A stretch of 64,000 bases of DNA. Source: Niabella soli DSM 19437. Its GTDB lineage: Bacteria; Bacteroidota; Bacteroidia; Chitinophagales; Chitinophagaceae. The translations under genes were made by a program, and so were the position numbers. Shown in pieces: positions 1 through 64,000 of the stretch. The notes below the pieces were generated by a model that saw only the letters and a program-made list of their open reading frames with translations, had not been told where the DNA came from and did not search any database. Within the stretch, counting starts at the first letter, position 1; each line of letters opens with the position of its first letter. The stretch covers positions 1,302,001 to 1,366,000 of the forward strand of contig NZ_CP007035.1 in the NCBI RefSeq assembly GCF_000243115.2. The letters are read 5' to 3'.

Positions 1-1
1 T

Positions 2-400
<399 letters not shown>

Positions 401-424
401 AATTGTATAGTAACTATTAATAAA

Positions 425-1522
425 ATGAAAAGGAAAACAGCAGATTATAAACAAATGGGCAAACAGCGATCTGGTATTTATTTATTGGTAATTCTTGTAT
501 TTGGCATTGCATCTTGTGTGTCAACGAAACCACATTCAAGTGGCAATTTGATCATTAAAGAGCAAGGGGCGTTTTCGGCAGGTGGTACGGTGGTTAAAAG
601 TGAAGGTGAATTCGATGCCTTAAAACCGTGGAATGTGCAGCAGGGCGGGCAAACCCGGCATGGCGACCATGCTGATGTTTTTTACCAGATTCCTGAAAAT
701 GCAAAACGCTATTCAATGGTATTCCTACACGGCTATGGTCAATCCCGCCGCAGTTGGCAAACTACTGCCGATGGCAGAGAGGGCTTTGCTGATATTTTCT
801 TGCGAAAAGGATATGGAGTTTATCTTGTTGACCAGCCGGGCCGCGGCGATGCAGGACAAACCACAAAGCCGGGACAAATCACAGCAACACCTGATGACCA
901 AACCTGGTTTACGCAATTTCGTATAGGTTTGTATCCCAGTTTTAACGAAGGTGTACAATTTCCAAAAGACGAAAAATCGTTGGATCAGTTTTACCGGATG
1001 ATGACGCCTAACACCGGAAATGTAGATGAATCAACTATCGTCAATGCCATGTCGGCCGTTTTTGATAGAACGGGTGATGGCATCTTGTTTACCCATTCCG
1101 CCGGCGGTTCTCCCGGTTGGAAAACGGCTATCCAAAATAGCCGGGTAAAGGCCATCGTAGCCATAGAGCCGGGCGGATTTACTTTTCCCGAAGGCGAAGT
1201 TCCTGAAGGTAATCGTGGTGGTAAAGGTGTGCCGCTTAACGAGTTTTTGAAATTAACCAAAATACCTATCGTGGTTTACTACGGCGACTATATACCCAAA
1301 GAAGAAACCAACGCGGCTTCGCTTAACTTTTGGCGTAATGTGCTGGCCACTGCAAGGCAATGGGCAAAAGTTGTAAACGCGCATGGCGGTGACGCTACCA
1401 TTGTTCATTTGCCGGAAATAGGGATTAGGGGCAATACACATTTCATCATGTCAGATTTGAATAATGGTCAAATCGCCGACCAGTTATCCAAATGGTTACA
1501 ACAAAAAGGACTGGATAAGTAA
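425..1522 (+). CDS. Alpha/beta-hydrolase lipoprotein
   Basis: This 365-residue protein has an N-terminal hydrophobic segment ending in FGIASC, a plausible lipobox with Cys31 as the lipidated residue, so it is probably a periplasm-facing lipoprotein. The hydrolase core shows the oxyanion-hole strand VFLHGYGQ (around 99-106), the nucleophile elbow HSAGG with Ser225, and a late His in GNTHF (His339) suited to a Ser-Asp-His triad. An internal Met at residue 11 is an alternative start that keeps the lipobox. It begins 24 bp after the aldo/keto reductase, suggesting co-transcription. Substrate is unknown; esterase or lactonase activity is a family-level guess. Confidence 0.82.
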   Translation: MKRKTADYKQMGKQRSGIYLLVILVFGIASCVSTKPHSSGNLIIKEQGAFSAGGTVVKSEGEFDALKPWNVQQGGQTRHGDHADVFYQIPENAKRYSMVFLHGYGQSRRSWQTTADGREGFADIFLRKGYGVYLVDQPGRGDAGQTTKPGQITATPDDQTWFTQFRIGLYPSFNEGVQFPKDEKSLDQFYRMMTPNTGNVDESTIVNAMSAVFDRTGDGILFTHSAGGSPGWKTAIQNSRVKAIVAIEPGGFTFPEGEVPEGNRGGKGVPLNEFLKLTKIPIVVYYGDYIPKEETNAASLNFWRNVLATARQWAKVVNAHGGDATIVHLPEIGIRGNTHFIMSDLNNGQIADQLSKWLQQKGLDK

Positions 1523-1591
1523 TATTGGTAGTAATTCCAGTAATCCGTCTACCATAAAACTTCTTTGTCCTTTAGAACTTTGTATCATTAA

Positions 1592-2227
1592 ATGACAGCA
1601 GAAATGAAGCGGGTTAAATTATACGGGTTATTACTAAACATTTTTCTTTTAATGCTCACCTCCTGTTCAGGGGCGGAAGCACTGGCATCTGAGAAAGAAA
1701 ACCCTTTAACTGAAAAAGGCGAATTACCGAAAGATAAAAAAGTGCTGATCGTTTACTTATCAAGAACAAAAAACACCAAAGCCGTAGCCGAAATAATTCA
1801 TAAAAAAACAGGTAGCGACCTGGTGGCGCTGGAATTAAAAACGCCATACCCCGCCGATTATAAAAAAACGGTAGATCAGGTGGCCAGAGAAAACGAAACG
1901 GGGTTTTTGCAGCCACTAAAAACAACTATTGATAGCATTGAAAAATACGATGTAGTTCTTATAGGCTTTCCTACCTGGAGTATGCAATTACCTCCACCTA
2001 TGAAAAGCTTTTTAAAGCAATATGACCTGAGTGGGAAAACAGTAGTTCCTTTTAATACCAATGCCGGATACGGTGTTGGCAGCAGCTTTGAAACGGTAAA
2101 GCAGCTTTGCCCGAAGAGTAAAGTTCTGGAAGGCTTTTCTACCAAAGGCGGTATAGAAAGAGACGGGATTTTATTTGTGATGCAAGGTGACAAAGAAAAG
2201 CAGGTACAGGGAGAGGTAAAAAAATAG
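1592..2227 (+). CDS. Flavodoxin-family lipoprotein
   Basis: A 211-residue protein with an N-terminal segment ending in LMLTSCSG, a clear lipobox. The mature part begins with VLIVYLSRTKNTKAVAE, the FMN phosphate-binding loop of the flavodoxin fold. The second flavin loop is IGFPTWSMQLPPPMKSFL, and the third is FNTNAGYGVGSSFETV. This resembles the flavodoxin_4 group, which often sits beside aldo/keto reductase and carboxymuconolactone-decarboxylase genes. It probably binds FMN and acts as an envelope-associated reductase or electron carrier. A Met at residue 5 is an equally good start. The 69-bp gap before it shows no convincing promoter. Confidence 0.85.
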   Translation: MTAEMKRVKLYGLLLNIFLLMLTSCSGAEALASEKENPLTEKGELPKDKKVLIVYLSRTKNTKAVAEIIHKKTGSDLVALELKTPYPADYKKTVDQVARENETGFLQPLKTTIDSIEKYDVVLIGFPTWSMQLPPPMKSFLKQYDLSGKTVVPFNTNAGYGVGSSFETVKQLCPKSKVLEGFSTKGGIERDGILFVMQGDKEKQVQGEVKK

Positions 2228-2296
2228 TTAAGCAAAATAGACTTAGTAAAATGATAAATAATAAATGTGTTAACGCTTCAAAAGGATAAATATAAA

Positions 2297-3358
2297 ATGA
2301 AAAAATTAACATCAATAATCGCAATAGCAACGTCACTCGCTGCTACTGATATGGCAAATGCGCAATCTACAGAAAAGAGGTATCAACAAAACCCCTTTAC
2401 ATTGGTATATGAGGGGGCAATAACGAAGAATGAAAAAGGGAAAGTAAATATTCACCCTGTAACCTATAAGCTGAACGGGATCGATATAGCAGCGAATATT
2501 TATACACCAGCCAATTATGATACTTCAAAGAAATATCCGGCGGTAGCGGTAGCGCATCCTAACGGAGGTATAAAAGAACAAACTGCCGGGTTATATGCCC
2601 AGCGCCTGGCAGAAAACGGATATATCACTATTGCTGCGGATGCTGCGTACCAGGGGGCGAGTGGCGGAGAGCCGCGCCATACAGACAAACCTCAATACCG
2701 GACTGAAGATATTCGTGGTATGGCTGACTTTATTGGCCAGTATGCAGGGGTTGATGCCAACCGCCTGGGTGTTTTGGGTATTTGCGGTGGTGGTGGTTAT
2801 ACACTGAAAGCTGCCCAATCGGATAAACGGTTTAAAGCTGTAGCAACATTGAGCATGTTTAATTCCGGTGAGGTGAGACGCAACGGGTTTCAGAATTCGC
2901 AATTAGCTACCATACAGGAACGTTTAAAACAAGCTTCAGGTGCGCGTGCGCAGGAGGCAGCCGGGGGTAAAATGCTGTATTCGGGAGTAGCGAGCATTAC
3001 AGATGAGGACATTGCCAAAACCCCGACCGATCTGTATCGGGAAGGATTTGAATACTATTACAGAACCTATGCACATCCCAATTCAACCTTTTTGTACACC
3101 ACGAGCAGCTTAATGGACCTGATGAGCTGGGATGCTACCGATCAGATTGAATTAATCAACCAGCCCCTCTTAATGATGGCGGGAAGTAAGGCCGATACAA
3201 AATACATGACAGATGAAGCGTTTAAAAAAGCAACAAATGCAAAAAACAAAGAATTATTTCTGATTGATGGCGCTACTCATATACAAACCTATTGGAAGCC
3301 GGAATATGTAAATAAGGCAGTTAATAAACTGGTTGATTTTTTTGGCAAGAATCTATAA
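2297..3358 (+). CDS. Secreted alpha/beta hydrolase (dienelactone-hydrolase-like)
   Basis: I chose the ATG at 2297 because it gives a signal peptide (MKKLTSIIAIATSLAATDMANAQ, cut after NAQ) directly; an in-frame GTG at 2267 adds ten residues of non-signal character. The 353-residue protein has the strand YPAVAVAHPNGG, the nucleophile motif GICGGGGY (Cys in place of Ser in G-x-C-x-G, as in dienelactone hydrolases and YcjY-like proteins), and a C-terminal DGATHIQTYW that supplies the likely catalytic His. It is probably periplasmic. It sits 69 bp after the flavodoxin and 13 bp before the next gene. Confidence 0.82.
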   Translation: MKKLTSIIAIATSLAATDMANAQSTEKRYQQNPFTLVYEGAITKNEKGKVNIHPVTYKLNGIDIAANIYTPANYDTSKKYPAVAVAHPNGGIKEQTAGLYAQRLAENGYITIAADAAYQGASGGEPRHTDKPQYRTEDIRGMADFIGQYAGVDANRLGVLGICGGGGYTLKAAQSDKRFKAVATLSMFNSGEVRRNGFQNSQLATIQERLKQASGARAQEAAGGKMLYSGVASITDEDIAKTPTDLYREGFEYYYRTYAHPNSTFLYTTSSLMDLMSWDATDQIELINQPLLMMAGSKADTKYMTDEAFKKATNAKNKELFLIDGATHIQTYWKPEYVNKAVNKLVDFFGKNL

Positions 3359-3371
3359 AATCATTTTCAGT

Positions 3372-3818
3372 ATGAAAAAAATAATACTTGGGCTGTTTTT
3401 AGCTATTGCAGGTACACAATGGTCAGCCGCACAAAATTCCACCGCAGACCAGGAAATTATTAAGCTATCCAGGGAAAAGTGGCGGTGGATGGCAGATAAA
3501 AATGTTGCCGTTCTGGACAGCCTTTTTGATGAGAAATCTATGTTTGTTCATATGGGCGGCTCCTGGGGAAAGCAGCGGGAACTTGAAACAATTAAAAGCG
3601 GCGGCATCTGGTATAAGAAAGCAGATATTCACGAGGTATCCGTGAAAGTAATTAATAATACGGCCATTCTTTTAAATAGAATAGACCTGTTGGCTGTTGT
3701 AGGTGGCAATGAAGTAACGAACCCGTTTATGGTCACCGAGATTTATGTAAAACAGAACGGCAATTGGAAATTAGGTGTATTATCGTTTACCAGGCTATTG
3801 ACTCCCAGCGGCAGATAA
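3372..3818 (+). CDS. Secreted NTF2-like (DUF4440-type) protein
   Basis: The start at 3372 yields a signal peptide (MKKIILGLFLAIAGTQWSAAQ), while an upstream extension to 3333 would overlap the hydrolase and add nothing. The 148-residue protein has the helix-rich N-terminus followed by strands such as FVHMGGSWGKQ and a closing FMVTEIYVKQNGNWKL, the signature of the SnoaL/DUF4440 branch of the NTF2-like cone fold. Members are small binding proteins or isomerase-like enzymes; no catalytic set is obvious here. It begins 13 bp after the hydrolase, consistent with one transcription unit. Confidence 0.78.
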   Translation: MKKIILGLFLAIAGTQWSAAQNSTADQEIIKLSREKWRWMADKNVAVLDSLFDEKSMFVHMGGSWGKQRELETIKSGGIWYKKADIHEVSVKVINNTAILLNRIDLLAVVGGNEVTNPFMVTEIYVKQNGNWKLGVLSFTRLLTPSGR

Positions 3819-3840
3819 AGCCATGGAAAACTTTTGAGGC

Positions 3841-4578
3841 ATGAAAACAATTAAACTATTTATAGCACTGGCAATTGTATTAAGTATTGCTCCCTTTGCG
3901 TTAAAAGCACAGGACGATCCGGAAAAAAGAGCAACCTTGCCCCGCAGAGAACAAAGCATTATCAGGATAGCTACGGTTACGGCCAAAGGGGACTTGTTAA
4001 AGCTAAAAACTGAACTCAATACCGGCTTAGATGCAGGGTTAACTGTCAATCAGATAAAGGAAGTCCTTGTTCATTTATATGCCTATGCCGGGTTCCCGCG
4101 CAGCCTTCGCGGACTACAGACATTTATAGCCGTATTGGATGAACGGAAAGCAAAGGGAATTAATGATATTATAGGTCCGAAAGCATCACCGATCCGTAGT
4201 GAGCATAGCAAGTATGAACGGGGAAAAGCAATTCTTGAAAAATTAACCGGCGTACCAGAAGCAGGACCCAAAACAGGTTATGCTGCTTTTGCTCCCGAAA
4301 TAGAGATCTTCCTCAAAGAACATCTGTTTGCTGATATTTTTGAACGTGATGTACTTACCTATGTCGAGCGGGAATGGGTAACAGTATCAGTGCTTAGCAG
4401 TATCGGAGGCGTAGAACCCATGTTGCGCTCACACTTGAATATCTGTCTGAATGTGGGAATAGCACCTGACCAGTTGCAGCAATTCACAGAAGTTATTAAG
4501 CAAACGATTGGCAGAAAAGAAGCCAGGAATGCAAAGAAGGTGGTGGACGAGGTGTTGAAGAATAAGAGTAAAGAATAA
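3841..4578 (+). CDS. Secreted carboxymuconolactone-decarboxylase-family protein
   Basis: A 245-residue protein with a signal peptide (ends in LKAQ) and two consecutive CMD/AhpD-like helical repeats. The first contains LTVNQIKEVLVHLYAYAGFPRSLRGLQ, the second VEPMLRSHLNICLNVGIAPDQLQQF; each is written here in pieces of the pattern only. No CxxC redox pair is visible in the first repeat, so AhpD-like peroxidase reduction is unlikely. Two-domain exported versions are common next to cupin, flavodoxin and aldo/keto reductase genes, as here. The start follows the NTF2-like gene by 22 bp. Confidence 0.82.
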   Translation: MKTIKLFIALAIVLSIAPFALKAQDDPEKRATLPRREQSIIRIATVTAKGDLLKLKTELNTGLDAGLTVNQIKEVLVHLYAYAGFPRSLRGLQTFIAVLDERKAKGINDIIGPKASPIRSEHSKYERGKAILEKLTGVPEAGPKTGYAAFAPEIEIFLKEHLFADIFERDVLTYVEREWVTVSVLSSIGGVEPMLRSHLNICLNVGIAPDQLQQFTEVIKQTIGRKEARNAKKVVDEVLKNKSKE

Positions 4579-4595
4579 GTATTTAAACGGTAATA

Positions 4596-5090
4596 ATGAA
4601 AAGAATAAATTTTAAAGGACATTTCTTATTGGTGTTTTGCGTTGTTGCGGGTATACTCTCGTGCAGTGAAACCAAAGAAAAATCTCAGGAAAATACAAAT
4701 GCGTATATCATTTTCCCAAAGGGTGAAAAGATCTCCAATAATAATTTTACCGGGACGGCCTGGCTAAAGACGCTGGTAAACGCGGATAGCGTCAACCAGA
4801 TAGCAGTGGGCAGTGTTACTTTTGAGCCCGGAGCCAGAACCAAATGGCATTCTCACCCCGCGGGTCAGATAATCCTGGCACTGGACGGAATTGGGTATTA
4901 CCAGGAAAAGGGTCAGCAAAAGAAAGTGTTACGAAAAGGGGATGTTATAAAATGTTCGCCTGATATTCCGCATTGGCACGGTGCCAGCGTTGATACCGCG
5001 TTTGTACAGGTAGCAATAACCGGCAGGGAAAAGGGAGAAACCGTTTGGCTGGAATTTGTAACTGATAAAGAATATAATTCTCGGCTATAA
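4596..5090 (+). CDS. Cupin-domain lipoprotein
   Basis: This 164-residue protein has a lipobox (VAGILSCSE) and a single small cupin barrel. Cupin motif 1 is visible as TKWHSHPAGQIILALDG, with His, His, Gln and further residues for a metal site. Motif 2 is KGDVIKCSPDIPHWHGAS. The family binds Fe, Mn or other divalent metals and can act as an oxygenase, isomerase or sensor; the reaction is not predictable. It starts 17 bp after the CMD protein and is the last gene of the row before the convergent integrase. Its gene partners repeat the common cupin/CMD/aldo-keto reductase set. Confidence 0.84.
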   Translation: MKRINFKGHFLLVFCVVAGILSCSETKEKSQENTNAYIIFPKGEKISNNNFTGTAWLKTLVNADSVNQIAVGSVTFEPGARTKWHSHPAGQIILALDGIGYYQEKGQQKKVLRKGDVIKCSPDIPHWHGASVDTAFVQVAITGREKGETVWLEFVTDKEYNSRL

Positions 5091-5205
5091 AAACTTAATA
5101 CACTAAGGCAGCTACCTAAGATTATATTGGAGCAAAGCACATTATAGACCTACGCTGGCCTAAAGTAACCTGCTGTCGAAGAGCTACCTCTTTCGTCCTT
5201 AATTT

Positions 5206-6579
5206 TTAATTATACTGCAATTCCATTTCAGTTACCGACTCTTTTATCAATTTCATATCATTTCGGGCCAACCACAATTCTTTAATTTTATTGGCCGCTT
5301 CTTCAGGTGTAATGCGGATATATTTGTAAAAATCCTTTGTTCTTTTGTGACCACTTATTTTCATAATGAGTTCAACAGGTGTGCCGGCTAAAAACTCGTT
5401 AGTACAAAAAGAACGGCGTGCAGTATGAGATGTGATCCAGTCATATTTTGGCCTGGTAATCGTTATGGTTTGATTCCCTTTTTTGTAGGAAAATTTTACT
5501 ATTTGGATAATCCCTGCAAGTTTTCCAATAGTCTTGATATGCCTGTTAAATTCAGGATTTGTCAACTCGGGAATGCGGTCGCGGAATTGACGGGTAAAAA
5601 TCAATTTAGCCTCGTGCCGTAAAGGAATAATCACCCAATGATCGGATTTCTCCTGCTTTTTATAAAGCATATCCCGTTGCAGATCCTCAGGTCGCAGGGT
5701 AGAAAAATCTGAAAATCGCAGTCCAGTTAGGCAGGCTAATACAAACAGATCTCGGTACTCAATAAGATATGGATGCTCTGATAAGTCCGTTTGATAGATC
5801 TTGGCGATTTCCTCATAAGTCAGATATATAGCATCACTTTCTTCCTCCGGTATTTTAAAATCAGAAAGATCGATTGGCTTAACAATTTTTCGTTTAGCCC
5901 TGTCTTTAATAAACCCCCGGAGATGCTTGATCGTTTTTCCAATGGTGTTTAATTTTAGCCCGGTCTGCACCGTTTTTCTGCGGATATGTATATGTTCAAA
6001 GGTCAGGTAGTCTACAAAATCTTCGTAAAAGCTAAAATCGAAGCTATCAAAGGATATTTCCTGCCCCCGGAACGCCTCAAAGGCGAGCAAATGGGACTTT
6101 ACATTGCCATAAACGGTAAGGGTGGCTTTACTTACTTTCCTTTTCTTGGATTTTATGTACTCATCAAATTGATAGTATACATTTATTCGATTCTTTTTCT
6201 CAGTTTCCTGCTGTTCTGCTGCCTCTTTTTCTTTTGTCTCAATATCGTTAAAGTCAAACGTTGGCGAAAAATGCGTCTTTGCAAATTGGGCGCGAGCTTC
6301 AAGTGGAATTTTCTTTAACCCTGCATAGGTTACAATGTCTTCGACAATTTTTTTTAGCCTCTTTAGTTCATCATTGAGCTCATTGTAATCTCCATGATTT
6401 GCAGGAAGCCGTTCACTAATACAGCGACCTGCTTTATCCCAATAGGTAGGAGGTATTTTAACATCCGTTCCAAACAAAGGTTTCTGGCTTTCATTGCAGC
6501 AGTACTGAACAAAAATGGAACAGGTTCCATCAGCATGAACCTGGCCTGTGCGACAAATTAACTTAACTGGGAGTGCCAT
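5206..6579 (-). CDS. Tyrosine-type site-specific recombinase (integrase)
   Basis: A 457-residue integrase of the Bacteroidota type. It has an N-terminal arm-binding domain (about 1-110), a SAM-like core-binding domain (about 125-225; INVYYQFDEYIKSKK) and a C-terminal catalytic domain. Catalytic residues are readable: Arg in LTGLRFSDF, His-x-x-Arg in SHTARRSFC, His in KISGHKR and Tyr in DFYKYI. It would integrate or excise an element by strand exchange at an att site. Its 5' end points at the 3' end of tRNA-Asp about 200 bp away, the arrangement expected for an element inserted at that tRNA. Cargo would lie to the left (towards base 1). Confidence 0.93.
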   Translation of the reverse strand: MALPVKLICRTGQVHADGTCSIFVQYCCNESQKPLFGTDVKIPPTYWDKAGRCISERLPANHGDYNELNDELKRLKKIVEDIVTYAGLKKIPLEARAQFAKTHFSPTFDFNDIETKEKEAAEQQETEKKNRINVYYQFDEYIKSKKRKVSKATLTVYGNVKSHLLAFEAFRGQEISFDSFDFSFYEDFVDYLTFEHIHIRRKTVQTGLKLNTIGKTIKHLRGFIKDRAKRKIVKPIDLSDFKIPEEESDAIYLTYEEIAKIYQTDLSEHPYLIEYRDLFVLACLTGLRFSDFSTLRPEDLQRDMLYKKQEKSDHWVIIPLRHEAKLIFTRQFRDRIPELTNPEFNRHIKTIGKLAGIIQIVKFSYKKGNQTITITRPKYDWITSHTARRSFCTNEFLAGTPVELIMKISGHKRTKDFYKYIRITPEEAANKIKELWLARNDMKLIKESVTEMELQYN

Positions 6580-6616
6580 AGCTTGAACAATTTTATTGAC
6601 TCCGGTAGCCTAAATT

Positions 6617-6638
6617 TTTAGTCTACTTTTAGTCTACT
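6617..6638. repeat. Tandem 11-bp direct repeat upstream of the integrase
   Basis: TTTAGTCTACT occurs twice head to tail, followed by a T/A run. It lies between the integrase start and the tRNA-Asp terminator. Position and tandem nature fit arm-type integrase binding sites or part of the att region, but this is inference. Confidence 0.5.
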
Positions 6639-6742
6639 TTTTTAAATTGTTAAGCTGTTTTAAAGGTAGTAAGGAATTTTAGAGAGTTCTGTTATTAGAA
6701 CCTGAAAGTCAGCCTCTTGAAAGTAAAGTGGGGTAAAAAGCA

Positions 6743-6774
6743 AAAAGGATCATCATTGCTGATAATCCTTTTTT
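6743..6774 (-). terminator. Rho-independent terminator of the tRNA-Asp transcript
   Basis: Read on the minus strand, an imperfect stem (AAAAAGGAT, a mismatch, then ATCA) closes around a 4-nt loop and is followed by a T-rich run. It starts only two bases after the tRNA 3' end. Confidence 0.75.
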
Positions 6775-6775
6775 G

Positions 6776-6849
6776 CGGACCGGACGGGACTCGAACCCGC
6801 GACCTCCGCCGTGACAGGGCGGCATTCTAACCAACTGAACTACCGATCC
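6776..6849 (-). tRNA. tRNA-Asp (anticodon GTC)
   Basis: The minus strand folds as a 74-nt tRNA. The acceptor stem is GGATCGG paired to CCGGTCC (one G-T pair) with discriminator G. The D-arm, the anticodon stem CCGCC/GGCGG around loop CTGTCAC (anticodon GTC) and the T-arm GGTTCGAGTCC are all visible. CCA is not encoded. The 3' end faces the integrase, so this tRNA is the likely insertion target. Confidence 0.95.
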
Positions 6850-6862
6850 TTTAGCCCTCTAG

Positions 6863-6935
6863 TGATCCCGCTGGGACTCGAACCCAGGGCCCATACATTA
6901 AAAGTGTATTGCTCTACCAACTGAGCTACGGAATC
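6863..6935 (-). tRNA. tRNA-Lys (anticodon TTT)
   Basis: A 73-nt minus-strand tRNA. The acceptor stem is GATTCCG/CGGGATC with discriminator A. The anticodon stem ATACA/TGTAT encloses loop CTTTTAA (anticodon TTT), and the T-loop is GGTTCGAGTCC. It lies 13 bp upstream of tRNA-Asp, so the two are probably one transcript. Confidence 0.95.
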
Positions 6936-7002
6936 AACTGTGTTCCCGATTTGGGAGTGCAAAAATAGGGTTCTCAATTTATTACGCCAAAAAAAAATCG
7001 AA

Positions 7003-8844
7003 CTATTTCTTAAATATTTTTACGGCAGCCGGTCCGTTATATACTCTTTTGACAGTAACGATTGAATCAACGCATCCAGCCTGTAATTTGGATAGATAAT
7101 AACTGAGACTTGCGGTACCGTCCATCGTGGGCTCATTGCTGGAGTAGTCGCCAAAATCATCATGATAAATGACCAGGGGCGACTGAAAGGCAGCGAAGGC
7201 ATCTTCCTTATATAATTTTATGCCGATCAGTTTATTCCAGATGCTGCCATAGATCGGCCCGTCTACCAGGCCACCGGAAATTTTATAATGCCCGATATGA
7301 GTAAAGGCCGAGTGCGGATCTTTGGGCGCTATACCGCTTTCAGGCAGGTCCACGATCATGCTCGTTCCCCAGGGATTGCAACCAAACAACCAATCGCGCA
7401 TAGCTGCTTCCAGTTCCTCATACTGCCGGTCGCCGGAGGCTTCCTTATATAAACTTAATTGGGTAAGCAAGCCTACCGTAAGATTGTTTGAGCACCAGAT
7501 AAAGGGTACCCCCATTAAAAACGGATTGCCGGCTCCCCTTTTTTTCACCCGCTCGATGCCCTGCTGCATAAAAGAGCGGTATTCCGCTGCATGCGCCGGT
7601 TGCCGGGAGCCCCAGTAATGTCCCAGGTTCACAAAAGGATACCATTGATAATGGTGAGCTGTATCGGCGCCCATCCAGGGGGTAACCGGCTCCTTACGCG
7701 CATACGCCATAGCATCCTCCAGGTATCGGGGTTGCGGGTCTGTTTTATAAAGCGTTTGCGCCGCCAGTTCCATATCATCTACCCAGTTATCTTCTTCATA
7801 AAAATAAGGCGCCCCAAAGGGGATCGTTTGCGTAGTGCCGGGATATTTTTGTCCGAAGGCATAGGCCGCTTTTGCTTTGGGAACCAATGAAGCAGCAAAC
7901 ACCGGGTCATAGGCTTTTAATACCTGTGCGCCCAGTGCAAAGGCTGAAGCAAACTTCCCGGCACTTGAAGCAACGCCGGTGGTCCTGTTTTTATATTTGG
8001 GTCCCTGCGGTTGGCCGGTAATAAAATAGACGGGACGGCTCAAACCCATATTGGGTGCATATCTCGTGGTATCTTTATTGGGCAACCGCAGGCCTTTGTG
8101 ATCGCGGTCGTCTGCGATCTGGTTATAATATTCTTCTTTCCCCGGATTCATTTTCACCATCCATTCCAGCCCCCAACGGGCTTCATCGAGCACGTCAGGG
8201 ATTCCATTCTTTCCTTTACGACCGCTGGCGTCATATTCGTCCGCAAAGCTTCCGGGATTCATCGCATAAGCAAATAATAACTGGTAGGTAGCATTTGCAG
8301 ACGTAGGCAGGTATTGCAGGTAGTCCGATGCATCGTGCCACCCGCCCGCAACATCTATCCTCGTAGAATCCTTTCGCGGGTTCTTATGATATACGATGAA
8401 TCCATCCTCCGTATGGCAACTGTCGTCCAGGAACGGGTTGTATTTAGTACGCTGCTGCCGCATGTATTGCAAAATAAAATCGGCAGTACCATCATATATA
8501 GTATTACTGATCGCAAATACCGGCGACTGTACTGCTCCTGCCTTTATATAATATTTTCCGGGTTTATGAAATGCTGAAAAGTTGAGCCGGAATCCTTTTT
8601 TAAAAGCCGCATAGGCGCCAAATGTGTTAATCCGTGTACCCTTGAAAACCGTTTTTTGGGTAGCCGCCTCCACAACCGAAAACTCCGCTACATTAAGGTC
8701 TTCTTTAGTAACCAGCACGGCTACTTTTATATCGCCTTCCGTATAGCCCAGTTGGTTGATACGGATCCAGGCCTGTGCGCGTGCGCAATAAACGCCTGCA
8801 AGAAATATTCCTATGCACAGGTTTTTCTTCAAAGAAGCTTTCAT
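7003..8844 (-). CDS. Glycoside hydrolase family 9 (endoglucanase-like), secreted
   Basis: The start at 8844 gives a clean signal peptide (MKASLKKNLCIGIFLAGVYCARAQ); an upstream in-frame extension to 8916 would overlap the divergent SDR gene. The 613-residue protein has an N-terminal Ig-like CelD_N domain (about 25-110; IRINQLGY) and an (alpha/alpha)6 GH9 catalytic domain. GH9 signatures are GGWHDASDY with the nucleophile/base aspartates Asp171 and Asp174, and NEPTMDG with the catalytic acid Glu571. GH9 enzymes cleave beta-1,4 glucans such as cellulose, mixed-linkage glucan or glucosides by inversion. No dockerin, CBM or Por sorting tail is visible, so it is probably periplasmic or outer-surface. 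It is not inside a SusCD-type locus. Confidence 0.92.
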   Translation of the reverse strand: MKASLKKNLCIGIFLAGVYCARAQAWIRINQLGYTEGDIKVAVLVTKEDLNVAEFSVVEAATQKTVFKGTRINTFGAYAAFKKGFRLNFSAFHKPGKYYIKAGAVQSPVFAISNTIYDGTADFILQYMRQQRTKYNPFLDDSCHTEDGFIVYHKNPRKDSTRIDVAGGWHDASDYLQYLPTSANATYQLLFAYAMNPGSFADEYDASGRKGKNGIPDVLDEARWGLEWMVKMNPGKEEYYNQIADDRDHKGLRLPNKDTTRYAPNMGLSRPVYFITGQPQGPKYKNRTTGVASSAGKFASAFALGAQVLKAYDPVFAASLVPKAKAAYAFGQKYPGTTQTIPFGAPYFYEEDNWVDDMELAAQTLYKTDPQPRYLEDAMAYARKEPVTPWMGADTAHHYQWYPFVNLGHYWGSRQPAHAAEYRSFMQQGIERVKKRGAGNPFLMGVPFIWCSNNLTVGLLTQLSLYKEASGDRQYEELEAAMRDWLFGCNPWGTSMIVDLPESGIAPKDPHSAFTHIGHYKISGGLVDGPIYGSIWNKLIGIKLYKEDAFAAFQSPLVIYHDDFGDYSSNEPTMDGTASLSYYLSKLQAGCVDSIVTVKRVYNGPAAVKIFKK

Positions 8845-8881
8845 AATTGGCATTAAAATCAATTTTTTAATATTTTCTAAG

Positions 8882-8905
8882 TAGGTTTGTTGAAATATTT
8901 CAACA
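8882..8905 (+). promoter_or_regulatory. Promoter -7 box TAGGTTTG plus overlapping palindrome
   Basis: TAGGTTTG (8882-8889) matches the Bacteroidota -7 consensus TANNTTTG. A perfect 18-bp palindrome, half-site TGTTGAAAT (8888-8905), overlaps its end and the expected transcription start, between the divergent SDR and GH9 genes. It could be an operator or a 5' hairpin. Confidence 0.5.
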
Positions 8906-8910
8906 GCAGT

Positions 8911-9720
8911 ATGCAAGAGTATTACAAAGATAAGGTGGTAGTGGTTACGGGGGGAACGGACGGCATTGGCCGGGGTCTTGTTGAGGTGCTTTTAAAATTT
9001 GGAGCAAAGGTGGCTACCTGCGGGCGCAATCATGATAAATTATATGCCCTCCAGGCAGCGCATCCCTCCTCCTTCCTGCATACATTGGTTGCCGATGTCA
9101 GCATTGAAGCCGAGTGCCAACGTTTTATCGAATCTACTGCTGCTGTTTACGGTCGTATCGATATCCTGATCAATAATGCCGGCATCAGCATGCGGGGGCT
9201 TTTTAAGGACCTTGACATCAGCGTTATAAAAAAATTAATGGATGTCAATTTTTATGGTGCGGTCTTTTGCACCAAGGCGGCCCTTCCCTGGCTGATCCAA
9301 TCCCAGGGCACTATAGTAGGCATTTCTTCCATTGCCGGTTACCGGGGGTTGCCGGGCAGAACGGGTTATTCATCCAGCAAATTTGCGCTGCAGGGATTTT
9401 TAGAATGCCTGATGACCGAACTGAAAGACGACAAAGTGCATGTAATGTGGGTGAGCCCCGGATTTACAGCATCCGGCATACGGGATAATGCGCTGGACAG
9501 CAATGGGGAGAAACAAAAAGAAAATCCGATGGATGAAGGTAAGATGATGACGGCAGAACAGGCAGCCAACCGGATCCTTAAGGCAGTGAAAGATAAAAAA
9601 AGAACAATAGTAATGACAGGAACCGGAAAAGAAACAGTGTTCCTGAATAAATTCCTTCCTTCGCTGGCCGATAAACTGGTGCACCGGTTTTATTTCAAGA
9701 ATAAACAATTGATAAAATAA
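8911..9720 (+). CDS. Short-chain dehydrogenase/reductase
   Basis: A 269-residue SDR that starts at the ATG at 8911, just after the promoter element. It has the NAD(P) motif TGGTDGIGRG, the structural motif NNAGIS, the catalytic Ser in GISSIAGYRG and the YSSSK active-site Tyr/Lys pair. The tail is basic and hydrophobic (FYFKNKQLIK) and close to DHRS7/YqjQ-type sequences that act on lipid-like substrates. It is cytoplasmic or membrane-associated. It is divergent from the GH9 gene; no functional link is evident. Confidence 0.9.
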   Translation: MQEYYKDKVVVVTGGTDGIGRGLVEVLLKFGAKVATCGRNHDKLYALQAAHPSSFLHTLVADVSIEAECQRFIESTAAVYGRIDILINNAGISMRGLFKDLDISVIKKLMDVNFYGAVFCTKAALPWLIQSQGTIVGISSIAGYRGLPGRTGYSSSKFALQGFLECLMTELKDDKVHVMWVSPGFTASGIRDNALDSNGEKQKENPMDEGKMMTAEQAANRILKAVKDKKRTIVMTGTGKETVFLNKFLPSLADKLVHRFYFKNKQLIK

Positions 9721-9780
9721 GCCCGGATCGTTAATTTGCAACACTCATAATAAAACATAAAGGAATCTATTGGTCAGGCA

Positions 9781-10608
9781 ATGAATTTTGTAACACTAAC
9801 ATCAGATATCGGTTATCAGGATTACCTGGTGGGAGCTATTAAAGCACAGTTGTTACAGATCGGTGCCGATATCAGTCTGGTCGATATCTCCCACAATATC
9901 ACGCCCTTCAATTTTCCGCAAGCATCCTACGTGTGCCGCGGCGCTTTCAAAAATTTCCCGGAATTTACCTTTCACCTGATCCTGGTAAACCTTTTTGGAT
10001 CCAAACCCGAAAACCTGCTGGTCGCCTTTCATAAGAACCAATACATTATTTGTGCTGATAACGGATTATTGAATATGATCCTTGAAGAGCGGCCGGATAT
10101 TATTATCGGCATCCCGCTAAATAAAAAAGCTGTTAAGAATACGTTGTATATTACCGGGATCATCGCCCAAACCGTTGAACGACTAATGAACGGGGAATCC
10201 ATCCAGAAAATCGGGGTTCCGGATTTTAATTTCCGGGAAAAAAATCCGCTGCAGCCGGTGGTGGACGCGGGTTATATGGAGGGGCAAATCATCTTTATTG
10301 ATAATTTTGAAAATGTCATTGTAAATATCACACGCAAACAATTTGAAGAACATCGTAACGGGCGTAATTTTCGTATCGTATTTAAACGCGATGAAGTAAT
10401 TGATAAGATCAGCGAATCGTATGCAGATGTGCGCGAGGGCGATAAACTGGCCCTTTTTAACAGCGCCGATTACCTGGAGATCGCCATCAATAAAGGCAAT
10501 GCCGCCGGTCTTTTCGGACTGAAAGGTTTTTCAGACAAGGCCAGCCAGTCTTCCAATATTATGCAAAACCAGTTGCTTTACCAGACAGTGCGGATTTATT
10601 TTGAATAG
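9781..10608 (+). CDS. SAM hydroxide adenosyltransferase (DUF62 family)
   Basis: A 275-residue protein beginning FVTLTSDIGYQDYLVGAIK, the hallmark of the DUF62/fluorinase-chlorinase fold. The N-terminal domain contains ADNGLL and the linker leads to a C-terminal barrel (IIFIDNFENVIVNI). Family members that lack the halogenase-specific loop hydrolyse S-adenosylmethionine to adenosine and methionine using a conserved Asp/Arg/His set. I therefore call it a SAM hydrolase and not a halogenase. It stands alone, 60 bp after the SDR, and is convergent with the SET gene. Confidence 0.88.
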   Translation: MNFVTLTSDIGYQDYLVGAIKAQLLQIGADISLVDISHNITPFNFPQASYVCRGAFKNFPEFTFHLILVNLFGSKPENLLVAFHKNQYIICADNGLLNMILEERPDIIIGIPLNKKAVKNTLYITGIIAQTVERLMNGESIQKIGVPDFNFREKNPLQPVVDAGYMEGQIIFIDNFENVIVNITRKQFEEHRNGRNFRIVFKRDEVIDKISESYADVREGDKLALFNSADYLEIAINKGNAAGLFGLKGFSDKASQSSNIMQNQLLYQTVRIYFE

Positions 10609-10615
10609 GAACGAA

Positions 10616-10692
10616 TCATAGTACATAGCTCATGGTTAATAGTGCCGACTATAAACTATGATCCATCAACTATTGACTATTCACTATTCACT
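10616..10692. repeat. Degenerate TATGA/GACTATT intergenic repeat
   Basis: Between two convergent genes lies a run built from short variants of CATAGCTCATGG, GACTATAAACTATG and ATTGACTATTCACTATTCAC. CATAG and CTATG arms can pair. The same vocabulary recurs in the long hairpin at 61266-61339. Confidence 0.5.
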
Positions 10693-11076
10693 TCACTTCG
10701 TTTCAAACCACACCTGCTTATCCGAATCCCAGCTACCGCCATAATTGATAAAAAGCTCCTCTCCTGCGGCAATATCCCTTACCGTTTTTATTTGTATGGA
10801 GTTGGTTTCATAGTCCATTTCATATTCGCAGTTACTAAGGAAAGAATGATTATAAACAGGTACCCAACCAAGGGCCATGGCACATCGGTTGCCATCAAAT
10901 CCCCATTCAAAAATATAATCATGCAACAGTGTTTGGTCCAGGAGTTTGCGTTCCCGGGCCGACATAACAATTGCCGGGGCGATCTCGATGACCGAACCCG
11001 CAGTAATGGGAGCGTTGGTAAAAACCCCCTTCCCCATTTGCGCTGTTGCAGCGATGTATAAACAAGGGGCTATCAT
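10693..11076 (-). CDS. SET-domain protein
   Basis: A 127-residue single-domain protein; I start at the ATG at 11076 because the SET fold begins with the strand LYIAATAQMGKGVFTNAPI. The conserved pseudoknot motifs are present: YNHSFLSNCEY (the NHS/NC SAM-binding motif) and AGEELFINYGG (the catalytic Tyr motif). SET enzymes methylate lysine side chains with SAM; bacterial targets are mostly unknown. In this minimal form no pre-SET or post-SET zinc cluster is present. It is monocistronic and convergent with the SAM hydrolase gene. Confidence 0.85.
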   Translation of the reverse strand: MIAPCLYIAATAQMGKGVFTNAPITAGSVIEIAPAIVMSARERKLLDQTLLHDYIFEWGFDGNRCAMALGWVPVYNHSFLSNCEYEMDYETNSIQIKTVRDIAAGEELFINYGGSWDSDKQVWFETK

Positions 11077-11114
11077 TAATGCTGTTTTTACAAAAATAAC
11101 GGACTGAAGACACA

Positions 11115-11172
11115 TAACCGCAAGGATGCAAAGAGAGGGTCGCACAGATTCCGCAGACTTACACAGATTTTA
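11115..11172. repeat. CGCAAAG-type and CGCAGA-type repeat fragments
   Basis: ACCGCAAGGATGCAAAGAGAG is followed by CGCACAGATTCCGCAGAC and ACACAGATTTT. These are degenerate copies of the motifs that form the hairpins at 36096, 37138 and 49546. The rest of the interval up to 11353 shows no gene that I can support. Confidence 0.45.
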
Positions 11173-11353
11173 AATGGCTTCTATGCCAATCCCTGCACCG
11201 TTGCTCCTTTCCGTCTTTGTAAGAAACGGCAACCGCCGCACCATTGCTCCGCCACATCGCTGCGTGGAACACTACCCGCGAATGCCTCCGTGTATTTTGA
11301 GCCATATAAAGATTAATTTTCCGATTCTTTGTCTCCAAAGAAAATGATCTTCG

Positions 11354-11361
11354 TACTTTTG
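11354..11361 (+). promoter_or_regulatory. -7 box TACTTTTG upstream of mgtE
   Basis: It matches TANNTTTG, with a TTTG at 11328-11331 as possible -33 element. The ATG follows after only four bases, so transcription would begin at or very near the start codon. Confidence 0.55.
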
Positions 11362-11365
11362 GCAC

Positions 11366-12763
11366 ATGGCTTTTGAAGAGGAAGAAGATAAAGCATTAAT
11401 TGACTCATTTCAGGAGGTTATTGCCACCGAGGATAAACTGGAAATCAAAAAATTTTTAGATGCCCAGAATATTACCGACGTGGTGGCACTCATTTATGAG
11501 CAGCCGGAATATGAGAGCCAGATCATAGCAAATATGTCGGTGCATCGGGCTGCCAGCGTTTTTAAGCTTTTGGAAACCAGCAATCAAAAGAGCATTATAC
11601 AGGAGCTGCCGCCCAATAAAACGGCAGAGTTGCTTAACGACCTTCCGGCGGATGACCGTACCGACTTCCTGGAGGAATTGCCGGCGAATGCCGTAAGAGA
11701 GCTAATCAAACTTTTAGATCCGGAGGAACGCAAAATCACGCTGTCCCTCCTGGGGTACCCGGAAAACAGTATCGGGCGTTTGATGAACCCCGATTATGTT
11801 TATGTATACCCCTACAATACCGTTGCCGAAGTCTTTGATACCATACGGAAATACGGTAAAAACAGCGAAGCCATAAACGTGTTGTATGTGATCAACCGTA
11901 AAGGCGAATTACTGGACGACATACGTATCGGGGAATTTATTCTGAGTGCGCCGGACACCAAGGTTTCCGAGCTGATGGACGAACGAAAGGTCATCTCCCT
12001 GAATGCCTATGACGATCAGGAAACCGCCGCCGAAGTGTTTAAAATGAATAACCGCATCGCCTTGCCGGTTGTTACGGAAGAGGATAAACTGCTGGGTATT
12101 GTAACCATTGACGATATCCTGTGGGTAACGACCGAAGAGTATAGTGAGGATATGCAAAAGATGGGGGGTACCCAGGCTTTTGAAGAGCCCTATCTTGACA
12201 TCGCGCTGTTAAAACTTTATAAAAAAAGGGTCGGCTGGCTGATCATCCTTTTCCTGAGCGAAATGCTTACGGCTACTGCGATGCAGCATTTTGAAGCCGA
12301 GATCGAAAAAGCAGCCCTGCTGGCCATATTCATTCCATTGATCATGAGCAGTGGCGGCAACAGCGGCTCCCAGGCTTCCACCCTCATTATACAGGCGATG
12401 ACCCTGGGAGAAGTGACTATAAAAGACTGGTGGCGCATTATGCGGAGGGAGATACTCTCCGGCCTGATGCTGGGCACCACGCTGGGCACCATCGGGTTTA
12501 TCCGCATCTCGATCTGGCAGCACCTGCACCTCTATGATTATGGGGAGCACTGGATGCTGGTAGGCTTAACCATCTTTTTTACTTTAATGGGCATCGTTTT
12601 ATGGGGAAGCCTTATCGGCTCTATGCTCCCGGTTATTTTGAAACGATTGCGGCTGGACCCTGCCACTTCCTCTGCACCTTTTGTAGCCACGCTGGTGGAT
12701 GTCACCGGCATCATCATTTATTTTTCAGTAGCCTATATAGTTCTCAAAGGAACCTTGCTGTAG
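11366..12763 (+). CDS. mgtE: Magnesium transporter MgtE
   Basis: A 465-residue protein with the full MgtE architecture. It has a helical N-terminal domain with repeats such as LLNDLPADDRTDFLEELP (about 1-130), a tandem CBS pair (about 135-255; VVTEEDKLLGIVTIDDILW) and a five-helix membrane domain from about residue 285. The pore motif region is MSSGGNSGSQASTLIIQ. Known members form dimeric Mg2+ channels in the inner membrane, gated by Mg2+ bound to the N and CBS domains. Length is normal. It has its own promoter and no partner genes. Confidence 0.94.
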   Translation: MAFEEEEDKALIDSFQEVIATEDKLEIKKFLDAQNITDVVALIYEQPEYESQIIANMSVHRAASVFKLLETSNQKSIIQELPPNKTAELLNDLPADDRTDFLEELPANAVRELIKLLDPEERKITLSLLGYPENSIGRLMNPDYVYVYPYNTVAEVFDTIRKYGKNSEAINVLYVINRKGELLDDIRIGEFILSAPDTKVSELMDERKVISLNAYDDQETAAEVFKMNNRIALPVVTEEDKLLGIVTIDDILWVTTEEYSEDMQKMGGTQAFEEPYLDIALLKLYKKRVGWLIILFLSEMLTATAMQHFEAEIEKAALLAIFIPLIMSSGGNSGSQASTLIIQAMTLGEVTIKDWWRIMRREILSGLMLGTTLGTIGFIRISIWQHLHLYDYGEHWMLVGLTIFFTLMGIVLWGSLIGSMLPVILKRLRLDPATSSAPFVATLVDVTGIIIYFSVAYIVLKGTLL

Positions 12764-12853
12764 GATAGTAAAATATTAAAAGTAAAACGCGAGAAACTCA
12801 CACCTGCCGCTTCACGTCTCACGATCCTACCTACCTTTACTATTAAAATAATG

Positions 12854-13084
12854 CTACAATTTTTTCCCATTGCTTTTAATACAACGTTCCAACACTTCAT
12901 TAAAATCCGCGGGCAAAGCGCCTCCATGTACTTTTACCACTAATTCTTTTTCAGCAAGCTCTTGTAAATCCCTGCGTATAGTATCCGGCGAAACCTGCAT
13001 CTCTGTTGCCAGTTCAGCCACCAGCACACGGTGTTTATGCTTCAGATCTTTCAAAATATGTGCATGGCGTTCTTCTTTAAACAT
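12854..13084 (-). CDS. Truncated DeoR-type regulator (DNA-binding domain only)
   Basis: 76 residues that match only the N-terminal winged helix-turn-helix of DeoR repressors: RHAHILKDLKHKHRVLVAELA, then VSPDTIRRDLQELAEK and KVHGGAL. Full DeoR proteins are about 250 residues with a sugar-phosphate-sensing domain after HGGA; here a stop follows about 20 residues later. It may be a remnant or a stand-alone DNA-binding peptide. It is divergent from glmS, whose product is an amino-sugar phosphate, the kind of ligand full-length DeoR proteins sense. Confidence 0.72.
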   Translation of the reverse strand: MFKEERHAHILKDLKHKHRVLVAELATEMQVSPDTIRRDLQELAEKELVVKVHGGALPADFNEVLERCIKSNGKKL

Positions 13085-13339
13085 ATGCCCTCACTTTATA
13101 TATAAAGACGTTGTATTTACAAAATGTTACACTTCTATTCTGGCCGCTTTACCTAAATGGTATTTTTTTTAATCGAATTGCGCAATCGTTTGCACATTTT
13201 TTTACTTACTTTGCGTCCCATTAATAAAAACAGGAAAAACAACGCATTCTTTATTGGCTTTGTTCTGACGTGACGACCGATACCGGCAGGAATTTTGATC
13301 AGGAAAGATGTTGTACTAATAATTAAAACAATTGATATT

Positions 13340-15178
13340 ATGTGCGGAATTGTTGGATATACAGGGCAAAAACAAGCTTATCCGATTATTGTAAAAGGAT
13401 TAAAAAGACTGGAATACAGGGGCTACGACAGTGCAGGAGTTGCTATTCTGGACAGCGATCATTTAAAGCTTTACAAAAAGAAAGGAAAGGTTGCCGACCT
13501 GGAAGAGGCCATCGGAACAAAAAATGTACAGGGCACCACCGGCATCGGGCATACCCGCTGGGCTACACATGGAGAACCGAGCGACCGGAATGCGCACCCG
13601 CATATTTCCCGGAGCGGCACGATAGCCATGATCCACAATGGCATCATTGAAAATTATGCGCAGCTTAAAGGAGAATTGCTAAAAAAGGGTTATACTTTTT
13701 CAAGCGATACAGATACCGAAGTGCTTTTAAATTTTATTGATGAAATCAAAACTCAAAACAACTGCACGTTAGAAGAAGCCGTACGCATTGCGTTGAAACG
13801 CGTAACCGGCGCTTATGTTATTTTATTGATCGAAACCGCAAACCCGGATACGATCATTGCGGCCCGTAAAGGTAGCCCCCTGGTGATTGGCGTGGGCAAG
13901 AACGAGCACTTCCTTGGTTCTGACGCCTCCCCCATGCTGGAATACACTAAAGAGGTGGTTTATATCAACGACTATGAACTGGCCATTGTAAAGCCCGATC
14001 AACTGATCCTCAAAAACCTCGGGAATGAAATTATTACACCCTATGTGCAAAAACTGGATATAGAACTTGCGGCTATCGAAAAGGGCGGTTTTGATCATTT
14101 TATGCTAAAGGAAATTTTTGAACAACCCCAAACCATATTTGATTGCATGCGCGGACGCCTCAATTCACAGGCGGGTACTATCACCATGGCAGGCATTCAG
14201 CAACATGCAGACCAGATCATAAACGCCAGCCGCATTGTGATCATCGCCTGCGGCACCAGTTGGCATGCGGGTTTGGTGGCCGAATATATTTTTGAAGAGC
14301 TCTGCCGTATCAATGTTGAAGTGGAATACGCCTCTGAGTTCCGCTACAGGAATCCTGTTATTAACAAAGGGGATGTGATCCTGGCGGTGAGCCAGAGCGG
14401 CGAAACGGCCGACACCCTGGTTGCCATAGAAACAGCAAAAGAAAAAGGCGCCTTGATTTTAGGAGTAGTTAATGTAGTAGGCTCCTCCATCTCCCGGACC
14501 AGTCATGGCGGCGCCTACACCCACGCCGGTCCGGAGATCGGTGTTGCCTCCACCAAAGCATTTACCGCACAACTAGTAGTGCTTACCCTTATTGCACTAA
14601 AAGTGGCCTATATGAAAGGGGCCATCAACGACAGCCGGTATAAAGGCCTGCTGGCCGAATTAGACCTTATCCCTGAAAAAGTAGCGTGGGTATTGAACCA
14701 CCATGAGCAGATAAAATCAATCGCAGAAAAATATAAAGACGCCCGCGACTTCCTGTATCTGGGCCGCGGCTATAATTTTCCCGTTGCCCTGGAAGGCGCA
14801 TTAAAGTTGAAAGAAATTTCTTATATCCACGCAGAAGGTTACCCCGCAGCGGAAATGAAACACGGCCCCATCGCCCTGGTAGACGAGCAACTTCCTGTAG
14901 TAGTGGTGGCTACCAAAGATCAGTATCACGAAAAAGTGGTGAGCAATATCCAGGAAATTAAAGCCCGAAAAGGAAAAGTGATCGGTATTATTACCGAAGG
15001 GGATGAAACCAGTGCGGCACTCTGTGATGATGTGATCAGCGTTCCGGAAGCCGACGAAATTGTGGCGCCGATGTTATCCGTTGTCCCCCTGCAATTGCTC
15101 TCTTATTTCATAGGGGTGGCAAAAGGATGCAATGTGGATCAACCAAGAAATCTTGCAAAAAGCGTAACAGTTGAGTAA
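13340..15178 (+). CDS. glmS: Glutamine-fructose-6-phosphate aminotransferase
   Basis: I start at 13340 because the protein must begin MCGIVGYTG, with Cys as the N-terminal nucleophile after Met removal; the open frame upstream to 13295 is not used. The 612-residue protein has the Ntn glutaminase domain (1-240; HTRWATHGEPSDRNAHPH) and two SIS isomerase domains (CGTSWHAG; SQSGETADT; GRGYNFPVALEGALKLKEIS). It ends in the typical AKSVTVE. It makes glucosamine-6-phosphate, the first step to UDP-GlcNAc for peptidoglycan and LPS. A 255-bp leader separates it from the divergent DeoR fragment; a glmS ribozyme is not evident. Confidence 0.97.
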   Translation: MCGIVGYTGQKQAYPIIVKGLKRLEYRGYDSAGVAILDSDHLKLYKKKGKVADLEEAIGTKNVQGTTGIGHTRWATHGEPSDRNAHPHISRSGTIAMIHNGIIENYAQLKGELLKKGYTFSSDTDTEVLLNFIDEIKTQNNCTLEEAVRIALKRVTGAYVILLIETANPDTIIAARKGSPLVIGVGKNEHFLGSDASPMLEYTKEVVYINDYELAIVKPDQLILKNLGNEIITPYVQKLDIELAAIEKGGFDHFMLKEIFEQPQTIFDCMRGRLNSQAGTITMAGIQQHADQIINASRIVIIACGTSWHAGLVAEYIFEELCRINVEVEYASEFRYRNPVINKGDVILAVSQSGETADTLVAIETAKEKGALILGVVNVVGSSISRTSHGGAYTHAGPEIGVASTKAFTAQLVVLTLIALKVAYMKGAINDSRYKGLLAELDLIPEKVAWVLNHHEQIKSIAEKYKDARDFLYLGRGYNFPVALEGALKLKEISYIHAEGYPAAEMKHGPIALVDEQLPVVVVATKDQYHEKVVSNIQEIKARKGKVIGIITEGDETSAALCDDVISVPEADEIVAPMLSVVPLQLLSYFIGVAKGCNVDQPRNLAKSVTVE

Positions 15179-15180
15179 AG

Positions 15181-15260
15181 AATGTGAAAATTTGGGAATT
15201 TGAAAATATGAAAATTTAACCACGCACACAGCATCCAGTATCCAGTATCAAGCATCCAGT
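15181..15260 (+). repeat. AATTTGAAAATATG and CATCCAGTAT degenerate repeats before DUF4954
   Basis: The spacer has a GAAAATTTG/GAATTTGAAAATATG part, then CATCCAGTAT-CCAGTAT-CAAGCATCCAGT ending exactly at the ATG of the next gene. TCAAGCATCCAG is shared base for base with the spacer at 50384-50395. Confidence 0.6.
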
Positions 15261-17474
15261 ATGAACCAGATAAAAAAACTTCCCGTAGGGGATTTGGGAT
15301 ATAATTTCATTCCGAAGGAATTTTTACCCGAAGGTGAAAACGAATATTATATTCGTTTCAAACAGAATCCTGCTACAGACTACCGGCCGCTGACGCGGCA
15401 GGAGATCGCTATACTAAAGTCGAATGGCAACCGGTCCGACAACTGGTCCAATATCCTGGTACGGGAAGGAATCGATGTATTATTGATCGAGGACTGCACT
15501 TTTTTTGGGCTGGTCCGCATCGGCAAACTGGAACCTTATTTTTTGGAGTTCAGCCAGTTGCGCACGCCCGTGGGTTTATACCGCAGCCTGATTGTAAGTT
15601 GCGATATCGGCAATAATGTAGTCATCAATAATGTGCGGATGCTGAGTCATTATATTATCGATGACGAAGCCATCCTGATCAATGTAAATGAAATGTCCTG
15701 CACCTCCCACAGCAAATTCGGGAACGGCATCATCAAAGACGGCGAACCGGAAGATATCCGCATCTGGCTGGAGCTTTGCAATGAAAACGGTGGCAGAAAA
15801 GTGGTACCTTTTGATGGTATGCTGCCTGGCGACGCCTGGCTATGGTCAAAATACCGCGCCAATGAAAAACTGCTCAATGCTTTTAAAAATTTTACAGACC
15901 AGCAATTTGGCAGGCAACGGGGCACCTACGGTACCGTAGGAAAACGGACTATAATAAAGAATACCCATATTATTAAAGATGCACAAATAGGCAGCGACGC
16001 CTATATAAAGGGCGCCAACAAGCTAAAGAACCTTACTATCAACTCCAATGAAACAGCGAAATCCCAAATCGGGGAAGGCTGCGAAATGGTTAACGGTATC
16101 ATGGGGGCCGGCAGCCGGGCCTTTTATGGTGTAAAAGCGGTCCGCTTTATTTTAGCTCCGTTCTCACAGCTTAAGTATGGTGCCCGGCTGATCAATTCTT
16201 ACCTGGGGGAGAACGCTACCATTTCCTGTTGCGAAGTATTAAACACCCTCCTCTTTCCGGCGCATGAACAGCACCACAACAATTCCTTTCTTTGTGCATC
16301 GCTGGTGATGGGGCAAAGTAATATTGCCGCAGGCGCTACTATAGGATCGAATCATAATTCCCGGGCCGCAGACGGCGAATTGCAGGCGGGACGCGGCTTC
16401 TGGCCGGGGCTTTGTGTAAGCCTGAAACACAATTCAAAATTTGCCTCCTTTACCATGATCGCCAAAGGCGATTATCCCGCCGAACTAAATGTCCCGATGC
16501 CCTTTTGCCTGATCAGCAACGATGTGCACAAGGATCAATTGGTAGTGATGCCGGGTTATTGGTTTTTATATAATATGTATGCGATCCTGCGTAATGAACG
16601 GAAATTTGCAGATCGTGATAAACGAAAAGAGAAAAAACAATTACTGGAGTATGATTTCCTGGCACCAGATACTGTAAACGAAATCTTTACTGCTCTGGAC
16701 CTCCTCTACCTATATACCGGGAAGGCTTTCTATCAGAAGAATCAAATGGTGGGCTGTGATAAAGAATACAGCCAGAAGGGCCGGGAACTGCTGGAAAGCC
16801 AGGCCCCTATTATAGCCCAGCTTGACATTTTCGCCAACGGGATCGAGCATTCGCAGCGCCCGGTACGGATCATAAAAGCGCTGGAAGGCTACGCCGTTTA
16901 CAAAAAAATGATCTGCTATTACGGTACCTGCCAGCTCATTCATCACTTGAACCAATCCAGCGACAAAACGCTTGCCGCTGTAAAAAATCTTTTTGAAAAA
17001 GCCGGGGAGCGCAAATCCTGGTTAAATGTGGGCGGACAACTGATCCCTGAAAAAGAGGTGAAAATACTGATCAATTCCATTGAATCCGGTGCTGTTAAAA
17101 AAGGCTGGGATGAGGTGCATGATTTTTATCAACAGCAGGCAAAAGAGTACCCAATAGAAAAGCTATTGCATGGATTGAGTTCCCTGAAAGAAATAAAACG
17201 CATGGAGCGCCCAGATCTGGATGCGCACTTATTAGCGGACCTTTTTTATGAAGCAATTGCTACCAGGGAGTGGATCGCACAATCCGTTTACGAATCAAAA
17301 GTAAAAGACTATGACAACCCTTTCCGTAAAATGATATATGATACTACGAAAGAAATGGAACAGGTTGTGGGCAAATTAAAAGACAACCCCTTCATCAATG
17401 AACAGGCTGAAGAAACGGCTGCTTTTAAAAAAAGTACGGAGCTCCTGATTGAGAAAATAAAACAACATTCCTAG
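15261..17474 (+). CDS. DUF4954 family protein (left-handed beta-helix)
   Basis: A 737-residue protein I recognise as the Bacteroidota DUF4954 family. It begins with YRPLTRQEIAILKSNG and LLIEDCTFFGLVRIG. The centre (about 100-430) is rich in hexapeptide-like turns, for example VVINNVRML, AQIGSDAYIKG and AAGATIGSNHNS, consistent with a left-handed parallel beta-helix as in acyl- or nucleotidyl-transferases. The last third is helical with a coiled-coil-like tail. The reaction is unknown. It lies 82 bp after glmS, hinting at a role linked to amino sugar or envelope precursors, but that is inference. Confidence 0.85.
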   Translation: MNQIKKLPVGDLGYNFIPKEFLPEGENEYYIRFKQNPATDYRPLTRQEIAILKSNGNRSDNWSNILVREGIDVLLIEDCTFFGLVRIGKLEPYFLEFSQLRTPVGLYRSLIVSCDIGNNVVINNVRMLSHYIIDDEAILINVNEMSCTSHSKFGNGIIKDGEPEDIRIWLELCNENGGRKVVPFDGMLPGDAWLWSKYRANEKLLNAFKNFTDQQFGRQRGTYGTVGKRTIIKNTHIIKDAQIGSDAYIKGANKLKNLTINSNETAKSQIGEGCEMVNGIMGAGSRAFYGVKAVRFILAPFSQLKYGARLINSYLGENATISCCEVLNTLLFPAHEQHHNNSFLCASLVMGQSNIAAGATIGSNHNSRAADGELQAGRGFWPGLCVSLKHNSKFASFTMIAKGDYPAELNVPMPFCLISNDVHKDQLVVMPGYWFLYNMYAILRNERKFADRDKRKEKKQLLEYDFLAPDTVNEIFTALDLLYLYTGKAFYQKNQMVGCDKEYSQKGRELLESQAPIIAQLDIFANGIEHSQRPVRIIKALEGYAVYKKMICYYGTCQLIHHLNQSSDKTLAAVKNLFEKAGERKSWLNVGGQLIPEKEVKILINSIESGAVKKGWDEVHDFYQQQAKEYPIEKLLHGLSSLKEIKRMERPDLDAHLLADLFYEAIATREWIAQSVYESKVKDYDNPFRKMIYDTTKEMEQVVGKLKDNPFINEQAEETAAFKKSTELLIEKIKQHS

Positions 17475-17525
17475 CTTCCCCGCCATGGGAAAAAAAAGCA
17501 ACAATCTGGATATTTTTTTACACAA

Positions 17526-17738
17526 TCAGGTGTCCCAGGCCGCTTCATTTTTTTGCTCATAATCTGTAAAGGCCTTCTTAAGCCCTTCCAGTACTTCAGC
17601 CGCTACTTCAAACAAAGCCTTTGCAGACGGGTCTTCCACCCGCTCCACATCTTTACGAAGGTGATCAATCAACATGTTGAATGCTTCTTTCAGATTCACT
17701 GCATGCACTAAAGGATTGTTGGTGTCTACATCTTGCAT
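17526..17738 (-). CDS. Small acidic helical protein, unknown function
   Basis: A 70-residue protein, largely helical by eye (LKEAFNMLIDHLRKDVERVED and a second helix EVAAEVLEGLKKAFTDYEQ, split by DPSAKALF). It has no signal peptide, Cys or recognised motif. Composition and codon use look like a real gene, and it is separated from DUF4954 by a convergent 50-bp gap. I do not recognise the family. It lies next to the hemerythrin/DUF3175 remnant. Confidence 0.6.
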   Translation of the reverse strand: MQDVDTNNPLVHAVNLKEAFNMLIDHLRKDVERVEDPSAKALFEVAAEVLEGLKKAFTDYEQKNEAAWDT

Positions 17739-17761
17739 GATAAATAAATTTTTAACTAATG

Positions 17762-18155
17762 CTATATGGAGGGCGTAAATTGCGCCAGTTCATAAATGCC
17801 CAAACGTTGCTCAATTTCAGCCACCTTATTCACTACGGCCTCAAAGCCATCTTTACCAAATAATTTATATTCATTTTTTTCAAATGTTTCCCCAGGCTAT
17901 CGTACTCATGTCTGGAAACAATTTTTCTGAATGCAGGAAAGAGCACCGTATCTTCTCTTGCTTCATGCGGGCGGTACATCCGGTTAAATCCGGTCAGTAG
18001 CGGAACCAGTAGCCGCGCGGCTGTTTCCGTAGCTCCCGGATGTTTGGCTCGGATTTAAAAATATCGGGCTCCAGATCCAGCGCATTGCTGGTTTTATTCA
18101 CCCGTTTGGACCATTTTCCTGTACCCCGCTTTGCTGATGTACTTTTTGGTTTCAT
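17762..18155 (-). pseudogene. Fused remnants of DUF3175 and hemerythrin-domain genes
   Basis: On the minus strand, an ATG at 18155 starts a DUF3175-like N-terminus (GKWSKRVNKTSNALDLEPDI), which then runs out of homology and stops at 17994. In another frame from about 18045 comes a hemerythrin HHE C-terminus: TAARLLVPLLTGFNRMYRPH, HEAREDTVLFPAFRKIVSRH. A further frameshift near 17885 leads to NEYKLFGKDGFEAVVNKVAE, ending at the stop at 17762. So two neighbouring genes appear joined by an internal deletion and then frameshifted. Neither product can be complete. Confidence 0.75.
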
Positions 18156-18200
18156 ACACCATTAAATAAAAAAACTGTGCCAGTATCCATCGAAATAAAA

Positions 18201-18230
18201 AAAGCGGTATGTCAGAAAACATACCGCTTT
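18201..18230 (-). terminator. Rho-independent terminator after tRNA-Lys
   Basis: A perfect 11-bp stem (AAAGCGGTATG paired to its complement) with an 8-nt loop, followed on the minus strand by a long T run. It lies 8 bp past the tRNA 3' end. Confidence 0.85.
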
Positions 18231-18238
18231 TTATTTTG

Positions 18239-18311
18239 TGACCCCTCAGGGACTCGAACCCTGGGCCTACTGATTAAGAGTCAGTAGCTCTACCAACTGA
18301 GCTAAGGAGTC
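18239..18311 (-). tRNA. tRNA-Lys (anticodon CTT)
   Basis: A 73-nt tRNA. The acceptor stem is GACTCCT/AGGGGTC with discriminator A. Anticodon stem ACTGA/TCAGT encloses loop CTCTTAA (anticodon CTT). The T-loop is GGTTCGAGTCC. It is the second Lys isoacceptor in the window. Confidence 0.95.
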
Positions 18312-18319
18312 GCGATCAT

Positions 18320-18958
18320 TTATTTTACCGGGGCTGAATCCACTTTAGTAAAATCAATGGTCATTTTTGTTTCGCCGCAATTTAACATGGTTTTCCCAAA
18401 TTTGGGATCTTTATTTCCTAGGTAAGGATTCACAATAGCGGCCTTAGCGCTTAACCAGTTACCGCTTTGTCCCTCACCAAAGGCCATGGGGCATTCCTGC
18501 CAGTAAGCGGGCGCTTTATCATATTTCACCGCTAACAATATCGTGCGGAGATTAGCGGATAAATCATTCAGCGCATGGCGCTGCTCTGCCCAATCGTGGC
18601 TTCCTTTTATGGTTGCCCCATTCATTTTTGCAAGATCCAGTGTAGAGATCACGGTCTGGTAAATAACCGTATCTTTTTTTAGTTCATCTACTTTTAAATG
18701 CGCCAACGTTGTTTCCAGTGTTCCCGCTCCTGCCGTAACAGCGGCGGTATCCCAGTTCACAAAGCCGTCGGTCAGCGCATAATAACTGTTTAAAACCTGC
18801 GTTACCGATTCATCAAAGGCTGCGGTTGGCTTCCCTACCGCAACGGGTACCGGCTTTTCGCCGGAATCTTTATTTTTTTTGAAGACAAGTCTATACACAA
18901 AAAAAACAAGCACCAGCACCACAATAAAGATCAAAAGTTTTTTCATCAGTCTAATCAT
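18320..18958 (-). CDS. DUF3347 domain protein, membrane-anchored
   Basis: A 212-residue protein with one N-terminal transmembrane segment (LLIFIVVLVLVFFVYRLVF) and a periplasmic helical domain. The C-terminal signature YWQECPMAFGEG, then NWLS, NPYLGN and LNCGE, is that of DUF3347, a Bacteroidota domain also found at the end of metal-efflux adaptor proteins. The paired Cys in CPMAF and NCGE could bind metal. An internal Met at residue 5 (18946) is a likely alternative start. The gene sits 8 bp upstream of tRNA-Lys on the same strand, so the tRNA may also be read from its transcript. Confidence 0.82.
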   Translation of the reverse strand: MIRLMKKLLIFIVVLVLVFFVYRLVFKKNKDSGEKPVPVAVGKPTAAFDESVTQVLNSYYALTDGFVNWDTAAVTAGAGTLETTLAHLKVDELKKDTVIYQTVISTLDLAKMNGATIKGSHDWAEQRHALNDLSANLRTILLAVKYDKAPAYWQECPMAFGEGQSGNWLSAKAAIVNPYLGNKDPKFGKTMLNCGETKMTIDFTKVDSAPVK

Positions 18959-19024
18959 TTATACCGCCCGCTCCTGTTTTAGCAATTGCAGCAATAATAA
19001 ACATTTTACAATGAAATCTATTAG

Positions 19025-19032
19025 CTAAATTT
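19025..19032 (+). promoter_or_regulatory. -7 box TAAATTTG upstream of the ABC-F gene
   Basis: It matches the Bacteroidota consensus TANNTTTG and lies 35 bp before the ATG at 19068. Confidence 0.6.
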
Positions 19033-19067
19033 GCAGGCTTTAAAAAGCGCAAAAGTAATAATAAAAA

Positions 19068-21023
19068 ATGTTAGTTGGTTTACAGAATGTTACGTTCGAG
19101 TTTGGTGCAAGAGTAATTGTTGAAGATGCTACCTGGCATATACAGCCCAATGAGCGTATTGGCCTGATAGGATTTAACGGAACCGGCAAATCCACTTTGC
19201 TGAAAGTGTTGGTGGGGCAATATGCCCCTTCTGCCGGCACAGTGGAGCGCGGGCGCGAAACAACGATCGGCTACCTGCACCAGGACCTGCTGAGTTTTGA
19301 TACCAATGAATCGATCCTGCAGGTGGCCCTGAGCGCTTTTGAAAAAGTGTTGCAACTGGAAAAAGAAATTGAAGCCCTGGGACACGAACTGGAAAAAACC
19401 GGAGACGAAAAAACATTGATCGCCTATACCGATAAATTGCACGAACTGGAATTGCTCGGCGGTTATAATATTCAGCACAAGACCGAAGAGGTACTGCAGG
19501 GGCTGGGATTTTCCAATGCCGACCTGAATCGCCCTTATAAAGAATTCAGCGGGGGCTGGCGTATGCGCGTCTTACTGGCAAAGATGATTCTGGCGCAGCC
19601 AGACCTGTTGCTGCTGGATGAGCCCACCAACCACCTGGATCTTCCTTCAATTGAATGGCTGGAAAAATACCTGCAACATTACCAGGGGGCCGTGGTTATC
19701 GTAAGCCACGATAAATATTTTCTCAACCGGATGGTGACCAAGATCGTGGAACTCTACCAGCGGCAGTTGCATTTTTACAACGGGAATTACGAGTTCTATG
19801 AAAAAGAAAAAGCGGTTCGCATTGAAATGCAGCAAAAGGCCTATGAAAATCAGCAGGACTATATTCGTCAGAATGAACGCCTGGTAGAACGTTTTCGCGC
19901 CAAGGCCAGTAAAGCAGCCATGGCGCAAAGCATTATGAAAAAGCTCGACAAGCTGGACCGGATCGAAGATGTAACGGTTGAGCGGCCCGATCTCCGGATC
20001 AACTTCCGTGTAGACAAAGTACCAGGGCGTGTCATCGTAGAATTGGACCAACTGTCAAAAGCCTTTGGCGACAATGTGATCCTGAAAAATGCAAAAGCTG
20101 AAATTGACCGTGGTGATAAGATTGCCCTGATCGGTGCCAACGGAAAAGGGAAGTCCACTTTATTGAGAATAATCGCCGATGTGGAATCCTTCTCCGGCAA
20201 CCGCAAATGGGGTCATAATGTAGACGAAAGTTTTTATGCGCAGCATCAGCTCGAAGCCTTGCACCTGAACAATTCCATACTGGAGGAAATGCGTGGATGC
20301 GGCAGCCAGATGACCGATCTTGAATTGCGCGCTTTATTGGGTTGCTTCCTTTTCAGCGGCGACGATACCGATAAAAAAATAAAGATCCTCAGCGGAGGTG
20401 AAAAAGCGCGTGTGGCATTGGCTAAAACAATTGTAAGCCGCGCTAACTTTTTAATGCTGGATGAACCCACGAACCACCTGGATATGCATAGTGTGGATCT
20501 GTTGATTGGTGCGCTAAACAAGTATGAAGGCACTCTGATCCTGGTAAGTCACGACCGGCATTTCATTGCCCGGACGGCCAATAAGATCTGGGAAATTGTG
20601 GACGGGGAAATAAAAGAGTTCAAAGGCCCCTACGATGAATGGGTGGCCTGGAATGAGCGTATGAAAAAGAACAGGGACACTAAAAAAACGGAAGAAGGCC
20701 CTTCAAAAATAAAACCGGAAGAAAAACCCGTGGTAGCCCCCGCACCGCCGCAGGCCGCTAACATACCCATCAATAAGGAATTAAAAAAAGAGCTGCAGCG
20801 CCAGCAGAAGCTTTTTCAGCAAACCGAAGAAGCATTAAACAAGAACAAGGCATTGCTGCAGCAATTGGAAAAAGACCTGGCCAATCCGGATCTCTATTCA
20901 GACAAAGATCGTTTCGTAAAAACAGAACAGGCTTACAAAGCCGCCGTTGCCGAAAATCAGCAGCTTGAAAAAAAATACGAGGAGGTCTTTACTAAACTGA
21001 TGCAGTTGGAGGAACAACAGTAG
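19068..21023 (+). CDS. ABC-F family ATPase
   Basis: A 651-residue soluble protein with two ATP-binding cassettes and no membrane domain. NBD1 has Walker A GFNGTGKST (35-43), signature FSGGWRMR and Walker B LLLDEPTNHLD. NBD2 has GANGKGKST, LSGGEKARV and MLDEPTNHLD. A charged inter-domain linker (about 245-320) and a C-terminal coiled coil (about 560-651, KELKKELQRQQK) place it near the Uup/YheS branch. ABC-F proteins act on the ribosome E site, or with DNA in the case of Uup. It is monocistronic. Confidence 0.92.
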   Translation: MLVGLQNVTFEFGARVIVEDATWHIQPNERIGLIGFNGTGKSTLLKVLVGQYAPSAGTVERGRETTIGYLHQDLLSFDTNESILQVALSAFEKVLQLEKEIEALGHELEKTGDEKTLIAYTDKLHELELLGGYNIQHKTEEVLQGLGFSNADLNRPYKEFSGGWRMRVLLAKMILAQPDLLLLDEPTNHLDLPSIEWLEKYLQHYQGAVVIVSHDKYFLNRMVTKIVELYQRQLHFYNGNYEFYEKEKAVRIEMQQKAYENQQDYIRQNERLVERFRAKASKAAMAQSIMKKLDKLDRIEDVTVERPDLRINFRVDKVPGRVIVELDQLSKAFGDNVILKNAKAEIDRGDKIALIGANGKGKSTLLRIIADVESFSGNRKWGHNVDESFYAQHQLEALHLNNSILEEMRGCGSQMTDLELRALLGCFLFSGDDTDKKIKILSGGEKARVALAKTIVSRANFLMLDEPTNHLDMHSVDLLIGALNKYEGTLILVSHDRHFIARTANKIWEIVDGEIKEFKGPYDEWVAWNERMKKNRDTKKTEEGPSKIKPEEKPVVAPAPPQAANIPINKELKKELQRQQKLFQQTEEALNKNKALLQQLEKDLANPDLYSDKDRFVKTEQAYKAAVAENQQLEKKYEEVFTKLMQLEEQQ

Positions 21024-21285
21024 TTTATCATAGCTGTAGAACCGGCAATCCGGGAAGGTTTAGATTCCTTGCATTGTACAAAACTTGCGTTACTTGTTGC
21101 ATAGGTCATATGACTCCCACCTATAACCAACGAGTAGGATGTTAATTATCAATAACTTACAACAAAACCCCTTTAATCTTTCTTTGTAAAAAATTAAGAA
21201 ATAAAAAACTTTCCCTTAATTTATCTGATCCTGAATTAACTTATATTCGTTAAGTAAAAAATTTTTCACATAAATCCCAAATCAA
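21024..21285. other. Intergenic region, nothing recognised
   Basis: 262 bp, A+T-rich towards the right end. I see no gene, strong hairpin or convincing TANNTTTG box; CTTTCTTTG near 21178 is only a partial match. Confidence 0.4.
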
Positions 21286-21765
21286 ATGAAAAGAATCCTG
21301 ACCGTGATTGCCTTCGTTGCATTTGTTTTTGCACTTCCTTCCTGTAAGGGTAAAAGCGATGCCGACATCAAACAAGAAGTTGATGCAAAACTTGCCGCTA
21401 ACCCCGAGTTCTCAAGCCTTTCTTCAGATGTAAAAGACGGCGCTGTTACCATTAGCGGTACCGTAAAAGATGATGCAGTTAAAACCGCCATCGACTCCAC
21501 TGTTAAAGAAGTAAAAGGTGTTAAATCTGTTGTTAACAACGCAAGCGTTCCTCCTCCGCCGCCCCCTCCTACCATCAATCCTGACGATGTATTAAACAAT
21601 ACCCTCAAGGACGCTATTAAGGATAACGCAGGCGTAAAAGCCGAAGTAAAAGATGGCGTGGTTACCCTTACGGGCGAGATTAAAAAAGCAGACCTGCCGG
21701 GCTTAATGCAAAAAGTAATGGGCACACACCCTAAAAAAGTAGAGAATAAATTAACCGTAAAATAA
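21286..21765 (+). CDS. BON-domain lipoprotein
   Basis: A 159-residue protein with a lipobox (FALPSCKGK) and two BON domains: the first has SLSSDVKDGAVTISGTVKDD, the second AEVKDGVVTLTGEIKKADL. A Pro-rich linker (PPPPPPPT) separates them. BON domains are small lipid- or protein-binding modules of the periplasm, as in OsmY. It is followed 16 bp later by a cytoplasmic-looking partner gene, with a GGAGG ribosome site in the gap. Confidence 0.88.
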   Translation: MKRILTVIAFVAFVFALPSCKGKSDADIKQEVDAKLAANPEFSSLSSDVKDGAVTISGTVKDDAVKTAIDSTVKEVKGVKSVVNNASVPPPPPPPTINPDDVLNNTLKDAIKDNAGVKAEVKDGVVTLTGEIKKADLPGLMQKVMGTHPKKVENKLTVK

Positions 21766-21781
21766 ATGGAGGACCCAAATT

Positions 21782-22201
21782 ATGGCATTACAAGATAAAT
21801 ATAAAGCACTGATTGACGCCGCTACTGCTGCGGGCGTAGCTAACCTGGCAGTAAGAGAACAGGATGGCGTTTTATACATAGATGGCGATGCACCCAGCGG
21901 TGCGGTAAAAGATCAGCTATGGGCAGTCTATGATCAGATAGACCCCAATTTTACCAGCGCTGATCTGGTGTTGAATGTAAATGCGAAAGCAGACCCGGGT
22001 TCTAAAGTAAGAGTAGCTACTCAGGAAACAGCTTTAAATATCCGTAAAGGTCCGGGAACGGATCAGCCGGTTGTTGGAAAAGCGCAAAAGGATGAGATCA
22101 TCACCCTAATCAGTAAGGCCAATGACCAATGGGCTTCCGTGCGTACTGATGATGGTACGGAAGGATATGCCTATATGCAATACCTGGAACCCGTAGCGTG
22201 A
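21782..22201 (+). CDS. BON-like/SH3-domain protein
   Basis: A 139-residue protein without a signal peptide. Residues 1-75 resemble a BON/LysM-associated module (AVREQDGVLYIDGDAPSGAV). Residues about 80-139 form a bacterial SH3 (SH3b) domain (ETALNIRKGPGTDQPVVGKA, then GYAYMQYL). SH3b domains bind peptides or cell-wall material. The missing export signal makes its location uncertain. It shares a transcript with the BON lipoprotein and ends at a strong terminator. Confidence 0.78.
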   Translation: MALQDKYKALIDAATAAGVANLAVREQDGVLYIDGDAPSGAVKDQLWAVYDQIDPNFTSADLVLNVNAKADPGSKVRVATQETALNIRKGPGTDQPVVGKAQKDEIITLISKANDQWASVRTDDGTEGYAYMQYLEPVA

Positions 22202-22221
22202 TCCGGTAAAATAAATTGAAG

Positions 22222-22253
22222 AAGCCCCGGCCAGCAATGACCGGGGCTTTTTT
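22222..22253. terminator. Bidirectional terminator between convergent genes
   Basis: AAGCCCCGG pairs with CCGGGGCTT around a 11-nt loop and a T run follows on the plus strand. The minus-strand copy directly follows the tpiA stop codon, so both convergent units can use it. Confidence 0.88.
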
Positions 22254-23015
22254 CTATTTTAATGCCCTGATAATTTCCACAAAGTCCATCGCTACCAGTG
22301 AGGCACCCCCAACGAGGCCGCCATCAACATCCGGGCAGGCGAATAATTCTTTTGCATTATTGGCTTTTACGCTTCCTCCGTATAAAATGGGAACCATATC
22401 GGCAACTTCGGCGCCATATTGATTTGCAATTACCGAACGGATATACGCATGTATTTCCTGCGCCTGCGCCGTCGTAGCGGTTTTGCCGGTGCCAATAGCC
22501 CAGATGGGTTCATAGGCGATCACTACCTTCTTCATATCTTCAGCGGAAAGATGGAATAAGGATTCTTTTAGTTGTTTTTCAACGTAAGCATTCTGGCTGC
22601 CTTCTTCCCGGATGCTCAATGGTTCGCCGCAGCAAAATATCGGCTTCATTCCTGCGCCCAACAACAGGTCCAGCTTTTCAGAAAGTTCCAGGTTTGTTTC
22701 ATTAAAATATTCCCTGCGCTCGCTATGACCGATAATGCAGTATTTCAGGTTTAATGACTTTAACATGCCTACAGAAACTTCTCCGGTATAGGCCCCCGAT
22801 TTTTTGTTGGAGCAGTTCTGTGCAGCAACATATAAATTTTTCAGCGTATTTACTTTTTCATTGGCCATCATCAGATAGGGAAAGGGAATACCAAAAATAA
22901 CGGCATGGTTGTCCTTGGGTTCTACATTTTCAGCAAGAATATCATTTAATAATTGTTGCCCTTCTACATACGTTAAATTCATTTTCCAGTTAGCGGCTGC
23001 TATTTGCTGTCTCAT
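22254..23015 (-). CDS. tpiA: Triosephosphate isomerase
   Basis: A 253-residue TIM barrel that interconverts dihydroxyacetone phosphate and glyceraldehyde-3-phosphate. It has the N-terminal AANWKMN lysine motif, the catalytic His in IIGHSERR, the catalytic Glu in VIAYEPIWAIGTGK (with flexible loop 6) and the phosphate-binding GGSVKANN. The start overlaps the stop of the upstream gene by 4 bp (ATGA type), so translation is probably coupled. Confidence 0.97.
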   Translation of the reverse strand: MRQQIAAANWKMNLTYVEGQQLLNDILAENVEPKDNHAVIFGIPFPYLMMANEKVNTLKNLYVAAQNCSNKKSGAYTGEVSVGMLKSLNLKYCIIGHSERREYFNETNLELSEKLDLLLGAGMKPIFCCGEPLSIREEGSQNAYVEKQLKESLFHLSAEDMKKVVIAYEPIWAIGTGKTATTAQAQEIHAYIRSVIANQYGAEVADMVPILYGGSVKANNAKELFACPDVDGGLVGGASLVAMDFVEIIRALK

Positions 23016-24136
23016 GATCTTTTTGTTTTTGTTTGATTATAAATATGGGTAATTAACTGTTTTTCTTCGTTGGAGATTTGTTGCTTTTTGGTTTGCATCC
23101 AGCGTTCTATATGCTCTAACGCCTGTTCCACTTCATATATTGTTTGGGTAGAATAGCCCCAGGAAAAAGAAGGGATCAATTTTGGTGTAAGCCCGGCTCC
23201 GAAAACATTGGAGCAAACGCCGATGACCGTTCCGGAATTAATGGAAGTATTGATGGCTGTTTTGGAATAATCGCCCATAAGCACCCCGCATTTTATCCCT
23301 GTCTTATAACTTCCTCCAGGCAAGGTTACCTTAATATTCCCTGCCGTATTTTTTAAATTACTGTTGGAGGTACCTGCCCCCAGGTTGCACCAGCGGCCTA
23401 TTACCGAATCGCCCAGATAGCCGTCGTGCGCCTTGTTGGAAAAAGGGAATAACACGGAATTTTTGATCTCGCTGCCAACCGTACAGTGTGAGCCGATCGT
23501 TGTTCCACCATAAAGCTTCGCTCCCATTTTTACCACGGCATTAGCACCGATAAAAACCGGGCCTCTTATGCAGGTTCCCTCCATGACCAACGCTTCTTTG
23601 GATATATAGATCGGCCCTTCCTCGGCATTCAGGCTGCAAAAGCGAACGGTGGCCCCCTCTTCAATAAATATATTCCCTGGCGCCGCAACATAATTTCCTG
23701 CCCCTGCCGGTGCGGAAACCCGTCCTTTCGTTAACAGTGCAAAATCAAAATGCAGCAGGTATTGATTGTATTCAAAAATATGCCACCCGAATTCAATCAT
23801 CCTGAATGCATTGTCGGGCAGAACGGCAACCGGCTCCCCGGAAAAACTACTCCCTCCCGCACTTAGTCCGATTACAGCCCCCGTATCGCCCAGTTGTAAA
23901 AACGAACCGTTTTTTAAGTTCCGCAGCCAACGGACCATTTCCTCCGATGGCAGCAGGTTTGCCGGTATGATCCAGCCAGCCCCGGTAGCAGGTGGCAGCT
24001 CGTGCTGCACCAACAATTCCCAACGCCTGCGGTTGGTGAGCATGCCCGAAGAAATAGCTTCCACCGAAGTGGTAAGACTGAACGGGAACAACTGCTCCGC
24101 CTGGTAATGATTATGGGTAAAAATAACCGGGCTCAT
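23012..24136 (-). CDS. GlmU-like sugar nucleotidyltransferase/acyltransferase-fold protein
   Basis: A 374-residue protein. The N-terminal part (about 1-160) is a variant of the nucleotidyltransferase fold without a clear GxGxRM pyrophosphorylase loop. The C-terminal part is a left-handed beta-helix of hexapeptide repeats (VFIGANAVVKMGAKLYGGTT, IGSHCTVGSEIKNSV). This layout is known as the Bacteroidota GlmU-family protein. The missing nucleotide loop makes UTP-transfer activity doubtful. It overlaps tpiA by 4 bp, a pairing that suggests a constant but unexplained link with central carbon metabolism. Confidence 0.8.
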   Translation of the reverse strand: MSPVIFTHNHYQAEQLFPFSLTTSVEAISSGMLTNRRRWELLVQHELPPATGAGWIIPANLLPSEEMVRWLRNLKNGSFLQLGDTGAVIGLSAGGSSFSGEPVAVLPDNAFRMIEFGWHIFEYNQYLLHFDFALLTKGRVSAPAGAGNYVAAPGNIFIEEGATVRFCSLNAEEGPIYISKEALVMEGTCIRGPVFIGANAVVKMGAKLYGGTTIGSHCTVGSEIKNSVLFPFSNKAHDGYLGDSVIGRWCNLGAGTSNSNLKNTAGNIKVTLPGGSYKTGIKCGVLMGDYSKTAINTSINSGTVIGVCSNVFGAGLTPKLIPSFSWGYSTQTIYEVEQALEHIERWMQTKKQQISNEEKQLITHIYNQTKTKRS

Positions 24137-24170
24137 AATTTGAGGTGCCTAAGATACTATATAAAAACAA

Positions 24171-24193
24171 AACCTCCGGGAGATCCGGAGGTT
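24171..24193 (-). terminator. Rho-independent terminator after rpmE2
   Basis: On the minus strand AACCTCCGG pairs with CCGGAGGTT and is followed by TTTGTTTTT. It lies 24 bp past the L31 stop. Confidence 0.85.
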
Positions 24194-24216
24194 GAAATAA
24201 AATTGAGCGCCTGCGC

Positions 24217-24465
24217 TTATTTTTTTGCGTATTTCTTTTTGAATTTATCAATACGACCGGCAGTATCCACCAGCATATTTTTACCAGTAAAGAAAGGGTG
24301 AGAAGTGCTTGAAATTTCCAGTTTTACTACCGGATATTCGTTACCATCTTCCCATTTAATGGTTTCTTTTGAATGAGCAGTAGAGCGGCTTAAAAAGGTT
24401 TCACCGTTACTCATGTCTTTGAAAACTACTAAACGATAGCTTTCAGGATGGAGACCTTGTTTCAT
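24217..24465 (-). CDS. rpmE2: Ribosomal protein L31, type B
   Basis: An 82-residue L31 of the type B (zinc-free) group. It begins [19 protein letters not shown] and has the family motif [11 protein letters not shown] followed by [13 protein letters not shown]. The CxxC zinc pairs of type A are absent. It is part of the 50S central protuberance bridging to the 30S head. It is monocistronic, with its own promoter, a structured leader and a terminator. Confidence 0.96.
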
Positions 24466-24486
24466 AATTGAATGATTTTTAAGGTT

Positions 24487-24535
24487 GTACGGATTTTGCC
24501 GTACTGTTATTAATAATTTTAGAAATGCAAAGGTA
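24487..24535 (-). promoter_or_regulatory. rpmE2 promoter (TACCTTTG) and leader hairpin
   Basis: The minus strand has TACCTTTG (24528-24535) as -7 box. The transcribed leader then holds a perfect hairpin, GTACGG with a 6-nt loop (24487-24504), about 22 nt before the start codon. Such a stem could be an L31 autoregulatory site, by analogy with known L31 leaders. Confidence 0.5.
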
Positions 24536-24547
24536 CGAAAAAACGAC

Positions 24548-24645
24548 GAATATTAAATGTAAAATATTAAATGTAAAACCGGCTTCCTAAAGCAATGCCT
24601 GTCGCAATCGAAAGTTTTACATTTTACATTTAATATTTTATATTC
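24548..24645. repeat. ATTAAATGTAAA-type inverted repeat
   Basis: Two 32-nt arms (24548-24579 and 24614-24645) are built from the units AATATTAAATG and TAAAATATTAA. The right arm is the complement with the units in slightly different order. The 34-nt loop is not A+T-rich. It lies between the rpmE2 promoter and the yajQ stop. Confidence 0.65.
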
Positions 24646-24646
24646 T

Positions 24647-25138
24647 TTAGTTGCGCATATTCTCTACCTGCAGGGGCAATCCCAGCTCCCAGGTTTTAGA
24701 AGCCTGGATGACAGATTGGAGATCGTCAATTTTTTTCCCGGTCACCCGCACCACTTCATCATTAATAGCCGCCTGCACTTTGAGGCCCGCGTCTTTGATC
24801 AGCTTCACGATTTTTTTTGCATCCTCCTGTTTCAAGCCGTTGCGAACCTCGATCTCTTTTTTCCAGGCCTTGCCCACCTGGCTCCCCTCTTTGCTTAAAT
24901 CAAAAGCCTCCGGAGCAATACCCTGTTTATGCGCCCGGCTTACCAACACGTCCAGCAATTGTTTCATCTTCATATCATCCTCTGTTTCCACGTTAATTTT
25001 AAACGCTTTTTTATCCAGGTCAATAACCACATGCGACCCTTTAAAATCAAAACGGTTGGTGATCTCTTTTTTTACAACGTTTACAGCATTATCCAGCGCC
25101 TGTGCGTCTACTTTGGAGGCAAAATCAAATGAAGGCAT
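24647..25138 (-). CDS. YajQ family nucleotide-binding protein
   Basis: 163 residues from the ATG at 25138, which gives the family N-terminus MPSFDFASKVDAQALDNAVN. The middle has RFDFKGSHVVIDLDKKAF and the end RVTGKKIDDLQSVIQASK, WELGLPLQVENMRN. YajQ proteins have two RNP-like folds; some bind cyclic di-GMP or nucleic acids and act with regulators. Cytoplasmic. It has a TATATTTG box upstream. Length is exactly as usual for the family. Confidence 0.95.
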   Translation of the reverse strand: MPSFDFASKVDAQALDNAVNVVKKEITNRFDFKGSHVVIDLDKKAFKINVETEDDMKMKQLLDVLVSRAHKQGIAPEAFDLSKEGSQVGKAWKKEIEVRNGLKQEDAKKIVKLIKDAGLKVQAAINDEVVRVTGKKIDDLQSVIQASKTWELGLPLQVENMRN

Positions 25139-25205
25139 ATTTGTACAATTTTGAATTATGAATTTCTGCAAGGGCGAAAGATTTTTCGCTCCAACTATTT
25201 AACAA

Positions 25206-25213
25206 CAAATATA
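25206..25213 (-). promoter_or_regulatory. -7 box TATATTTG upstream of yajQ
   Basis: A minus-strand match to TANNTTTG, 67 bp before the yajQ start. Confidence 0.5.
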
Positions 25214-25351
25214 AAGCGCAACCCTTTAACACCCGCATCAAAAACCGAAAACCCCTACCTCAACGACTGCACCCCTTTTACATTCCTTATTTGTTATTTC
25301 TTATTTCTCATTCCGCCTGCACGGGCAAAAATCTTCCGCCTCAACGGTTTA

Positions 25352-25930
25352 TCATCCTGTTCCCCATAATCCTCTTAATTGATCGTGATAAACTGTATCC
25401 CCGGCTCCGGAATAAAGCCCCGCCTTGCTGCGCTGCCGGTAGGCTTCATAAATAGTTACAGCGCAGGCTACACTGATATTGAGCGATTGAATGATGCCCA
25501 CCTGCGGGATGATAAAATTCCCATCTGCCAGGGCGCGGATCTCTTCGCTTACGCCCGCATGCTCATTGCCAAAGACCAGCGCTATATTCCCGGTAAGGTC
25601 CATATCATATAAGCTCACCGCATCGGAACTCAAATGAGTGGTCACTATTGCATCATAGCGGCTTCTTAAAACACCAAAACAATCCACCACATTATCAAAT
25701 TGCTGAACAGACAACCATTTTGCCGCACTGGAACTGCTTTTAGCCCCCCACTTCTCGTGTCGCGGGATCTTTGTGTTCAATATATATACATCCTGGATGC
25801 CCACGGCATCGCAACTGCGCATCACGGCAGAGATATTATGCGGATCAAATACGTTCTCCAGTACGATCCCCAATCCTGGTTGACGGTAACGAATTACATT
25901 TTCCAGCTTCTCCTTCCGCTCGTTGGTCAT
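25352..25930 (-). CDS. TrmH-family RNA 2'-O-methyltransferase
   Basis: A 192-residue SPOUT methyltransferase, started at the ATG at 25930; six more residues are possible up to 25948. Motif 1 is NVFDPHNISAVMRSCDAVG, motif 2 is IALVFGNEHAGVSEE and motif 3 is SLNISVACAVTIYEAYRQR, forming the knot that binds SAM. The closest known function is 2'-O-methylation of G18 in tRNA (TrmH). An N-terminal substrate-binding L30e domain is missing, as in TrmH and unlike RlmB. Confidence 0.9.
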   Translation of the reverse strand: MTNERKEKLENVIRYRQPGLGIVLENVFDPHNISAVMRSCDAVGIQDVYILNTKIPRHEKWGAKSSSSAAKWLSVQQFDNVVDCFGVLRSRYDAIVTTHLSSDAVSLYDMDLTGNIALVFGNEHAGVSEEIRALADGNFIIPQVGIIQSLNISVACAVTIYEAYRQRSKAGLYSGAGDTVYHDQLRGLWGTG

Positions 25931-26005
25931 GAAACATATTTCAGGCAAACGTACATAAAATTTCCAATGAATCTTCCGCTGCGCCCTTGCTCCTTTGTCC
26001 CGCTG

Positions 26006-26258
26006 GCTAACGCATGCGCGTCAAGATAAGGAGCACGATTCAGGCGCTGTAAGCGCCGCGTGTTTATAGTATTCATGATCCTCTACGCAACGCATCGGCT
26101 CTCCCGCCTCAGCAGGACCGCGTAAACAGCCCGAACAAATACCATTGCGATTGCTATAAACACAACGCTCCTAACGGAGCGGAAATGGCTCAAATACTGG
26201 TGTAGTTGCAGTTCCAGCAGATTGAATGCCGCGTTTAGCTTGACGCGCATGCGATGGC
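26006..26258. repeat. Nested inverted repeats in a 400-bp gene-free region
   Basis: Between the TrmH gene and ppk1 the outer arms GCTAACGCATGCGCGTCAAG (26006-26025) and its near-complement (26239-26258) pair at 17 of 20. Inside are two opposite copies of a small module: a hairpin (GGCGCT/AGCGCC at 26043-26057; CGCTC/GGAGCG at 26166-26181) next to GTGTTTATAG. No coding region is convincing here. Confidence 0.65.
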
Positions 26259-26415
26259 TATCGGGATTGCGTGAAATTTGACCACGCGCAAATCCGCAAT
26301 CTGTGAGCCATAAAAAAACTTAATATAAAAATAAATACTGCCGCGGTCAAACATCGGTAAATAGCGGTAATTCTGCCGATAAAGTCTTATTATTGTGAAT
26401 ATACGAAGAACAACT

Positions 26416-28470
26416 ATGCAGAAGGTCATACCCAGGGATATCAGTTGGCTGGCATTTAACGGGCGCGTGCTTCAGGAAGCGGCGGATCCCACTGTTCCCT
26501 TAAATGAACGCATCAAATTCCTGGGAATTTTCTCCAATAACCGCGACGAATTTTTCAGGGTGCGGATCGCTTCCCTAAAACGGATGTTGCGTATTGAATC
26601 AAAACTCAATATGCATCCTGAACGCAACCCCAAAAAAATATTAGAGCAGATCCAGCGGCTGATGGATAACCAGCAGGAAGAATTTGAGCGGGTATGGGCC
26701 AACGTGCAACGAAGCCTGAATCGCAATAAAATCTACCTGAGAAATGCAACCCAACTAACCATAGGTCAGAAAAAATTTATCAGGGAATTCTACGAAACAG
26801 AGATCAGCCCTAATATTATTCCTCTTATGATTGAGAATATCAAAAAATTTCCCAATCTGAGAGATAAGTCTATTTTCCTTGGCGTGGTGATGCGCAAAAG
26901 TTACAACCGCCAGGACAAAAAATTTGCGATCATTGAAGTGCCGGTAACAGCAGTCGGACGCTTTATAGAGCTTCCTTCCAAAAGTGGCCAGCATGATATT
27001 ATGTTGCTGGAAGATGCTATCATCTTTAACCTGCCGGATATTTTTAAATTCCTGGGGTATGATGAATTCCACGCAAATATTTTCAAATTTACCAGGGATG
27101 CGGAGCTGGATATAGATACGGCCGATAACACCACGCTGGTGCAAAAGCTGGAAACAGGATTAAAAAACCGGAAACGCGGAACGCCTGTCCGCTTTACTTA
27201 TGATGAAAAAATGGATCCCGAGCTCCTGGCCTATTTGATCACACGGATGGGGTTTGCCAAACAGGACGCCATAAGCCCGGCAGGAGCCATTCATAATTTC
27301 AGGCATTTTATAGACTTCCCTGCGAAAGTGTTCAAAAATGTGAGCAGGCGTAAGGAACCCTTTGATCATCCGCTGCTGATGGAGCAACGCATTTCCGATG
27401 TGATCATGCACCGGGATGTATTGTTGAGTTTTCCCTATCACAATTTCACCCCCATCATTGACCTGATCCGCGAAGCGGCCTTCGACCCGGATGTCGTTTC
27501 CATAAAGATCACCTGTTACCGTTTGGCAGCCCAATCAAAGATCATCAACGCCCTCGTTAATGCCGTACGCAATGGTAAAGAAGTTACGGTAATGCTGGAA
27601 TTGAAAGCCCGCTTTGATGAAGAAGCCAATATGGAATGGAAACAACGGCTGGAAGATGTAGGCGCAACGGTGCTTACGGGCTTCTCCAATATGAAAGTGC
27701 ATGCGAAATTATGCGTTATCAAAAAGAAGAAGGGCGCCAAAACCGAGCATTATGGATTTGTAAGTACCGGCAACCTGAATGAAAAAACGGCCCGGGTGTA
27801 TGCCGACCATTGTTTACTGACCTCTAATAAAAGAATAATGGCGGACGTCAACCGCATCTTCTCTTATCTTGAAAAACCTAAAATAAACGAACTGGCATTA
27901 GCCAAATGCAATGTAGTCATTCCCAGTCCGGTTTATATCCGGACCTTTTTGACCAAACAGATCGATCACGAAATTGCCCTGGCCCGGAAAGGCAAGAAAG
28001 CGGAAATGATCATTAAAATGAATTCCCTTTCCGATCTGGATATGATCCAGAAGCTTTATGAAGCAGCACGGGCGGGGGTTGTGGTGAAATTGATCGTAAG
28101 AGGCATTTTCTGTATGCTTTCGCAAAATAAAAAATTCAAACATAAGGTTACCGCCATCAGCATTGTGGACGAATACCTGGAGCACGCCAGGGTATTTGTT
28201 TTTCATAATGAAGGAAAGCCTAAAGTTTTTCTTTCGTCGGCCGACTGGATGATGCGCAACCTGGAACACCGGGTGGAAGCCACCTGCCCTGTTACCGATT
28301 CCAGATTAAAAAATGAATTGATCGATATTTTAAATATCCAGTTAAGTGATAATGTAAAAGCCCGCCTGCTCGACAATGAGTTGAAGAATAAATATGTGCA
28401 TTCGTCCACAAAAAAGATCCGGTCGCAGGAGGCTATTTACAATTACCTGTTCAACAAAAAATATACATAG
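26416..28470 (+). CDS. ppk1: Polyphosphate kinase 1
   Basis: 684 residues from the ATG at 26416, which gives the family N-terminus with RDISWLAFNGRVLQEA; a GTG 21 bp earlier is the alternative. N-domain, head domain and two phospholipase-D-like C-domains are complete. Active-site motifs include the autophosphorylated His region GFSNMKVHAKLCVI, followed by STGNLNEKTARVYADH, and VFLSSADWMMRNLEHRVEA. It builds polyphosphate from ATP reversibly. The downstream exopolyphosphatase gene starts on the very next base, so synthesis and breakdown enzymes are coupled. Confidence 0.96.
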   Translation: MQKVIPRDISWLAFNGRVLQEAADPTVPLNERIKFLGIFSNNRDEFFRVRIASLKRMLRIESKLNMHPERNPKKILEQIQRLMDNQQEEFERVWANVQRSLNRNKIYLRNATQLTIGQKKFIREFYETEISPNIIPLMIENIKKFPNLRDKSIFLGVVMRKSYNRQDKKFAIIEVPVTAVGRFIELPSKSGQHDIMLLEDAIIFNLPDIFKFLGYDEFHANIFKFTRDAELDIDTADNTTLVQKLETGLKNRKRGTPVRFTYDEKMDPELLAYLITRMGFAKQDAISPAGAIHNFRHFIDFPAKVFKNVSRRKEPFDHPLLMEQRISDVIMHRDVLLSFPYHNFTPIIDLIREAAFDPDVVSIKITCYRLAAQSKIINALVNAVRNGKEVTVMLELKARFDEEANMEWKQRLEDVGATVLTGFSNMKVHAKLCVIKKKKGAKTEHYGFVSTGNLNEKTARVYADHCLLTSNKRIMADVNRIFSYLEKPKINELALAKCNVVIPSPVYIRTFLTKQIDHEIALARKGKKAEMIIKMNSLSDLDMIQKLYEAARAGVVVKLIVRGIFCMLSQNKKFKHKVTAISIVDEYLEHARVFVFHNEGKPKVFLSSADWMMRNLEHRVEATCPVTDSRLKNELIDILNIQLSDNVKARLLDNELKNKYVHSSTKKIRSQEAIYNYLFNKKYT

Positions 28471-29352
28471 TTGAAATTAGCAGCAATTGATATTGGTAGT
28501 AATGCGGCCCGCCTGTTGATTACGGATGTGCGGCTGCTTAAAAAGAATAAGCCCGAGTTTATTAAATCGAACCTTATCCGGGTGCCGCTGCGGTTGGGAT
28601 TCGATGTTTTTGAAACGGGAATGATCTCCGCAAACAAGATCAGCCATATCCTAAGCACGATGAAAGCCTATCGCAATCTGCTGGATGCTTACGAAGTGCA
28701 ACATATCAAGGCCTGCGCCACATCCGCCATGCGCGATGCCCGTAATGGCGCTGAAATCATAAAACAGGTTAAAGAGACCACCGGCATTGAAATTGAAATT
28801 ATTTCCGGCGACCGTGAAGCAGCACTCATTTATGAAAGTCACGTGGCCGACAGTCTCACCAGGGATGAGTCTTATTTATATATAGATGTGGGTGGCGGCA
28901 GCACCGAGCTGACCTGCTTTACCAACGGAACGATGACCTTTAAACGGTCCTTCAATATCGGCACGATCCGGATCTTGAAACAACAGGTAACAGAAGCCCA
29001 TTGGGAAGAAATGAAAACCTATATCCGGAGCCAGACAAAAAAAACCAGACCTGTTATCGGGATCGGGTCGGGTGGAAATATCAATAAGATCTTTTCACTG
29101 TCCAAAAGAAAAGAAGGAAGGCCCCTTACGCTGGAGCTGTTGCGGGATTACTACAAGGAATTCAGCAGCCGGACGCTTAGTGAGCGGATCAGTTATTATA
29201 AGCTGCGCGAGGACCGGGCCGACGTAATTGTGCCTGCTTTATTAATTTACATAAACGTTCTAAAATGGGCCGGCGCAGAAGAAATACTGGTGCCCAAGAT
29301 CGGACTGGCGGATGGGCTGATCCAGAGCTTGTATGATGAAATAAGTCAATAG
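28471..29352 (+). CDS. Ppx/GppA phosphatase family protein
   Basis: A 293-residue protein of the actin-like ATPase superfamily with the motifs LAAIDIGSNAARLLI and YIDVGGGSTELTCF. It covers the two N-terminal domains only, without the C-terminal HD-like domain of longer Ppx proteins. It hydrolyses polyphosphate or pppGpp. The start is a TTG immediately after the ppk1 stop (TAGTTG), chosen because the protein must begin at the first strand MKLAAIDIG. Tight coupling with ppk1 supports a role in polyphosphate turnover. Confidence 0.92.
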   Translation: MKLAAIDIGSNAARLLITDVRLLKKNKPEFIKSNLIRVPLRLGFDVFETGMISANKISHILSTMKAYRNLLDAYEVQHIKACATSAMRDARNGAEIIKQVKETTGIEIEIISGDREAALIYESHVADSLTRDESYLYIDVGGGSTELTCFTNGTMTFKRSFNIGTIRILKQQVTEAHWEEMKTYIRSQTKKTRPVIGIGSGGNINKIFSLSKRKEGRPLTLELLRDYYKEFSSRTLSERISYYKLREDRADVIVPALLIYINVLKWAGAEEILVPKIGLADGLIQSLYDEISQ

Positions 29353-29479
29353 TGAATACAGAATGAAGAATACTAAACTAGTAAAACGCGTCATCCCGAT
29401 ACCTGCGTAGCTGGCGAGGGAGCCCGTGCAGGCGGAATGAAAAATTAAAAATCAGCAATAATAAAAAAGAAATTTTGAT

Positions 29480-30295
29480 ATGTCTGTAAATAAAGAAGTA
29501 AAAAGGGTTACTACCCATACACTGGCGAAAATGAAACAGGCCGGTGAGAAAATAAGCATGCTCACGGCTTATGATTTTTCATTTGCCCGTATCATCGACA
29601 GCGCGGGTATCGATGTGCTATTGGTCGGCGATTCCGCTTCTAATGTAATGGCCGGGCACGAAACCACCTTGCCCATTACCCTGGACCAGATGATCTACCA
29701 TGCGCAATCGGTTATCCGTGCTGCCAAGCGTTGTCTTGTAGTGGTGGATCTGCCGTTTGGTTCTTATCAGTCCAACTCAGAAATAGCATTGGCCTCCGCT
29801 GTCCGCATTATGAAAGAAACCGGCGCACATGCGGTGAAGCTGGAGGGTGGCGAGGAAGTAACAGAATCCATAAAAAAGATCACATCGGCAGGCATCCCGG
29901 TTATGGGGCATTTAGGGCTTACACCGCAGTCTATCTACCAGTTTGGCACTTATGCGGTACGTGCCAAAGAAGAAACTGAAGCCGCCAAACTTTTGAAAGA
30001 TGTGGAACTCGTGCAGCAGGCAGGGGCCTTTGCATTAGTATTGGAAAAAATACCCGCGGCCCTTGCCCAACAGGCCACTGAAAAATTACAGATCCCTGTG
30101 ATCGGCATAGGTGCTGGTCCGCACTGTGATGGCCAGGTGTTGGTGATGCACGATATGCTGGGGATCAACACGGAATTTAAGCCCAAATTCCTGCGGCAGT
30201 ACCTGAATATTTTCGAACAGGCTACAAAAGCGGTTCAGCAGTATATCTGGGATGTGAAATCAGGAGATTTCCCCAACGAACAGGAACAGTATTAG
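29480..30295 (+). CDS. panB: 3-methyl-2-oxobutanoate hydroxymethyltransferase
   Basis: A 271-residue TIM barrel with the family motifs [55 protein letters not shown] and [20 protein letters not shown]. It transfers a hydroxymethyl group from methylene-THF to ketoisovalerate, the first committed step to pantothenate and CoA. The Mg2+-ligand acidic residues of DS and E are present. The other pan genes are not in the window. The spacer before it contains a dispersed 19-bp repeat. Confidence 0.96.
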
Positions 30296-30302
30296 CATGT
30301 AA

Positions 30303-30348
30303 AATATCCAATGTAGAATTTAAAATTTTACATTCCACATTGGATATT
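30303..30348. repeat. AATATCCAATGT hairpin
   Basis: Two arms of about 22 nt (starting AATATCCAATGT) pair at 20 of 22 with almost no loop. It lies between the convergent panB and TonB receptor genes and may serve as a bidirectional terminator. It belongs to the same A+T-rich hairpin type as 24548-24645. Confidence 0.65.
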
Positions 30349-30371
30349 CAATATCTCATATTTCACATTCT

Positions 30372-33092
30372 TTAAAATTTATACCGGAGCGCCGCTCTAA
30401 AGCTTCTTCCCACTAATGGACGTGCTATAAACGAAGTAGCTCCTGCATCGTTACTTTGAAACTCGCCCTGGCGGGGGTTTCCTTCGGTAAGGCCTAAGGA
30501 ATTACCCAGGTTATCAATAAGTCCGAAGATTGAAATTTTGTCATTCAATTTTACCTGGGCATTTATGTCAATCTTTGTATAGCTGGGCAGCGATACCGAA
30601 TTTGCAACGTCCACATAGCGTTGCCCTTCATATTCGATAACCGATTGCAAACGCACCCTGTCATTGAAAAAATTAAATCCGGGAATTACTCTCAGCGATG
30701 CCGCGGGTACCCTGATGAGCTGGTTGTCATTATAATCGATCTGTTTCCCGGAATTATCAGTATACACGTATCCTTTATACTGGCCACGCTGTAAAGTGGC
30801 CGTTGCTGAAATATCGAACCATTTTACGGGATAATACCCCCCTTCCAGTTCCAGTCCAAGGGTTTGGGTATTGGCATACAGGTTTTCCTGCGTCTGGCTT
30901 CCGTTTGCATTAAAAACATAGTTGGTAAAACCCACATTATTGTACTTAGTCCAAAAGCCTGTAGCATACAATGAAAGTGCTGCGCTGCTGTATTTATACC
31001 CTACTTCCCCCAATTGCATGGTTTGGGTAATAGGTTTTGCAGTAGCGTTGGTTACATAAGAACCCAGCCCCGGGATACGTGCGGCTGAAGTATACCGGGC
31101 AAAAGCCCCCATATTGCTGGAAAACTGGTAATTAGCGCCTATTGTCCAGGTAGTGAAATTAAAACCATGGTTATAGTTTTGAAAGATCCCGTTGCCGGTT
31201 AAAATATTAGATGTGGCGAAGGTTCCCAGGTTCACGCTCTTACTTTGTTCTACTACGCCTTTTGTTTGCGCGTTTTCCCAACGCAGTCCGGCATCCAAAC
31301 GAAAAGCAGGGGTTATTTGCCACTCATCGCTGACATACACCGCGTTGGTGGTCTGCTCCCCATGCGCGTCGGCCCATTCATATCCATAGCGGTATATACC
31401 ATTATCCGTAAATGTCCGCAATACTTTTCCATTAGCGTCCAGCGCTACAAGGTTTAGCAATCGGGCATTGTCCTGAACATCAAGCAAGGCAACAGAGGAG
31501 TACCGGCTAAAATCTTCGTCGAAATGCGAATAGTAGTAGCCAAAATTAAAATCGTGCTTTGAAGAGCCTGTAAAAAATACACGTGAAAGGTGCAGATCGT
31601 TGGCAATTTCGGTCAGGGGCAATGTAAGCCCCCGGATGCCGCCAAGAATCATAAGGCCATTGCCGTTCTGGGTTGCATTGTTAAAAGCAGCGCCCGTGCT
31701 TACATACTGCAATCCTAAGCGCTGTGCACCCGGAACAGTAGCGAGCAGCCCCGATTGGCTCGACAGCATAGAATCCGCCGTAAGTAATGTATTTGGATAC
31801 ACCCCGTTGCGTTGGGTATGGGTGTTATCGTAACGAAGGGTGTTTTTTAAAATCCAGTGGTCAAAAATTTCGGTTTTAAACTTCGCTGTAATCTGGCTTC
31901 TTTGTACAGAAGTTCCCACGGTATTATCAAAATGGTATAAACTGCCGTCCCCCTGGATCATATTCATCCTTTGTGTTTCCGGCCCGGCAATAGTACCGTA
32001 GTTGCCATTCATTCCCGGAACGGCTACTATTTTTCCGTTCTGACGTGTCATCGGAATACCTAAATAAAAAATTACATCATCATCCAGCCGTTTAAAATCA
32101 ATATCAAAGGATGATTTTTCCCATTTCTTACCAATAGAAACCCTGAATTGTCCTCCATGATTGCCGCTGAAACCCGGATCGCGTACTCCTGTGCCCGCCC
32201 GGTAAAACCCACCGGCCGAAAGCTTCCATCCATCACCAACAGGCGCACCCACCCAAAAATCACCGCGATAAAAATTCTGGCTTCCCAACGACAGTTTAAA
32301 AATACCTTCGGTCTTGTCACCAACCGCGCGCGGGATATAGTTCACCGCCCCCGCCGGTGCGTTAGAATAGAACACGGAAGAAGGCCCGCCCCGAACGACT
32401 TCAATGGACTGAATGGTTTCATCCAACCGAAAGACCTGATCGGCATTTAAATAACCCAGAGAGGGATCATGTTGTACCGGCACCCCATCTTCAAGTAATT
32501 GTATGGATCCATAACCGTCTACCGGCACCCCTCTTGCACGTACATTACCACTTCCCTCTCCTCCTGACGATTCCACCCAAAAACCCGGCACCGACTTTAA
32601 AGCCTCGGTGACACTGGTAGGCGCCTGCAAGCTCAACGCATTATACCCGATAGTTGTAACCGAATAGCTCGTTTCCAGTTTGGTCCGGTTTTGCGCACCG
32701 GCGCGCCCGGTCACAATCACTTCCTTTAAATCGTTTGGCGTTGATCGCAACTGAAGCAGCAAAGGCCGGTCGGAATTGGCTGTAACGGTATAGCCGGCCA
32801 GGGTTTGCGCCTGGTAACCCACATGGGAAACAACGATGGAATACGTGGCTCCGGCTGTTACATCGGTGCAGGTAAATGCACCTGAGGAATCTGTTTGAGC
32901 GGCAGTTGTTTGTCCGGTGGCTTTGTTCTTTGCAAAAACCGAAGCGTTGGCAACGGGCCTGCCGTTTTCGTCTGTTACCCGGCCTTTTAGTTCTTTAACA
33001 TTTTGCGCCTTTCCAATGATCTGAATATGGCAGCATAGGGCTAATAATAAAAAGCAGAGCAAGGGTCTGATTTTAATAGTTGACGGAATCAT
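30372..33092 (-). CDS. TonB-dependent outer-membrane receptor
   Basis: A 906-residue receptor. It has a signal peptide (cut near IIGKAQ), a carboxypeptidase-regulatory-like Ig domain (about 33-115; LKGRVTDENGRPVANASVFA), a TonB-box-like region (DLKEVIVTGRA) and a plug domain (about 125-250; APTSVTEALKSVPGFWVESS). The 22-strand barrel ends in the usual aromatic residue (RAALRYKF). The plug motif GGPSSVFYSNAPAGAVNYIP is closest to FecA/siderophore-type receptors, not SusC. No SusD partner follows. It imports an unknown ligand, most likely an iron chelate, using TonB energy. It is monocistronic. Confidence 0.9.
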   Translation of the reverse strand: MIPSTIKIRPLLCFLLLALCCHIQIIGKAQNVKELKGRVTDENGRPVANASVFAKNKATGQTTAAQTDSSGAFTCTDVTAGATYSIVVSHVGYQAQTLAGYTVTANSDRPLLLQLRSTPNDLKEVIVTGRAGAQNRTKLETSYSVTTIGYNALSLQAPTSVTEALKSVPGFWVESSGGEGSGNVRARGVPVDGYGSIQLLEDGVPVQHDPSLGYLNADQVFRLDETIQSIEVVRGGPSSVFYSNAPAGAVNYIPRAVGDKTEGIFKLSLGSQNFYRGDFWVGAPVGDGWKLSAGGFYRAGTGVRDPGFSGNHGGQFRVSIGKKWEKSSFDIDFKRLDDDVIFYLGIPMTRQNGKIVAVPGMNGNYGTIAGPETQRMNMIQGDGSLYHFDNTVGTSVQRSQITAKFKTEIFDHWILKNTLRYDNTHTQRNGVYPNTLLTADSMLSSQSGLLATVPGAQRLGLQYVSTGAAFNNATQNGNGLMILGGIRGLTLPLTEIANDLHLSRVFFTGSSKHDFNFGYYYSHFDEDFSRYSSVALLDVQDNARLLNLVALDANGKVLRTFTDNGIYRYGYEWADAHGEQTTNAVYVSDEWQITPAFRLDAGLRWENAQTKGVVEQSKSVNLGTFATSNILTGNGIFQNYNHGFNFTTWTIGANYQFSSNMGAFARYTSAARIPGLGSYVTNATAKPITQTMQLGEVGYKYSSAALSLYATGFWTKYNNVGFTNYVFNANGSQTQENLYANTQTLGLELEGGYYPVKWFDISATATLQRGQYKGYVYTDNSGKQIDYNDNQLIRVPAASLRVIPGFNFFNDRVRLQSVIEYEGQRYVDVANSVSLPSYTKIDINAQVKLNDKISIFGLIDNLGNSLGLTEGNPRQGEFQSNDAGATSFIARPLVGRSFRAALRYKF

Positions 33093-33415
33093 AAACTAAT
33101 TTGAAAATGAACGATAGGGTTGAAATTCTTTATTATATGATTTACGAAACGCAAATATCTTAAAACTTCAAAACATCAATATTTCCTTACTATTAATTTT
33201 TCATGACAAACTTCTTCGGCAATTACAATCTAAAAATAACCCTACTTAATCGAAAAAGCAAATTTTCAACCCCTGAACGCGCCTTTCGACCTTAACAAGG
33301 TATTAAAAACACTTCAGTCTCCTAACAATTTTGTTTCCTCAAGCCAGGGTGCTAATTTCAAACTGCAAAATTGAATGTATATGAATTATCTTTCTATGGC
33401 CAAACACTTTTCTAA
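33093..33415. other. A+T-rich intergenic region
   Basis: 323 bp between divergent genes. It presumably carries both promoters, but I find no clean TANNTTTG box, repeat or small gene. Confidence 0.4.
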
Positions 33416-33724
33416 ATGAACCCTGTAATAAAAATCTTACTATTCGTAACGGGCATCCCAGGTCTTTATTTTTCCCTATTTGTTTTGTACATTCTGAAGG
33501 AAACGCTTTCAACAGATGGAAAGTTGCCGGAAAATGAATTTCTCAGTGAATTATATAGGCTATCTATAATAAATGTATTATGGGCGCTGCCCTTAATTTG
33601 CCTGGTCTCTTTTTTCTTAAGAAAGTATCCTTATGGGCGCCTGATTTTCATTGGCTCAACGGCGGCCTTTGCCCTTTTGGTAATGGTTTTCTTTATATTG
33701 CTCCACAAAGGGGAACTGGAATAA
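33416..33724 (+). CDS. Small membrane protein, three predicted helices
   Basis: 102 residues with three hydrophobic segments (ILLFVTGIPGLYFSLFVLYI; IINVLWALPLICLVSFFL; LIFIGSTAAFALLVMVFFIL) separated by an acidic loop (TDGKLPENEF) and a basic turn (RKYPYGR). The pattern fits a real inner-membrane protein. I do not recognise a family. It stands alone just upstream of the first copy of the large dispersed repeat. Confidence 0.55.
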   Translation: MNPVIKILLFVTGIPGLYFSLFVLYILKETLSTDGKLPENEFLSELYRLSIINVLWALPLICLVSFFLRKYPYGRLIFIGSTAAFALLVMVFFILLHKGELE

Positions 33725-33886
33725 CATTGAGAAAATATTCAATAATGAACGAAAAATTTTAAATTCTACATTCAATGTTGTTTCCTTAAGCATTGAGACA
33801 CGCTAAAAGGGTGTAATTCCAGGACGATACATTAAACTGCTAAAAGCTTGCATCGTTCCTGCAACAATCGACCGTTTAATTTTTTC

Positions 33887-34461
33887 CTACTTTTTGCTCG
33901 CCCAAAAAGTAGAGCAAAAAGGGCAGGGTCAAACGAACGCCTCCGGCCGTTCGACCGCCCACGCACACGAAAACCCAAATCGAAAAGGGACTTTAAGGCC
34001 TTATTGAAAGGGAAGGTTGAAGCTGCGGTCTCCTCCAAACCATGGATTCTTTACCGCGCTGATTTTTTCCGGGAGTGATTCTGCTAAAAAGAAGTTGTCA
34101 TTATGTAAAAAATAGGCGCTCCCGAACCGTCTGGCCAGGGTGGTTTCTATTGCATTCAGGAATGGTCGGCATAAAGAGCTGTCCAATGAAAATGAAAAAA
34201 TTAAACTACAAGAACTCTTTCATAGAAGGTCGTTCGCGAAACAGCAAAAGAAAAATCAAGCAGAATGGCGATTTTGACGCCGAAAAGCGATTCCCGAAGC
34301 ATAAGAACTGTAGGAAGACGGCATAATCAGGCCTATAGCGCAGATTTTTTCGCTCTTGCCGGATTGACCAAGCCTTGGTTCGATTAGCAGTAATCAGGCA
34401 GGATTTGCCTTTTTGCGAACAAGATTTTTTGCTTACCTTTTTATCGACTGAAAAAAGTGAG
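33887..34461 (+). repeat. Large dispersed element, copy 1 (~575 bp)
   Basis: It opens with the hairpin CTACTTTTT-gctcgccc-AAAAAGTAG (33887-33912) and closes with a T/A-rich hairpin around TTTTTATCGACTGAAAAAA (34432-34461). In between, blocks such as GGGCAGGGTCAAACGAACGC, CGCTGATTTTTTCC, AAAAAATAGGCGC, TTTTGACGCCG and TAGCGCAGATT recur in the same order in copy 2 at 55081-55626. Short open frames inside are not convincing genes. Confidence 0.85.
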
Positions 34462-34616
34462 AGAAGAAATAAAGCTGAGTGAGTTTATCAATAGAACGGA
34501 AAAGACTGTATGAACAATCAAATCTTTGCAAGGCCTTATTGACAATGAACGCTATATTATGGGCTATAAACGGAACTATCCTGAAAACTTAAGAAACGAC
34601 ATTGATTCAACATCCA

Positions 34617-35927
34617 TCATTCCATTACCACCCCTTCCAGGTCGTAATCATAAGCTTTTTCGATCTTCACATTATAGAACTCCCCAATCTTTAGTTTTTC
34701 GGCGCCGGTAATGATCACTTCATTATCCACTTCTACGCTGTCAAACTCCGTACGGCCAATATAACGACCCGCTTCTTTTTTATCAATAAGCGTTTTAAAG
34801 GTTTTTCCTATTTTTTCCTGATTTAGTTCATAGGAAATCTCCTGCTGAAACTCCATTACCTCCTGAGCTCTTTGCTCCTTTTCTTCCTGGGAGATAGTAT
34901 CCGCCAGTTTATAAGCGCTGGTATCTTCTTCATGAGAATAGGTAAAGATGCCCACCCGGTCGAACCGCTCTTTGGCCAAAAACTGTTTTAGTTCTTCAAT
35001 ATCATCCCGTGTTTCACCGGGGAAGCCGGCAATGAGCGTGGTACGCAAACAAATGCCCGGTACTTTTTCGCGGATCGCGCTTACCAGGTCCTCCATTTCG
35101 GCCCGGGTGATCTGGCGCTTCATCGCATTTAGCATATTATCGGAAGCGTGCTGCAGGGGCATATCCAGGTAATTGCAGATATTATCGCGTTGCCGCATTA
35201 CGTCTAATATCTCCAGCGGAAACTTTGTAGGATAGGCATAATGCAGGCGGATCCACTCCAGCCCCTTTATATCCGCCAGCCGGTTCAGCAGGTCGGGCAG
35301 CATCCGTTTTTTATAAATATCCAGGCCGTAATAGGTTAGCTCCTGGGCGATCAGCATTACCTCTTTCACGCCCTTTTTCACCAGCCCTTCCGCTTCGGCC
35401 ACCAACTCTTCCATGATTTTGCTGACGTGTTTACCCCGCATCAGTGGGATGGCACAAAAAGAACAGGTGCGGTTACAGCCTTCGGATATTTTCATATACG
35501 CATAATGCCTGGGGGTGGCCAGCAGCCGCTCGCCCAGCAATTCCGTCTTATAATCCGCCTCAAATTGTTTCAGTATCAGGGGAAGCTCCATGGTACCGAA
35601 AAAGGCATCTACTTCCGGTATTTGTTCTTCCAGGTTCAACTTATAGCGCTCGCTCAAACAGCCGGTAACGTAAACCTTGTCCAGCTTGCCGCGCTTTTTA
35701 AATTCTACTTGTTCCAGGATGGTGTTGATACTTTCTTCTTTCGCCTTATCAATAAACCCGCAGGTATTCACCACCACTATATTATGATCCAGTTTTTTAT
35801 TTTCATGCACCACATTGATATCATTGGCTTGTAGCTGTCCGCTCAATACTTCACTATCCACCATGTTCTTGCTGCAGCCCAGCGTAATAATATTTACCTT
35901 ATCTTTCTTTAACGTTTTTGCTTTCAA
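34617..35927 (-). CDS. rimO: Ribosomal protein S12 methylthiotransferase
   Basis: A 436-residue radical-SAM enzyme. The N-terminal MTTase domain has NIITLGCSKNMVDSE and VVNTCGFID with cysteines for the auxiliary cluster. The radical-SAM motif is GCNRTCSFCAIP (CxxxCxxC). The C-terminal TRAM domain includes IDKKEAGRYIGRTEFDSVEV. It adds a methylthio group to the conserved Asp of ribosomal protein S12. RimO is preferred over MiaB because of the LGCSKN N-terminus and the RKxGCxR-type TRAM differences. It is monocistronic. Confidence 0.95.
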   Translation of the reverse strand: MKAKTLKKDKVNIITLGCSKNMVDSEVLSGQLQANDINVVHENKKLDHNIVVVNTCGFIDKAKEESINTILEQVEFKKRGKLDKVYVTGCLSERYKLNLEEQIPEVDAFFGTMELPLILKQFEADYKTELLGERLLATPRHYAYMKISEGCNRTCSFCAIPLMRGKHVSKIMEELVAEAEGLVKKGVKEVMLIAQELTYYGLDIYKKRMLPDLLNRLADIKGLEWIRLHYAYPTKFPLEILDVMRQRDNICNYLDMPLQHASDNMLNAMKRQITRAEMEDLVSAIREKVPGICLRTTLIAGFPGETRDDIEELKQFLAKERFDRVGIFTYSHEEDTSAYKLADTISQEEKEQRAQEVMEFQQEISYELNQEKIGKTFKTLIDKKEAGRYIGRTEFDSVEVDNEVIITGAEKLKIGEFYNVKIEKAYDYDLEGVVME

Positions 35928-35953
35928 ACTGATTTTTTTGATTTTAGAAGCTG

Positions 35954-35961
35954 CAAAGGTA
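35954..35961 (-). promoter_or_regulatory. -7 box TACCTTTG upstream of rimO
   Basis: A minus-strand match to TANNTTTG, 26 bp before the rimO start. Confidence 0.6.
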
Positions 35962-36095
35962 CAACAAGCCGGGCAAATGCCCTTGAAATGCGTTTATTCG
36001 TGCATTTTGTACAACAACACTGTTGTAACTACAGCCACCGTAGAAATCACAGCATTTAAGACAGATGGGAAAGGCTAAGAAATTTTTTTGGGGGG

Positions 36096-36176
36096 CCGCA
36101 GATTTACGCAGACCCGCGCCGTCGGCGCGGCGCAGATTATAGTTCCTTCTTTTGCGTAAATCTGCGCAGTCTGCGG
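36096..36176. repeat. CGCAGAT-type hairpin
   Basis: CCGCAGATTTACGCAGA and the facing TGCGTAAATCTGCGCAGTCTGCGG pair as a long stem; a second GC-rich hairpin (GCGCCG/CGGCGC) lies within. The interval on to the pirin gene also has a small TCCGCC/GGCGGA stem-loop at 36257-36271. Confidence 0.7.
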
Positions 36177-36365
36177 GAGACCTTTTGGCCCGCTGATCTG
36201 CAGGAATGAGTTTCGTTGCATCCTTAAATCGTGCTGCAACACAGAACGATGAAACTTTGTCCGCCTATGGCGGATTCGTGGCTTTCGAAAACGACTTAAT
36301 CTGGGTTATTTTTAACCTGAATGATCCGGGGGAACTTTGTGTTATTAAAATAAAAAGGAGCATAT

Positions 36366-37079
36366 ATGAATACTGTTTTACACAAAGCCAACACCCGGGG
36401 CGATGCCAATCATGGCTGGTTGCATAGCCGTCATACTTTTAGTTTTGCCAATTATTACGACCCGCAACGCATGCAGTTCGGCGCTTTGCGCGTATTAAAT
36501 GACGATAGTGTGGCAGGTGGCATGGGCTTTGGCACCCACCCGCATAACAATATGGAGATCATTTCTATTCCCCTGGAAGGAGACCTGGAGCACAAGGACA
36601 GCATGGGCACCAGCGCGGTCATCAAAGCTGGTGATGTCCAATTGATGAGCGCCGGAACCGGTATCCGCCACAGCGAGTACAATAAAAATAAAGACCAGGA
36701 AGTAAAATTTTTACAGATCTGGGTGCTGCCCAATAAAATGAATGTTGCCCCCCGGTACGATCAACTGACGTTGAACCCGGCTGACCGCAAGAACCAGATT
36801 CAGCAGATTATTTCTCCAAACCCTGACGACGCCGGCTTGTGGATGCACCAGGACGCCTGGTTTTCAGTGGCTGATTTTGATAAGGACTATAGGGAAACCT
36901 ATACCTTGAAAAAACAGGGAAACGGCGTATATGTATTTGTACTGAAGGGCAGTGTTAAAGTAAATGATACAGAACTGAATGAACGGGATGGTCTGGGCGC
37001 ATGGGATACGGACGCTATCACGATCAGCGCCACGACTGATGGGTCATTTTTGCTGATGGAAGTACCAATGAACGCTTAA
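36366..37079 (+). CDS. Pirin-family bicupin
   Basis: A 237-residue pirin. The N-terminal cupin has the metal-site motif HPHNNMEIISIPLEGDLEH and GTGIRHSE, with two His, Glu and a further His for the metal. The C-terminal cupin (about 150-237) is degenerate. The N-terminus HGWLHSRHTFSFANYY is diagnostic. YhaK/YhhW-like members can act as quercetin dioxygenases or redox sensors. An AAAAAGGAGC ribosome site precedes the ATG. Cytoplasmic, monocistronic. Confidence 0.92.
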   Translation: MNTVLHKANTRGDANHGWLHSRHTFSFANYYDPQRMQFGALRVLNDDSVAGGMGFGTHPHNNMEIISIPLEGDLEHKDSMGTSAVIKAGDVQLMSAGTGIRHSEYNKNKDQEVKFLQIWVLPNKMNVAPRYDQLTLNPADRKNQIQQIISPNPDDAGLWMHQDAWFSVADFDKDYRETYTLKKQGNGVYVFVLKGSVKVNDTELNERDGLGAWDTDAITISATTDGSFLLMEVPMNA

Positions 37080-37137
37080 CTAATTTCGATAGAAAGCCCC
37101 TGACCGTAGTTCCCGCAGAAAAGCGCTGATTTTTTGT

Positions 37138-37175
37138 GCAGATAGCCGCTGATTACTTCATCTGCGGCTATCTGC
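37138..37175. repeat. CGCAGAT-type hairpin with perfect 12-bp arms
   Basis: GCAGATAGCCGC pairs perfectly with GCGGCTATCTGC. The surrounding spacer (37081-37311) has further fragments CCCGCAGAAAAGCGCTGATTTT, ACTGCGAATATCAGCGAGAC; no gene is present. Confidence 0.7.
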
Positions 37176-37311
37176 GTTGTATTTAAACTGCGAATATCAG
37201 CGAGACCCGGCAGGAAAAGTCTCTTCTGATTACACCCGTTCAATATTAGTTTACCGCTGACTATCGCAGAGATACTTCCCGCCTCCACGCCTTCCGGCCA
37301 AAAAATACTTT

Positions 37312-38229
37312 TTACTTGCCCTGAACCGCCTGTTGCCCTTTCACATTCATTGGTACAAAATACACACTGGTTCGCGCCGTAATAAAAAGGATATTCTTTT
37401 GAGCGCCGCCAAAGCAGATATTGGAAGTTTCCTCGGGAACCGGGATATAGGCAATTTTCACCCCGGTGGGGTTATAGACGGTTATGCCGCCCTTTGTTAA
37501 ATAAAGATTGCCTTTTTCATCCAGAACAATGCCGTCTGCACCCTTTGGTACAAATAATTTTTTATTCGATAAACTTCCGTTTGCATTGATAGTGAACTTA
37601 TAAGTCTTGTTATCTCCAATATCTGCAACAAATAAATGTTTTCCGTCCGCAGAACCTGTGATACCATTTGGCTTCACCAACTCATCCGAAACCACAACCG
37701 GCTGGGTGGCACCTTTTGGCAGGTAGTACACATATTGCCCTTTCATATCTGGTTGCTTGCGCGTCCAGTAATCGCGCTGGTAATAAGGGTCTGTAAAATA
37801 GATACCGCCTTTTTTATCGATCCACAGGTCATTGGGGCCATTTAATTTTTTACCGTCTACTTTACCTAAAAGCACGGTCACTCTTCCATCAGGGGTAATG
37901 GACCATAGCTCATCATTTTCATCGGCGCAGGCAATAATATTTCCCTGGCGGTCGATATCCAACCCATTGGCGCGACCAGATTCCCGCTTAAATTCTGTCA
38001 GGCCCCCATCAAGATTATAACGCCAGATACGGTTGTTCGGCTGATCGGTAAAATAAACCCTTCCCTGACGATCAGCCACCGGCCCCTCTGTAAATGCAAA
38101 CCGGGCATCGATCCGGTTCAAGCCTGCAGTTGAGCTGACAATATGCAGTGAATCAAAAAAAGGCGGCGCCTCTTGCGCTTGCAGGATGTTACACCAAAAG
38201 AGCGTACAACCCAGTAAAATATATTTCAT
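37312..38229 (-). CDS. Secreted SMP-30/gluconolactonase-family protein
   Basis: 305 residues from the ATG at 38229, which gives a signal peptide (MKYILLGCTLFWCNILQAQ). The six-bladed beta-propeller has the family motifs FAFTEGPVADRQGRVYFTDQ, GRANGLDIDRQGN, LNGPNDLWIDKKGGIYFTDP and VKPNGITGSADGKHLFVADI. The Glu, Asn and Asp residues of the metal site are in these motifs. It probably hydrolyses a sugar lactone in the periplasm. It is followed closely upstream by an esterase gene on the same strand (56 bp), so they may be co-transcribed. Confidence 0.9.
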   Translation of the reverse strand: MKYILLGCTLFWCNILQAQEAPPFFDSLHIVSSTAGLNRIDARFAFTEGPVADRQGRVYFTDQPNNRIWRYNLDGGLTEFKRESGRANGLDIDRQGNIIACADENDELWSITPDGRVTVLLGKVDGKKLNGPNDLWIDKKGGIYFTDPYYQRDYWTRKQPDMKGQYVYYLPKGATQPVVVSDELVKPNGITGSADGKHLFVADIGDNKTYKFTINANGSLSNKKLFVPKGADGIVLDEKGNLYLTKGGITVYNPTGVKIAYIPVPEETSNICFGGAQKNILFITARTSVYFVPMNVKGQQAVQGK

Positions 38230-38284
38230 TACTATTTCATTTTCAAACGAAAACAAATATCATATCAACATATACTCTTTATAA

Positions 38285-39205
38285 TTATTTCGACAAAAAT
38301 CCCTCCTGCACTAACCACCCTCGTAAAACATCCATCCATTTTACATCAGAGGTTTTATTATTCAACCCAAAACCATGCCCTCCCTTTTCATAATAATACA
38401 CTTTGGCTGCAACTCCGTTCTTTTGCAGGGCTTCGTAGTAATCTTCGCTGTTGCGCCAGGGCACTCCCTTATCATCCTTTGCATGTACCAGGAATGCCGG
38501 CGGGGTATTTTTAGTCACCTGTAGCTCATTGGAAAAACGCGCTATCATCGCCGGAGAAGGCGCCGGGCCAATAAGTTTATTGCGACTACCCAAATGACCA
38601 ATGCTGTCGCTAAAGCTGATCACAGGGTACCCCAATACCGAAAAATCAGGACGGAAGGAAATCTTGTGAGGATTATCGACCAGTTGTTCGGCATAATGAG
38701 TGGATAGCGTACTGGCCAGGTGTCCGCCAGCGGAAAAGCCCATAATCCCAACTTTATGGGGATCGATATTATACTCTTTTGCATGCTCCCGCACCCATTG
38801 TATAGCGCGCTCAGCATCCTGCAGCGGACCGATGGTTTTATCCACCATTGTGCGGTCATCAGGCAAACGGTATTTCAAAACAAAGGCAGTAACACCCCAT
38901 TCATTTACAACTTTTGCTACTTTGGTTCCTTCATGATCAAAAGCCAGGATAGAATAGCCGCCTCCCGGACAAATAATGATTGCCGTACCCGGTCGTTTAT
39001 TTTTCTGTTCCGGCTCAAAAACCAATAGCGTTGGATCAGATACATTGCTGATGCGGGTAATGCCGTCTTTCCCGGTATCCGCCTTTTCAATATTCGCAGC
39101 GTTTTTACTGTTGGGAACGGTGTTATACAGCCGTATCTCTTTTTGCGCTTTAACCATAGGCGTTATACATATCGATAGAAACAGGCAGAAAGTGAATCGT
39201 TTCAT
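38285..39205 (-). CDS. Secreted alpha/beta-hydrolase (acetyl-xylan-esterase-like)
   Basis: 306 residues from the ATG at 39205, which yields a signal peptide (MKRFTFCLFLSICITPMVKAQ). Motifs are the oxyanion strand IIICPGGGYSILAFDHEG, the nucleophile GFSAGGHLAS, the Asp region HAKDDKGVPW and the catalytic His in GGHGFGL. This is the BD-FAE/acetyl-esterase lineage often tied to polysaccharide deacetylation. The neighbouring SMP-30 gene suggests a carbohydrate substrate. Confidence 0.88.
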   Translation of the reverse strand: MKRFTFCLFLSICITPMVKAQKEIRLYNTVPNSKNAANIEKADTGKDGITRISNVSDPTLLVFEPEQKNKRPGTAIIICPGGGYSILAFDHEGTKVAKVVNEWGVTAFVLKYRLPDDRTMVDKTIGPLQDAERAIQWVREHAKEYNIDPHKVGIMGFSAGGHLASTLSTHYAEQLVDNPHKISFRPDFSVLGYPVISFSDSIGHLGSRNKLIGPAPSPAMIARFSNELQVTKNTPPAFLVHAKDDKGVPWRNSEDYYEALQKNGVAAKVYYYEKGGHGFGLNNKTSDVKWMDVLRGWLVQEGFLSK

Positions 39206-39215
39206 GTAACTTTTT

Positions 39216-39671
39216 TTATACTTCAAAACTATCTTTAACCAATATCCAGAAAGCGTCCAGACCAGTCAGTTGTTCTTTAAGAAAAGAAATGATCCCCGGC
39301 CAGTCCGCCTTATTAAAGATATTGAGATTTTCCTTTACGATGATGATCCGGGAAATGGGCTGACCGTTCTCGTCATATACTTCCGGCTGCCAGAACCATT
39401 CGCCACTTGTTGTTGCTGCAAACAACGACTGAACCATACTTAATTTTTCAAACAGGGTCGCCCGTTCCTCATTGTCTGAATGTACTATTTCTACGGATAC
39501 ACTGGCCTGCCGCTTGGTGACATCCGCCCGGAAGTACAGATGCTTAATGCCCGTCTTGTAATTAACCCAGTTTATAAATTGGCCGCTGGCGCTGGGGATC
39601 GGTTTCATATAGGTTCCAAAAGCTGTCCAAAATTCCTTTTTCAACAAAGAAGCTTCATTTTTACTATACAT
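39216..39671 (-). CDS. DUF4268 protein
   Basis: A 151-residue cytoplasmic protein that I recognise as DUF4268: SLLKKEFWTAFGTYMKPIPS, INWVNYKTGIKHLYFRAD and the closing WPGIISFLKEQLTGLDAFW. The domain resembles a PD-(D/E)XK-like or DNA-end module in some proteins, but here it stands alone without a catalytic set I can see. It ends 10 bp before the esterase start, so the three minus-strand genes may form one unit. Confidence 0.8.
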   Translation of the reverse strand: MYSKNEASLLKKEFWTAFGTYMKPIPSASGQFINWVNYKTGIKHLYFRADVTKRQASVSVEIVHSDNEERATLFEKLSMVQSLFAATTSGEWFWQPEVYDENGQPISRIIIVKENLNIFNKADWPGIISFLKEQLTGLDAFWILVKDSFEV

Positions 39672-39694
39672 AAAATTTTATAATAGCAAATAAA

Positions 39695-40450
39695 TCAAAC
39701 ACTTGAAACCTTTTTTCTATACTTTTTAAATAAGCTCTGCCAGCGAAGATTCAATACTCCGAATATACCCTCCTTTAAAATCCCCTTATTCATTTTTGAT
39801 TGTCCTTTGGTGCGGTCCTGGAAAATGATGGGTACTTCTTTAACGGTAAAACCCAGCTTCCAGGCGGCATATTTCATTTCGATCTGGAAGGCATAACCCA
39901 CAAAATTGATGTTATCAAAATTGATGGCATTAAGCACTTTTGCAGTGTAGCAAATAAATCCCGCAGTGGGATCTTTAATGGGCATCCAGGTGATCAGCCG
40001 CGTATATAAGGACCCGCCCTTCGAAATAAAAATACGGTCCGCCGGCCAGTTCACTACCCCGCCGCCCTTTACATAACGGCTGCCGATAGCAAGGTCCGCT
40101 CCGTTTACACAAGCTTCATATAAACGTACTAAATCCTTGGGATTATGGGAAAAGTCGGCATCCATCTCAAATATATATTGATACCCTTGATCCAAACTCC
40201 ATTTAAATCCATGTATATAAGCGGTACCCAACCCTAACTTTCCTTTCCGTTCTTCCAGGAACAAGCGACCGGCAAATTCCTGTTGCAGCTTTCTGACGAT
40301 ATCTGCCGTTCCATCCGGCGACCCGTCATCCACGATCAATACATGAAAATCACCCGGCAATTCCATTACCGCCCTGATGATCAACTCTGCATTTTCCCGT
40401 TCATTATAGGTTGGTATAATTACTATCTTCTCCACTAAACATTTATTCAA
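39695..40450 (-). CDS. Polyprenol-phosphate mannosyltransferase-like GT2
   Basis: A 251-residue family 2 glycosyltransferase of the dolichol-phosphate mannose synthase type: IVIIPTYNERENAELIIR, VLIVDDGSPDGTADIV, the metal motif EMDADFSHNP, and GSRYVKGGGVVNWP. No C-terminal membrane helices are present. It transfers a mannose (or similar) from GDP-sugar to a polyprenol phosphate on the cytoplasmic face. A GTG five codons in (40435) would also give a normal N-terminus. GT117 at 51.3 kb could use such a lipid-linked donor, but they are not adjacent. Confidence 0.92.
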   Translation of the reverse strand: MNKCLVEKIVIIPTYNERENAELIIRAVMELPGDFHVLIVDDGSPDGTADIVRKLQQEFAGRLFLEERKGKLGLGTAYIHGFKWSLDQGYQYIFEMDADFSHNPKDLVRLYEACVNGADLAIGSRYVKGGGVVNWPADRIFISKGGSLYTRLITWMPIKDPTAGFICYTAKVLNAINFDNINFVGYAFQIEMKYAAWKLGFTVKEVPIIFQDRTKGQSKMNKGILKEGIFGVLNLRWQSLFKKYRKKVSSV

Positions 40451-40470
40451 TTAGAAAATCAAATCAACCG

Positions 40471-41238
40471 TTAGCTCTTCTTTAGTTTACTCCTGGTAAA
40501 AATTTCTGTAAGTTTTTGTTTGGTATGTTGCGGGAAATCGCCTTTCATCATCCAATCGTAGTACTGGGGCTCTGCCTTTAGCACATCTGCCACACCCCGG
40601 CCTTTATATTTTCCAAAGTTAAATACTTCCACCCCGTTATCCATTACAAAACGGCGGGCAAAATCAACAATTGGTTCCTCGCCTATCGCTTTATTAATGG
40701 TGTCAATGGTAGTTCCCAGTTCGGGATACCGTACCAATTGCGCCAGCAGCACTTCGCAGGTTGCGGTGGCGTCCACTTCCGCAGAATGCGCCCCATCCAG
40801 GCTTTTATTGCAATAAAATTTATAGGCAGCGCTTAGGGTACGTTGTTCCATTTTATGAAATACGTTTTGTACATCCACCAGTTTGCGCCCTTTCATATCA
40901 AAATCAACCCCCGCACGCATAAATTCTTCAACAAGCAAAGGAATATCGAACCGGTTTGAATTATATCCCGCCAGGTCGCAACCGTCCAGCACCTGCTTCA
41001 GCTCCTGCGCCGCCTGTACAAAAGAAGGTGCATCCTTTACCATATCATCCGTAATACCGTGGATTTCTGAATTAGCCGGGGGAATTGGAATGCCCGGGTT
41101 GATCAGTTTTCTTTTCACGGACCGGGTTCCATCGGGCAGCAATTTTATTATAGCGATTTCTACGATACGGTCTGCGCCCGGATTTACTCCGGTGGTTTCC
41201 AGGTCAATAAATGCAAGGGGCTTGGTAAGTTGTAACAT
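40471..41238 (-). CDS. DnaQ-like 3'-5' exonuclease with C-terminal helical domain
   Basis: A 255-residue DEDD exonuclease: motif I LAFIDLETTGVNPG, motif II LAGYNSNRFDIPLLVEEF, motif III HSAEVDATATCEVLLAQL (HxAxxD type). The C-terminal 60 residues (FGKYKGRGVADVLKAEPQYYDWMMKGDFP) are a DUF3820-like module often linked to such nucleases. It removes nucleotides from 3' ends of DNA or RNA with two metal ions. It is the last gene before the divergent his operon, with 20 bp between it and the GT2 gene. Confidence 0.9.
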   Translation of the reverse strand: MLQLTKPLAFIDLETTGVNPGADRIVEIAIIKLLPDGTRSVKRKLINPGIPIPPANSEIHGITDDMVKDAPSFVQAAQELKQVLDGCDLAGYNSNRFDIPLLVEEFMRAGVDFDMKGRKLVDVQNVFHKMEQRTLSAAYKFYCNKSLDGAHSAEVDATATCEVLLAQLVRYPELGTTIDTINKAIGEEPIVDFARRFVMDNGVEVFNFGKYKGRGVADVLKAEPQYYDWMMKGDFPQHTKQKLTEIFTRSKLKKS

Positions 41239-41338
41239 GTATCCTGTTTAAAATTTAAAGATAGGGCATTTTTTTCCTGTGGCTAAATTTCAGCTTCAAA
41301 ATTTTGCCACAAAAAAACAGATCAATAATATATTTTTA

Positions 41339-41346
41339 TATATTTG
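41339..41346 (+). promoter_or_regulatory. his operon promoter -7 box TATATTTG
   Basis: It matches TANNTTTG; the leader-peptide ATG follows after seven bases, so the leader message probably has almost no 5' untranslated part. Confidence 0.65.
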
Positions 41347-41353
41347 CACCGCA

Positions 41354-41404
41354 ATGAAAAATTTAATACATACCCATCATCATTTTACAGACTTACCAAA
41401 GTAA
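41354..41404 (+). CDS. hisL: His leader peptide
   Basis: A 16-residue frame, MKNLIHTHHHFTDLPK, with four histidines in five positions (6, 8, 9, 10), ends at TAA in 41402-41404. It is placed between the his promoter and a transcription terminator 34 bp further on. Histidine-run leader peptides control his operons by attenuation: ribosome stalling at His codons when charged tRNA-His is low prevents the terminator. The sequence and the matching hairpins around it make this role very likely. Confidence 0.9.
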   Translation: MKNLIHTHHHFTDLPK

Positions 41405-41469
41405 GCCCGGTGATGCTATGTATCAATTTATAGGAAAAGGCTTACAGCAGTGTAAGCCTTTTTTATTTT
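41391..41469 (+). terminator. his attenuator (alternative hairpins and terminator)
   Basis: Four segments can pair in alternatives: CTTAC (41392-41396), GTAAGCC (41401-41407), GGCTTAC (41439-41445) and GTAAGCC (41452-41458). Pairing 1:2 gives a pause hairpin, 2:3 an antiterminator and 3:4 the terminator AGGCTTACA-gcag-TGTAAGCCT followed by TTTTTATTTT. A ribosome stalled on the His codons covers segment 1 and frees 2 to pair with 3. hisG begins at 41484. Confidence 0.88.
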
Positions 41470-41483
41470 AAAAAAATATAGCT

Positions 41484-42344
41484 ATGCAGGAAAAATTAAG
41501 GATCGCAGTTCAAAAATCAGGGAGGCTCAGTGAAGACTCGTTAAAGCTGTTGAAAGAATGTGGCATCGGGGTGCCCAATGGCAACAACCAGCTCAAGATC
41601 AATGCGGAAAATTTTGACGCCGAGATTTTGTTTTTGAGGGATGACGACATTCCCGAATACGTACAGGACGGAGTGGCCGACATTGGTTTTGTAGGGGAAA
41701 ATGTGATGCTCGAGAAAAACAAAGCCACCGATATCGTGGAGCGCCTGGGCTATGGTAAATGCCGCCTTTCCATTGCATTGCCCAAGACCCGGAAAAAATT
41801 GGCCATCAAAGACCTGGACGGGATGAAAATTGCCACCAGCTATCCTTTCATTCTTAACAAGTGGTTAAAACAAAATAAAATAAAAGCCGACATTCATGTA
41901 ATCAGCGGCTCAGTAGAAATTGCCCCCCGCATTGGTCTGGCCGATGCTATCTGCGACCTGGTGAGCTCCGGCAGCACCTTGTTCAGCAATGAACTGTACG
42001 AATTTGAAACCATTCTGAAGTCAGAAGCGGTGTTGATCTCGGGTAAAAAATTAAGTCCGGCACGCAAGCAACTGCTGGAGAAATTATTATTCCGTATCCG
42101 CGCGGTAAAAAAAGCCAAATACAATAAGTATGTGCTGCTGAACGCGCCCAATAAAAGCATTGAAAAGATCTGCGCCTATTTGCCGGGCATCAACAGCCCT
42201 ACGATCATTCCCCTGGCCAAGGAAGGCTGGAGCTCGGTGCACTCGGTGATCAGTGAGTCCGACTTCTGGAACGTGATCGAAAAACTGAAAGCGGCCGGCG
42301 CCGAAGGGATATTGATCATCCCGATTGAGAAGATGATTGAGTAA
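41484..42344 (+). CDS. hisG: ATP phosphoribosyltransferase, long form
   Basis: A 286-residue HisG. It opens with LRIAVQKSGRLSEDSLKLLK, has the PRPP-binding region SGSVEIAPRIGLADAICDLVSSGSTL and a C-terminal ACT-like domain (about 210-286), which marks the long, HisZ-independent hexameric form. It condenses ATP with PRPP, the first and feedback-inhibited step of histidine synthesis. No hisZ is seen. It is the first gene after the attenuator. The gap to hisD is 110 bp and holds a repeat. Confidence 0.97.
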   Translation: MQEKLRIAVQKSGRLSEDSLKLLKECGIGVPNGNNQLKINAENFDAEILFLRDDDIPEYVQDGVADIGFVGENVMLEKNKATDIVERLGYGKCRLSIALPKTRKKLAIKDLDGMKIATSYPFILNKWLKQNKIKADIHVISGSVEIAPRIGLADAICDLVSSGSTLFSNELYEFETILKSEAVLISGKKLSPARKQLLEKLLFRIRAVKKAKYNKYVLLNAPNKSIEKICAYLPGINSPTIIPLAKEGWSSVHSVISESDFWNVIEKLKAAGAEGILIIPIEKMIE

Positions 42345-42410
42345 CGGCAATGGTCAATGATGAATAGTCAATGGGGCATTTAGATTGGACATGAAATTTA
42401 TGTAATACAA

Positions 42411-42450
42411 CGTGAAACATCAGACGTCAAACGTCAGACATCAAACATAA
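42411..42450. repeat. GTCAAACG-type degenerate repeat before hisD
   Basis: The 40 bp before the GTG start of hisD is built from GAAACATCAGAC, GTCAAACGTCAGAC and ATCAAACATAAC. The same motif family occurs at 46033-46099. Confidence 0.65.
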
Positions 42451-42454
42451 CAAA

Positions 42455-43735
42455 GTGAAACTTTACAAATATCCATCTTTTGAACTTTGGCCGGAGATCT
42501 GCCGCCGTCCGGTGCAGGATGCGCAGCAGATCTTGCCGGTGGTAAGCGGCATTATAAAAGACGTGCAGCAAAAGGGAGACGCGGCATTAAGATCCTTCGC
42601 GAAAAAATTTGACGGCGTGGATCTTCCTGAACTTGCCGTAACCGCAGCGGAGATCAAACAAGCCGCCGCCGCAGTACCTCCGCAACTAAAAGCCGCCCTG
42701 AAACAGGCGAAGCAAAATATTGAAGCCTTTCACCGTTCTCAAAAAGAGCCGGTACAAAAAATCACTCCGCTAAAGGGCGTCACCTGCTGGCGTGAAAGCC
42801 GGCCGGTTGAAAAAGTTGGTTTGTATATTCCGGGAGGATCGGCACCCTTATTTTCAACAGTGTTAATGCTAGGCTTGCCCGCCCGCATCGCAGGGTGTAA
42901 AGAGGTGATCCTGTGCACCCCTTGCAACAAAGAGGGCAAAGTGCACCCTGCAGTGCTTTATGCCGCATCCCTTTGTGGAATTACAAAAATCTTTAAGACA
43001 GGCGGCGCCCAGGCCATTGCTGCCATGGCCTATGGCACGGAAAGCATTCCCCGGGTATTTAAGATCTTTGGCCCGGGGAACCAGTACGTGACCGTGGCAA
43101 AGCAATTGGTGCAAAATAAGGTGGCGATCGACATGCCCGCGGGACCCTCAGAAGTATTAGTTATCGCCGATGAAACAGCCCAGGCGGATTTTGTAGCCGC
43201 CGACCTGCTGGCCCAGGCCGAGCATGGCCCCGATTCGCAGGTGATCCTCGTCAGCACTAACGCAGCATTGATCAAAAAGACGGAGCGCGCTATCACCCAA
43301 CAATTAAAAGTGTTGCCCCGTAATGCCATAGCCGCAAAGGCATTGGCACATGCACGTTTTGTGCTGGTAAAAAACAAGGAGCAGGCGGTAGCGCTTTCCG
43401 ACTTTTATGCGCCGGAGCACCTGATCCTGGCCTGTAAAACCAGCACCCGCCTGTTAAAAAGCATTACCACTGCAGGATCTGTTTTTATTGGTAATTATTC
43501 CCCCGAAAGTGTGGGTGATTATGCCAGCGGCACCAACCATACCCTGCCCACCAATGGCTATGCCGCTGCTTACAGTGGCGTATCGCTGGATAGTTTTTAT
43601 AAAAAGATCACCTTCCAGCAATTGAGCGTACAGGGCCTGCAGGCAATCGCCGGCACGGTAACCACCATGGCAGAGGCAGAAGGACTGCAGGCGCATGCCA
43701 ATGCGGTTACTGTTAGAATAAAAAATAAGCAATAA
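42455..43735 (+). CDS. hisD: Histidinol dehydrogenase
   Basis: 426 residues from a GTG start, which yields the normal N-terminus (KLYKYPSFELWPEICRRP). Family motifs are KVGLYIPGGSAPLFSTVLML, IFGPGNQYVTVAKQLV, DMPAGPSEVLVIADE and LLAQAEHGPDSQVILVS, with the catalytic Glu-His in FYAPEHLIL. It oxidises L-histidinol to histidine in two NAD-dependent steps with a bound Zn2+. It is followed by hisC after 26 bp. Confidence 0.97.
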   Translation: MKLYKYPSFELWPEICRRPVQDAQQILPVVSGIIKDVQQKGDAALRSFAKKFDGVDLPELAVTAAEIKQAAAAVPPQLKAALKQAKQNIEAFHRSQKEPVQKITPLKGVTCWRESRPVEKVGLYIPGGSAPLFSTVLMLGLPARIAGCKEVILCTPCNKEGKVHPAVLYAASLCGITKIFKTGGAQAIAAMAYGTESIPRVFKIFGPGNQYVTVAKQLVQNKVAIDMPAGPSEVLVIADETAQADFVAADLLAQAEHGPDSQVILVSTNAALIKKTERAITQQLKVLPRNAIAAKALAHARFVLVKNKEQAVALSDFYAPEHLILACKTSTRLLKSITTAGSVFIGNYSPESVGDYASGTNHTLPTNGYAAAYSGVSLDSFYKKITFQQLSVQGLQAIAGTVTTMAEAEGLQAHANAVTVRIKNKQ

Positions 43736-43761
43736 GGAATTAAAAATAATTAACAGGAATC

Positions 43762-44835
43762 ATGGATTTCAACTTAGATTATCTGGTAAGAGACAATATC
43801 AGGAACCTCGCCCCCTACTCTACGGCCCGGCACGAATTCAGCGGGGAAGCCAGTGTAATGCTGGATGCCAACGAAAATGCGATCGGTTCTCCAGTAACAT
43901 TGGATATAAACGGGCAACAGGAACTGCTGAACCGGTACCCCGACCCGGTACAAACAAAGCTCAAACAGCGCATCAGCGAAATAAAAGGAATGCCGGTTGA
44001 ACATATTTTTACCGGCAATGGCAGCGACGAAGCCATTGATGTGTTGATCCGTATTTTTTGTGAACCGGGGTTCGACAATATCATTACCCTTCCTCCCACC
44101 TATGGCATGTATGGTGTGGCTGCCGCTATTAATAATATAAAGGTTAAGGAAGTGCCGCTGAATGCCGGTTTCCAGATGGATATACAGGCCATTGCCGATG
44201 CGGTGGATGAATATACCAAGATCCTCTTCATCTGTTCTCCCAACAATCCCAGCGGCAACAGTATTAACCGGCAGGACATTGAGATCATCCTGAACAATTT
44301 TGATGGCATCGTGGTGGTGGACGAAGCCTATATTAACTACGCCAGACAAAAAACCTGGTCGCTGCAACTGACAGACCATCCCAACCTGGTAGTGCTGCAG
44401 ACCCTTTCCAAAGCCTGGGGACTGGCGGCATTGCGCCTGGGACTAGCCTTTGCAAGCAAGGAGATTATCCATTTGATGAACAACGTAAAATATCCTTATA
44501 ATATAAATATTGCCACGCAGGAACTGGCCTTGCAAGGCTTACAAAATGTAGACCAGGTAAACGCCTGGACCCGCGACTGCATTGAACAACGCGGCTGGCT
44601 GGAAAAAGAATTGCAGCAATTGCCTTTCACACAAAAAGTATATCCTTCTGATGCCAATTTCCTGCTGGTAAAAATGACCGGCGCTAATGCGATCTTTAGT
44701 TATCTTCAGCAGAAAGGTATCATTGTCCGCAACCGTAGTTCGGTTCCGGGTTGTGCAGACTGTTTGCGGATTACGGTGGGCACGGTTGAGGAAAATAAGG
44801 CATTGATGAAAACGTTGAAAGACTATCAGGGGTAA
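43762..44835 (+). CDS. hisC: Histidinol-phosphate aminotransferase
   Basis: A 357-residue class II-type aminotransferase: LDANENAIGSP substrate N-terminus, NRYPDPVQTKLK, IFTGNGSDEAIDVLIR, CSPNNPSGNS, VVVDEAYINYA and the PLP lysine in TLSKAWGLAALRLGLA. Converts imidazole-acetol phosphate plus glutamate to histidinol phosphate. Cytoplasmic dimer. It lies in the normal his order after hisD and ends 52 bp before hisB; the spacer is occupied by a perfect hairpin. Confidence 0.97.
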   Translation: MDFNLDYLVRDNIRNLAPYSTARHEFSGEASVMLDANENAIGSPVTLDINGQQELLNRYPDPVQTKLKQRISEIKGMPVEHIFTGNGSDEAIDVLIRIFCEPGFDNIITLPPTYGMYGVAAAINNIKVKEVPLNAGFQMDIQAIADAVDEYTKILFICSPNNPSGNSINRQDIEIILNNFDGIVVVDEAYINYARQKTWSLQLTDHPNLVVLQTLSKAWGLAALRLGLAFASKEIIHLMNNVKYPYNINIATQELALQGLQNVDQVNAWTRDCIEQRGWLEKELQQLPFTQKVYPSDANFLLVKMTGANAIFSYLQQKGIIVRNRSSVPGCADCLRITVGTVEENKALMKTLKDYQG

Positions 44836-44838
44836 ACA

Positions 44839-44871
44839 AGACCTGTCAGGTTTTTAAAACCTGACAGGTCT
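44839..44871. repeat. Perfect 16-bp-arm hairpin between hisC and hisB
   Basis: AGACCTGTCAGGTTTT is followed by one T and then its exact complement. It lacks a T run on the plus strand, so it is likely an mRNA stabiliser or processing stem in the operon and not a terminator. Confidence 0.75.
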
Positions 44872-44887
44872 GCTCTAAAAACAAACA

Positions 44888-46027
44888 ATGAAAAAAGTAT
44901 TATTTATAGACAGGGACGGCACGCTGATTTACGAAGCGCCGCCTACTTATCAACTGGACTCGATCGATAAAGTAACCTTTTACCCCGGCATGTTTACCTG
45001 GCTGGGTAAAATAGCGCGGGAAATGGATTATGAATTGGTCATGGTTACCAACCAGGATGGCCTGGGTACGGCAAATTTCCCGGAGGAAACCTTCTGGCCT
45101 ACACAAAACCTGGTAATGCGGAACCTGGAAGCCGACGGCATTCATTTTGCCGAAGTGTTCATTGACAAAACCTACCCGGAAGAAAACGCCCCCACCCGTA
45201 AACCAGGCACCGGGATGCTTACAAAATATATCAACAACCCTGACTATGACCTGGACGGTTCCTTTGTGATCGGCGACCGGATCACCGATATTCAACTGGC
45301 TAAAAACCTCGGCTGCAAAGGCATCTGGCTGGTACAGGATGAAACGCTGGGGGCTGCTGAAATCGCTGATTCTGTAAAAGAACTTGAATCCATCATTGCA
45401 TTAAAGACCACCAACTGGCAGGATATTTATGCACTGCTTCAGCTAAAATCGCGGGTAGTGCATCATGTGCGGAATACCAATGAAACTAAGATCACCATCG
45501 ACATTGACCTGGACGGAACCGGCCAGTGCCATATTGATACCGGCCTTGGATTTTTTGATCATATGCTGCACCAGTTGGGCCGCCACAGCGGGATGAACTT
45601 AAGCATTGTGACCAAAGGCGATCTGCATATTGACGAACATCATACCATTGAAGATACGGCCATCGCCCTGGGCGAAGCGCTGCATCTGGCTTTGGGCAAC
45701 AAGGCCGGCATTGAGCGCTACGGTTTTTACCTGCCCATGGATGATGCACTGGTGCAGGTGGGATTGGATTTTGGCGGCCGTCCCTGGCTGGTATGGGACG
45801 CACCCTTTAAACGCGAAAAGATCGGCGAAATGCCTACCGAAATGTTTTATCATTTCTTTAAATCGCTTAGTGATGGTGCACGGATGAACCTGAACATAAA
45901 AGCCGAAGGCGAAAATGAGCATCACAAAATCGAAGCTATTTTCAAAGGCCTTGCCAAGGCTATCAAAATGGCTATTAAACGGACACCGGGCAATGATCAG
46001 TTGCCCAGCACGAAAGGAATATTGTAG
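44888..46027 (+). CDS. hisB: Bifunctional histidinol-phosphatase/imidazoleglycerol-phosphate dehydratase
   Basis: 379 residues. The N-terminal HAD phosphatase (1-165) has [29 protein letters not shown], and [14 protein letters not shown]. The C-terminal IGPD domain (about 175-379) has [18 protein letters not shown], the Mn-binding [17 protein letters not shown] and [17 protein letters not shown]. Unlike E. coli HisB, the loop after EVFID reads [16 protein letters not shown] and lacks the Cys/His zinc ligands. It performs two non-consecutive steps (dehydration, dephosphorylation). It lies 72 bp before hisH. Confidence 0.97.
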
Positions 46028-46032
46028 AATCG

Positions 46033-46099
46033 TTTCTTGTTTGAGGTTTGATGTTTGACGTTGAACCTTAAACGATAAACGTCAAACGATAAACGATAA
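46033..46099. repeat. GTCAAACG/GTTTGA-type hairpin between hisB and hisH
   Basis: GTTTGAGGTTTGATGTTTGACG faces AACGATAAACGTCAAACGATAA and can form an imperfect stem. The repeat runs to the ATG of hisH. Confidence 0.65.
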
Positions 46100-46684
46100 A
46101 TGAATACAGTAATCATAAAATATAATGCAGGCAATATCCAATCCGTGTTATTTGCCTTAGAGCGTATCGGTGTGCAGGCCACTGTTACAGACGATTTGGA
46201 AGCGATCCGATCGGCCGACAAAATTATTTTTCCCGGCGTGGGTGAAGCCAGCACGGCGATGAATTATCTGAAAGAGCGCAAGCTGGATCAACTGATCCGT
46301 GAGGCCCGTCAGCCGTTGTTGGGCATTTGCCTGGGCATGCAATTATTATGTGCGCACAGTGAAGAAAACGATACTTCTTGCCTGGGTATTTTTGATGTGC
46401 CGGTTAAAAAATTCGTCAGTGAGGAATTGAAGATCCCCCAAATGGGTTGGAACCGCATTCACACTAAAGAAAATCCCCTTTTCAAAAAAGTACCCGCTGA
46501 TGCCTGGTGCTATTTCGTGCATAGCTATTATGCTGTATTAAATCCGCACACCATTGCAACAACAAATTATGCAACGGAATTCAGCAGCGCGCTCCATCGG
46601 GACAACTTCTATGGTGTGCAATTTCATCCCGAGAAAAGTGCCGACGCCGGGGAGCAGGTACTCAAAAATTTTTTAGAACTTTGA
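46100..46684 (+). CDS. hisH: Imidazole glycerol phosphate synthase, glutaminase subunit
   Basis: A 194-residue class I glutamine amidotransferase. The nucleophile elbow is LLGICLGMQLL (Cys) and the His-Glu part of the triad is VQFHPEKSADAG. The N-terminus NTVIIKYNAGNIQSVLFALE is typical. It feeds ammonia to HisF. It is separated from hisF in this operon by two biosynthetic-neutral insert genes and hisA. A KilA-N gene starts 28 bp later. Confidence 0.97.
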   Translation: MNTVIIKYNAGNIQSVLFALERIGVQATVTDDLEAIRSADKIIFPGVGEASTAMNYLKERKLDQLIREARQPLLGICLGMQLLCAHSEENDTSCLGIFDVPVKKFVSEELKIPQMGWNRIHTKENPLFKKVPADAWCYFVHSYYAVLNPHTIATTNYATEFSSALHRDNFYGVQFHPEKSADAGEQVLKNFLEL

Positions 46685-46712
46685 GCCATTGAAGAACACT
46701 AAAAAATAAACG

Positions 46713-47546
46713 ATGGCAGCTCAACAAACAAAAGATACCATTCATGCCAACGGGCTTGAAATTGCGATCTACACGGAAGACTTTAAAAACGAGTATATAT
46801 CGCTTACGGATATTGCCCGGTATAAAAGCGATGAGCCAAATGATGTTATTCGCAATTGGCTCAGAACAAGAGACACGATCGAGTTTCTGGGGCTTTGGGA
46901 GCAGTTACACAACCCAAATTTTAAACCCGTCGAATTCGACGGGTTTAGAAAAAAAGCTGGCATGAATGCCTTTGCTTTGTCGCCTCAAAAATGGATAGAA
47001 GCTACAAACGCTATTGGAATCACCGCCAGATCAGGTCGTTATGGTGGTACTTTTGCCCATACAGATATCGCTTTTGAATTTGCTTCCTGGATTTCTCCTG
47101 AGTTCAAGTTGTATATTATTAAAGACTACAAACGGTTAAAAAATGAAGAGAATAGCCGGCTTTCGTTGAACTGGAACCTGAACAGAACCCTTTCAAAACT
47201 CAATTACCGTATTCTTACTGATGCTATTAAGGAAAATATCATCCCAAAAAGCATTACTAAAGAACAGGCCGCCATTATCTACGCCCATGAAGCCGATGTA
47301 TTAAATATGGCATTATTCGGAGTTACGGCTAAACAATGGAGGGAACAAAACAGAACATTAGAAGGAAACATAAGAGATCAGGCAACGATCGAGCAGTTAT
47401 TGGTGCTGGCCAACCTCGAAGGACTGAATGCTGAGTTTATCAAAATGGGGTTGCCCCAAAACGATCGGTTAATTAAACTTAACCAGGCCGCGATCAGTCA
47501 GTTGACCTCATTATTAAAGAATAATACTATAAAGCAAATAAAATAA
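46713..47546 (+). CDS. KilA-N domain protein inserted in the his operon
   Basis: A 277-residue protein with an N-terminal KilA-N DNA-binding domain (about 10-135): YISLTDIARYK, IRNWLRTRDTIEFLGLWE, FALSPQKWIEATNAIGI, SGRYGGTFAHTDIAFEFASW. The C-terminal half is helical and unassigned. Such proteins are frequent on phages and mobile DNA. It is in frame with the operon: it starts 28 bp after hisH and its stop directly abuts the hisA ATG. A perfect 26-bp palindrome lies inside its coding sequence. Function in histidine synthesis is unlikely; it may be a selfish or regulatory insertion. Confidence 0.85.
   Translation: MAAQQTKDTIHANGLEIAIYTEDFKNEYISLTDIARYKSDEPNDVIRNWLRTRDTIEFLGLWEQLHNPNFKPVEFDGFRKKAGMNAFALSPQKWIEATNAIGITARSGRYGGTFAHTDIAFEFASWISPEFKLYIIKDYKRLKNEENSRLSLNWNLNRTLSKLNYRILTDAIKENIIPKSITKEQAAIIYAHEADVLNMALFGVTAKQWREQNRTLEGNIRDQATIEQLLVLANLEGLNAEFIKMGLPQNDRLIKLNQAAISQLTSLLKNNTIKQIK
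46922..46947. repeat. Perfect 26-bp palindrome inside the KilA-N gene
   Basis: The half-site TAAACCCGTCGAA is followed directly by its exact complement, centred on GAATTC. It codes for the KPVEFDGF part of the KilA-N domain. It could be an operator for the protein itself or an RNA hairpin. Confidence 0.7.
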
Positions 47547-48266
47547 ATGGAGATTATCCCCGCAATAGATATCATAGAAGGTAAGGCTGTACGACTAAGT
47601 AAAGGCGATTACAACCAAAAAAAAGTATATAACGAAAATCCCCTGGAAGTAGCCCTTCAGTTTGAAGATGCCGGTTTAAAAAGACTGCACCTGGTAGACC
47701 TCGACGGTGCAAAAGCCGGCGCTGTGCGCAACTGGAACGTATTGGAAACGATTGCCGGAAAAACAAAACTCGCTATCGACTTCAGCGGCGGCATTTCCAG
47801 TGAAAAGGATGTACAGATCGCTTTGGATTCCGGTGCTGCTTATGCTGCTATCGGCAGCATGGCTGTTAAAAAGCCGGTAGTGTTCCAGGATTGGCTGACA
47901 CAATTCGGTGTTGAAAAATTCATTTTAGGCGCCGATGTACTTGATGAAAAAATAATGATCAAGGGCTGGACCGAAGCGACTGATATCAATATCTTCAACT
48001 TTCTGAAACATTACCGCACTAAGGGCATCCAACAATTTTTCTGTACCGATATCAGCAAAGACGGGCTTTTGCAAGGCAGCTCCAACGAGCTTTATAAAAA
48101 GATACTCAACGAGGTAACCGAGCTAAAGCTGATCGCCAGCGGCGGCGTCAGCAGCATCAAAGACCTGGAAGATCTTAAAGCCATTGGCTGCAGCGGGGCG
48201 ATTGTAGGGAAAGCCATATATGAAGGACGGATCAGTCTTAAAGAACTAAATCTATTTAATAAATAA
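47547..48266 (+). CDS. hisA: ProFAR isomerase
   Basis: A 239-residue (beta/alpha)8 barrel beginning MEIIPAIDIIEGKAVRLSKG, with DLDGAKAGAVRNW, IDFSGGISSEKD, LGADVLDEKI, and the catalytic second Asp in CTDISKDGLLQGSS. It isomerises the ProFAR ribosyl group to PRFAR. The ATG touches the KilA-N stop codon (TAAATG), so its translation depends on readthrough of ribosomes from the inserted gene or on re-initiation. Confidence 0.97.
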   Translation: MEIIPAIDIIEGKAVRLSKGDYNQKKVYNENPLEVALQFEDAGLKRLHLVDLDGAKAGAVRNWNVLETIAGKTKLAIDFSGGISSEKDVQIALDSGAAYAAIGSMAVKKPVVFQDWLTQFGVEKFILGADVLDEKIMIKGWTEATDINIFNFLKHYRTKGIQQFFCTDISKDGLLQGSSNELYKKILNEVTELKLIASGGVSSIKDLEDLKAIGCSGAIVGKAIYEGRISLKELNLFNK

Positions 48267-48304
48267 GCAAATAATTTCTACTTTTCAATTTCTAATTTGA
48301 AATT

Positions 48305-48703
48305 ATGAGCACCATCAAGAAATTTGAAGATCTGGAAATATGGCAGATTGCCGAAAAACTTTCGCTGAAAATCTTTACAGAATCCACTATCGGGGAATTT
48401 TATAAGGATTTTCGTTTCAAAGACCAGATCCGCGCAGCCTCTGGTTCAATTATGGACAATATTGCAGAAGGATTTGAACGGTCCTCGAGACTTGAATTCA
48501 TCAATTTCCTGGGCTTTGCCAAAGGATCGTGTGGGGAAGTGAAATCGCAACTCCACCGGGCAAAGGATCAGCAATATATAACAGAAGATTTTTTCACAGA
48601 GCTGTATGAAAGCTACGATAGGCTTTCGGCGAATATAGCGGGGTTCATTGGCTACCTGAATAGAACGTCAATAAAAGGACAAAAGTTTAAGGATCGGAAC
48701 TAA
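48305..48703 (+). CDS. Four-helix-bundle protein (23S rRNA intervening-sequence type)
   Basis: A 132-residue protein of the S23/four-helix-bundle family: FEDLEIWQIAEKLSLKIF, FKDQIRAASGSIMDNIAEGF, EFINFLGFAKGSCGEVKSQL and LYESYDRLSANIAGFIGYL. The first examples were found within rRNA intervening sequences; they form helical pentamers, function unknown. It is in the his operon between hisA and hisF with 38-39 bp A+T-rich flanks that have imperfect inverted similarity (ATTTCT...TTTT...ATTT). It shows no histidine role. Confidence 0.9.
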   Translation: MSTIKKFEDLEIWQIAEKLSLKIFTESTIGEFYKDFRFKDQIRAASGSIMDNIAEGFERSSRLEFINFLGFAKGSCGEVKSQLHRAKDQQYITEDFFTELYESYDRLSANIAGFIGYLNRTSIKGQKFKDRN

Positions 48704-48742
48704 TCAGAAATATCAAATAAAAAATCAGAAATCTAAATTCTC

Positions 48743-49498
48743 ATGCTCGCAAAAAGAATCATCCCCTGCCTCGACATTAAAGACGGACGTACCGTAAAAG
48801 GGACCAACTTTTTACAATTGAGAGATGCGGGAGATCCGGTGGAGCTGGCGATGCGCTACTGCACCGAAGGAGCCGACGAGCTCGTGTTCCTGGATATAAC
48901 CGCCACGGTAGATAAAAGAAAAACGCTTGCCGAACTGGTTCGCAAGATCGCCACACATATCAATATCCCTTTTACCGTAGGCGGAGGTATTAACACGATT
49001 GACGATGTATCCGTGTTAATGGAACACGGCGCCGATAAAATCTCGGTAAACACTTCCGCCGTAAGAGATCCGCAGTTGGTAAGCGATCTGGCGAAGAACT
49101 TCGGCAGCCAGTGCGTAGTTGTAGCCATCGACATAAAGCTGTTTAACGGCACCTGGAAAGTGGTCACGCACGGCGGCAGAAATGCCACCGATCTGGAAGC
49201 AACCGACTGGGCCAAAAAAGTTACCGACCTTGGCGCCGGAGAGATCCTTTTAACATCAATGGAAAACGATGGCACCAAAAAAGGATTTGCCCTGGATATT
49301 ACCCGCCGGATCAGCGAGGCATTGCCGGTTCCGGTAATCGCCTCCGGAGGCGCCGGCACCCTGGGGCATTTTAAAGCCGTATTTGAGGAAGGCGCGGCAG
49401 ACGCGGCCCTGGCGGCCAGTATCTTTCATTTCAGGGAAATCGAGATCGGCGCCTTAAAAAATTATTTAAAAGAAAGCAATATTCCCATTAGACTGTAA
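48743..49498 (+). CDS. hisF: Imidazole glycerol phosphate synthase, cyclase subunit
   Basis: A 251-residue barrel: [20 protein letters not shown] with catalytic Asp, [48 protein letters not shown], and [12 protein letters not shown]. It makes IGP and AICAR from PRFAR and the ammonia from HisH. AICAR links to purine synthesis. The start follows a 39-bp spacer. 213 bp lie between it and hisIE. Confidence 0.97.
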
Positions 49499-49545
49499 TT
49501 TATTTGCTATTGAAGTTATTTGGACTTTCAAATTCCTTTGCATTT

Positions 49546-49625
49546 CCCGCGGATCACCGCAGATTTTCGCAGAAAATCAATCTGCGGATATCAGCGGTGT
49601 ATTAGATCTGCTTAAAATCAGCGGG
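49546..49625. repeat. CGCAGAT-type nested hairpin between hisF and hisIE
   Basis: CCCGC...ACCGCAGATTTTCGCAGA faces TCTGCGGATATCAGCGGT...GCGGG. The stem has several perfect blocks around a 7-nt loop and matches the hairpins at 36096 and 37138 in motif content. Confidence 0.7.
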
Positions 49626-49711
49626 AGCACCGGGTTCAACATTGTTTCTATAAAAGTTTAAACAACTTCATTGTAATATTGCGTCAAATTTCAGACCTTA
49701 AATAGTAAAAC

Positions 49712-50302
49712 ATGATCGACTTTTCAAAATATACAGACGGGCTGGCTCCCGTAATTATACAGGACGCTGCCACACAACAGGTACTGATGCTGGGATTCAT
49801 GAATGCCGAAGCATTGGAAAAAACCAAAAAGGAAGGAAAAGTTACTTTTTTCAGCCGGAACAAGCAACGTCTCTGGACAAAAGGCGAAACATCCAATAAC
49901 TTCCTCCTGGTAAAAGAGATCCTCGAAGATTGCGATGCAGATACCTTACTTATTAAGGCCGAACCACAAGGCCCCACCTGCCATACGGGGGACATCAGTT
50001 GTTTTGGAAAAGCCAATGACCGCTTTTCATTACAGGAACTGGAAAAAGTGATCCGGGATCGCAGGAATAATCCTACCGAAAAATCTTATACCGCCTCACT
50101 TTTCGCAAAGGGAATCAATAAAATTGCCCAAAAAGTGGGCGAGGAAGCGGTTGAGATCGTTATTGAAGCAAAAGATGATAATAAAGACCTGTTCCTGGGA
50201 GAAGCTGCCGATCTGCTATTCCACTACCTGGTATTATTGCAGGCCAAGGGCTTTGAATTGAATGACGTTTTGGAAGTATTGGCCGCCCGGCACAAAAAGT
50301 AA
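49712..50302 (+). CDS. hisIE: Phosphoribosyl-AMP cyclohydrolase/phosphoribosyl-ATP pyrophosphatase
   Basis: A 196-residue fusion. HisI (about 1-110) has LGFMNAEALEKTKKEGKVTF, FFSRNKQRLWTKGETSNNF and the zinc motif CDADTLL...CHTGDISCFG. HisE (about 110-196) has ARDLF-like FAKGINKIAQKVGEEAVEIVIEA and DNKDLFLGEAADLLFHYLVLL. It carries out steps 2 and 3 of histidine synthesis. It is the last his gene and completes the pathway; no terminator is obvious, but a CATCCAG-type hairpin follows. Confidence 0.97.
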   Translation: MIDFSKYTDGLAPVIIQDAATQQVLMLGFMNAEALEKTKKEGKVTFFSRNKQRLWTKGETSNNFLLVKEILEDCDADTLLIKAEPQGPTCHTGDISCFGKANDRFSLQELEKVIRDRRNNPTEKSYTASLFAKGINKIAQKVGEEAVEIVIEAKDDNKDLFLGEAADLLFHYLVLLQAKGFELNDVLEVLAARHKK

Positions 50303-50358
50303 ATCATTTCGGGCGGAACGTCAATTCTTTGCTGCTGATGTTTGATACTGGATGCCCG

Positions 50359-50398
50359 ATGCTGGATATCCAGGAACCAGAATTCAAGCATCCAGCAT
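50359..50398. repeat. CATCCAG-type hairpin after the his operon
   Basis: ATGCTGGAT (50359-50367) pairs with ATCCAGCAT (50390-50398). It contains TCAAGCATCCAG, shared exactly with 15249-15260. Confidence 0.65.
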
Positions 50399-50480
50399 TC
50401 GTGCTTATAAATTAAGTAAACATTAACAATCTAAAATGCCATTGGGAATGGTTACCTTGTCAAATTGAATGTACCAATAG

Positions 50481-50488
50481 TAAATTTG
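50481..50488 (+). promoter_or_regulatory. -7 box TAAATTTG before the DUF4294 gene
   Basis: It matches TANNTTTG. The TTG start codon follows after four bases, so the transcript could be leaderless. Confidence 0.55.
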
Positions 50489-50492
50489 AGTA

Positions 50493-51203
50493 TTGAAGAA
50501 ACAATACCTATACCTGATCATATTGGCAGGATTCTTTTTGTTGCCGGCTGCTTTTGAGAACACGGCTCAGGCGCAAACCGCCGACACCGTGCGCGTTCCT
50601 CCCATGCCTACGATGCAGGAGATCATGAAGGATTGGGGACCCCGCGATTCCACTAAAGTTGCCGCGATCTGGTATGGGCCCAATTACGATTCTTTTAAAA
50701 TGATGCCCTATACGGAAGAGCAAAATATCTGGGTATCGAAACTGCCACCCGACAAGCTGGAAAAAATAAAACAGGAATGGAACCGGTTGCGCAATGCCGT
50801 GTACGTTTGCTACCCTTACGCATTAACGGCATCGGCAGTTATTGACAATATCAGCAGGCAATTACAGGGAGTTGCTGATAAAAGCGCACGTAAGGCCATT
50901 ATAAAATCGCGGGAACAGGAACTGAAAAAGAAATTTGGCGATCCGTTAAGCAATCTTTCCGTTTACCAGGGAAAGGTGTTAATGAAGCTGATCTACCGCC
51001 AGACGGGCGCCGACTGCTATGAAATAATAAAAGAATATAAGGGGGGACTCAATGCGCGCCTGTATCAGACCGTGGCCTTCTTTTATGGGGGAAGTCTTAA
51101 ACAGGATTATGACATCCGGAAGAACAGCTTTGACCGGCAGATCGAGGATTTTGTTCAGGAAATAAATGCCACCTGGTATCACAATCCGTACCGGGTGCGG
51201 TAA
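50493..51203 (+). CDS. DUF4294 protein, secreted
   Basis: 236 residues from a TTG start, chosen because it begins the signal peptide (MKKQYLYLIILAGFFLLPAAFENTAQAQ). The mature part has the DUF4294 pattern EWNRLRNAVYVCYPYALTAS, SREQELKKKFGDPLSNLSVYQG, KVLMKLIYRQTGADCYEIIKE and KSFDRQIED-like end. It is a periplasmic protein of unknown function, known only from this phylum. It is followed by a GT117 gene 118 bp later on the same strand but with its own promoter. Confidence 0.85.
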   Translation: MKKQYLYLIILAGFFLLPAAFENTAQAQTADTVRVPPMPTMQEIMKDWGPRDSTKVAAIWYGPNYDSFKMMPYTEEQNIWVSKLPPDKLEKIKQEWNRLRNAVYVCYPYALTASAVIDNISRQLQGVADKSARKAIIKSREQELKKKFGDPLSNLSVYQGKVLMKLIYRQTGADCYEIIKEYKGGLNARLYQTVAFFYGGSLKQDYDIRKNSFDRQIEDFVQEINATWYHNPYRVR

Positions 51204-51286
51204 AGCCTGTTTTTAGCCCGTTATCCGGCTCTTATAAAATAAATGTAATACTCACTGGCAATCAACTAAAATGAACCGTTTATCCC

Positions 51287-51294
51287 TATTTTTG
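51287..51294 (+). promoter_or_regulatory. -7 box TATTTTTG before the GT117 gene
   Basis: A match to TANNTTTG, 26 bp before the ATG at 51321. Confidence 0.6.
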
Positions 51295-51320
51295 CGAACA
51301 TCGAAAAAAGACGCGTTAAA

Positions 51321-54300
51321 ATGAATTTCAAAAAAGTAAACAACCTCACCGGATGGGTGGTTTTTCTTATTGCCACCATTACTTATGCTACCACACGTGA
51401 AGCCCGCGGCTCCCTTTGGGATTGTGGAGAATTTGTATCCACTGCTTATAAGCTCCAAATGGCGCACCCGCCCGGCGCTCCCATGTTCAGCCTGTTGGGC
51501 CGTTTTTTTATTATACTTTTTGGCGATAAAGCGATAACGGCGGCCAATGCGGTAAACTTTATGAGCGCCTTAATGAGCAGTTGTACGATCCTTTTCCTTT
51601 TTTGGACGATCACTCATTTTGCGCGTAAAATGTTTGTAAAAACCGGCACCGGACTTACCGGCCAGCAGATCTTTACCGTAATGACAGCAGGTATCGTTGG
51701 GGCGCTTGCCTACACCTTTACCGATTCCTTTTGGTACAGTGCTGTAGAAGGCGAAGTGTATGCCAGCTCCTCCTTTTTTACCGCGCTTGTTTTCTGGTGT
51801 ATGCTTAAATGGGAATATGCCGATGAAATGGCTGTTGATGAATATGAAAAAGCAAGGGCCGATCGCTGGATCGTATTCCTTTTCTTCATGATGGGGCTGT
51901 CGATCGGTGTGCACCTGTTAAACCTGCTCACGATCCCGGCCATTGTGATGATCTATTTCTATCGCCGGTATAAGGTAACCGTTAAAAGCGGCGTCATTGC
52001 ATTCCTTGTAGGATGTTTGATCACCGGTGTGGTGCAATTAGCGGTGATCCAGTATAGCATGAAAGCGGCCGGGCTTTTTGATATTTTCTTCGTCAACAGT
52101 TTTGGATTGCCCTTCTTCTCCGGATTTACTTTCTACTTTATCTTAATTGCTGCTTTGATTGCCTGGGGTATTGGCTTTAAGCCAGACGTTTCCAAAAATA
52201 AGATCCTGGTGTGGACGGCTTTATTCTTTACATTGGCCTTTTTACCCTTTGCCTTTGGCAGTGGTACCATGGCCGTGCCCAAGATCGTTTTATTGCTGAT
52301 CATCGGGGGCGTGCTGGGCTATTTTATTAAGCCTGCTGCCTTAAAGATCTTCAAACTCTTTCTGTGGTGTTTCTCCTTTATGATGCTGGGGTACTTTATG
52401 TACTTCACCAACATGATCCGCAGTAATGCGAATCCTGCAATTGACATGAACAATGTCGATAACCCGATCAACCTGGTTTATTACCTCAGCCGCGAGCAAT
52501 ACGGCACTCAACCTTTATTATATGGTGCCCATTATGCCGCAGAGCCGGATGTGGACGAAAATGGAAGTTATCTGGACCTGGGCGAGATGAAATATGTAAA
52601 AGGGGACAACAACTATATTCCCATCGGGCGGGATCGCTCTATTCGCTATAAAAGCTCCGACAAACAGCTCTTTGTGCGGGTATGGGATTCCAGCAACGAC
52701 CAGGGGCATGCTGATTTTTATGCCGATTGGCTGGGGCTGGCCAAGCCCGATCCCAATACGGGGCAGGGTTCTTATGGCGCGCCGAGTTACATGGATAATA
52801 TCAACTGGTTTATGAGTTATCAAACCAGTTGGATGTATATGCGTTATTTCATGTGGAATTTCGCCGGCAAACAAAACGACCTGGAGGGCTTTGGGAACAA
52901 AAGAGATGGTAACTGGATATCCGGTATCTCCATAATGGACAATGCCCGCCTGGGCGACCAAAGCAAACTGCCGGATAGTTTAAAAAATAATAAGGCGCAT
53001 AATACTTTTTATATGTTGCCTTTCGTATTGGGCATCATCGGCTTTGTTTACCAATACCTGAAAAACAGGAAAGACTGGGTGGTAACCTTCCTGCTGTTTT
53101 TCTTCACGGGTATGGCCATTGTGATCTACCTCAACCAGCCGGGCAATCAGCCCCGTGAGCGGGATTATGCTTATGTAGGGTCTTTTTATGCCTTTGCGGT
53201 ATGGATCGGGTTGGCAGTGGTTGCTTTTATCAGGAGCGTGCTGGAGCCGGAAGACAAGGAAGGTTTCCAGAAGTTATTGATATACGGTAGTTCTGCTGCC
53301 TTCCTTATTACAGCGCTCAGCAGTATGTCCAGCTCTTTCTCGGGTGTTATCATTGCCAGCCTCGTAGCTACTATAATTTATATTGCCGTGCTCTACCTTG
53401 TTACATTTATTGCACAGGCCGTTTCGGGCAAAGGGACGAATATGAAAATGGCCAATATAGCTACTGCAATTCTTTGTATTATAGCCCCGGCGCTGATGGC
53501 ACAGCAGGAATGGAATGACCACGACCGCAGTAAAAAAACGCTGGCCCCGGACATTGCAAAAGATTACTTGGAAAGCTGCGCACCCAACGCGATCCTGTTC
53601 ACCTTTGGTGATAACGATACCTATCCGCTGTGGTATGCCCAGGAAGTGGAAAATGTGCGTCCGGATATCCGCATCATCAATACCAGCCTGCTGGGGATCG
53701 ATTGGTATATTAACCAGCTCCGGTATAAGATCAACGATGCAGATTCTGTTAACGTGATCCTGACCCCGGAACAAATAGAAGGGCATAACCGGGAATACCT
53801 GCGTTTTACCCAGCCACAACCCGGGCAAAATATCGATCCCAATAATTTCTACCCGCTTTATGATGTGATCAAAACCGTTGTGGGTGCACGTGCCGAAGAT
53901 CCGGAAACCAAACGCGATGTAGGCTCCAACTATCTGCCCATAAGGCGATTCTTTATTCCGGTGGATAAAGCCCTGGTTTTAAAAAATGGTACGGCAACCG
54001 CTGGCGACAGCATTTTAGCGCAAGTGCCTTTTGAGATCCCGCAAGGTACCTCCGGCATCCAGCGTAATGACCTGATCATGCTGGCCATCATAGCCTCCAA
54101 CCAATGGAAGCGGCCCATTTATTTAACAACGCCCATTGGGAACCTGGGCTTTGGTCAATACTTAAGAAAAGACGGCTTATCTTACCGCTTTGTGCCGGTT
54201 GTTACAAAAGCCCCTCAGGCCAACTGGGTTACCGACCAGGTATATCGCCAGTTGCATGCAGGAGGCACTTCTATCAGGGATAATAACCTGGATGCTATAT

Positions 54301-54869
54301 ACAAAAACCTGCTCACCAAATACGAATTCGGAGGTGCCGACAAATCCGGTGTATATTTTGATGAAGTAAACCGGCAATCCCTGCTGAATATCCGCAGCAT
54401 TTTTGCTGAAGCCGCCGGCAACCTCGCAGACGCAGGCAGGAAAGAAGAAGCCATTAAATTGTTAAACAAAGCCGAAGCAGGTATTTTGCCGGAAAACCTG
54501 CCGTATGGTATGGTGAGCCATTATAACCAACACGATCAGATCGGCCTCATACTGGCGGAAGCCTATTATAAAGCCGGCAAGCTGGATAGGGCAAGAAAAG
54601 TGATCGCAGGCGTTAGAAAGGACATCAACGATCAGCAGAATTATTACAATTACCTGAAAGCCGAAAAACCGGATTATTATCAGGGCTTCCAGTCTCTCGA
54701 TGATCCGCTAAATCAAATTGCAGGCGCAGCGGCTGATGCTATTGAGCAGCATTACGATCCTTTGAAAAAGAATGAAAAATCTCCGGTCCAGGAATTGCCA
54801 GGCATTCCGTCAGCCCCGGCCAAAGCTGCCGACAGCGGTAAAACGGCCAAAGATTCCGGAAAAAAATAA
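51321..54869 (+). CDS. Glycosyltransferase 117 (DUF2723) membrane protein
   Basis: A 1182-residue inner-membrane protein. The N-terminal DUF2723 domain includes GSLWDCGEFVSTAYKLQMAHPPGAP with the conserved Asp/Glu pair near residues 34-37. It has about 12 hydrophobic segments up to residue ~730. Residues 760-1000 are periplasmic (FTFGDNDTYPLWYAQEV). The C-terminal part has TPR-like helices (KEEAIKLLNKAEAG; QIGLILAEAYYKAGK) and a Lys/Pro-rich tail. The family is related to TMEM260-type O-mannosyltransferases that use lipid-linked sugars. It probably glycosylates exported proteins, consistent with protein O-glycosylation in Bacteroidota. Confidence 0.92.
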   Translation: MNFKKVNNLTGWVVFLIATITYATTREARGSLWDCGEFVSTAYKLQMAHPPGAPMFSLLGRFFIILFGDKAITAANAVNFMSALMSSCTILFLFWTITHFARKMFVKTGTGLTGQQIFTVMTAGIVGALAYTFTDSFWYSAVEGEVYASSSFFTALVFWCMLKWEYADEMAVDEYEKARADRWIVFLFFMMGLSIGVHLLNLLTIPAIVMIYFYRRYKVTVKSGVIAFLVGCLITGVVQLAVIQYSMKAAGLFDIFFVNSFGLPFFSGFTFYFILIAALIAWGIGFKPDVSKNKILVWTALFFTLAFLPFAFGSGTMAVPKIVLLLIIGGVLGYFIKPAALKIFKLFLWCFSFMMLGYFMYFTNMIRSNANPAIDMNNVDNPINLVYYLSREQYGTQPLLYGAHYAAEPDVDENGSYLDLGEMKYVKGDNNYIPIGRDRSIRYKSSDKQLFVRVWDSSNDQGHADFYADWLGLAKPDPNTGQGSYGAPSYMDNINWFMSYQTSWMYMRYFMWNFAGKQNDLEGFGNKRDGNWISGISIMDNARLGDQSKLPDSLKNNKAHNTFYMLPFVLGIIGFVYQYLKNRKDWVVTFLLFFFTGMAIVIYLNQPGNQPRERDYAYVGSFYAFAVWIGLAVVAFIRSVLEPEDKEGFQKLLIYGSSAAFLITALSSMSSSFSGVIIASLVATIIYIAVLYLVTFIAQAVSGKGTNMKMANIATAILCIIAPALMAQQEWNDHDRSKKTLAPDIAKDYLESCAPNAILFTFGDNDTYPLWYAQEVENVRPDIRIINTSLLGIDWYINQLRYKINDADSVNVILTPEQIEGHNREYLRFTQPQPGQNIDPNNFYPLYDVIKTVVGARAEDPETKRDVGSNYLPIRRFFIPVDKALVLKNGTATAGDSILAQVPFEIPQGTSGIQRNDLIMLAIIASNQWKRPIYLTTPIGNLGFGQYLRKDGLSYRFVPVVTKAPQANWVTDQVYRQLHAGGTSIRDNNLDAIYKNLLTKYEFGGADKSGVYFDEVNRQSLLNIRSIFAEAAGNLADAGRKEEAIKLLNKAEAGILPENLPYGMVSHYNQHDQIGLILAEAYYKAGKLDRARKVIAGVRKDINDQQNYYNYLKAEKPDYYQGFQSLDDPLNQIAGAAADAIEQHYDPLKKNEKSPVQELPGIPSAPAKAADSGKTAKDSGKK

Positions 54870-54888
54870 CAATAGCTTATTTCAATTC

Positions 54889-54919
54889 AAATCCCCTGTT
54901 TTCCGCGGGGGATTTTTTT
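54889..54919 (+). terminator. Rho-independent terminator after GT117
   Basis: AAATCCCC pairs with GGGGATTT around a 10-nt loop and a T run follows. Confidence 0.85.
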
Positions 54920-55040
54920 ATGCCTGACATTATCCTTATCCGGTATAAGTTTCCTGTATACCGAAAGCTTTCTGGACGCTGACTGCCGCAGAAGAACAAG
55001 CTATAAATGCATCTGCGCCTCGCCATGGCTCCCAATTGCC

Positions 55041-55754
55041 ATCCTGTCGTGTGGACACAAAATGTTGCTTTTATATTTTTCTACTTTTTGCTCGCCCAAA
55101 AAGTAGCGCAAAAAGGGCAGGGTCAAACGAACGCCTCCGGCCGTTTGACCGGCCACGCACGCGAACCTACATTACGAAAAGTAGCAACAAGGCCTTTTTG
55201 AAGGGGTTGGTCGAAGCCCCGCTGTCTGATTGTTGTTCAGTCTTCATTGCGCTGATTTTTTCCCTGCATAATTTGTCTGAATACAAAACATCCGTTGGGC
55301 AAAAAATAGGCGCCCTGGATCCGTTGATTCCCGAAGTTGCAATTACGTAAAAGAAATACCCCCGATGAAAAACAGTTGTTTGTTCCGAACGGATGCGGCT
55401 TAGAAGGGGGTTCCGCCGGACAGTGAAAGGACAAATCAAGCGGAATGGCGGTTTTGACGCCGCAAGCGACTTTTCAAAAATAGAACTGCAGGAAGGTGTC
55501 ATAACCAGGCCTGTAGCGCAGATTGGTTCGGTTCCGCCGCAGCCCGGGCGCGAAACTGGCGGCGGAATTCACCTTTCGGCGGAAAAAGATTTTTTGCTCC
55601 ACTTTTTTATCGATTGAAAAAAGTGGAAAATATGCAATTAGACAACACTTTATTCATCTGTTTCGATGATTATTGGAAAGCGTGCACATCTAAATATCTC
55701 ACCAGCGGTCTTGCTCTATTTATAAACTATTAAAATGTGTCCACACGATAGGAT
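55041..55754. repeat. 19-bp inverted repeats flanking element copy 2
   Basis: ATCCTGTCGTGTGGACACA (55041-55059) faces its near-complement at 55736-55754 (18 of 19 pair). They enclose 714 bp that contains the second copy of the large dispersed element. No coding gene is convincing in the 1.1-kb gap 54870-55996. Confidence 0.7.
55081..55626 (+). repeat. Large dispersed element, copy 2 (~546 bp)
   Basis: It opens with the same CTACTTTTT/AAAAAGTAG hairpin (55081-55106) and closes with a perfect CCACTTTTTT/AAAAAAGTGG-type hairpin (55599-55626). Internal blocks shared with copy 1 in order are GGGCAGGGTCAAACGAACGC, CGCTGATTTTTTCC, AAAAAATAGGCGC, CAAATCAAGCGGAATGGCG (AAAATCAAGCAGAATGGCG in copy 1) and GCCTGTAGCGCAGATT. 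Both copies are in the same orientation. Confidence 0.85.
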
Positions 55755-55996
55755 CGCCATCGCGATGCACATTCTGCGTGAGACTGCTTTTTAGTAGTTT
55801 ATAGGGTATCGTCTTTAAGCTTTATTGGCGTACGAACTATTCGGCTACCTACTTGTTATTCTATTTTACGGATTGAATGAACCCGATAAGACACCGAGGC
55901 GCAAAGAAGTTCAGGATAATTGCCGATACCTTAAAACACATACGCCTGCGTTTTTACAGGGTTAAACAATTCAAAAATTATTGATACATTTAACAT

Positions 55997-57091
55997 ATGA
56001 GAGGGATACAATTTTCGGGGTTTGATCCCAAAAGCGAAGGGAAAACGCCTTTTGAAAAAATGCTGGATATTTTCATGCAGCTCCTCACCTATACCAGCGG
56101 GGATGTGGCGGAAGCCCTGCAGTGGCTCAATGAGCTGGATAAGGAATACCAATTAGGCAATGATGAATATGGCGTCGGCGATTTCATTGAAGAGCTGAAA
56201 CAGAAAGGTTATATAAAAGAAGATGAACAAAAAGGTGAGATCAGGATCACTCCCAAAACAGAACAGGGGATCCGCAAAAAAAGCCTGGAAGAAATTTTCG
56301 GAAAACTAAAAAAGGCCGGAAAAGGAGACCATAAAACCTTCAAACCCGGCCAGGGCGACGAAATTAATCCCGAAACACGTCCGTTTCAATTCGGCGATAT
56401 GCTGGAGCAGATTGATTTCACCGAATCTATACGTAACGCACAGATCAATCATGGCATCGATAGTTTTCATATGCAGGAAGATGATCTTACCATCAGGGAA
56501 TCTGATTTCAAAACGCAGACCTCCACGGTTTTGATGATCGATATCTCCCACTCCATGATCCTTTACGGCGAAGACCGCATCACTCCCGCAAAAAAAGTGG
56601 CAATGGCGCTGAGTGAACTGATCACCACACGCTATCCGAAAGACACGCTGGATATTGTGGTATTTGGCAATGATGCGTGGCCGGTTGAAATAAAGGACCT
56701 GCCCTATTTACAGGTAGGCCCTTATCATACAAACACGGTTGCCGGGCTGGAACTGGCGATGGACCTGTTGCGGCGACGCAAAAACCCCAACAAGCAGATC
56801 TTCATGATCACCGATGGTAAGCCCACTTGTCTTAAAATAGGGAAACGCTATTATAAAAATGCTTTTGGGCTGGATCGTAAAGTGGTCAATCGTTGCATGA
56901 ACCTTGCGGCCTCCTGTAAAAAACTAAAGATCCCCATCACCACTTTTATGATCGCCACCGACCCTTACCTGCAGCGGTTTGTACAGGAGTTTACCGAAAT
57001 GAATCACGGCAAAGCCTATTTTGCTTCCTTAGATAATCTGGGCTCGTTTATTTTTAAGGATTTTGAGAGTGGTAAATCAAAAATAGTCTGA
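55997..57091 (+). CDS. von Willebrand factor A protein (AAA+ partner)
   Basis: A 364-residue protein. Residues 1-170 are helical and charged. The vWA domain (about 175-345) has the MIDAS motif LMIDISHSMILYG (DxSxS), with VFGNDAWPVEI and FMITDGKPTC supplying the other metal ligands. No transmembrane segment is present. With the ChlI/MoxR-like ATPase at 57.7 kb it makes the vWA/AAA+ pair that in other systems acts as a chelatase or activating chaperone. Here a GxxExxY gene separates the two partners. Confidence 0.88.
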   Translation: MRGIQFSGFDPKSEGKTPFEKMLDIFMQLLTYTSGDVAEALQWLNELDKEYQLGNDEYGVGDFIEELKQKGYIKEDEQKGEIRITPKTEQGIRKKSLEEIFGKLKKAGKGDHKTFKPGQGDEINPETRPFQFGDMLEQIDFTESIRNAQINHGIDSFHMQEDDLTIRESDFKTQTSTVLMIDISHSMILYGEDRITPAKKVAMALSELITTRYPKDTLDIVVFGNDAWPVEIKDLPYLQVGPYHTNTVAGLELAMDLLRRRKNPNKQIFMITDGKPTCLKIGKRYYKNAFGLDRKVVNRCMNLAASCKKLKIPITTFMIATDPYLQRFVQEFTEMNHGKAYFASLDNLGSFIFKDFESGKSKIV

Positions 57092-57109
57092 ACCATGATT
57101 TGGGGTGAT

Positions 57110-57729
57110 GCCGGGAAGCCGGGAAAACGGAAAGCTTTTTTGAATCGCCGCAAACTTTACCGCCTTGCCTTCTTATTATTAATACCGAAAAGATAGAATA
57201 GTCTTATTTTTACGCTAATATATAGGTCGGGCACCGCTTACCGCTCTACCATTTTACCGCTAATAAACCCCATTTGTAAACACCAAAAATCATTTAACCA
57301 TGTATCAACTCACTGAAAAAGAACACCACCTTCGCAAAGAAATCGTTGACTGTACATTCAGGGTACACAAATCGCTTGGTCCTCGATTATTGGAGAAAAT
57401 TTATGAAGTATGTATCTGCCATGAACTGGCAAAAAAAGGAATTAATTATTTACGTCAGGCATACTTACCCATTTGCTATGATGGGCTAAAATTTGATGAA
57501 GGGTTAAGGATGGATATTTTTATAGGAGACCTTATAATCTGCGAACTAAAGGCAGTAGATATTGTTAATCCAGTTTGGGAGGCTCAAATCCTCAGTCATT
57601 TGAAGTTAGCGGGCAAACATGTCGGTTTTCTTATTAATTTCAATGTTGCAAAAATAAAATATGGAATCAGGCGATATTGCCTCGAATAAATAAAACAGGA
57701 AGCGTTTCCGTCTTCCCGACCTTACCGGC
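57110..57729. repeat. Inverted repeats bracketing the GxxExxY gene
   Basis: Left arm 57110-57135 (GCCGGGAAGCCGGGAAAACG...) and right arm 57702-57729 are complementary at about 22 of 26 positions, with the GxxExxY gene between them. The right arm ends one base before the ATPase start codon. The whole can fold as a long stem with the gene in the loop. The left part 57136-57299 shows no gene. Confidence 0.7.
57300..57689 (+). CDS. GxxExxY protein
   Basis: A 129-residue protein with the family pattern around FRVHKSLGPRLLEKIYEVCI; the G...E..Y motif reads GPRLLEKIYE. The rest shows YDGLKFDEGLRMDIFIGDLIICELKAVD with acidic residues and ELK suggestive of a PD-(D/E)XK-like nuclease fold. The family also occurs in rRNA intervening sequences. 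It separates the vWA and AAA+ genes, is bracketed by inverted repeats and has its own ATG. Function unknown. Confidence 0.88.
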   Translation: MYQLTEKEHHLRKEIVDCTFRVHKSLGPRLLEKIYEVCICHELAKKGINYLRQAYLPICYDGLKFDEGLRMDIFIGDLIICELKAVDIVNPVWEAQILSHLKLAGKHVGFLINFNVAKIKYGIRRYCLE

Positions 57730-57730
57730 C

Positions 57731-59263
57731 ATGAACAATATTGACACTCTGGGTAAATTAAAAGCAAGCGGCTATCAATCGAAAAGCATTAAAGAAGAGA
57801 TCAGACAAAATCTTATACAACAATTAAAGTCAGGGGCAGCAACCTTTCCGGGCATTGTAGGCTATGAAGATTCCGTGATCCCCGAAACGGAGCGGGCCTT
57901 ATTAAGCCAGCATAATATTCTTTTCCTGGGCCTGCGCGGACAGGCAAAGACAAGGATGGCCCGGCAGATGACCTCCCTGCTGGATGAATATATCCCGGTA
58001 GTAGAAGGAAGCGACATCAACGACGATCCGTTAAATCCGATCTCAAAATACGCTAAAGATCTTATTGCAGAAAAAGGAGACGCCACCCCCATTGCGTGGC
58101 TCAGCCGCACACAACGTTATGGCGAAAAGCTGGCCACCCCGGATGTAAGCGTGGCCGACCTTATCGGGGATATCGATCCCATCAAAGCAGCAAACCTTAA
58201 ATTGAGTTTTGCTGATGAGCGGGTATTGCATTATGGAATTATCCCCCGAAGTAACCGCGGAATTTTTGTGATCAATGAACTGCCCGATCTGCAGGCACGC
58301 ATCCAGGTATCACTTTTCAACATTCTCGAAGAGGGCGATATCCAGATCAGAGGATTTAAGCTAAGAATGCCCCTGGATATTTTATTTGTGTTTACCGCAA
58401 ACCCCGAAGACTATACCAACAGGGGCTCCATCGTAACGCCTTTAAAAGACCGGATCCAAAGCCAGATACTGACCCACTATCCCAGAACCCTGGAGCACGC
58501 CTTGGAAATCACCGAACAGGAAGCAGGCATCCATGAAGAACAAAAAGAGCTGGTGCGGGTAAGCGATCTCGTAAAACGCCTCATCGAACAGGTGGCTTTT
58601 GAAGCACGCAACAGCGAGCTGGTCGATAAAAAAAGCGGCGTCAGCGCCCGCCTTACCATCTCCGCTTTAGAAAACGCCGTAAGCACGGCCGAACGAAGAG
58701 CATTGCTCAATAAAGAAAAAAACACACAGATCTGGCTCTCGGACCTGGCGGGGATCATTCCTTCCATTACGGGTAAAGTAGAGCTGGTATATGAAGGAGA
58801 ACAGGAAGGCCCTTTGCAGGTAGCCATGAACCTGGTGGATAAAGCCATCCGTTCCCAGTTTATACAATATTTTCCCAACCCCGAGCAACTCAATAAAAGG
58901 CGCAATACCGGCAAGCCTTCCTCGCAGGCCAAAGCCGATGAAAATCCATACCGGCCCATTATTAACTGGTTTGATAAAGGCAATCACCTGGACGTTGATT
59001 TCAACGCAACCGATACCAGCAAAGTACAGCAGCTCTACCAGGTAGAGGGTCTGCATGCATTGGTAAAAAAATATTTTTCCGGCGCCAATGAACTGCAATC
59101 CGCGCTGCTAATGGAATTTATCCTATACGGGCTGGCAGCTTATTCGCTGATCAGCAAAAAACTGTTTGAAACAAAGGTCGCCTTCAAAGACCTCTTTGGC
59201 AGTATGATGAGCTCCGGTGTATCGGACGAAGACGAAGATTTCGGTTTTGAAGAAGACCAATAA
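57731..59263 (+). CDS. AAA+ ATPase, magnesium-chelatase ChlI/MoxR-like
   Basis: 510 residues from the ATG at 57731, right after the inverted-repeat arm; 18 more residues to 57677 would run through that arm and are probably not used. Walker A is variant (GLRGQAKT). Walker B is IFVINELPDLQ, with Asn where Asp is usual, followed by the ChlI-like NILEEGDIQIRGFKLRMPLD insert, sensor 1 FVFTANPEDY and Arg finger DRIQSQI. The C-terminal 100 residues are family-specific and end acidic. It likely works with the vWA protein as a remodelling complex of unknown target. Confidence 0.88.
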   Translation: MNNIDTLGKLKASGYQSKSIKEEIRQNLIQQLKSGAATFPGIVGYEDSVIPETERALLSQHNILFLGLRGQAKTRMARQMTSLLDEYIPVVEGSDINDDPLNPISKYAKDLIAEKGDATPIAWLSRTQRYGEKLATPDVSVADLIGDIDPIKAANLKLSFADERVLHYGIIPRSNRGIFVINELPDLQARIQVSLFNILEEGDIQIRGFKLRMPLDILFVFTANPEDYTNRGSIVTPLKDRIQSQILTHYPRTLEHALEITEQEAGIHEEQKELVRVSDLVKRLIEQVAFEARNSELVDKKSGVSARLTISALENAVSTAERRALLNKEKNTQIWLSDLAGIIPSITGKVELVYEGEQEGPLQVAMNLVDKAIRSQFIQYFPNPEQLNKRRNTGKPSSQAKADENPYRPIINWFDKGNHLDVDFNATDTSKVQQLYQVEGLHALVKKYFSGANELQSALLMEFILYGLAAYSLISKKLFETKVAFKDLFGSMMSSGVSDEDEDFGFEEDQ

Positions 59264-59286
59264 AATTAATCTGGATTAAGATGAAA

Positions 59287-59317
59287 AAGCAGGCCGCTAT
59301 TTAAGGCCTGCTTTTTT
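59287..59317 (+). terminator. Rho-independent terminator after the AAA+ gene
   Basis: AAGCAGGCC pairs with GGCCTGCTT around an 8-nt loop, followed by a T run. Confidence 0.88.
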
Positions 59318-59414
59318 GATTACCGGCGCTGTTAAAAAAAGCACAATCCCACCCTTGTTATAATTTTTACAACACCTGTGATGCTTCTTGTAAGCCGTTG
59401 CAAAAAAGTGAAAT

Positions 59415-59422
59415 TAGCTTTG
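59415..59422 (+). promoter_or_regulatory. -7 box TAGCTTTG before the DUF4822-like gene
   Basis: A match to TANNTTTG, 20 bp before the ATG at 59443. Confidence 0.6.
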
Positions 59423-59442
59423 CAGCAACAAAAATCTATAAA

Positions 59443-59925
59443 ATGAAAAGAACAACTACTTTTAGTTTTTTAATCGCAAGCGCAATGCTGTTAGGCGTTT
59501 TCGCCAGTTGTACAAAGGACAACAGTCCTGTTGAGCCGCCAATGACTCCCAGCCAAATTTTATCGTCTACTGCCTGGGAAACCACCAGCGGAAGAGATGC
59601 TGAAGGCAAAACCCTTCCCATCACCGACCCGAACGTTACGAACTTTGTTGGGTTTGCTTATTTTAAATCCGACAGTACCTTTACAATGTACAACCTGGAT
59701 GATTCTCCAAAAATGCACGGCGACTGGTGGCTTTCAGAAGATGGTAAAACAAGGACCATTGTTGCAAAAGACAATAACGGAACAGTGCTCTTCACCCGTG
59801 TTGTGGATATGGTAGTATTAACAACAAAAGAGTTTACTTACCGGGTATACCCGGATGCTACCAATAAAGCGGTGTATTACGACATTATTCATACGCCTAC
59901 CAACCATCCTGAGCCCACGAAATAA
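59443..59925 (+). CDS. DUF4822-like lipoprotein
   Basis: 160 residues from the ATG at 59443, which gives a lipoprotein signal (LLGVFASCTKD). The mature part is a small beta-rich lipocalin-like domain: SSTAWETTSGRDAEGKTLPI, FAYFKSDSTFTMYNLDDSPK, MHGDWWLSEDGKTRTIV, FTYRVYPDATNKAVYYDIIH. I match it to DUF4822. It is likely a periplasmic binding protein of unknown role. It has its own promoter and terminator. Confidence 0.75.
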   Translation: MKRTTTFSFLIASAMLLGVFASCTKDNSPVEPPMTPSQILSSTAWETTSGRDAEGKTLPITDPNVTNFVGFAYFKSDSTFTMYNLDDSPKMHGDWWLSEDGKTRTIVAKDNNGTVLFTRVVDMVVLTTKEFTYRVYPDATNKAVYYDIIHTPTNHPEPTK

Positions 59926-59945
59926 TTTTATTTCAACTTATTATT

Positions 59946-59970
59946 AAGGTCTGCGAGCGCAGGCCTTTTT
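59946..59970 (+). terminator. Rho-independent terminator after DUF4822 gene
   Basis: AAGGTCTGC pairs with GCAGGCCTT (one G-T pair) around GAGC, then TTT. Confidence 0.8.
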
Positions 59971-59989
59971 CTTTTTCCACCAGGCAGTA

Positions 59990-60427
59990 TTAATCCGTCC
60001 ATTTAAAACCTTCGGCTAACGGCATTTCACTAAACACCTTTACCGCTTCCGGTGGCGGAATCGTCAGCTTACGTTTTAACGTATCGATCCAGGCGCCATC
60101 CAGCGTCAGCACTGCCGCAAGGACCGCTTCGTTTTTATAAATAAAATGCCGCACGGTCCAACGGGAAAAGTCTCTGCGGGCACTTACCAATTCCAACTGA
60201 ATAGCGGCAGTGTCTCCCAGTCGTATTTCCCTTTTAAATACACATTCCTCCCTGAAGATAACAGGCCCCACGTGCAACTCCATCATCCGGTCGGGCGACA
60301 ATCCCTGTTCATTTAAAAAGCTGACCCGCGCGTAGGCGCCCCAATCATAATAAACACTATGCCGCAGATGCCCGTTGGGGTCCAGGTCAGACCAGCGGAT
60401 CTCCGTTTCTTTTATAAATTGTTTCAT
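59990..60427 (-). CDS. Acyl-CoA thioesterase (hot-dog fold)
   Basis: 145 residues from the ATG at 60427. The 4HBT-type active-site segment is IRWSDLDPNGHLRHSVYYDW (acidic residue plus helix), with FREECVFKREIRLGDTAAIQLEL further on. It hydrolyses short- or aromatic-acyl-CoA thioesters, as in YbgC/4-hydroxybenzoyl-CoA thioesterases. Cytoplasmic. An additional eight residues upstream (60451) are possible. Convergent with the DUF4822 gene. Confidence 0.88.
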   Translation of the reverse strand: MKQFIKETEIRWSDLDPNGHLRHSVYYDWGAYARVSFLNEQGLSPDRMMELHVGPVIFREECVFKREIRLGDTAAIQLELVSARRDFSRWTVRHFIYKNEAVLAAVLTLDGAWIDTLKRKLTIPPPEAVKVFSEMPLAEGFKWTD

Positions 60428-60482
60428 GGTATTATTAACAAACTTACACAATCCGCTAACGCTGATTATGAAAAAGCCTGTT

Positions 60483-60490
60483 TATATTTG
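60483..60490 (+). promoter_or_regulatory. -7 box TATATTTG before the FKBP gene
   Basis: A match to TANNTTTG, 34 bp before the ATG at 60525. Confidence 0.6.
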
Positions 60491-60524
60491 CCGCCTTATT
60501 AGAATTTGACACAAAATTACCCAA

Positions 60525-61268
60525 ATGAAGTATTTGCTCACAATCGGCTTAATAAGCCTCGGAACCATTTCAATATCCGCCCAGACAAAAAAGCCGGCAC
60601 CGGTAAAAAAAACAGCGCCCGTTAAGACAACAGCGGCGGCAACTGCTGGCAGCACGGCAATCGTTTTAAAAAACATGGCAGACTCCGCCAGCTACGCCAT
60701 CGGCGTTAACATAGCCCAGTCTATGAAAAAGGATCTGGGAGATCTGAACACCACTGTGCTGCTCAATGCCATGAAAAGCACTTTCGACGGTAAGGCGCCC
60801 CTTATGAATGACGAAGTATCAGAAAAAATAATGATGGCCTATTCTGAAAAAGTAAAAGAGAATCAATCCGCAGCTACTATAAAAGAAGGGAAAGATTTTT
60901 TGGAAAAAAATAAAACCGCGGCAGGCGTAAAAGCTACCGCCAGCGGACTGCAATATGTTGTATTAAAAGAAGGAGCTGGTGAAAAGCCAACCGCAGCAGA
61001 CACTGTTATCTGTCATTATAAAGGTGCCTTGCTGAACGGAACAGAATTCGACAATTCTTACGACCGTGGCGAGCCCTTAACCATTCCGGTGAGTGGCGTG
61101 ATCAAGGGCTGGACAGAGGGGCTGCAATTAATGAGCAAAGGCTCCAAATACAAGTTCTTTATTCCTTATGACCTGGGCTATGGTTTAAGAGGCGCCCCCC
61201 CTACCATCCCCGGTGGCAGTACGCTGGTTTTTGAAGTAGAATTACTGGACGTAAAGAAAGGGAAGTAG
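60525..61268 (+). CDS. FKBP-type peptidyl-prolyl isomerase, secreted
   Basis: A 247-residue protein with a signal peptide (ends ISISAQ) and a Lys/Pro/Ala-rich spacer. The FKBP_N dimerisation domain (about 45-130; DSASYAIGVNIAQSMKKDLG) precedes the FKBP domain (about 140-247): GLQYVVLKEGAGEKPTAADT, YKGALLNGTEFDNSYDRGEP, VIKGWTEGLQLMSKGSKYKF and IPYDLGYG. This is the FkpA/Mip-type periplasmic folding factor. The gene is followed by the longest perfect hairpin of the window. Confidence 0.95.
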   Translation: MKYLLTIGLISLGTISISAQTKKPAPVKKTAPVKTTAAATAGSTAIVLKNMADSASYAIGVNIAQSMKKDLGDLNTTVLLNAMKSTFDGKAPLMNDEVSEKIMMAYSEKVKENQSAATIKEGKDFLEKNKTAAGVKATASGLQYVVLKEGAGEKPTAADTVICHYKGALLNGTEFDNSYDRGEPLTIPVSGVIKGWTEGLQLMSKGSKYKFFIPYDLGYGLRGAPPTIPGGSTLVFEVELLDVKKGK

Positions 61269-61339
61269 CTTATAGTTCATAGCTCATAGTTCATAGAACG
61301 TCTATGAACTATGAGCTATGAACCATTTGCTATAAACTA
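61266..61339. repeat. Long TATGAACTATGAGC hairpin between convergent genes
   Basis: TTCATAGCTCATAGTTCATAGA-type 22-nt arms (61276-61297 and 61301-61322; given here only by their first 20 bases TTCATAGCTCATAGTTCATA) pair perfectly with a 3-nt loop. Outer TAGCTTATAG/CTATAAACTA extends the stem. It lies between two convergent genes and is likely a bidirectional stop or RNA-stability element. Confidence 0.85.
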
Positions 61340-61352
61340 GAATAACAGCAAT

Positions 61353-61859
61353 TCACTTTTTATCTCTGGAGAAAAGATCGGAGAACTTTATTTTTGTCTT
61401 TGGTGCCTCGGCAATATTAAAAGTCATGGGCTGTTTTCTATACGCTCTTACATACCTTCCGTTTTGCATAGCAGGCTCCCATTGTTTTGATTTTCTGATA
61501 ACACGCACCACTTCCCGCTCCATTCCAAAACCGAAGTGGGTTAGCCCCTTCACATGAGTTACCTTTCCATCAGGCTCCACAATAAACTGGATCGCTACCG
61601 TATAGGAGCCCGGCTTTGCACCACAAAGGAGAGGAACATCCGCATTAACATGAGAGGATAAAAAATCAAGCCATGCCTGGCAGCCGCCAGGATAAGTGGC
61701 ATCTTTTTCTACCGTTGTAAACAGCAAGGAATCTTTTGCCGCCCTGAGCGATTCCACGCTGGGAATAGTATCCCGGTTATTAAAATTATTATTTGCATTT
61801 CCCTTCTTGCCAATAGCAAACAATGACAAAACAATCATTAAAGCAGTTATACGTTTCAT
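61353..61859 (-). CDS. TonB C-terminal domain protein
   Basis: 168 residues from the ATG at 61859, giving a signal peptide/anchor (MKRITALMIVLSLFAIGKKG). The TonB_C domain has VAIQFIVEPDGKVTHVKGLT, FGMEREVVRVIRKSKQWEPA, and NGRYVRAYRKQPMTFNI. A Pro-rich spanning region is missing, so it is probably a soluble or anchored partner and not a full energy transducer. A GTG at 61889 overlaps the stop of the Lrp gene upstream (GTGA), so the two may still be translated as a coupled pair. Confidence 0.88.
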   Translation of the reverse strand: MKRITALMIVLSLFAIGKKGNANNNFNNRDTIPSVESLRAAKDSLLFTTVEKDATYPGGCQAWLDFLSSHVNADVPLLCGAKPGSYTVAIQFIVEPDGKVTHVKGLTHFGFGMEREVVRVIRKSKQWEPAMQNGRYVRAYRKQPMTFNIAEAPKTKIKFSDLFSRDKK

Positions 61860-61885
61860 AGCATAAATATATTTACGATCGGCGA

Positions 61886-62392
61886 TCACAACAACAAGTG
61901 CGTTTCTTTAATCACTCCCATTACAAAAATACTCTGCACATGCCCCAGATTTTCCACCTGGCTTAGTTTGTTCACATGAAAATCGTAAAACCCCACCATA
62001 TCTCTTGCCATTACTTTCAGCATAAAATCAAACTCGCCGGAAATACTGTAGCATTCGATTACTTCATGCAAAGCGTTGATGGCCTGGATAAACTTCAATC
62101 CCGCTTTTTTATCGTGTTGCTTTAAAGAAACATAACAAAGCACCATCATTCCCTTATTCAGTTTCTGCGGATCCAGTAAGGCCGCATATTGCTTAATGAT
62201 GCCGCCGTTTTCCATCCGCCGGATGCGCTCATGCACGGGGGTCGGACTTAAATGAATATTTTCAGCAATCTCCTTAACGGGCATCCGTGCATTTTCCTGG
62301 AGCAACTTTAAGATCTCCAGATCCTTCTTATCTAATATAACGGGCAACTCCTGAGCCGCCGATTCTGCTGCGGGTAACATTTTTTTAGCCAT
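61886..62392 (-). CDS. Lrp/AsnC-family transcriptional regulator
   Basis: A 168-residue regulator. The winged HTH (about 15-75) has KDLEILKLLQENARMPVKEI, HLSPTPVHERIRRMENGGII; the RAM ligand-binding domain (about 85-160) has GMMVLCYVSLKQHDKKAG and HEVIECYSISGEFDFMLKVM. It binds an amino acid or related ligand and DNA as an octamer. It is divergent from ahcY (115-bp gap), so it may control methionine-cycle genes, but that is inference. Confidence 0.93.
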   Translation of the reverse strand: MAKKMLPAAESAAQELPVILDKKDLEILKLLQENARMPVKEIAENIHLSPTPVHERIRRMENGGIIKQYAALLDPQKLNKGMMVLCYVSLKQHDKKAGLKFIQAINALHEVIECYSISGEFDFMLKVMARDMVGFYDFHVNKLSQVENLGHVQSIFVMGVIKETHLLL

Positions 62393-62479
62393 AAAAAAGC
62401 ATTATATACTATAAAAATACTTAATGCCAGGATATAATACCTATTAAATATATTTAACATAGTATTTTACACTATACCC

Positions 62480-62487
62480 TACCTTTG
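62480..62487 (+). promoter_or_regulatory. -7 box TACCTTTG before ahcY
   Basis: A match to TANNTTTG, 20 bp before the ATG at 62508, in the region shared with the divergent Lrp gene. Confidence 0.65.
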
Positions 62488-62507
62488 CAGCCTAAACTTA
62501 TTTAAAT

Positions 62508-63836
62508 ATGTCAGCCGTAACAAAATCACAAATTGACTTTGACCTTAAATACAAAGTAGCCGATATCGGCCTTGCCGAATGGGGACGTAAAGAAATCAGA
62601 TTGGCAGAAGCAGAAATGCCCGGATTGATGAGCATCCGCAGCGAGTATGCCGCTGCGCAACCTTTAAAAGGCGCCCGCATTGCCGGATGCCTGCACATGA
62701 CCATTCAAACCGCAGTTTTAATTGAAACGCTGGTGGCTTTAGGTGCCGAAGTAAAATGGAGCTCCTGCAATATCTTTTCTACCCAGGATCATGCGGCAGC
62801 AGCTATTGCAGCAGCAGGTATTGGGGTGTTTGCGTGGAAAGGACAAACCCAACAGGAGGCAGACTGGTGTATTGAACAAACCCTGTTCTTTGGCGGAGCG
62901 GATCGCCCGTTGAATATGATCCTAGATGATGGCGGCGACCTCACCAATATGGTACTGGACACTTATCCTGAACTGGTACAGCATGTAAAAGGCATCAGTG
63001 AAGAAACCACTACCGGTGTACACCGTTTATATGAGCGCGTAGCAAAAGGCACCCTGCCCATGCCGGCCATAAACGTAAATGATTCGGTTACCAAATCAAA
63101 ATTCGACAATAAATACGGTTGTAAAGAATCTCTGGTAGATGCGATACGTCGCGCTACTGATGTAATGCTGGCCGGCAAAGTAGCCGTTGTTGGCGGTTAT
63201 GGAGATGTGGGAAAAGGTTCCGCTGCTTCACTGAGCGGTGCGGGCTGCCGCGTAATCGTTACTGAAATAGACCCCATCTGTGCCCTGCAGGCAGCAATGG
63301 ACGGCTACGAAGTAAAGAAAATGATCGACGCCGTTAAAGAAGCGGACATCATCGTTACTGCGAGCGGTTGCCGCGACCTGATCACCGGCGAACATTTTAA
63401 AGCCATGAAGGATAAAGCCATCGTTTGTAATATCGGGCACTTCGATATTGAAATAGACGTAGCCTGGCTGAATGAAAATTATGGCAACACAAAAGATACG
63501 ATCAAACCCCAGGTAGACCTGTATACTATTGACGGAAAAGATATCATACTGCTGGCTGAAGGCCGCCTGGTAAACCTGGGTTGTGCTACAGGCCATCCCA
63601 GCTTTGTAATGAGTAATTCTTTCTCGAACCAAACGCTGGCGCAGATTGAGTTGTGGACCAACCCCGGCAAATATGAAAACCTGGTGTATGTATTACCCAA
63701 GCACCTGGATGAGAAGGTAGCCCGCCTGCACCTTGCAAAAATTGGTGTGGAACTGGATACCCTAACATCAGCGCAGGCTGATTATTTAGGACTGCCGGTT
63801 GCAGGACCTTTCAAACCGGAGTTGTACCGGTATTAA
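62508..63836 (+). CDS. ahcY: Adenosylhomocysteinase
   Basis: A 442-residue SAH hydrolase: [50 protein letters not shown], the NAD-binding [50 protein letters not shown] and the C-terminal PELYRY. It splits S-adenosylhomocysteine into adenosine and homocysteine, closing the methyl cycle. The insert typical of longer bacterial forms is present. It has its own promoter and a downstream terminator. Confidence 0.98.
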
Positions 63837-63858
63837 TCTTTACAATAGTTCAAATAAT

Positions 63859-63887
63859 AACCGCATCCGCAAGGGGGCGGTTTTTTT
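63859..63887 (+). terminator. Rho-independent terminator after ahcY
   Basis: AACCGC pairs with GCGGTT around a 12-nt loop and is followed by TTTTTTT. The remaining bases to 64000 hold no gene that I can support. Confidence 0.8.
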
Positions 63888-64000
63888 GTATGAACTGCAA
63901 CGGCGCAACGCCGCAGAGGTTTTGGAATCAGCATTAAGTACCCAGCTTCTGCACTTCTATCAGCTTTTCCTGGAGCCGGTCCCGCCGAAAGCGGGATCGC

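What the first reader, a model, noticed from the sequence alone, without database searches (positions are those of the whole stretch)
33887..34461. Large dispersed hairpin-bounded element, copy 1
About 575 bp, homologous over its length to 55081-55626, with A/T hairpins at both ends and conserved GC-rich blocks (for example a shared AATGGCG-TTTTGACGCCG block). No protein frame is convincingly conserved, although short frames in both copies translate to similar Arg/Pro-rich peptides. It could be a non-coding RNA gene, a non-autonomous mobile element or a decayed gene family.
Basis: seen in the sequence. Interest (0 to 1): 0.75.

Follow-up and report, generated by a model that had tools for sequence, protein, structure and literature searches.

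The report
Mobile structured-RNA repeat of Bacteroidota
The two 575-base blocks belong to a family of protein-less, apparently mobile DNA repeats in Bacteroidota bacteria whose conserved part behaves in evolution like an intricately folded RNA that none of the catalogues searched lists, which makes it a new RNA family to test rather than junk.

Summary
In detail: 33887-34461 and 55081-55626 are homologous, hairpin-bounded and have no conserved frame. They are 2 of about 18 places in this 4.70-Mb Niabella (Chitinophagaceae) genome.

The conserved unit is a ~190-260-nt module (window 34218-34463, + strand): a long closing helix, a multibranched core and a terminal 3' hairpin. Covariation is strong: 137 double-change cells against 41.5 shuffled in 32 Niabella copies, 219 against 68 in 21 copies from other genera (0 of 500 shuffles each). 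Imperfect pairs are G.U more than A.C on the module strand (56 to 15), which favours RNA over ssDNA. Outside Niabella the 3' end is an H-type pseudoknot.

In one relative (G097) two of seven places examined hold two modules head to head, so both outer ends are module 3' ends; weaker signs occur in other genera and, not decisively, at the left end here. The DNA behaves as a non-autonomous mobile element: copy 2 is missing at the same place in all six relatives searched, copy 1 in the two that could be compared, and cores sit in two different inverted-repeat shells. Rfam and six paper searches found nothing.

Not shown: transcription, function, what moves it.

The parts
33770..33791 (+). Shell B, left terminal inverted repeat (ATTCAATGTTGTTTCCTTAAGC)
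34586..34607 (-). Shell B, right terminal inverted repeat
   Evidence: found with up to 6 mismatches allowed
33883..33970 (-). Left part of copy 1: possible shortened inverted module, read on the minus strand
   Evidence: R2 match, 23.4 bits, E 7.7e-4, filters off; not decisive, since isolated end hairpins reach about 30 bits in the same call
33887..33912 (.). Left terminal hairpin, copy 1
33927..33956 (+). Hairpin GGTCAAACG...CGTTCGACC
   Evidence: position read; consensus pairs
34056..34119 (+). Hairpin GCGCTGATTTTTT...AAAAAATAGGCGC (arms 34056-34068 and 34107-34119)
34218..34463 (+). Structured-RNA module, copy 1 (full-length match to models R1 and R2)
34232..34421 (+). Long-range closing helix of the module (about 34232-34248 with 34404-34421)
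   Evidence: positions read from the alignment
34260..34341 (+). Internal-loop motif, strands GCAGAATGGCG (34260-34270) and GCCTATAGCGC (34331-34341); this copy departs from the consensus at one base on each strand
   Evidence: positions read; conservation
34433..34460 (+). Right terminal hairpin, 3' end of the module, copy 1
55043..55059 (+). Shell A, left terminal inverted repeat (CCTGTCGTGTGGACACA)
55736..55752 (-). Shell A, right terminal inverted repeat
55078..55164 (-). Left part of copy 2: possible shortened inverted module
   Evidence: R2 match on the minus strand, 23.8 bits, E 6.4e-4; not decisive
55081..55106 (.). Left terminal hairpin, copy 2
55396..55630 (+). Structured-RNA module, copy 2
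   Evidence: R2 191.6 bits
55599..55626 (+). Right terminal hairpin, copy 2

Best explanation
It is a non-autonomous mobile element that carries a conserved structured RNA and no protein. Shown: the unit is a module of about 190-260 nt whose base pairs are held by selection across genera; in genome G097 some copies are two modules head to head on opposite strands, so that both outer ends of the DNA are module 3' ends; copies are present or absent at the same place in related genomes and lie in different inverted-repeat shells. Inferred: each module is transcribed outward from the centre; the pseudoknotted 3' hairpin is the stable RNA end and, as a DNA palindrome, also the end of the element; and the element is spread by enzymes supplied in trans, at least partly as a passenger of the shells. 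For shell A the likeliest helper is an IS200-like (Y1) transposase, because ORFs of that family occur behind the same terminal repeat. I expect the RNA to bind a protein through the conserved GGAAUGGC/GCCUGNAGC loop of the Chitinophagaceae copies and to serve the element's own propagation rather than one host pathway.
For: Covariation on three alignments. Niabella only (A2, aligned without a structure): 137 double-change cells against 41.5 +- 7.4 shuffled, 95.9% of cells paired, slid versions 28-53%. 37 copies of 4 genera (A4): 275 against 79.4 +- 9.0, all 10 pairs of helix 1 changed on both sides. 21 copies without Niabella (A5): 219 against 68.4 +- 6.1, 37 of 41 pairs. 0 of 500 shuffles reach the observed value in each. 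Strand: G.U 56, A.C 15, other mismatches 30 (A4); 49 to 12 in A2; 33 to 9 summed over the rows of A5. 3' pseudoknot outside Niabella: 6 of 6 pairs in 27 of 32 parsed ends, against 360 of 876 with swapped loops and 11% with shuffled loops. Second module inverted beside the first: L148 and L157 (E 7.6e-6 and 4.4e-6; 53 bits each with R2). Mobility: both flanks of copy 2 lie 127-433 bases apart in all 6 relatives searched, against 887 or more here, with no match to the element between them; copy 1 absent in G016 and G011; core shared by G005, G010 and G006 but absent in G009 at one place; two shells; direct repeats beside shell A, CCGCAG in L011 and TGAGG in L059. Y1_Tnp ORFs behind the shell A repeat at 2 of the 5 places printed (of 16 repeat matches), tested.
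Against: No transcript was seen and none could be tested. No partner element with both ends intact was found: the Y1_Tnp copy in L056 shows one end only and that in L059 is truncated; inverted repeats and direct repeats are not what IS200-type transposases usually make (recalled). The empty sites are not base-precise, because the flanks diverged. Single-sequence folds are not unusually stable. In A2 the number of further pair types is no higher than in shuffles (156 of 500). A4 and A5 were fitted to the model, and A2's structure came from a program that rewards G.U, so pairing and the G.U count lean towards the reading; cells are not independent events. In Niabella the 3' pseudoknot is reduced to about 3 pairs, and pooled over all 56 ends the loop test barely separates (35 of 56 at 5 or more pairs, swapped 50%). 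One of the 27 pseudoknot matches (L259) pairs at another site. Head-to-head pairs are clear only in G097 (2 of 7 places examined: L142, L153, L258-L262); second matches in G118, G289 and G383 have 34.6, 27.8 and 23.1 bits, and isolated end hairpins reach 33 and 29 bits (L260) and a wrong-strand right end 27 bits (L267) in the same call, so the 23-44 bits of the Niabella left ends are not decisive. Many phylum hits are short and weak and may be terminal hairpins alone.
Confidence: 0.6

Rival explanations
1. A host-serving non-coding RNA family (for example a protein-binding or regulatory RNA) kept for the cell and merely dispersed by being trapped in repeats.
For: Fold conserved across genera; core conserved at the same place in three Niabella genomes; core found in different shells.
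Against: 5 of 17 Niabella genomes have no match while two have 14 and 12 modules; many truncated copies; patchy presence (6 of 147 family genomes), unlike a core cellular RNA.
Confidence: 0.17
2. A DNA-level repeat like a giant BIME: the hairpins are recognised as single-stranded DNA by a Y1 transposase and no RNA is needed.
For: Terminal palindromes; head-to-head pairs in G097; IS200-like Y1_Tnp ORFs behind the shell A repeat.
Against: G.U exceptions outnumber A.C 56 to 15 on the module strand; 9 of the 27 full pseudoknot matches contain G.U pairs, and I see no A.C among the 32 ends (my reading); long-range helices far from the ends should not be needed for end recognition.
Confidence: 0.15
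3. Ordinary MITE debris whose apparent structure comes from nested palindromes only.
For: Nested repeats abound; single-sequence folds are not unusual.
Against: Compensatory changes in helices outside the terminal palindromes, with shuffling and sliding controls.
Confidence: 0.06
4. Decayed protein gene family.
For: Some open frames of 100-148 aa cross copies of the element.
Against: No frame shared by 12 copies; no meaningful Pfam or NCBIfam hit.
Confidence: 0.02

Closest known systems
Bacterial MITEs, e.g. MITECca01 of Cardinium (PMC9769881; passages read)
   Same: Short, protein-less, terminal inverted repeats, many intergenic copies, spread presumably in trans.
   Different: MITECca01 is 240 bp, derived from one IS982-family element and not found in other sequenced Cardinium strains; this core recurs in different shells and across genera and keeps a covarying fold.
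REP palindromes (PMC3733652; start of abstract in search listings) and BIME/RAYT systems (recalled)
   Same: Hairpin repeats in intergenic DNA; IS200-like Y1 transposase behind the shell A repeat.
   Different: REPs are 20-40 bp palindromes (abstract); this module is about 190-260 nt and multibranched.
Large ornate bacterial RNAs OLE, GOLLD, ROOL (PMC12286853; start of abstract in a search listing)
   Same: Long structured bacterial RNAs.
   Different: No Rfam family reaches its threshold here; this one is multicopy and repeat-borne.
IS605-family omega RNA / HEARO (recalled)
   Same: Structured RNA at the end of a transposon.
   Different: No nuclease seen beside the window copies among the 4 neighbouring proteins searched; no Rfam match.

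Membership tests
MITE | Short non-coding element with terminal inverted repeats | tested here: met
   Shell A and shell B repeats around the two window copies
MITE | Target-site duplication | tested here: inconclusive
   Shell A: direct repeats of 5-8 bp, some imperfect (L011 CCGCAG; L059 TGAGG), read by eye. Shell B: not determined
MITE | Parent transposase element with the same ends | tested here: inconclusive
   Y1_Tnp ORFs behind the shell A repeat, one with a single end and one truncated; for shell B none seen by eye among ORFs of 120 aa or more of 16 loci (no family search run on them)
REP/BIME | 20-40 bp palindrome as the unit | tested here: not met
   Module is about 190-260 nt
REP/BIME | GTAG or CGTC tag | not tested
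   Not searched
Known Rfam families | Score above the gathering threshold | tested here: not met
   No match above threshold in 33700-34700 or in 8 loci with other copies
Group II intron | Match to the Rfam intron models | tested here: not met
   Not among matches at permissive E-values
Protein-coding gene or pseudogene | Conserved reading frame | tested here: not met
   families
Structured RNA | Compensatory changes beyond shuffled and slid controls | tested here: met
Structured RNA | G.U in place of A.C on one strand | tested here: met
   56 to 15, 49 to 12, 33 to 9; cells, not independent events
Structured RNA | Transcript with defined ends | not testable with these tools

The most novel reading that the evidence does not exclude
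An RNA-only mobile element: a Bacteroidota-wide family whose functional product is a structured RNA, in its complete form a pair of divergent RNAs, whose 3' pseudoknots double as the DNA ends, and which is copied by a trans-acting enzyme that recognises that RNA or its single-stranded DNA form.
Probability: 0.2. Interest if true: 0.88.

Novelty: new variant of a known kind. Interest (0 to 1): 0.7.

Why it matters
A strongly covarying RNA-like fold that recurs in up to 20 copies per genome and across Bacteroidota, but reaches the threshold of no Rfam family, would be a new class of non-coding RNA. If it is tied to transposition it would add a way for RNA to take part in bacterial mobility. It would also explain intergenic repeats that are otherwise read as nothing or as spurious small proteins (inference).

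Tried and rejected
Rfam at permissive thresholds gave only sub-threshold matches; the nearest was Leu_leader on L149 at 32.1 bits against a cut-off of 50, E 0.0026. Single-sequence folding of the whole element was uninformative. Plasmid and phage records: no blastn match of the 591-base query; one viral contig with the exact 18-base motif had no R2 match. ORFs overlapping modules in G429: no family. Six paper searches for repeats, MITEs or structured RNAs in Bacteroidota and for Niabella repeats listed no paper that describes this; subscription papers and preprints are not held. I first read the left half as an independent 5' RNA domain with its own pseudoknot; the opposite-strand matches led me to the inverted-module reading, which is clear only in G097. 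For shell B I saw no transposase by eye. A pooled pseudoknot test including Niabella barely separated; I then tested the ends outside Niabella alone, a subset chosen. Rows dropped before A2 was aligned: L031, L139 and the partial matches L033, L007, L008, L093, L124, L025 and L050 (from the list). The probability of the novel case was lowered from 0.25 to 0.2 on rechecking, because the pairing of modules is clear in one genome only.

Full report
What was checked. The window lies at 1302001-1366000 of a single-contig genome of 4,697,343 bases. The genus is Niabella: contig lengths of relatives G009, G016 and G005 equal those of N. pedocola JCM 31011 and of the MAGs Niabella sp. BIN26 and BIN29 (lineage).

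Copies. A search of the own genome gave 25 match pieces, which I group into 18 places (list used). Of 39 genomes (own included) 11 had a match: own, 9 of 16 other genus members and 1 weak hit in another family. With a G005 copy as query 12 of 17 genus genomes match, 3 of them (G001, G004, G012) only by short end pieces. Copies are full-length, left-only or right-only, some with internal deletions or nested inserts.

No protein. No frame of 60 aa or more is shared by the 12 full-length copies compared (by eye); frames over the second copy and over copies in G429 hit no family except one Pfam line at E 0.03, below its cut-off.

A conserved fold. On 32 Niabella right modules (A2, aligned without a structure; nine partial or weak matches were left out) RNAalifold proposes 41 pairs, 20 with changes on both sides. 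The 32 of these outside the terminal hairpin form in 95.9% of cells, with 137 double-change cells against 41.5 +- 7.4 shuffled (0 of 500) and 28-53% paired when slid; the number of further pair types, however, is no higher than in shuffles (156 of 500). A covariance model from A2 (R1) found the module in 6 of 147 family genomes, own included, 2 of them weakly. With 37 copies from four genera (A4) 275 double-change cells stand against 79.4 +- 9.0; in 21 copies without Niabella (A5) 219 against 68.4 +- 6.1, with 37 of 41 pairs changed on both sides. A4 and A5 are fitted to a model, so their pairing leans towards it. The internal loop GGAAUGGC/GCCUGNAGC is well kept in the Chitinophagaceae copies but differs in copies from other families, and window copy 1 departs from it at one base on each strand.

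Which strand and which molecule. If the fold acts as RNA of the module strand, imperfect pairs should be G.U; on the other strand the same changes would be A.C. Counts are 56 to 15, with 30 other mismatches, in A4, 49 to 12 in A2, and 33 to 9 summed over the rows of A5. These count cells, not independent events, and the structures came from programs that accept G.U.

The 3' end. Outside Niabella the terminal hairpin loop (ATCAAG, GTCAAG, GCCAAG and others) pairs with CTTGAT, CTTGAC or CTTGGC just upstream, an H-type pseudoknot: 6 of 6 pairs in 27 of 32 parsed ends (3 of 35 not parsed; one of the 27 pairs at another site), against 360 of 876 for swapped and 11% for shuffled loops. In Niabella it is reduced to GAT/ATC, and a test over all 56 ends barely separates.

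Two modules, head to head. In L148 and L157 (both G097) the model also matches the opposite strand immediately beside the first module (E 7.6e-6 and 4.4e-6 with R1; 53 bits each with R2 in L261 and L262, the same places). Of seven G097 places examined (L142, L153, L258-L262) these two hold a full pair. Second matches in G118, G289 and G383 are weaker (34.6, 27.8 and 23.1 bits), and G133 copies appear as single modules. In Niabella the left end matches on the minus strand with 37-44 bits in L028, L046 and L030 and 23-26 bits in L001, L006 and L017. Palindromes of the same Niabella loci in the wrong orientation give 10-17 bits, but in other genomes of the same call isolated ends reach 33 and 29 bits (L260) and a wrong-strand right end 27 bits (L267). 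So for Niabella the inverted-module origin of the left end is a suggestion. Where the pair is complete, the apparent terminal inverted repeats of the core follow from this layout.

Mobility. At copy 2 the two flanks match in all six relatives searched and lie 127 (G016), 186 (G011), 229 (G006), 317 (G004), 370 (G010) and 433 (G014) bases apart there, against 887 to 1283 between the same matches here, with no match to the element between them (the G016 and G011 sequences are printed). At copy 1 both flanks matched in G016 (168 bases against 1353) and G011 (510 against 1410), again with no element match between them. The flanks are too diverged to read exact junctions. In other Niabella the core is shared at one place by G005, G010 and G006 and absent in G009. 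Cores sit in shell A (repeat CCTATCGTGTGGACACA, with direct repeats of 5-8 bp, some imperfect, inside TCCCG...CGGGA palindromes) or shell B (repeat ATTCAATGTCGTTTCCTTAAGC), and elsewhere among other repeats. Behind two shell A repeats lie IS200-like Y1_Tnp ORFs: 160 aa in L056 and 91 aa, truncated, in L059; I printed 5 of the 16 repeat places and tested these two.

Distribution. With model R2, 46 of 395 phylum genomes (own included) match at E <= 1e-3; I count 10 at E <= 1e-6, one of them (G252) over 88 nt only. Many of the weak ones are 60-100 nt and may be terminal hairpins. With more candidates scored, matches at E <= 1e-6 number: own 14, G016 12, G133 20, G097 9 (left-type modules included), G429 4, G383 3, G289 3, G462 3, G395 2, and 1 each in G118, G520 and G544.

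Known things. No Rfam family reaches its threshold; plasmid and phage records show no blastn match. Six paper searches listed no description; I read passages of PMC9769881 and PMC2864571 and saw only listings with the start of the abstract of the rest.

Judgement. The fold and the selection on it are shown; RNA rather than DNA is favoured; non-autonomous mobility is well supported; transcription, function and the moving enzyme are inferred or unknown. I file it as a new variant of non-autonomous mobile repeat that carries a structured RNA, and keep the stronger reading, an RNA-only mobile element, at 20%.

Noticed in passing
L004:1476-1511, L005:1474-1511 and 2317-2354, L010:1476-1511: Extra CCCGANNNNTCGGG palindromes sit inside the loops of the terminal hairpins in several copies and in some also replace the T-run before the right hairpin.
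   Followed up: partly
L011 about 1420 and 2160; L059 about 1497 and 2114: Shell A ends lie inside TCCCG...CGGGA palindromes with direct repeats (CCGCAG; TGAGG), as if this shell targets a short palindromic repeat.
   Followed up: partly
L003:1223-1500: A ~280-bp repeat with ~33-bp inverted ends is inserted in copy c03; a relative of the same repeat hosts copy c10 in L011.
   Followed up: partly
L138:8665-11032 and 14168-14704; L128:15614-16247: Arrays of ~125-180-bp repeats, some with GTCACCCTGAGC motifs, lie beside the element in other Niabella.
   Followed up: no
L210:6399-6749 and 10280-10780: Open frames of 116 and 166 aa overlap module copies in G429; they have no Pfam or NCBIfam family and look like spurious genes.
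   Followed up: partly
L278:542-559: One IMG/VR contig holds the exact AAATCAAGCGGAAYGGCG motif but no module match.
   Followed up: yes
L218:5786-6195: In G462 two matches face each other tail to tail instead of head to head, the second at E 2.3e-4.
   Followed up: no
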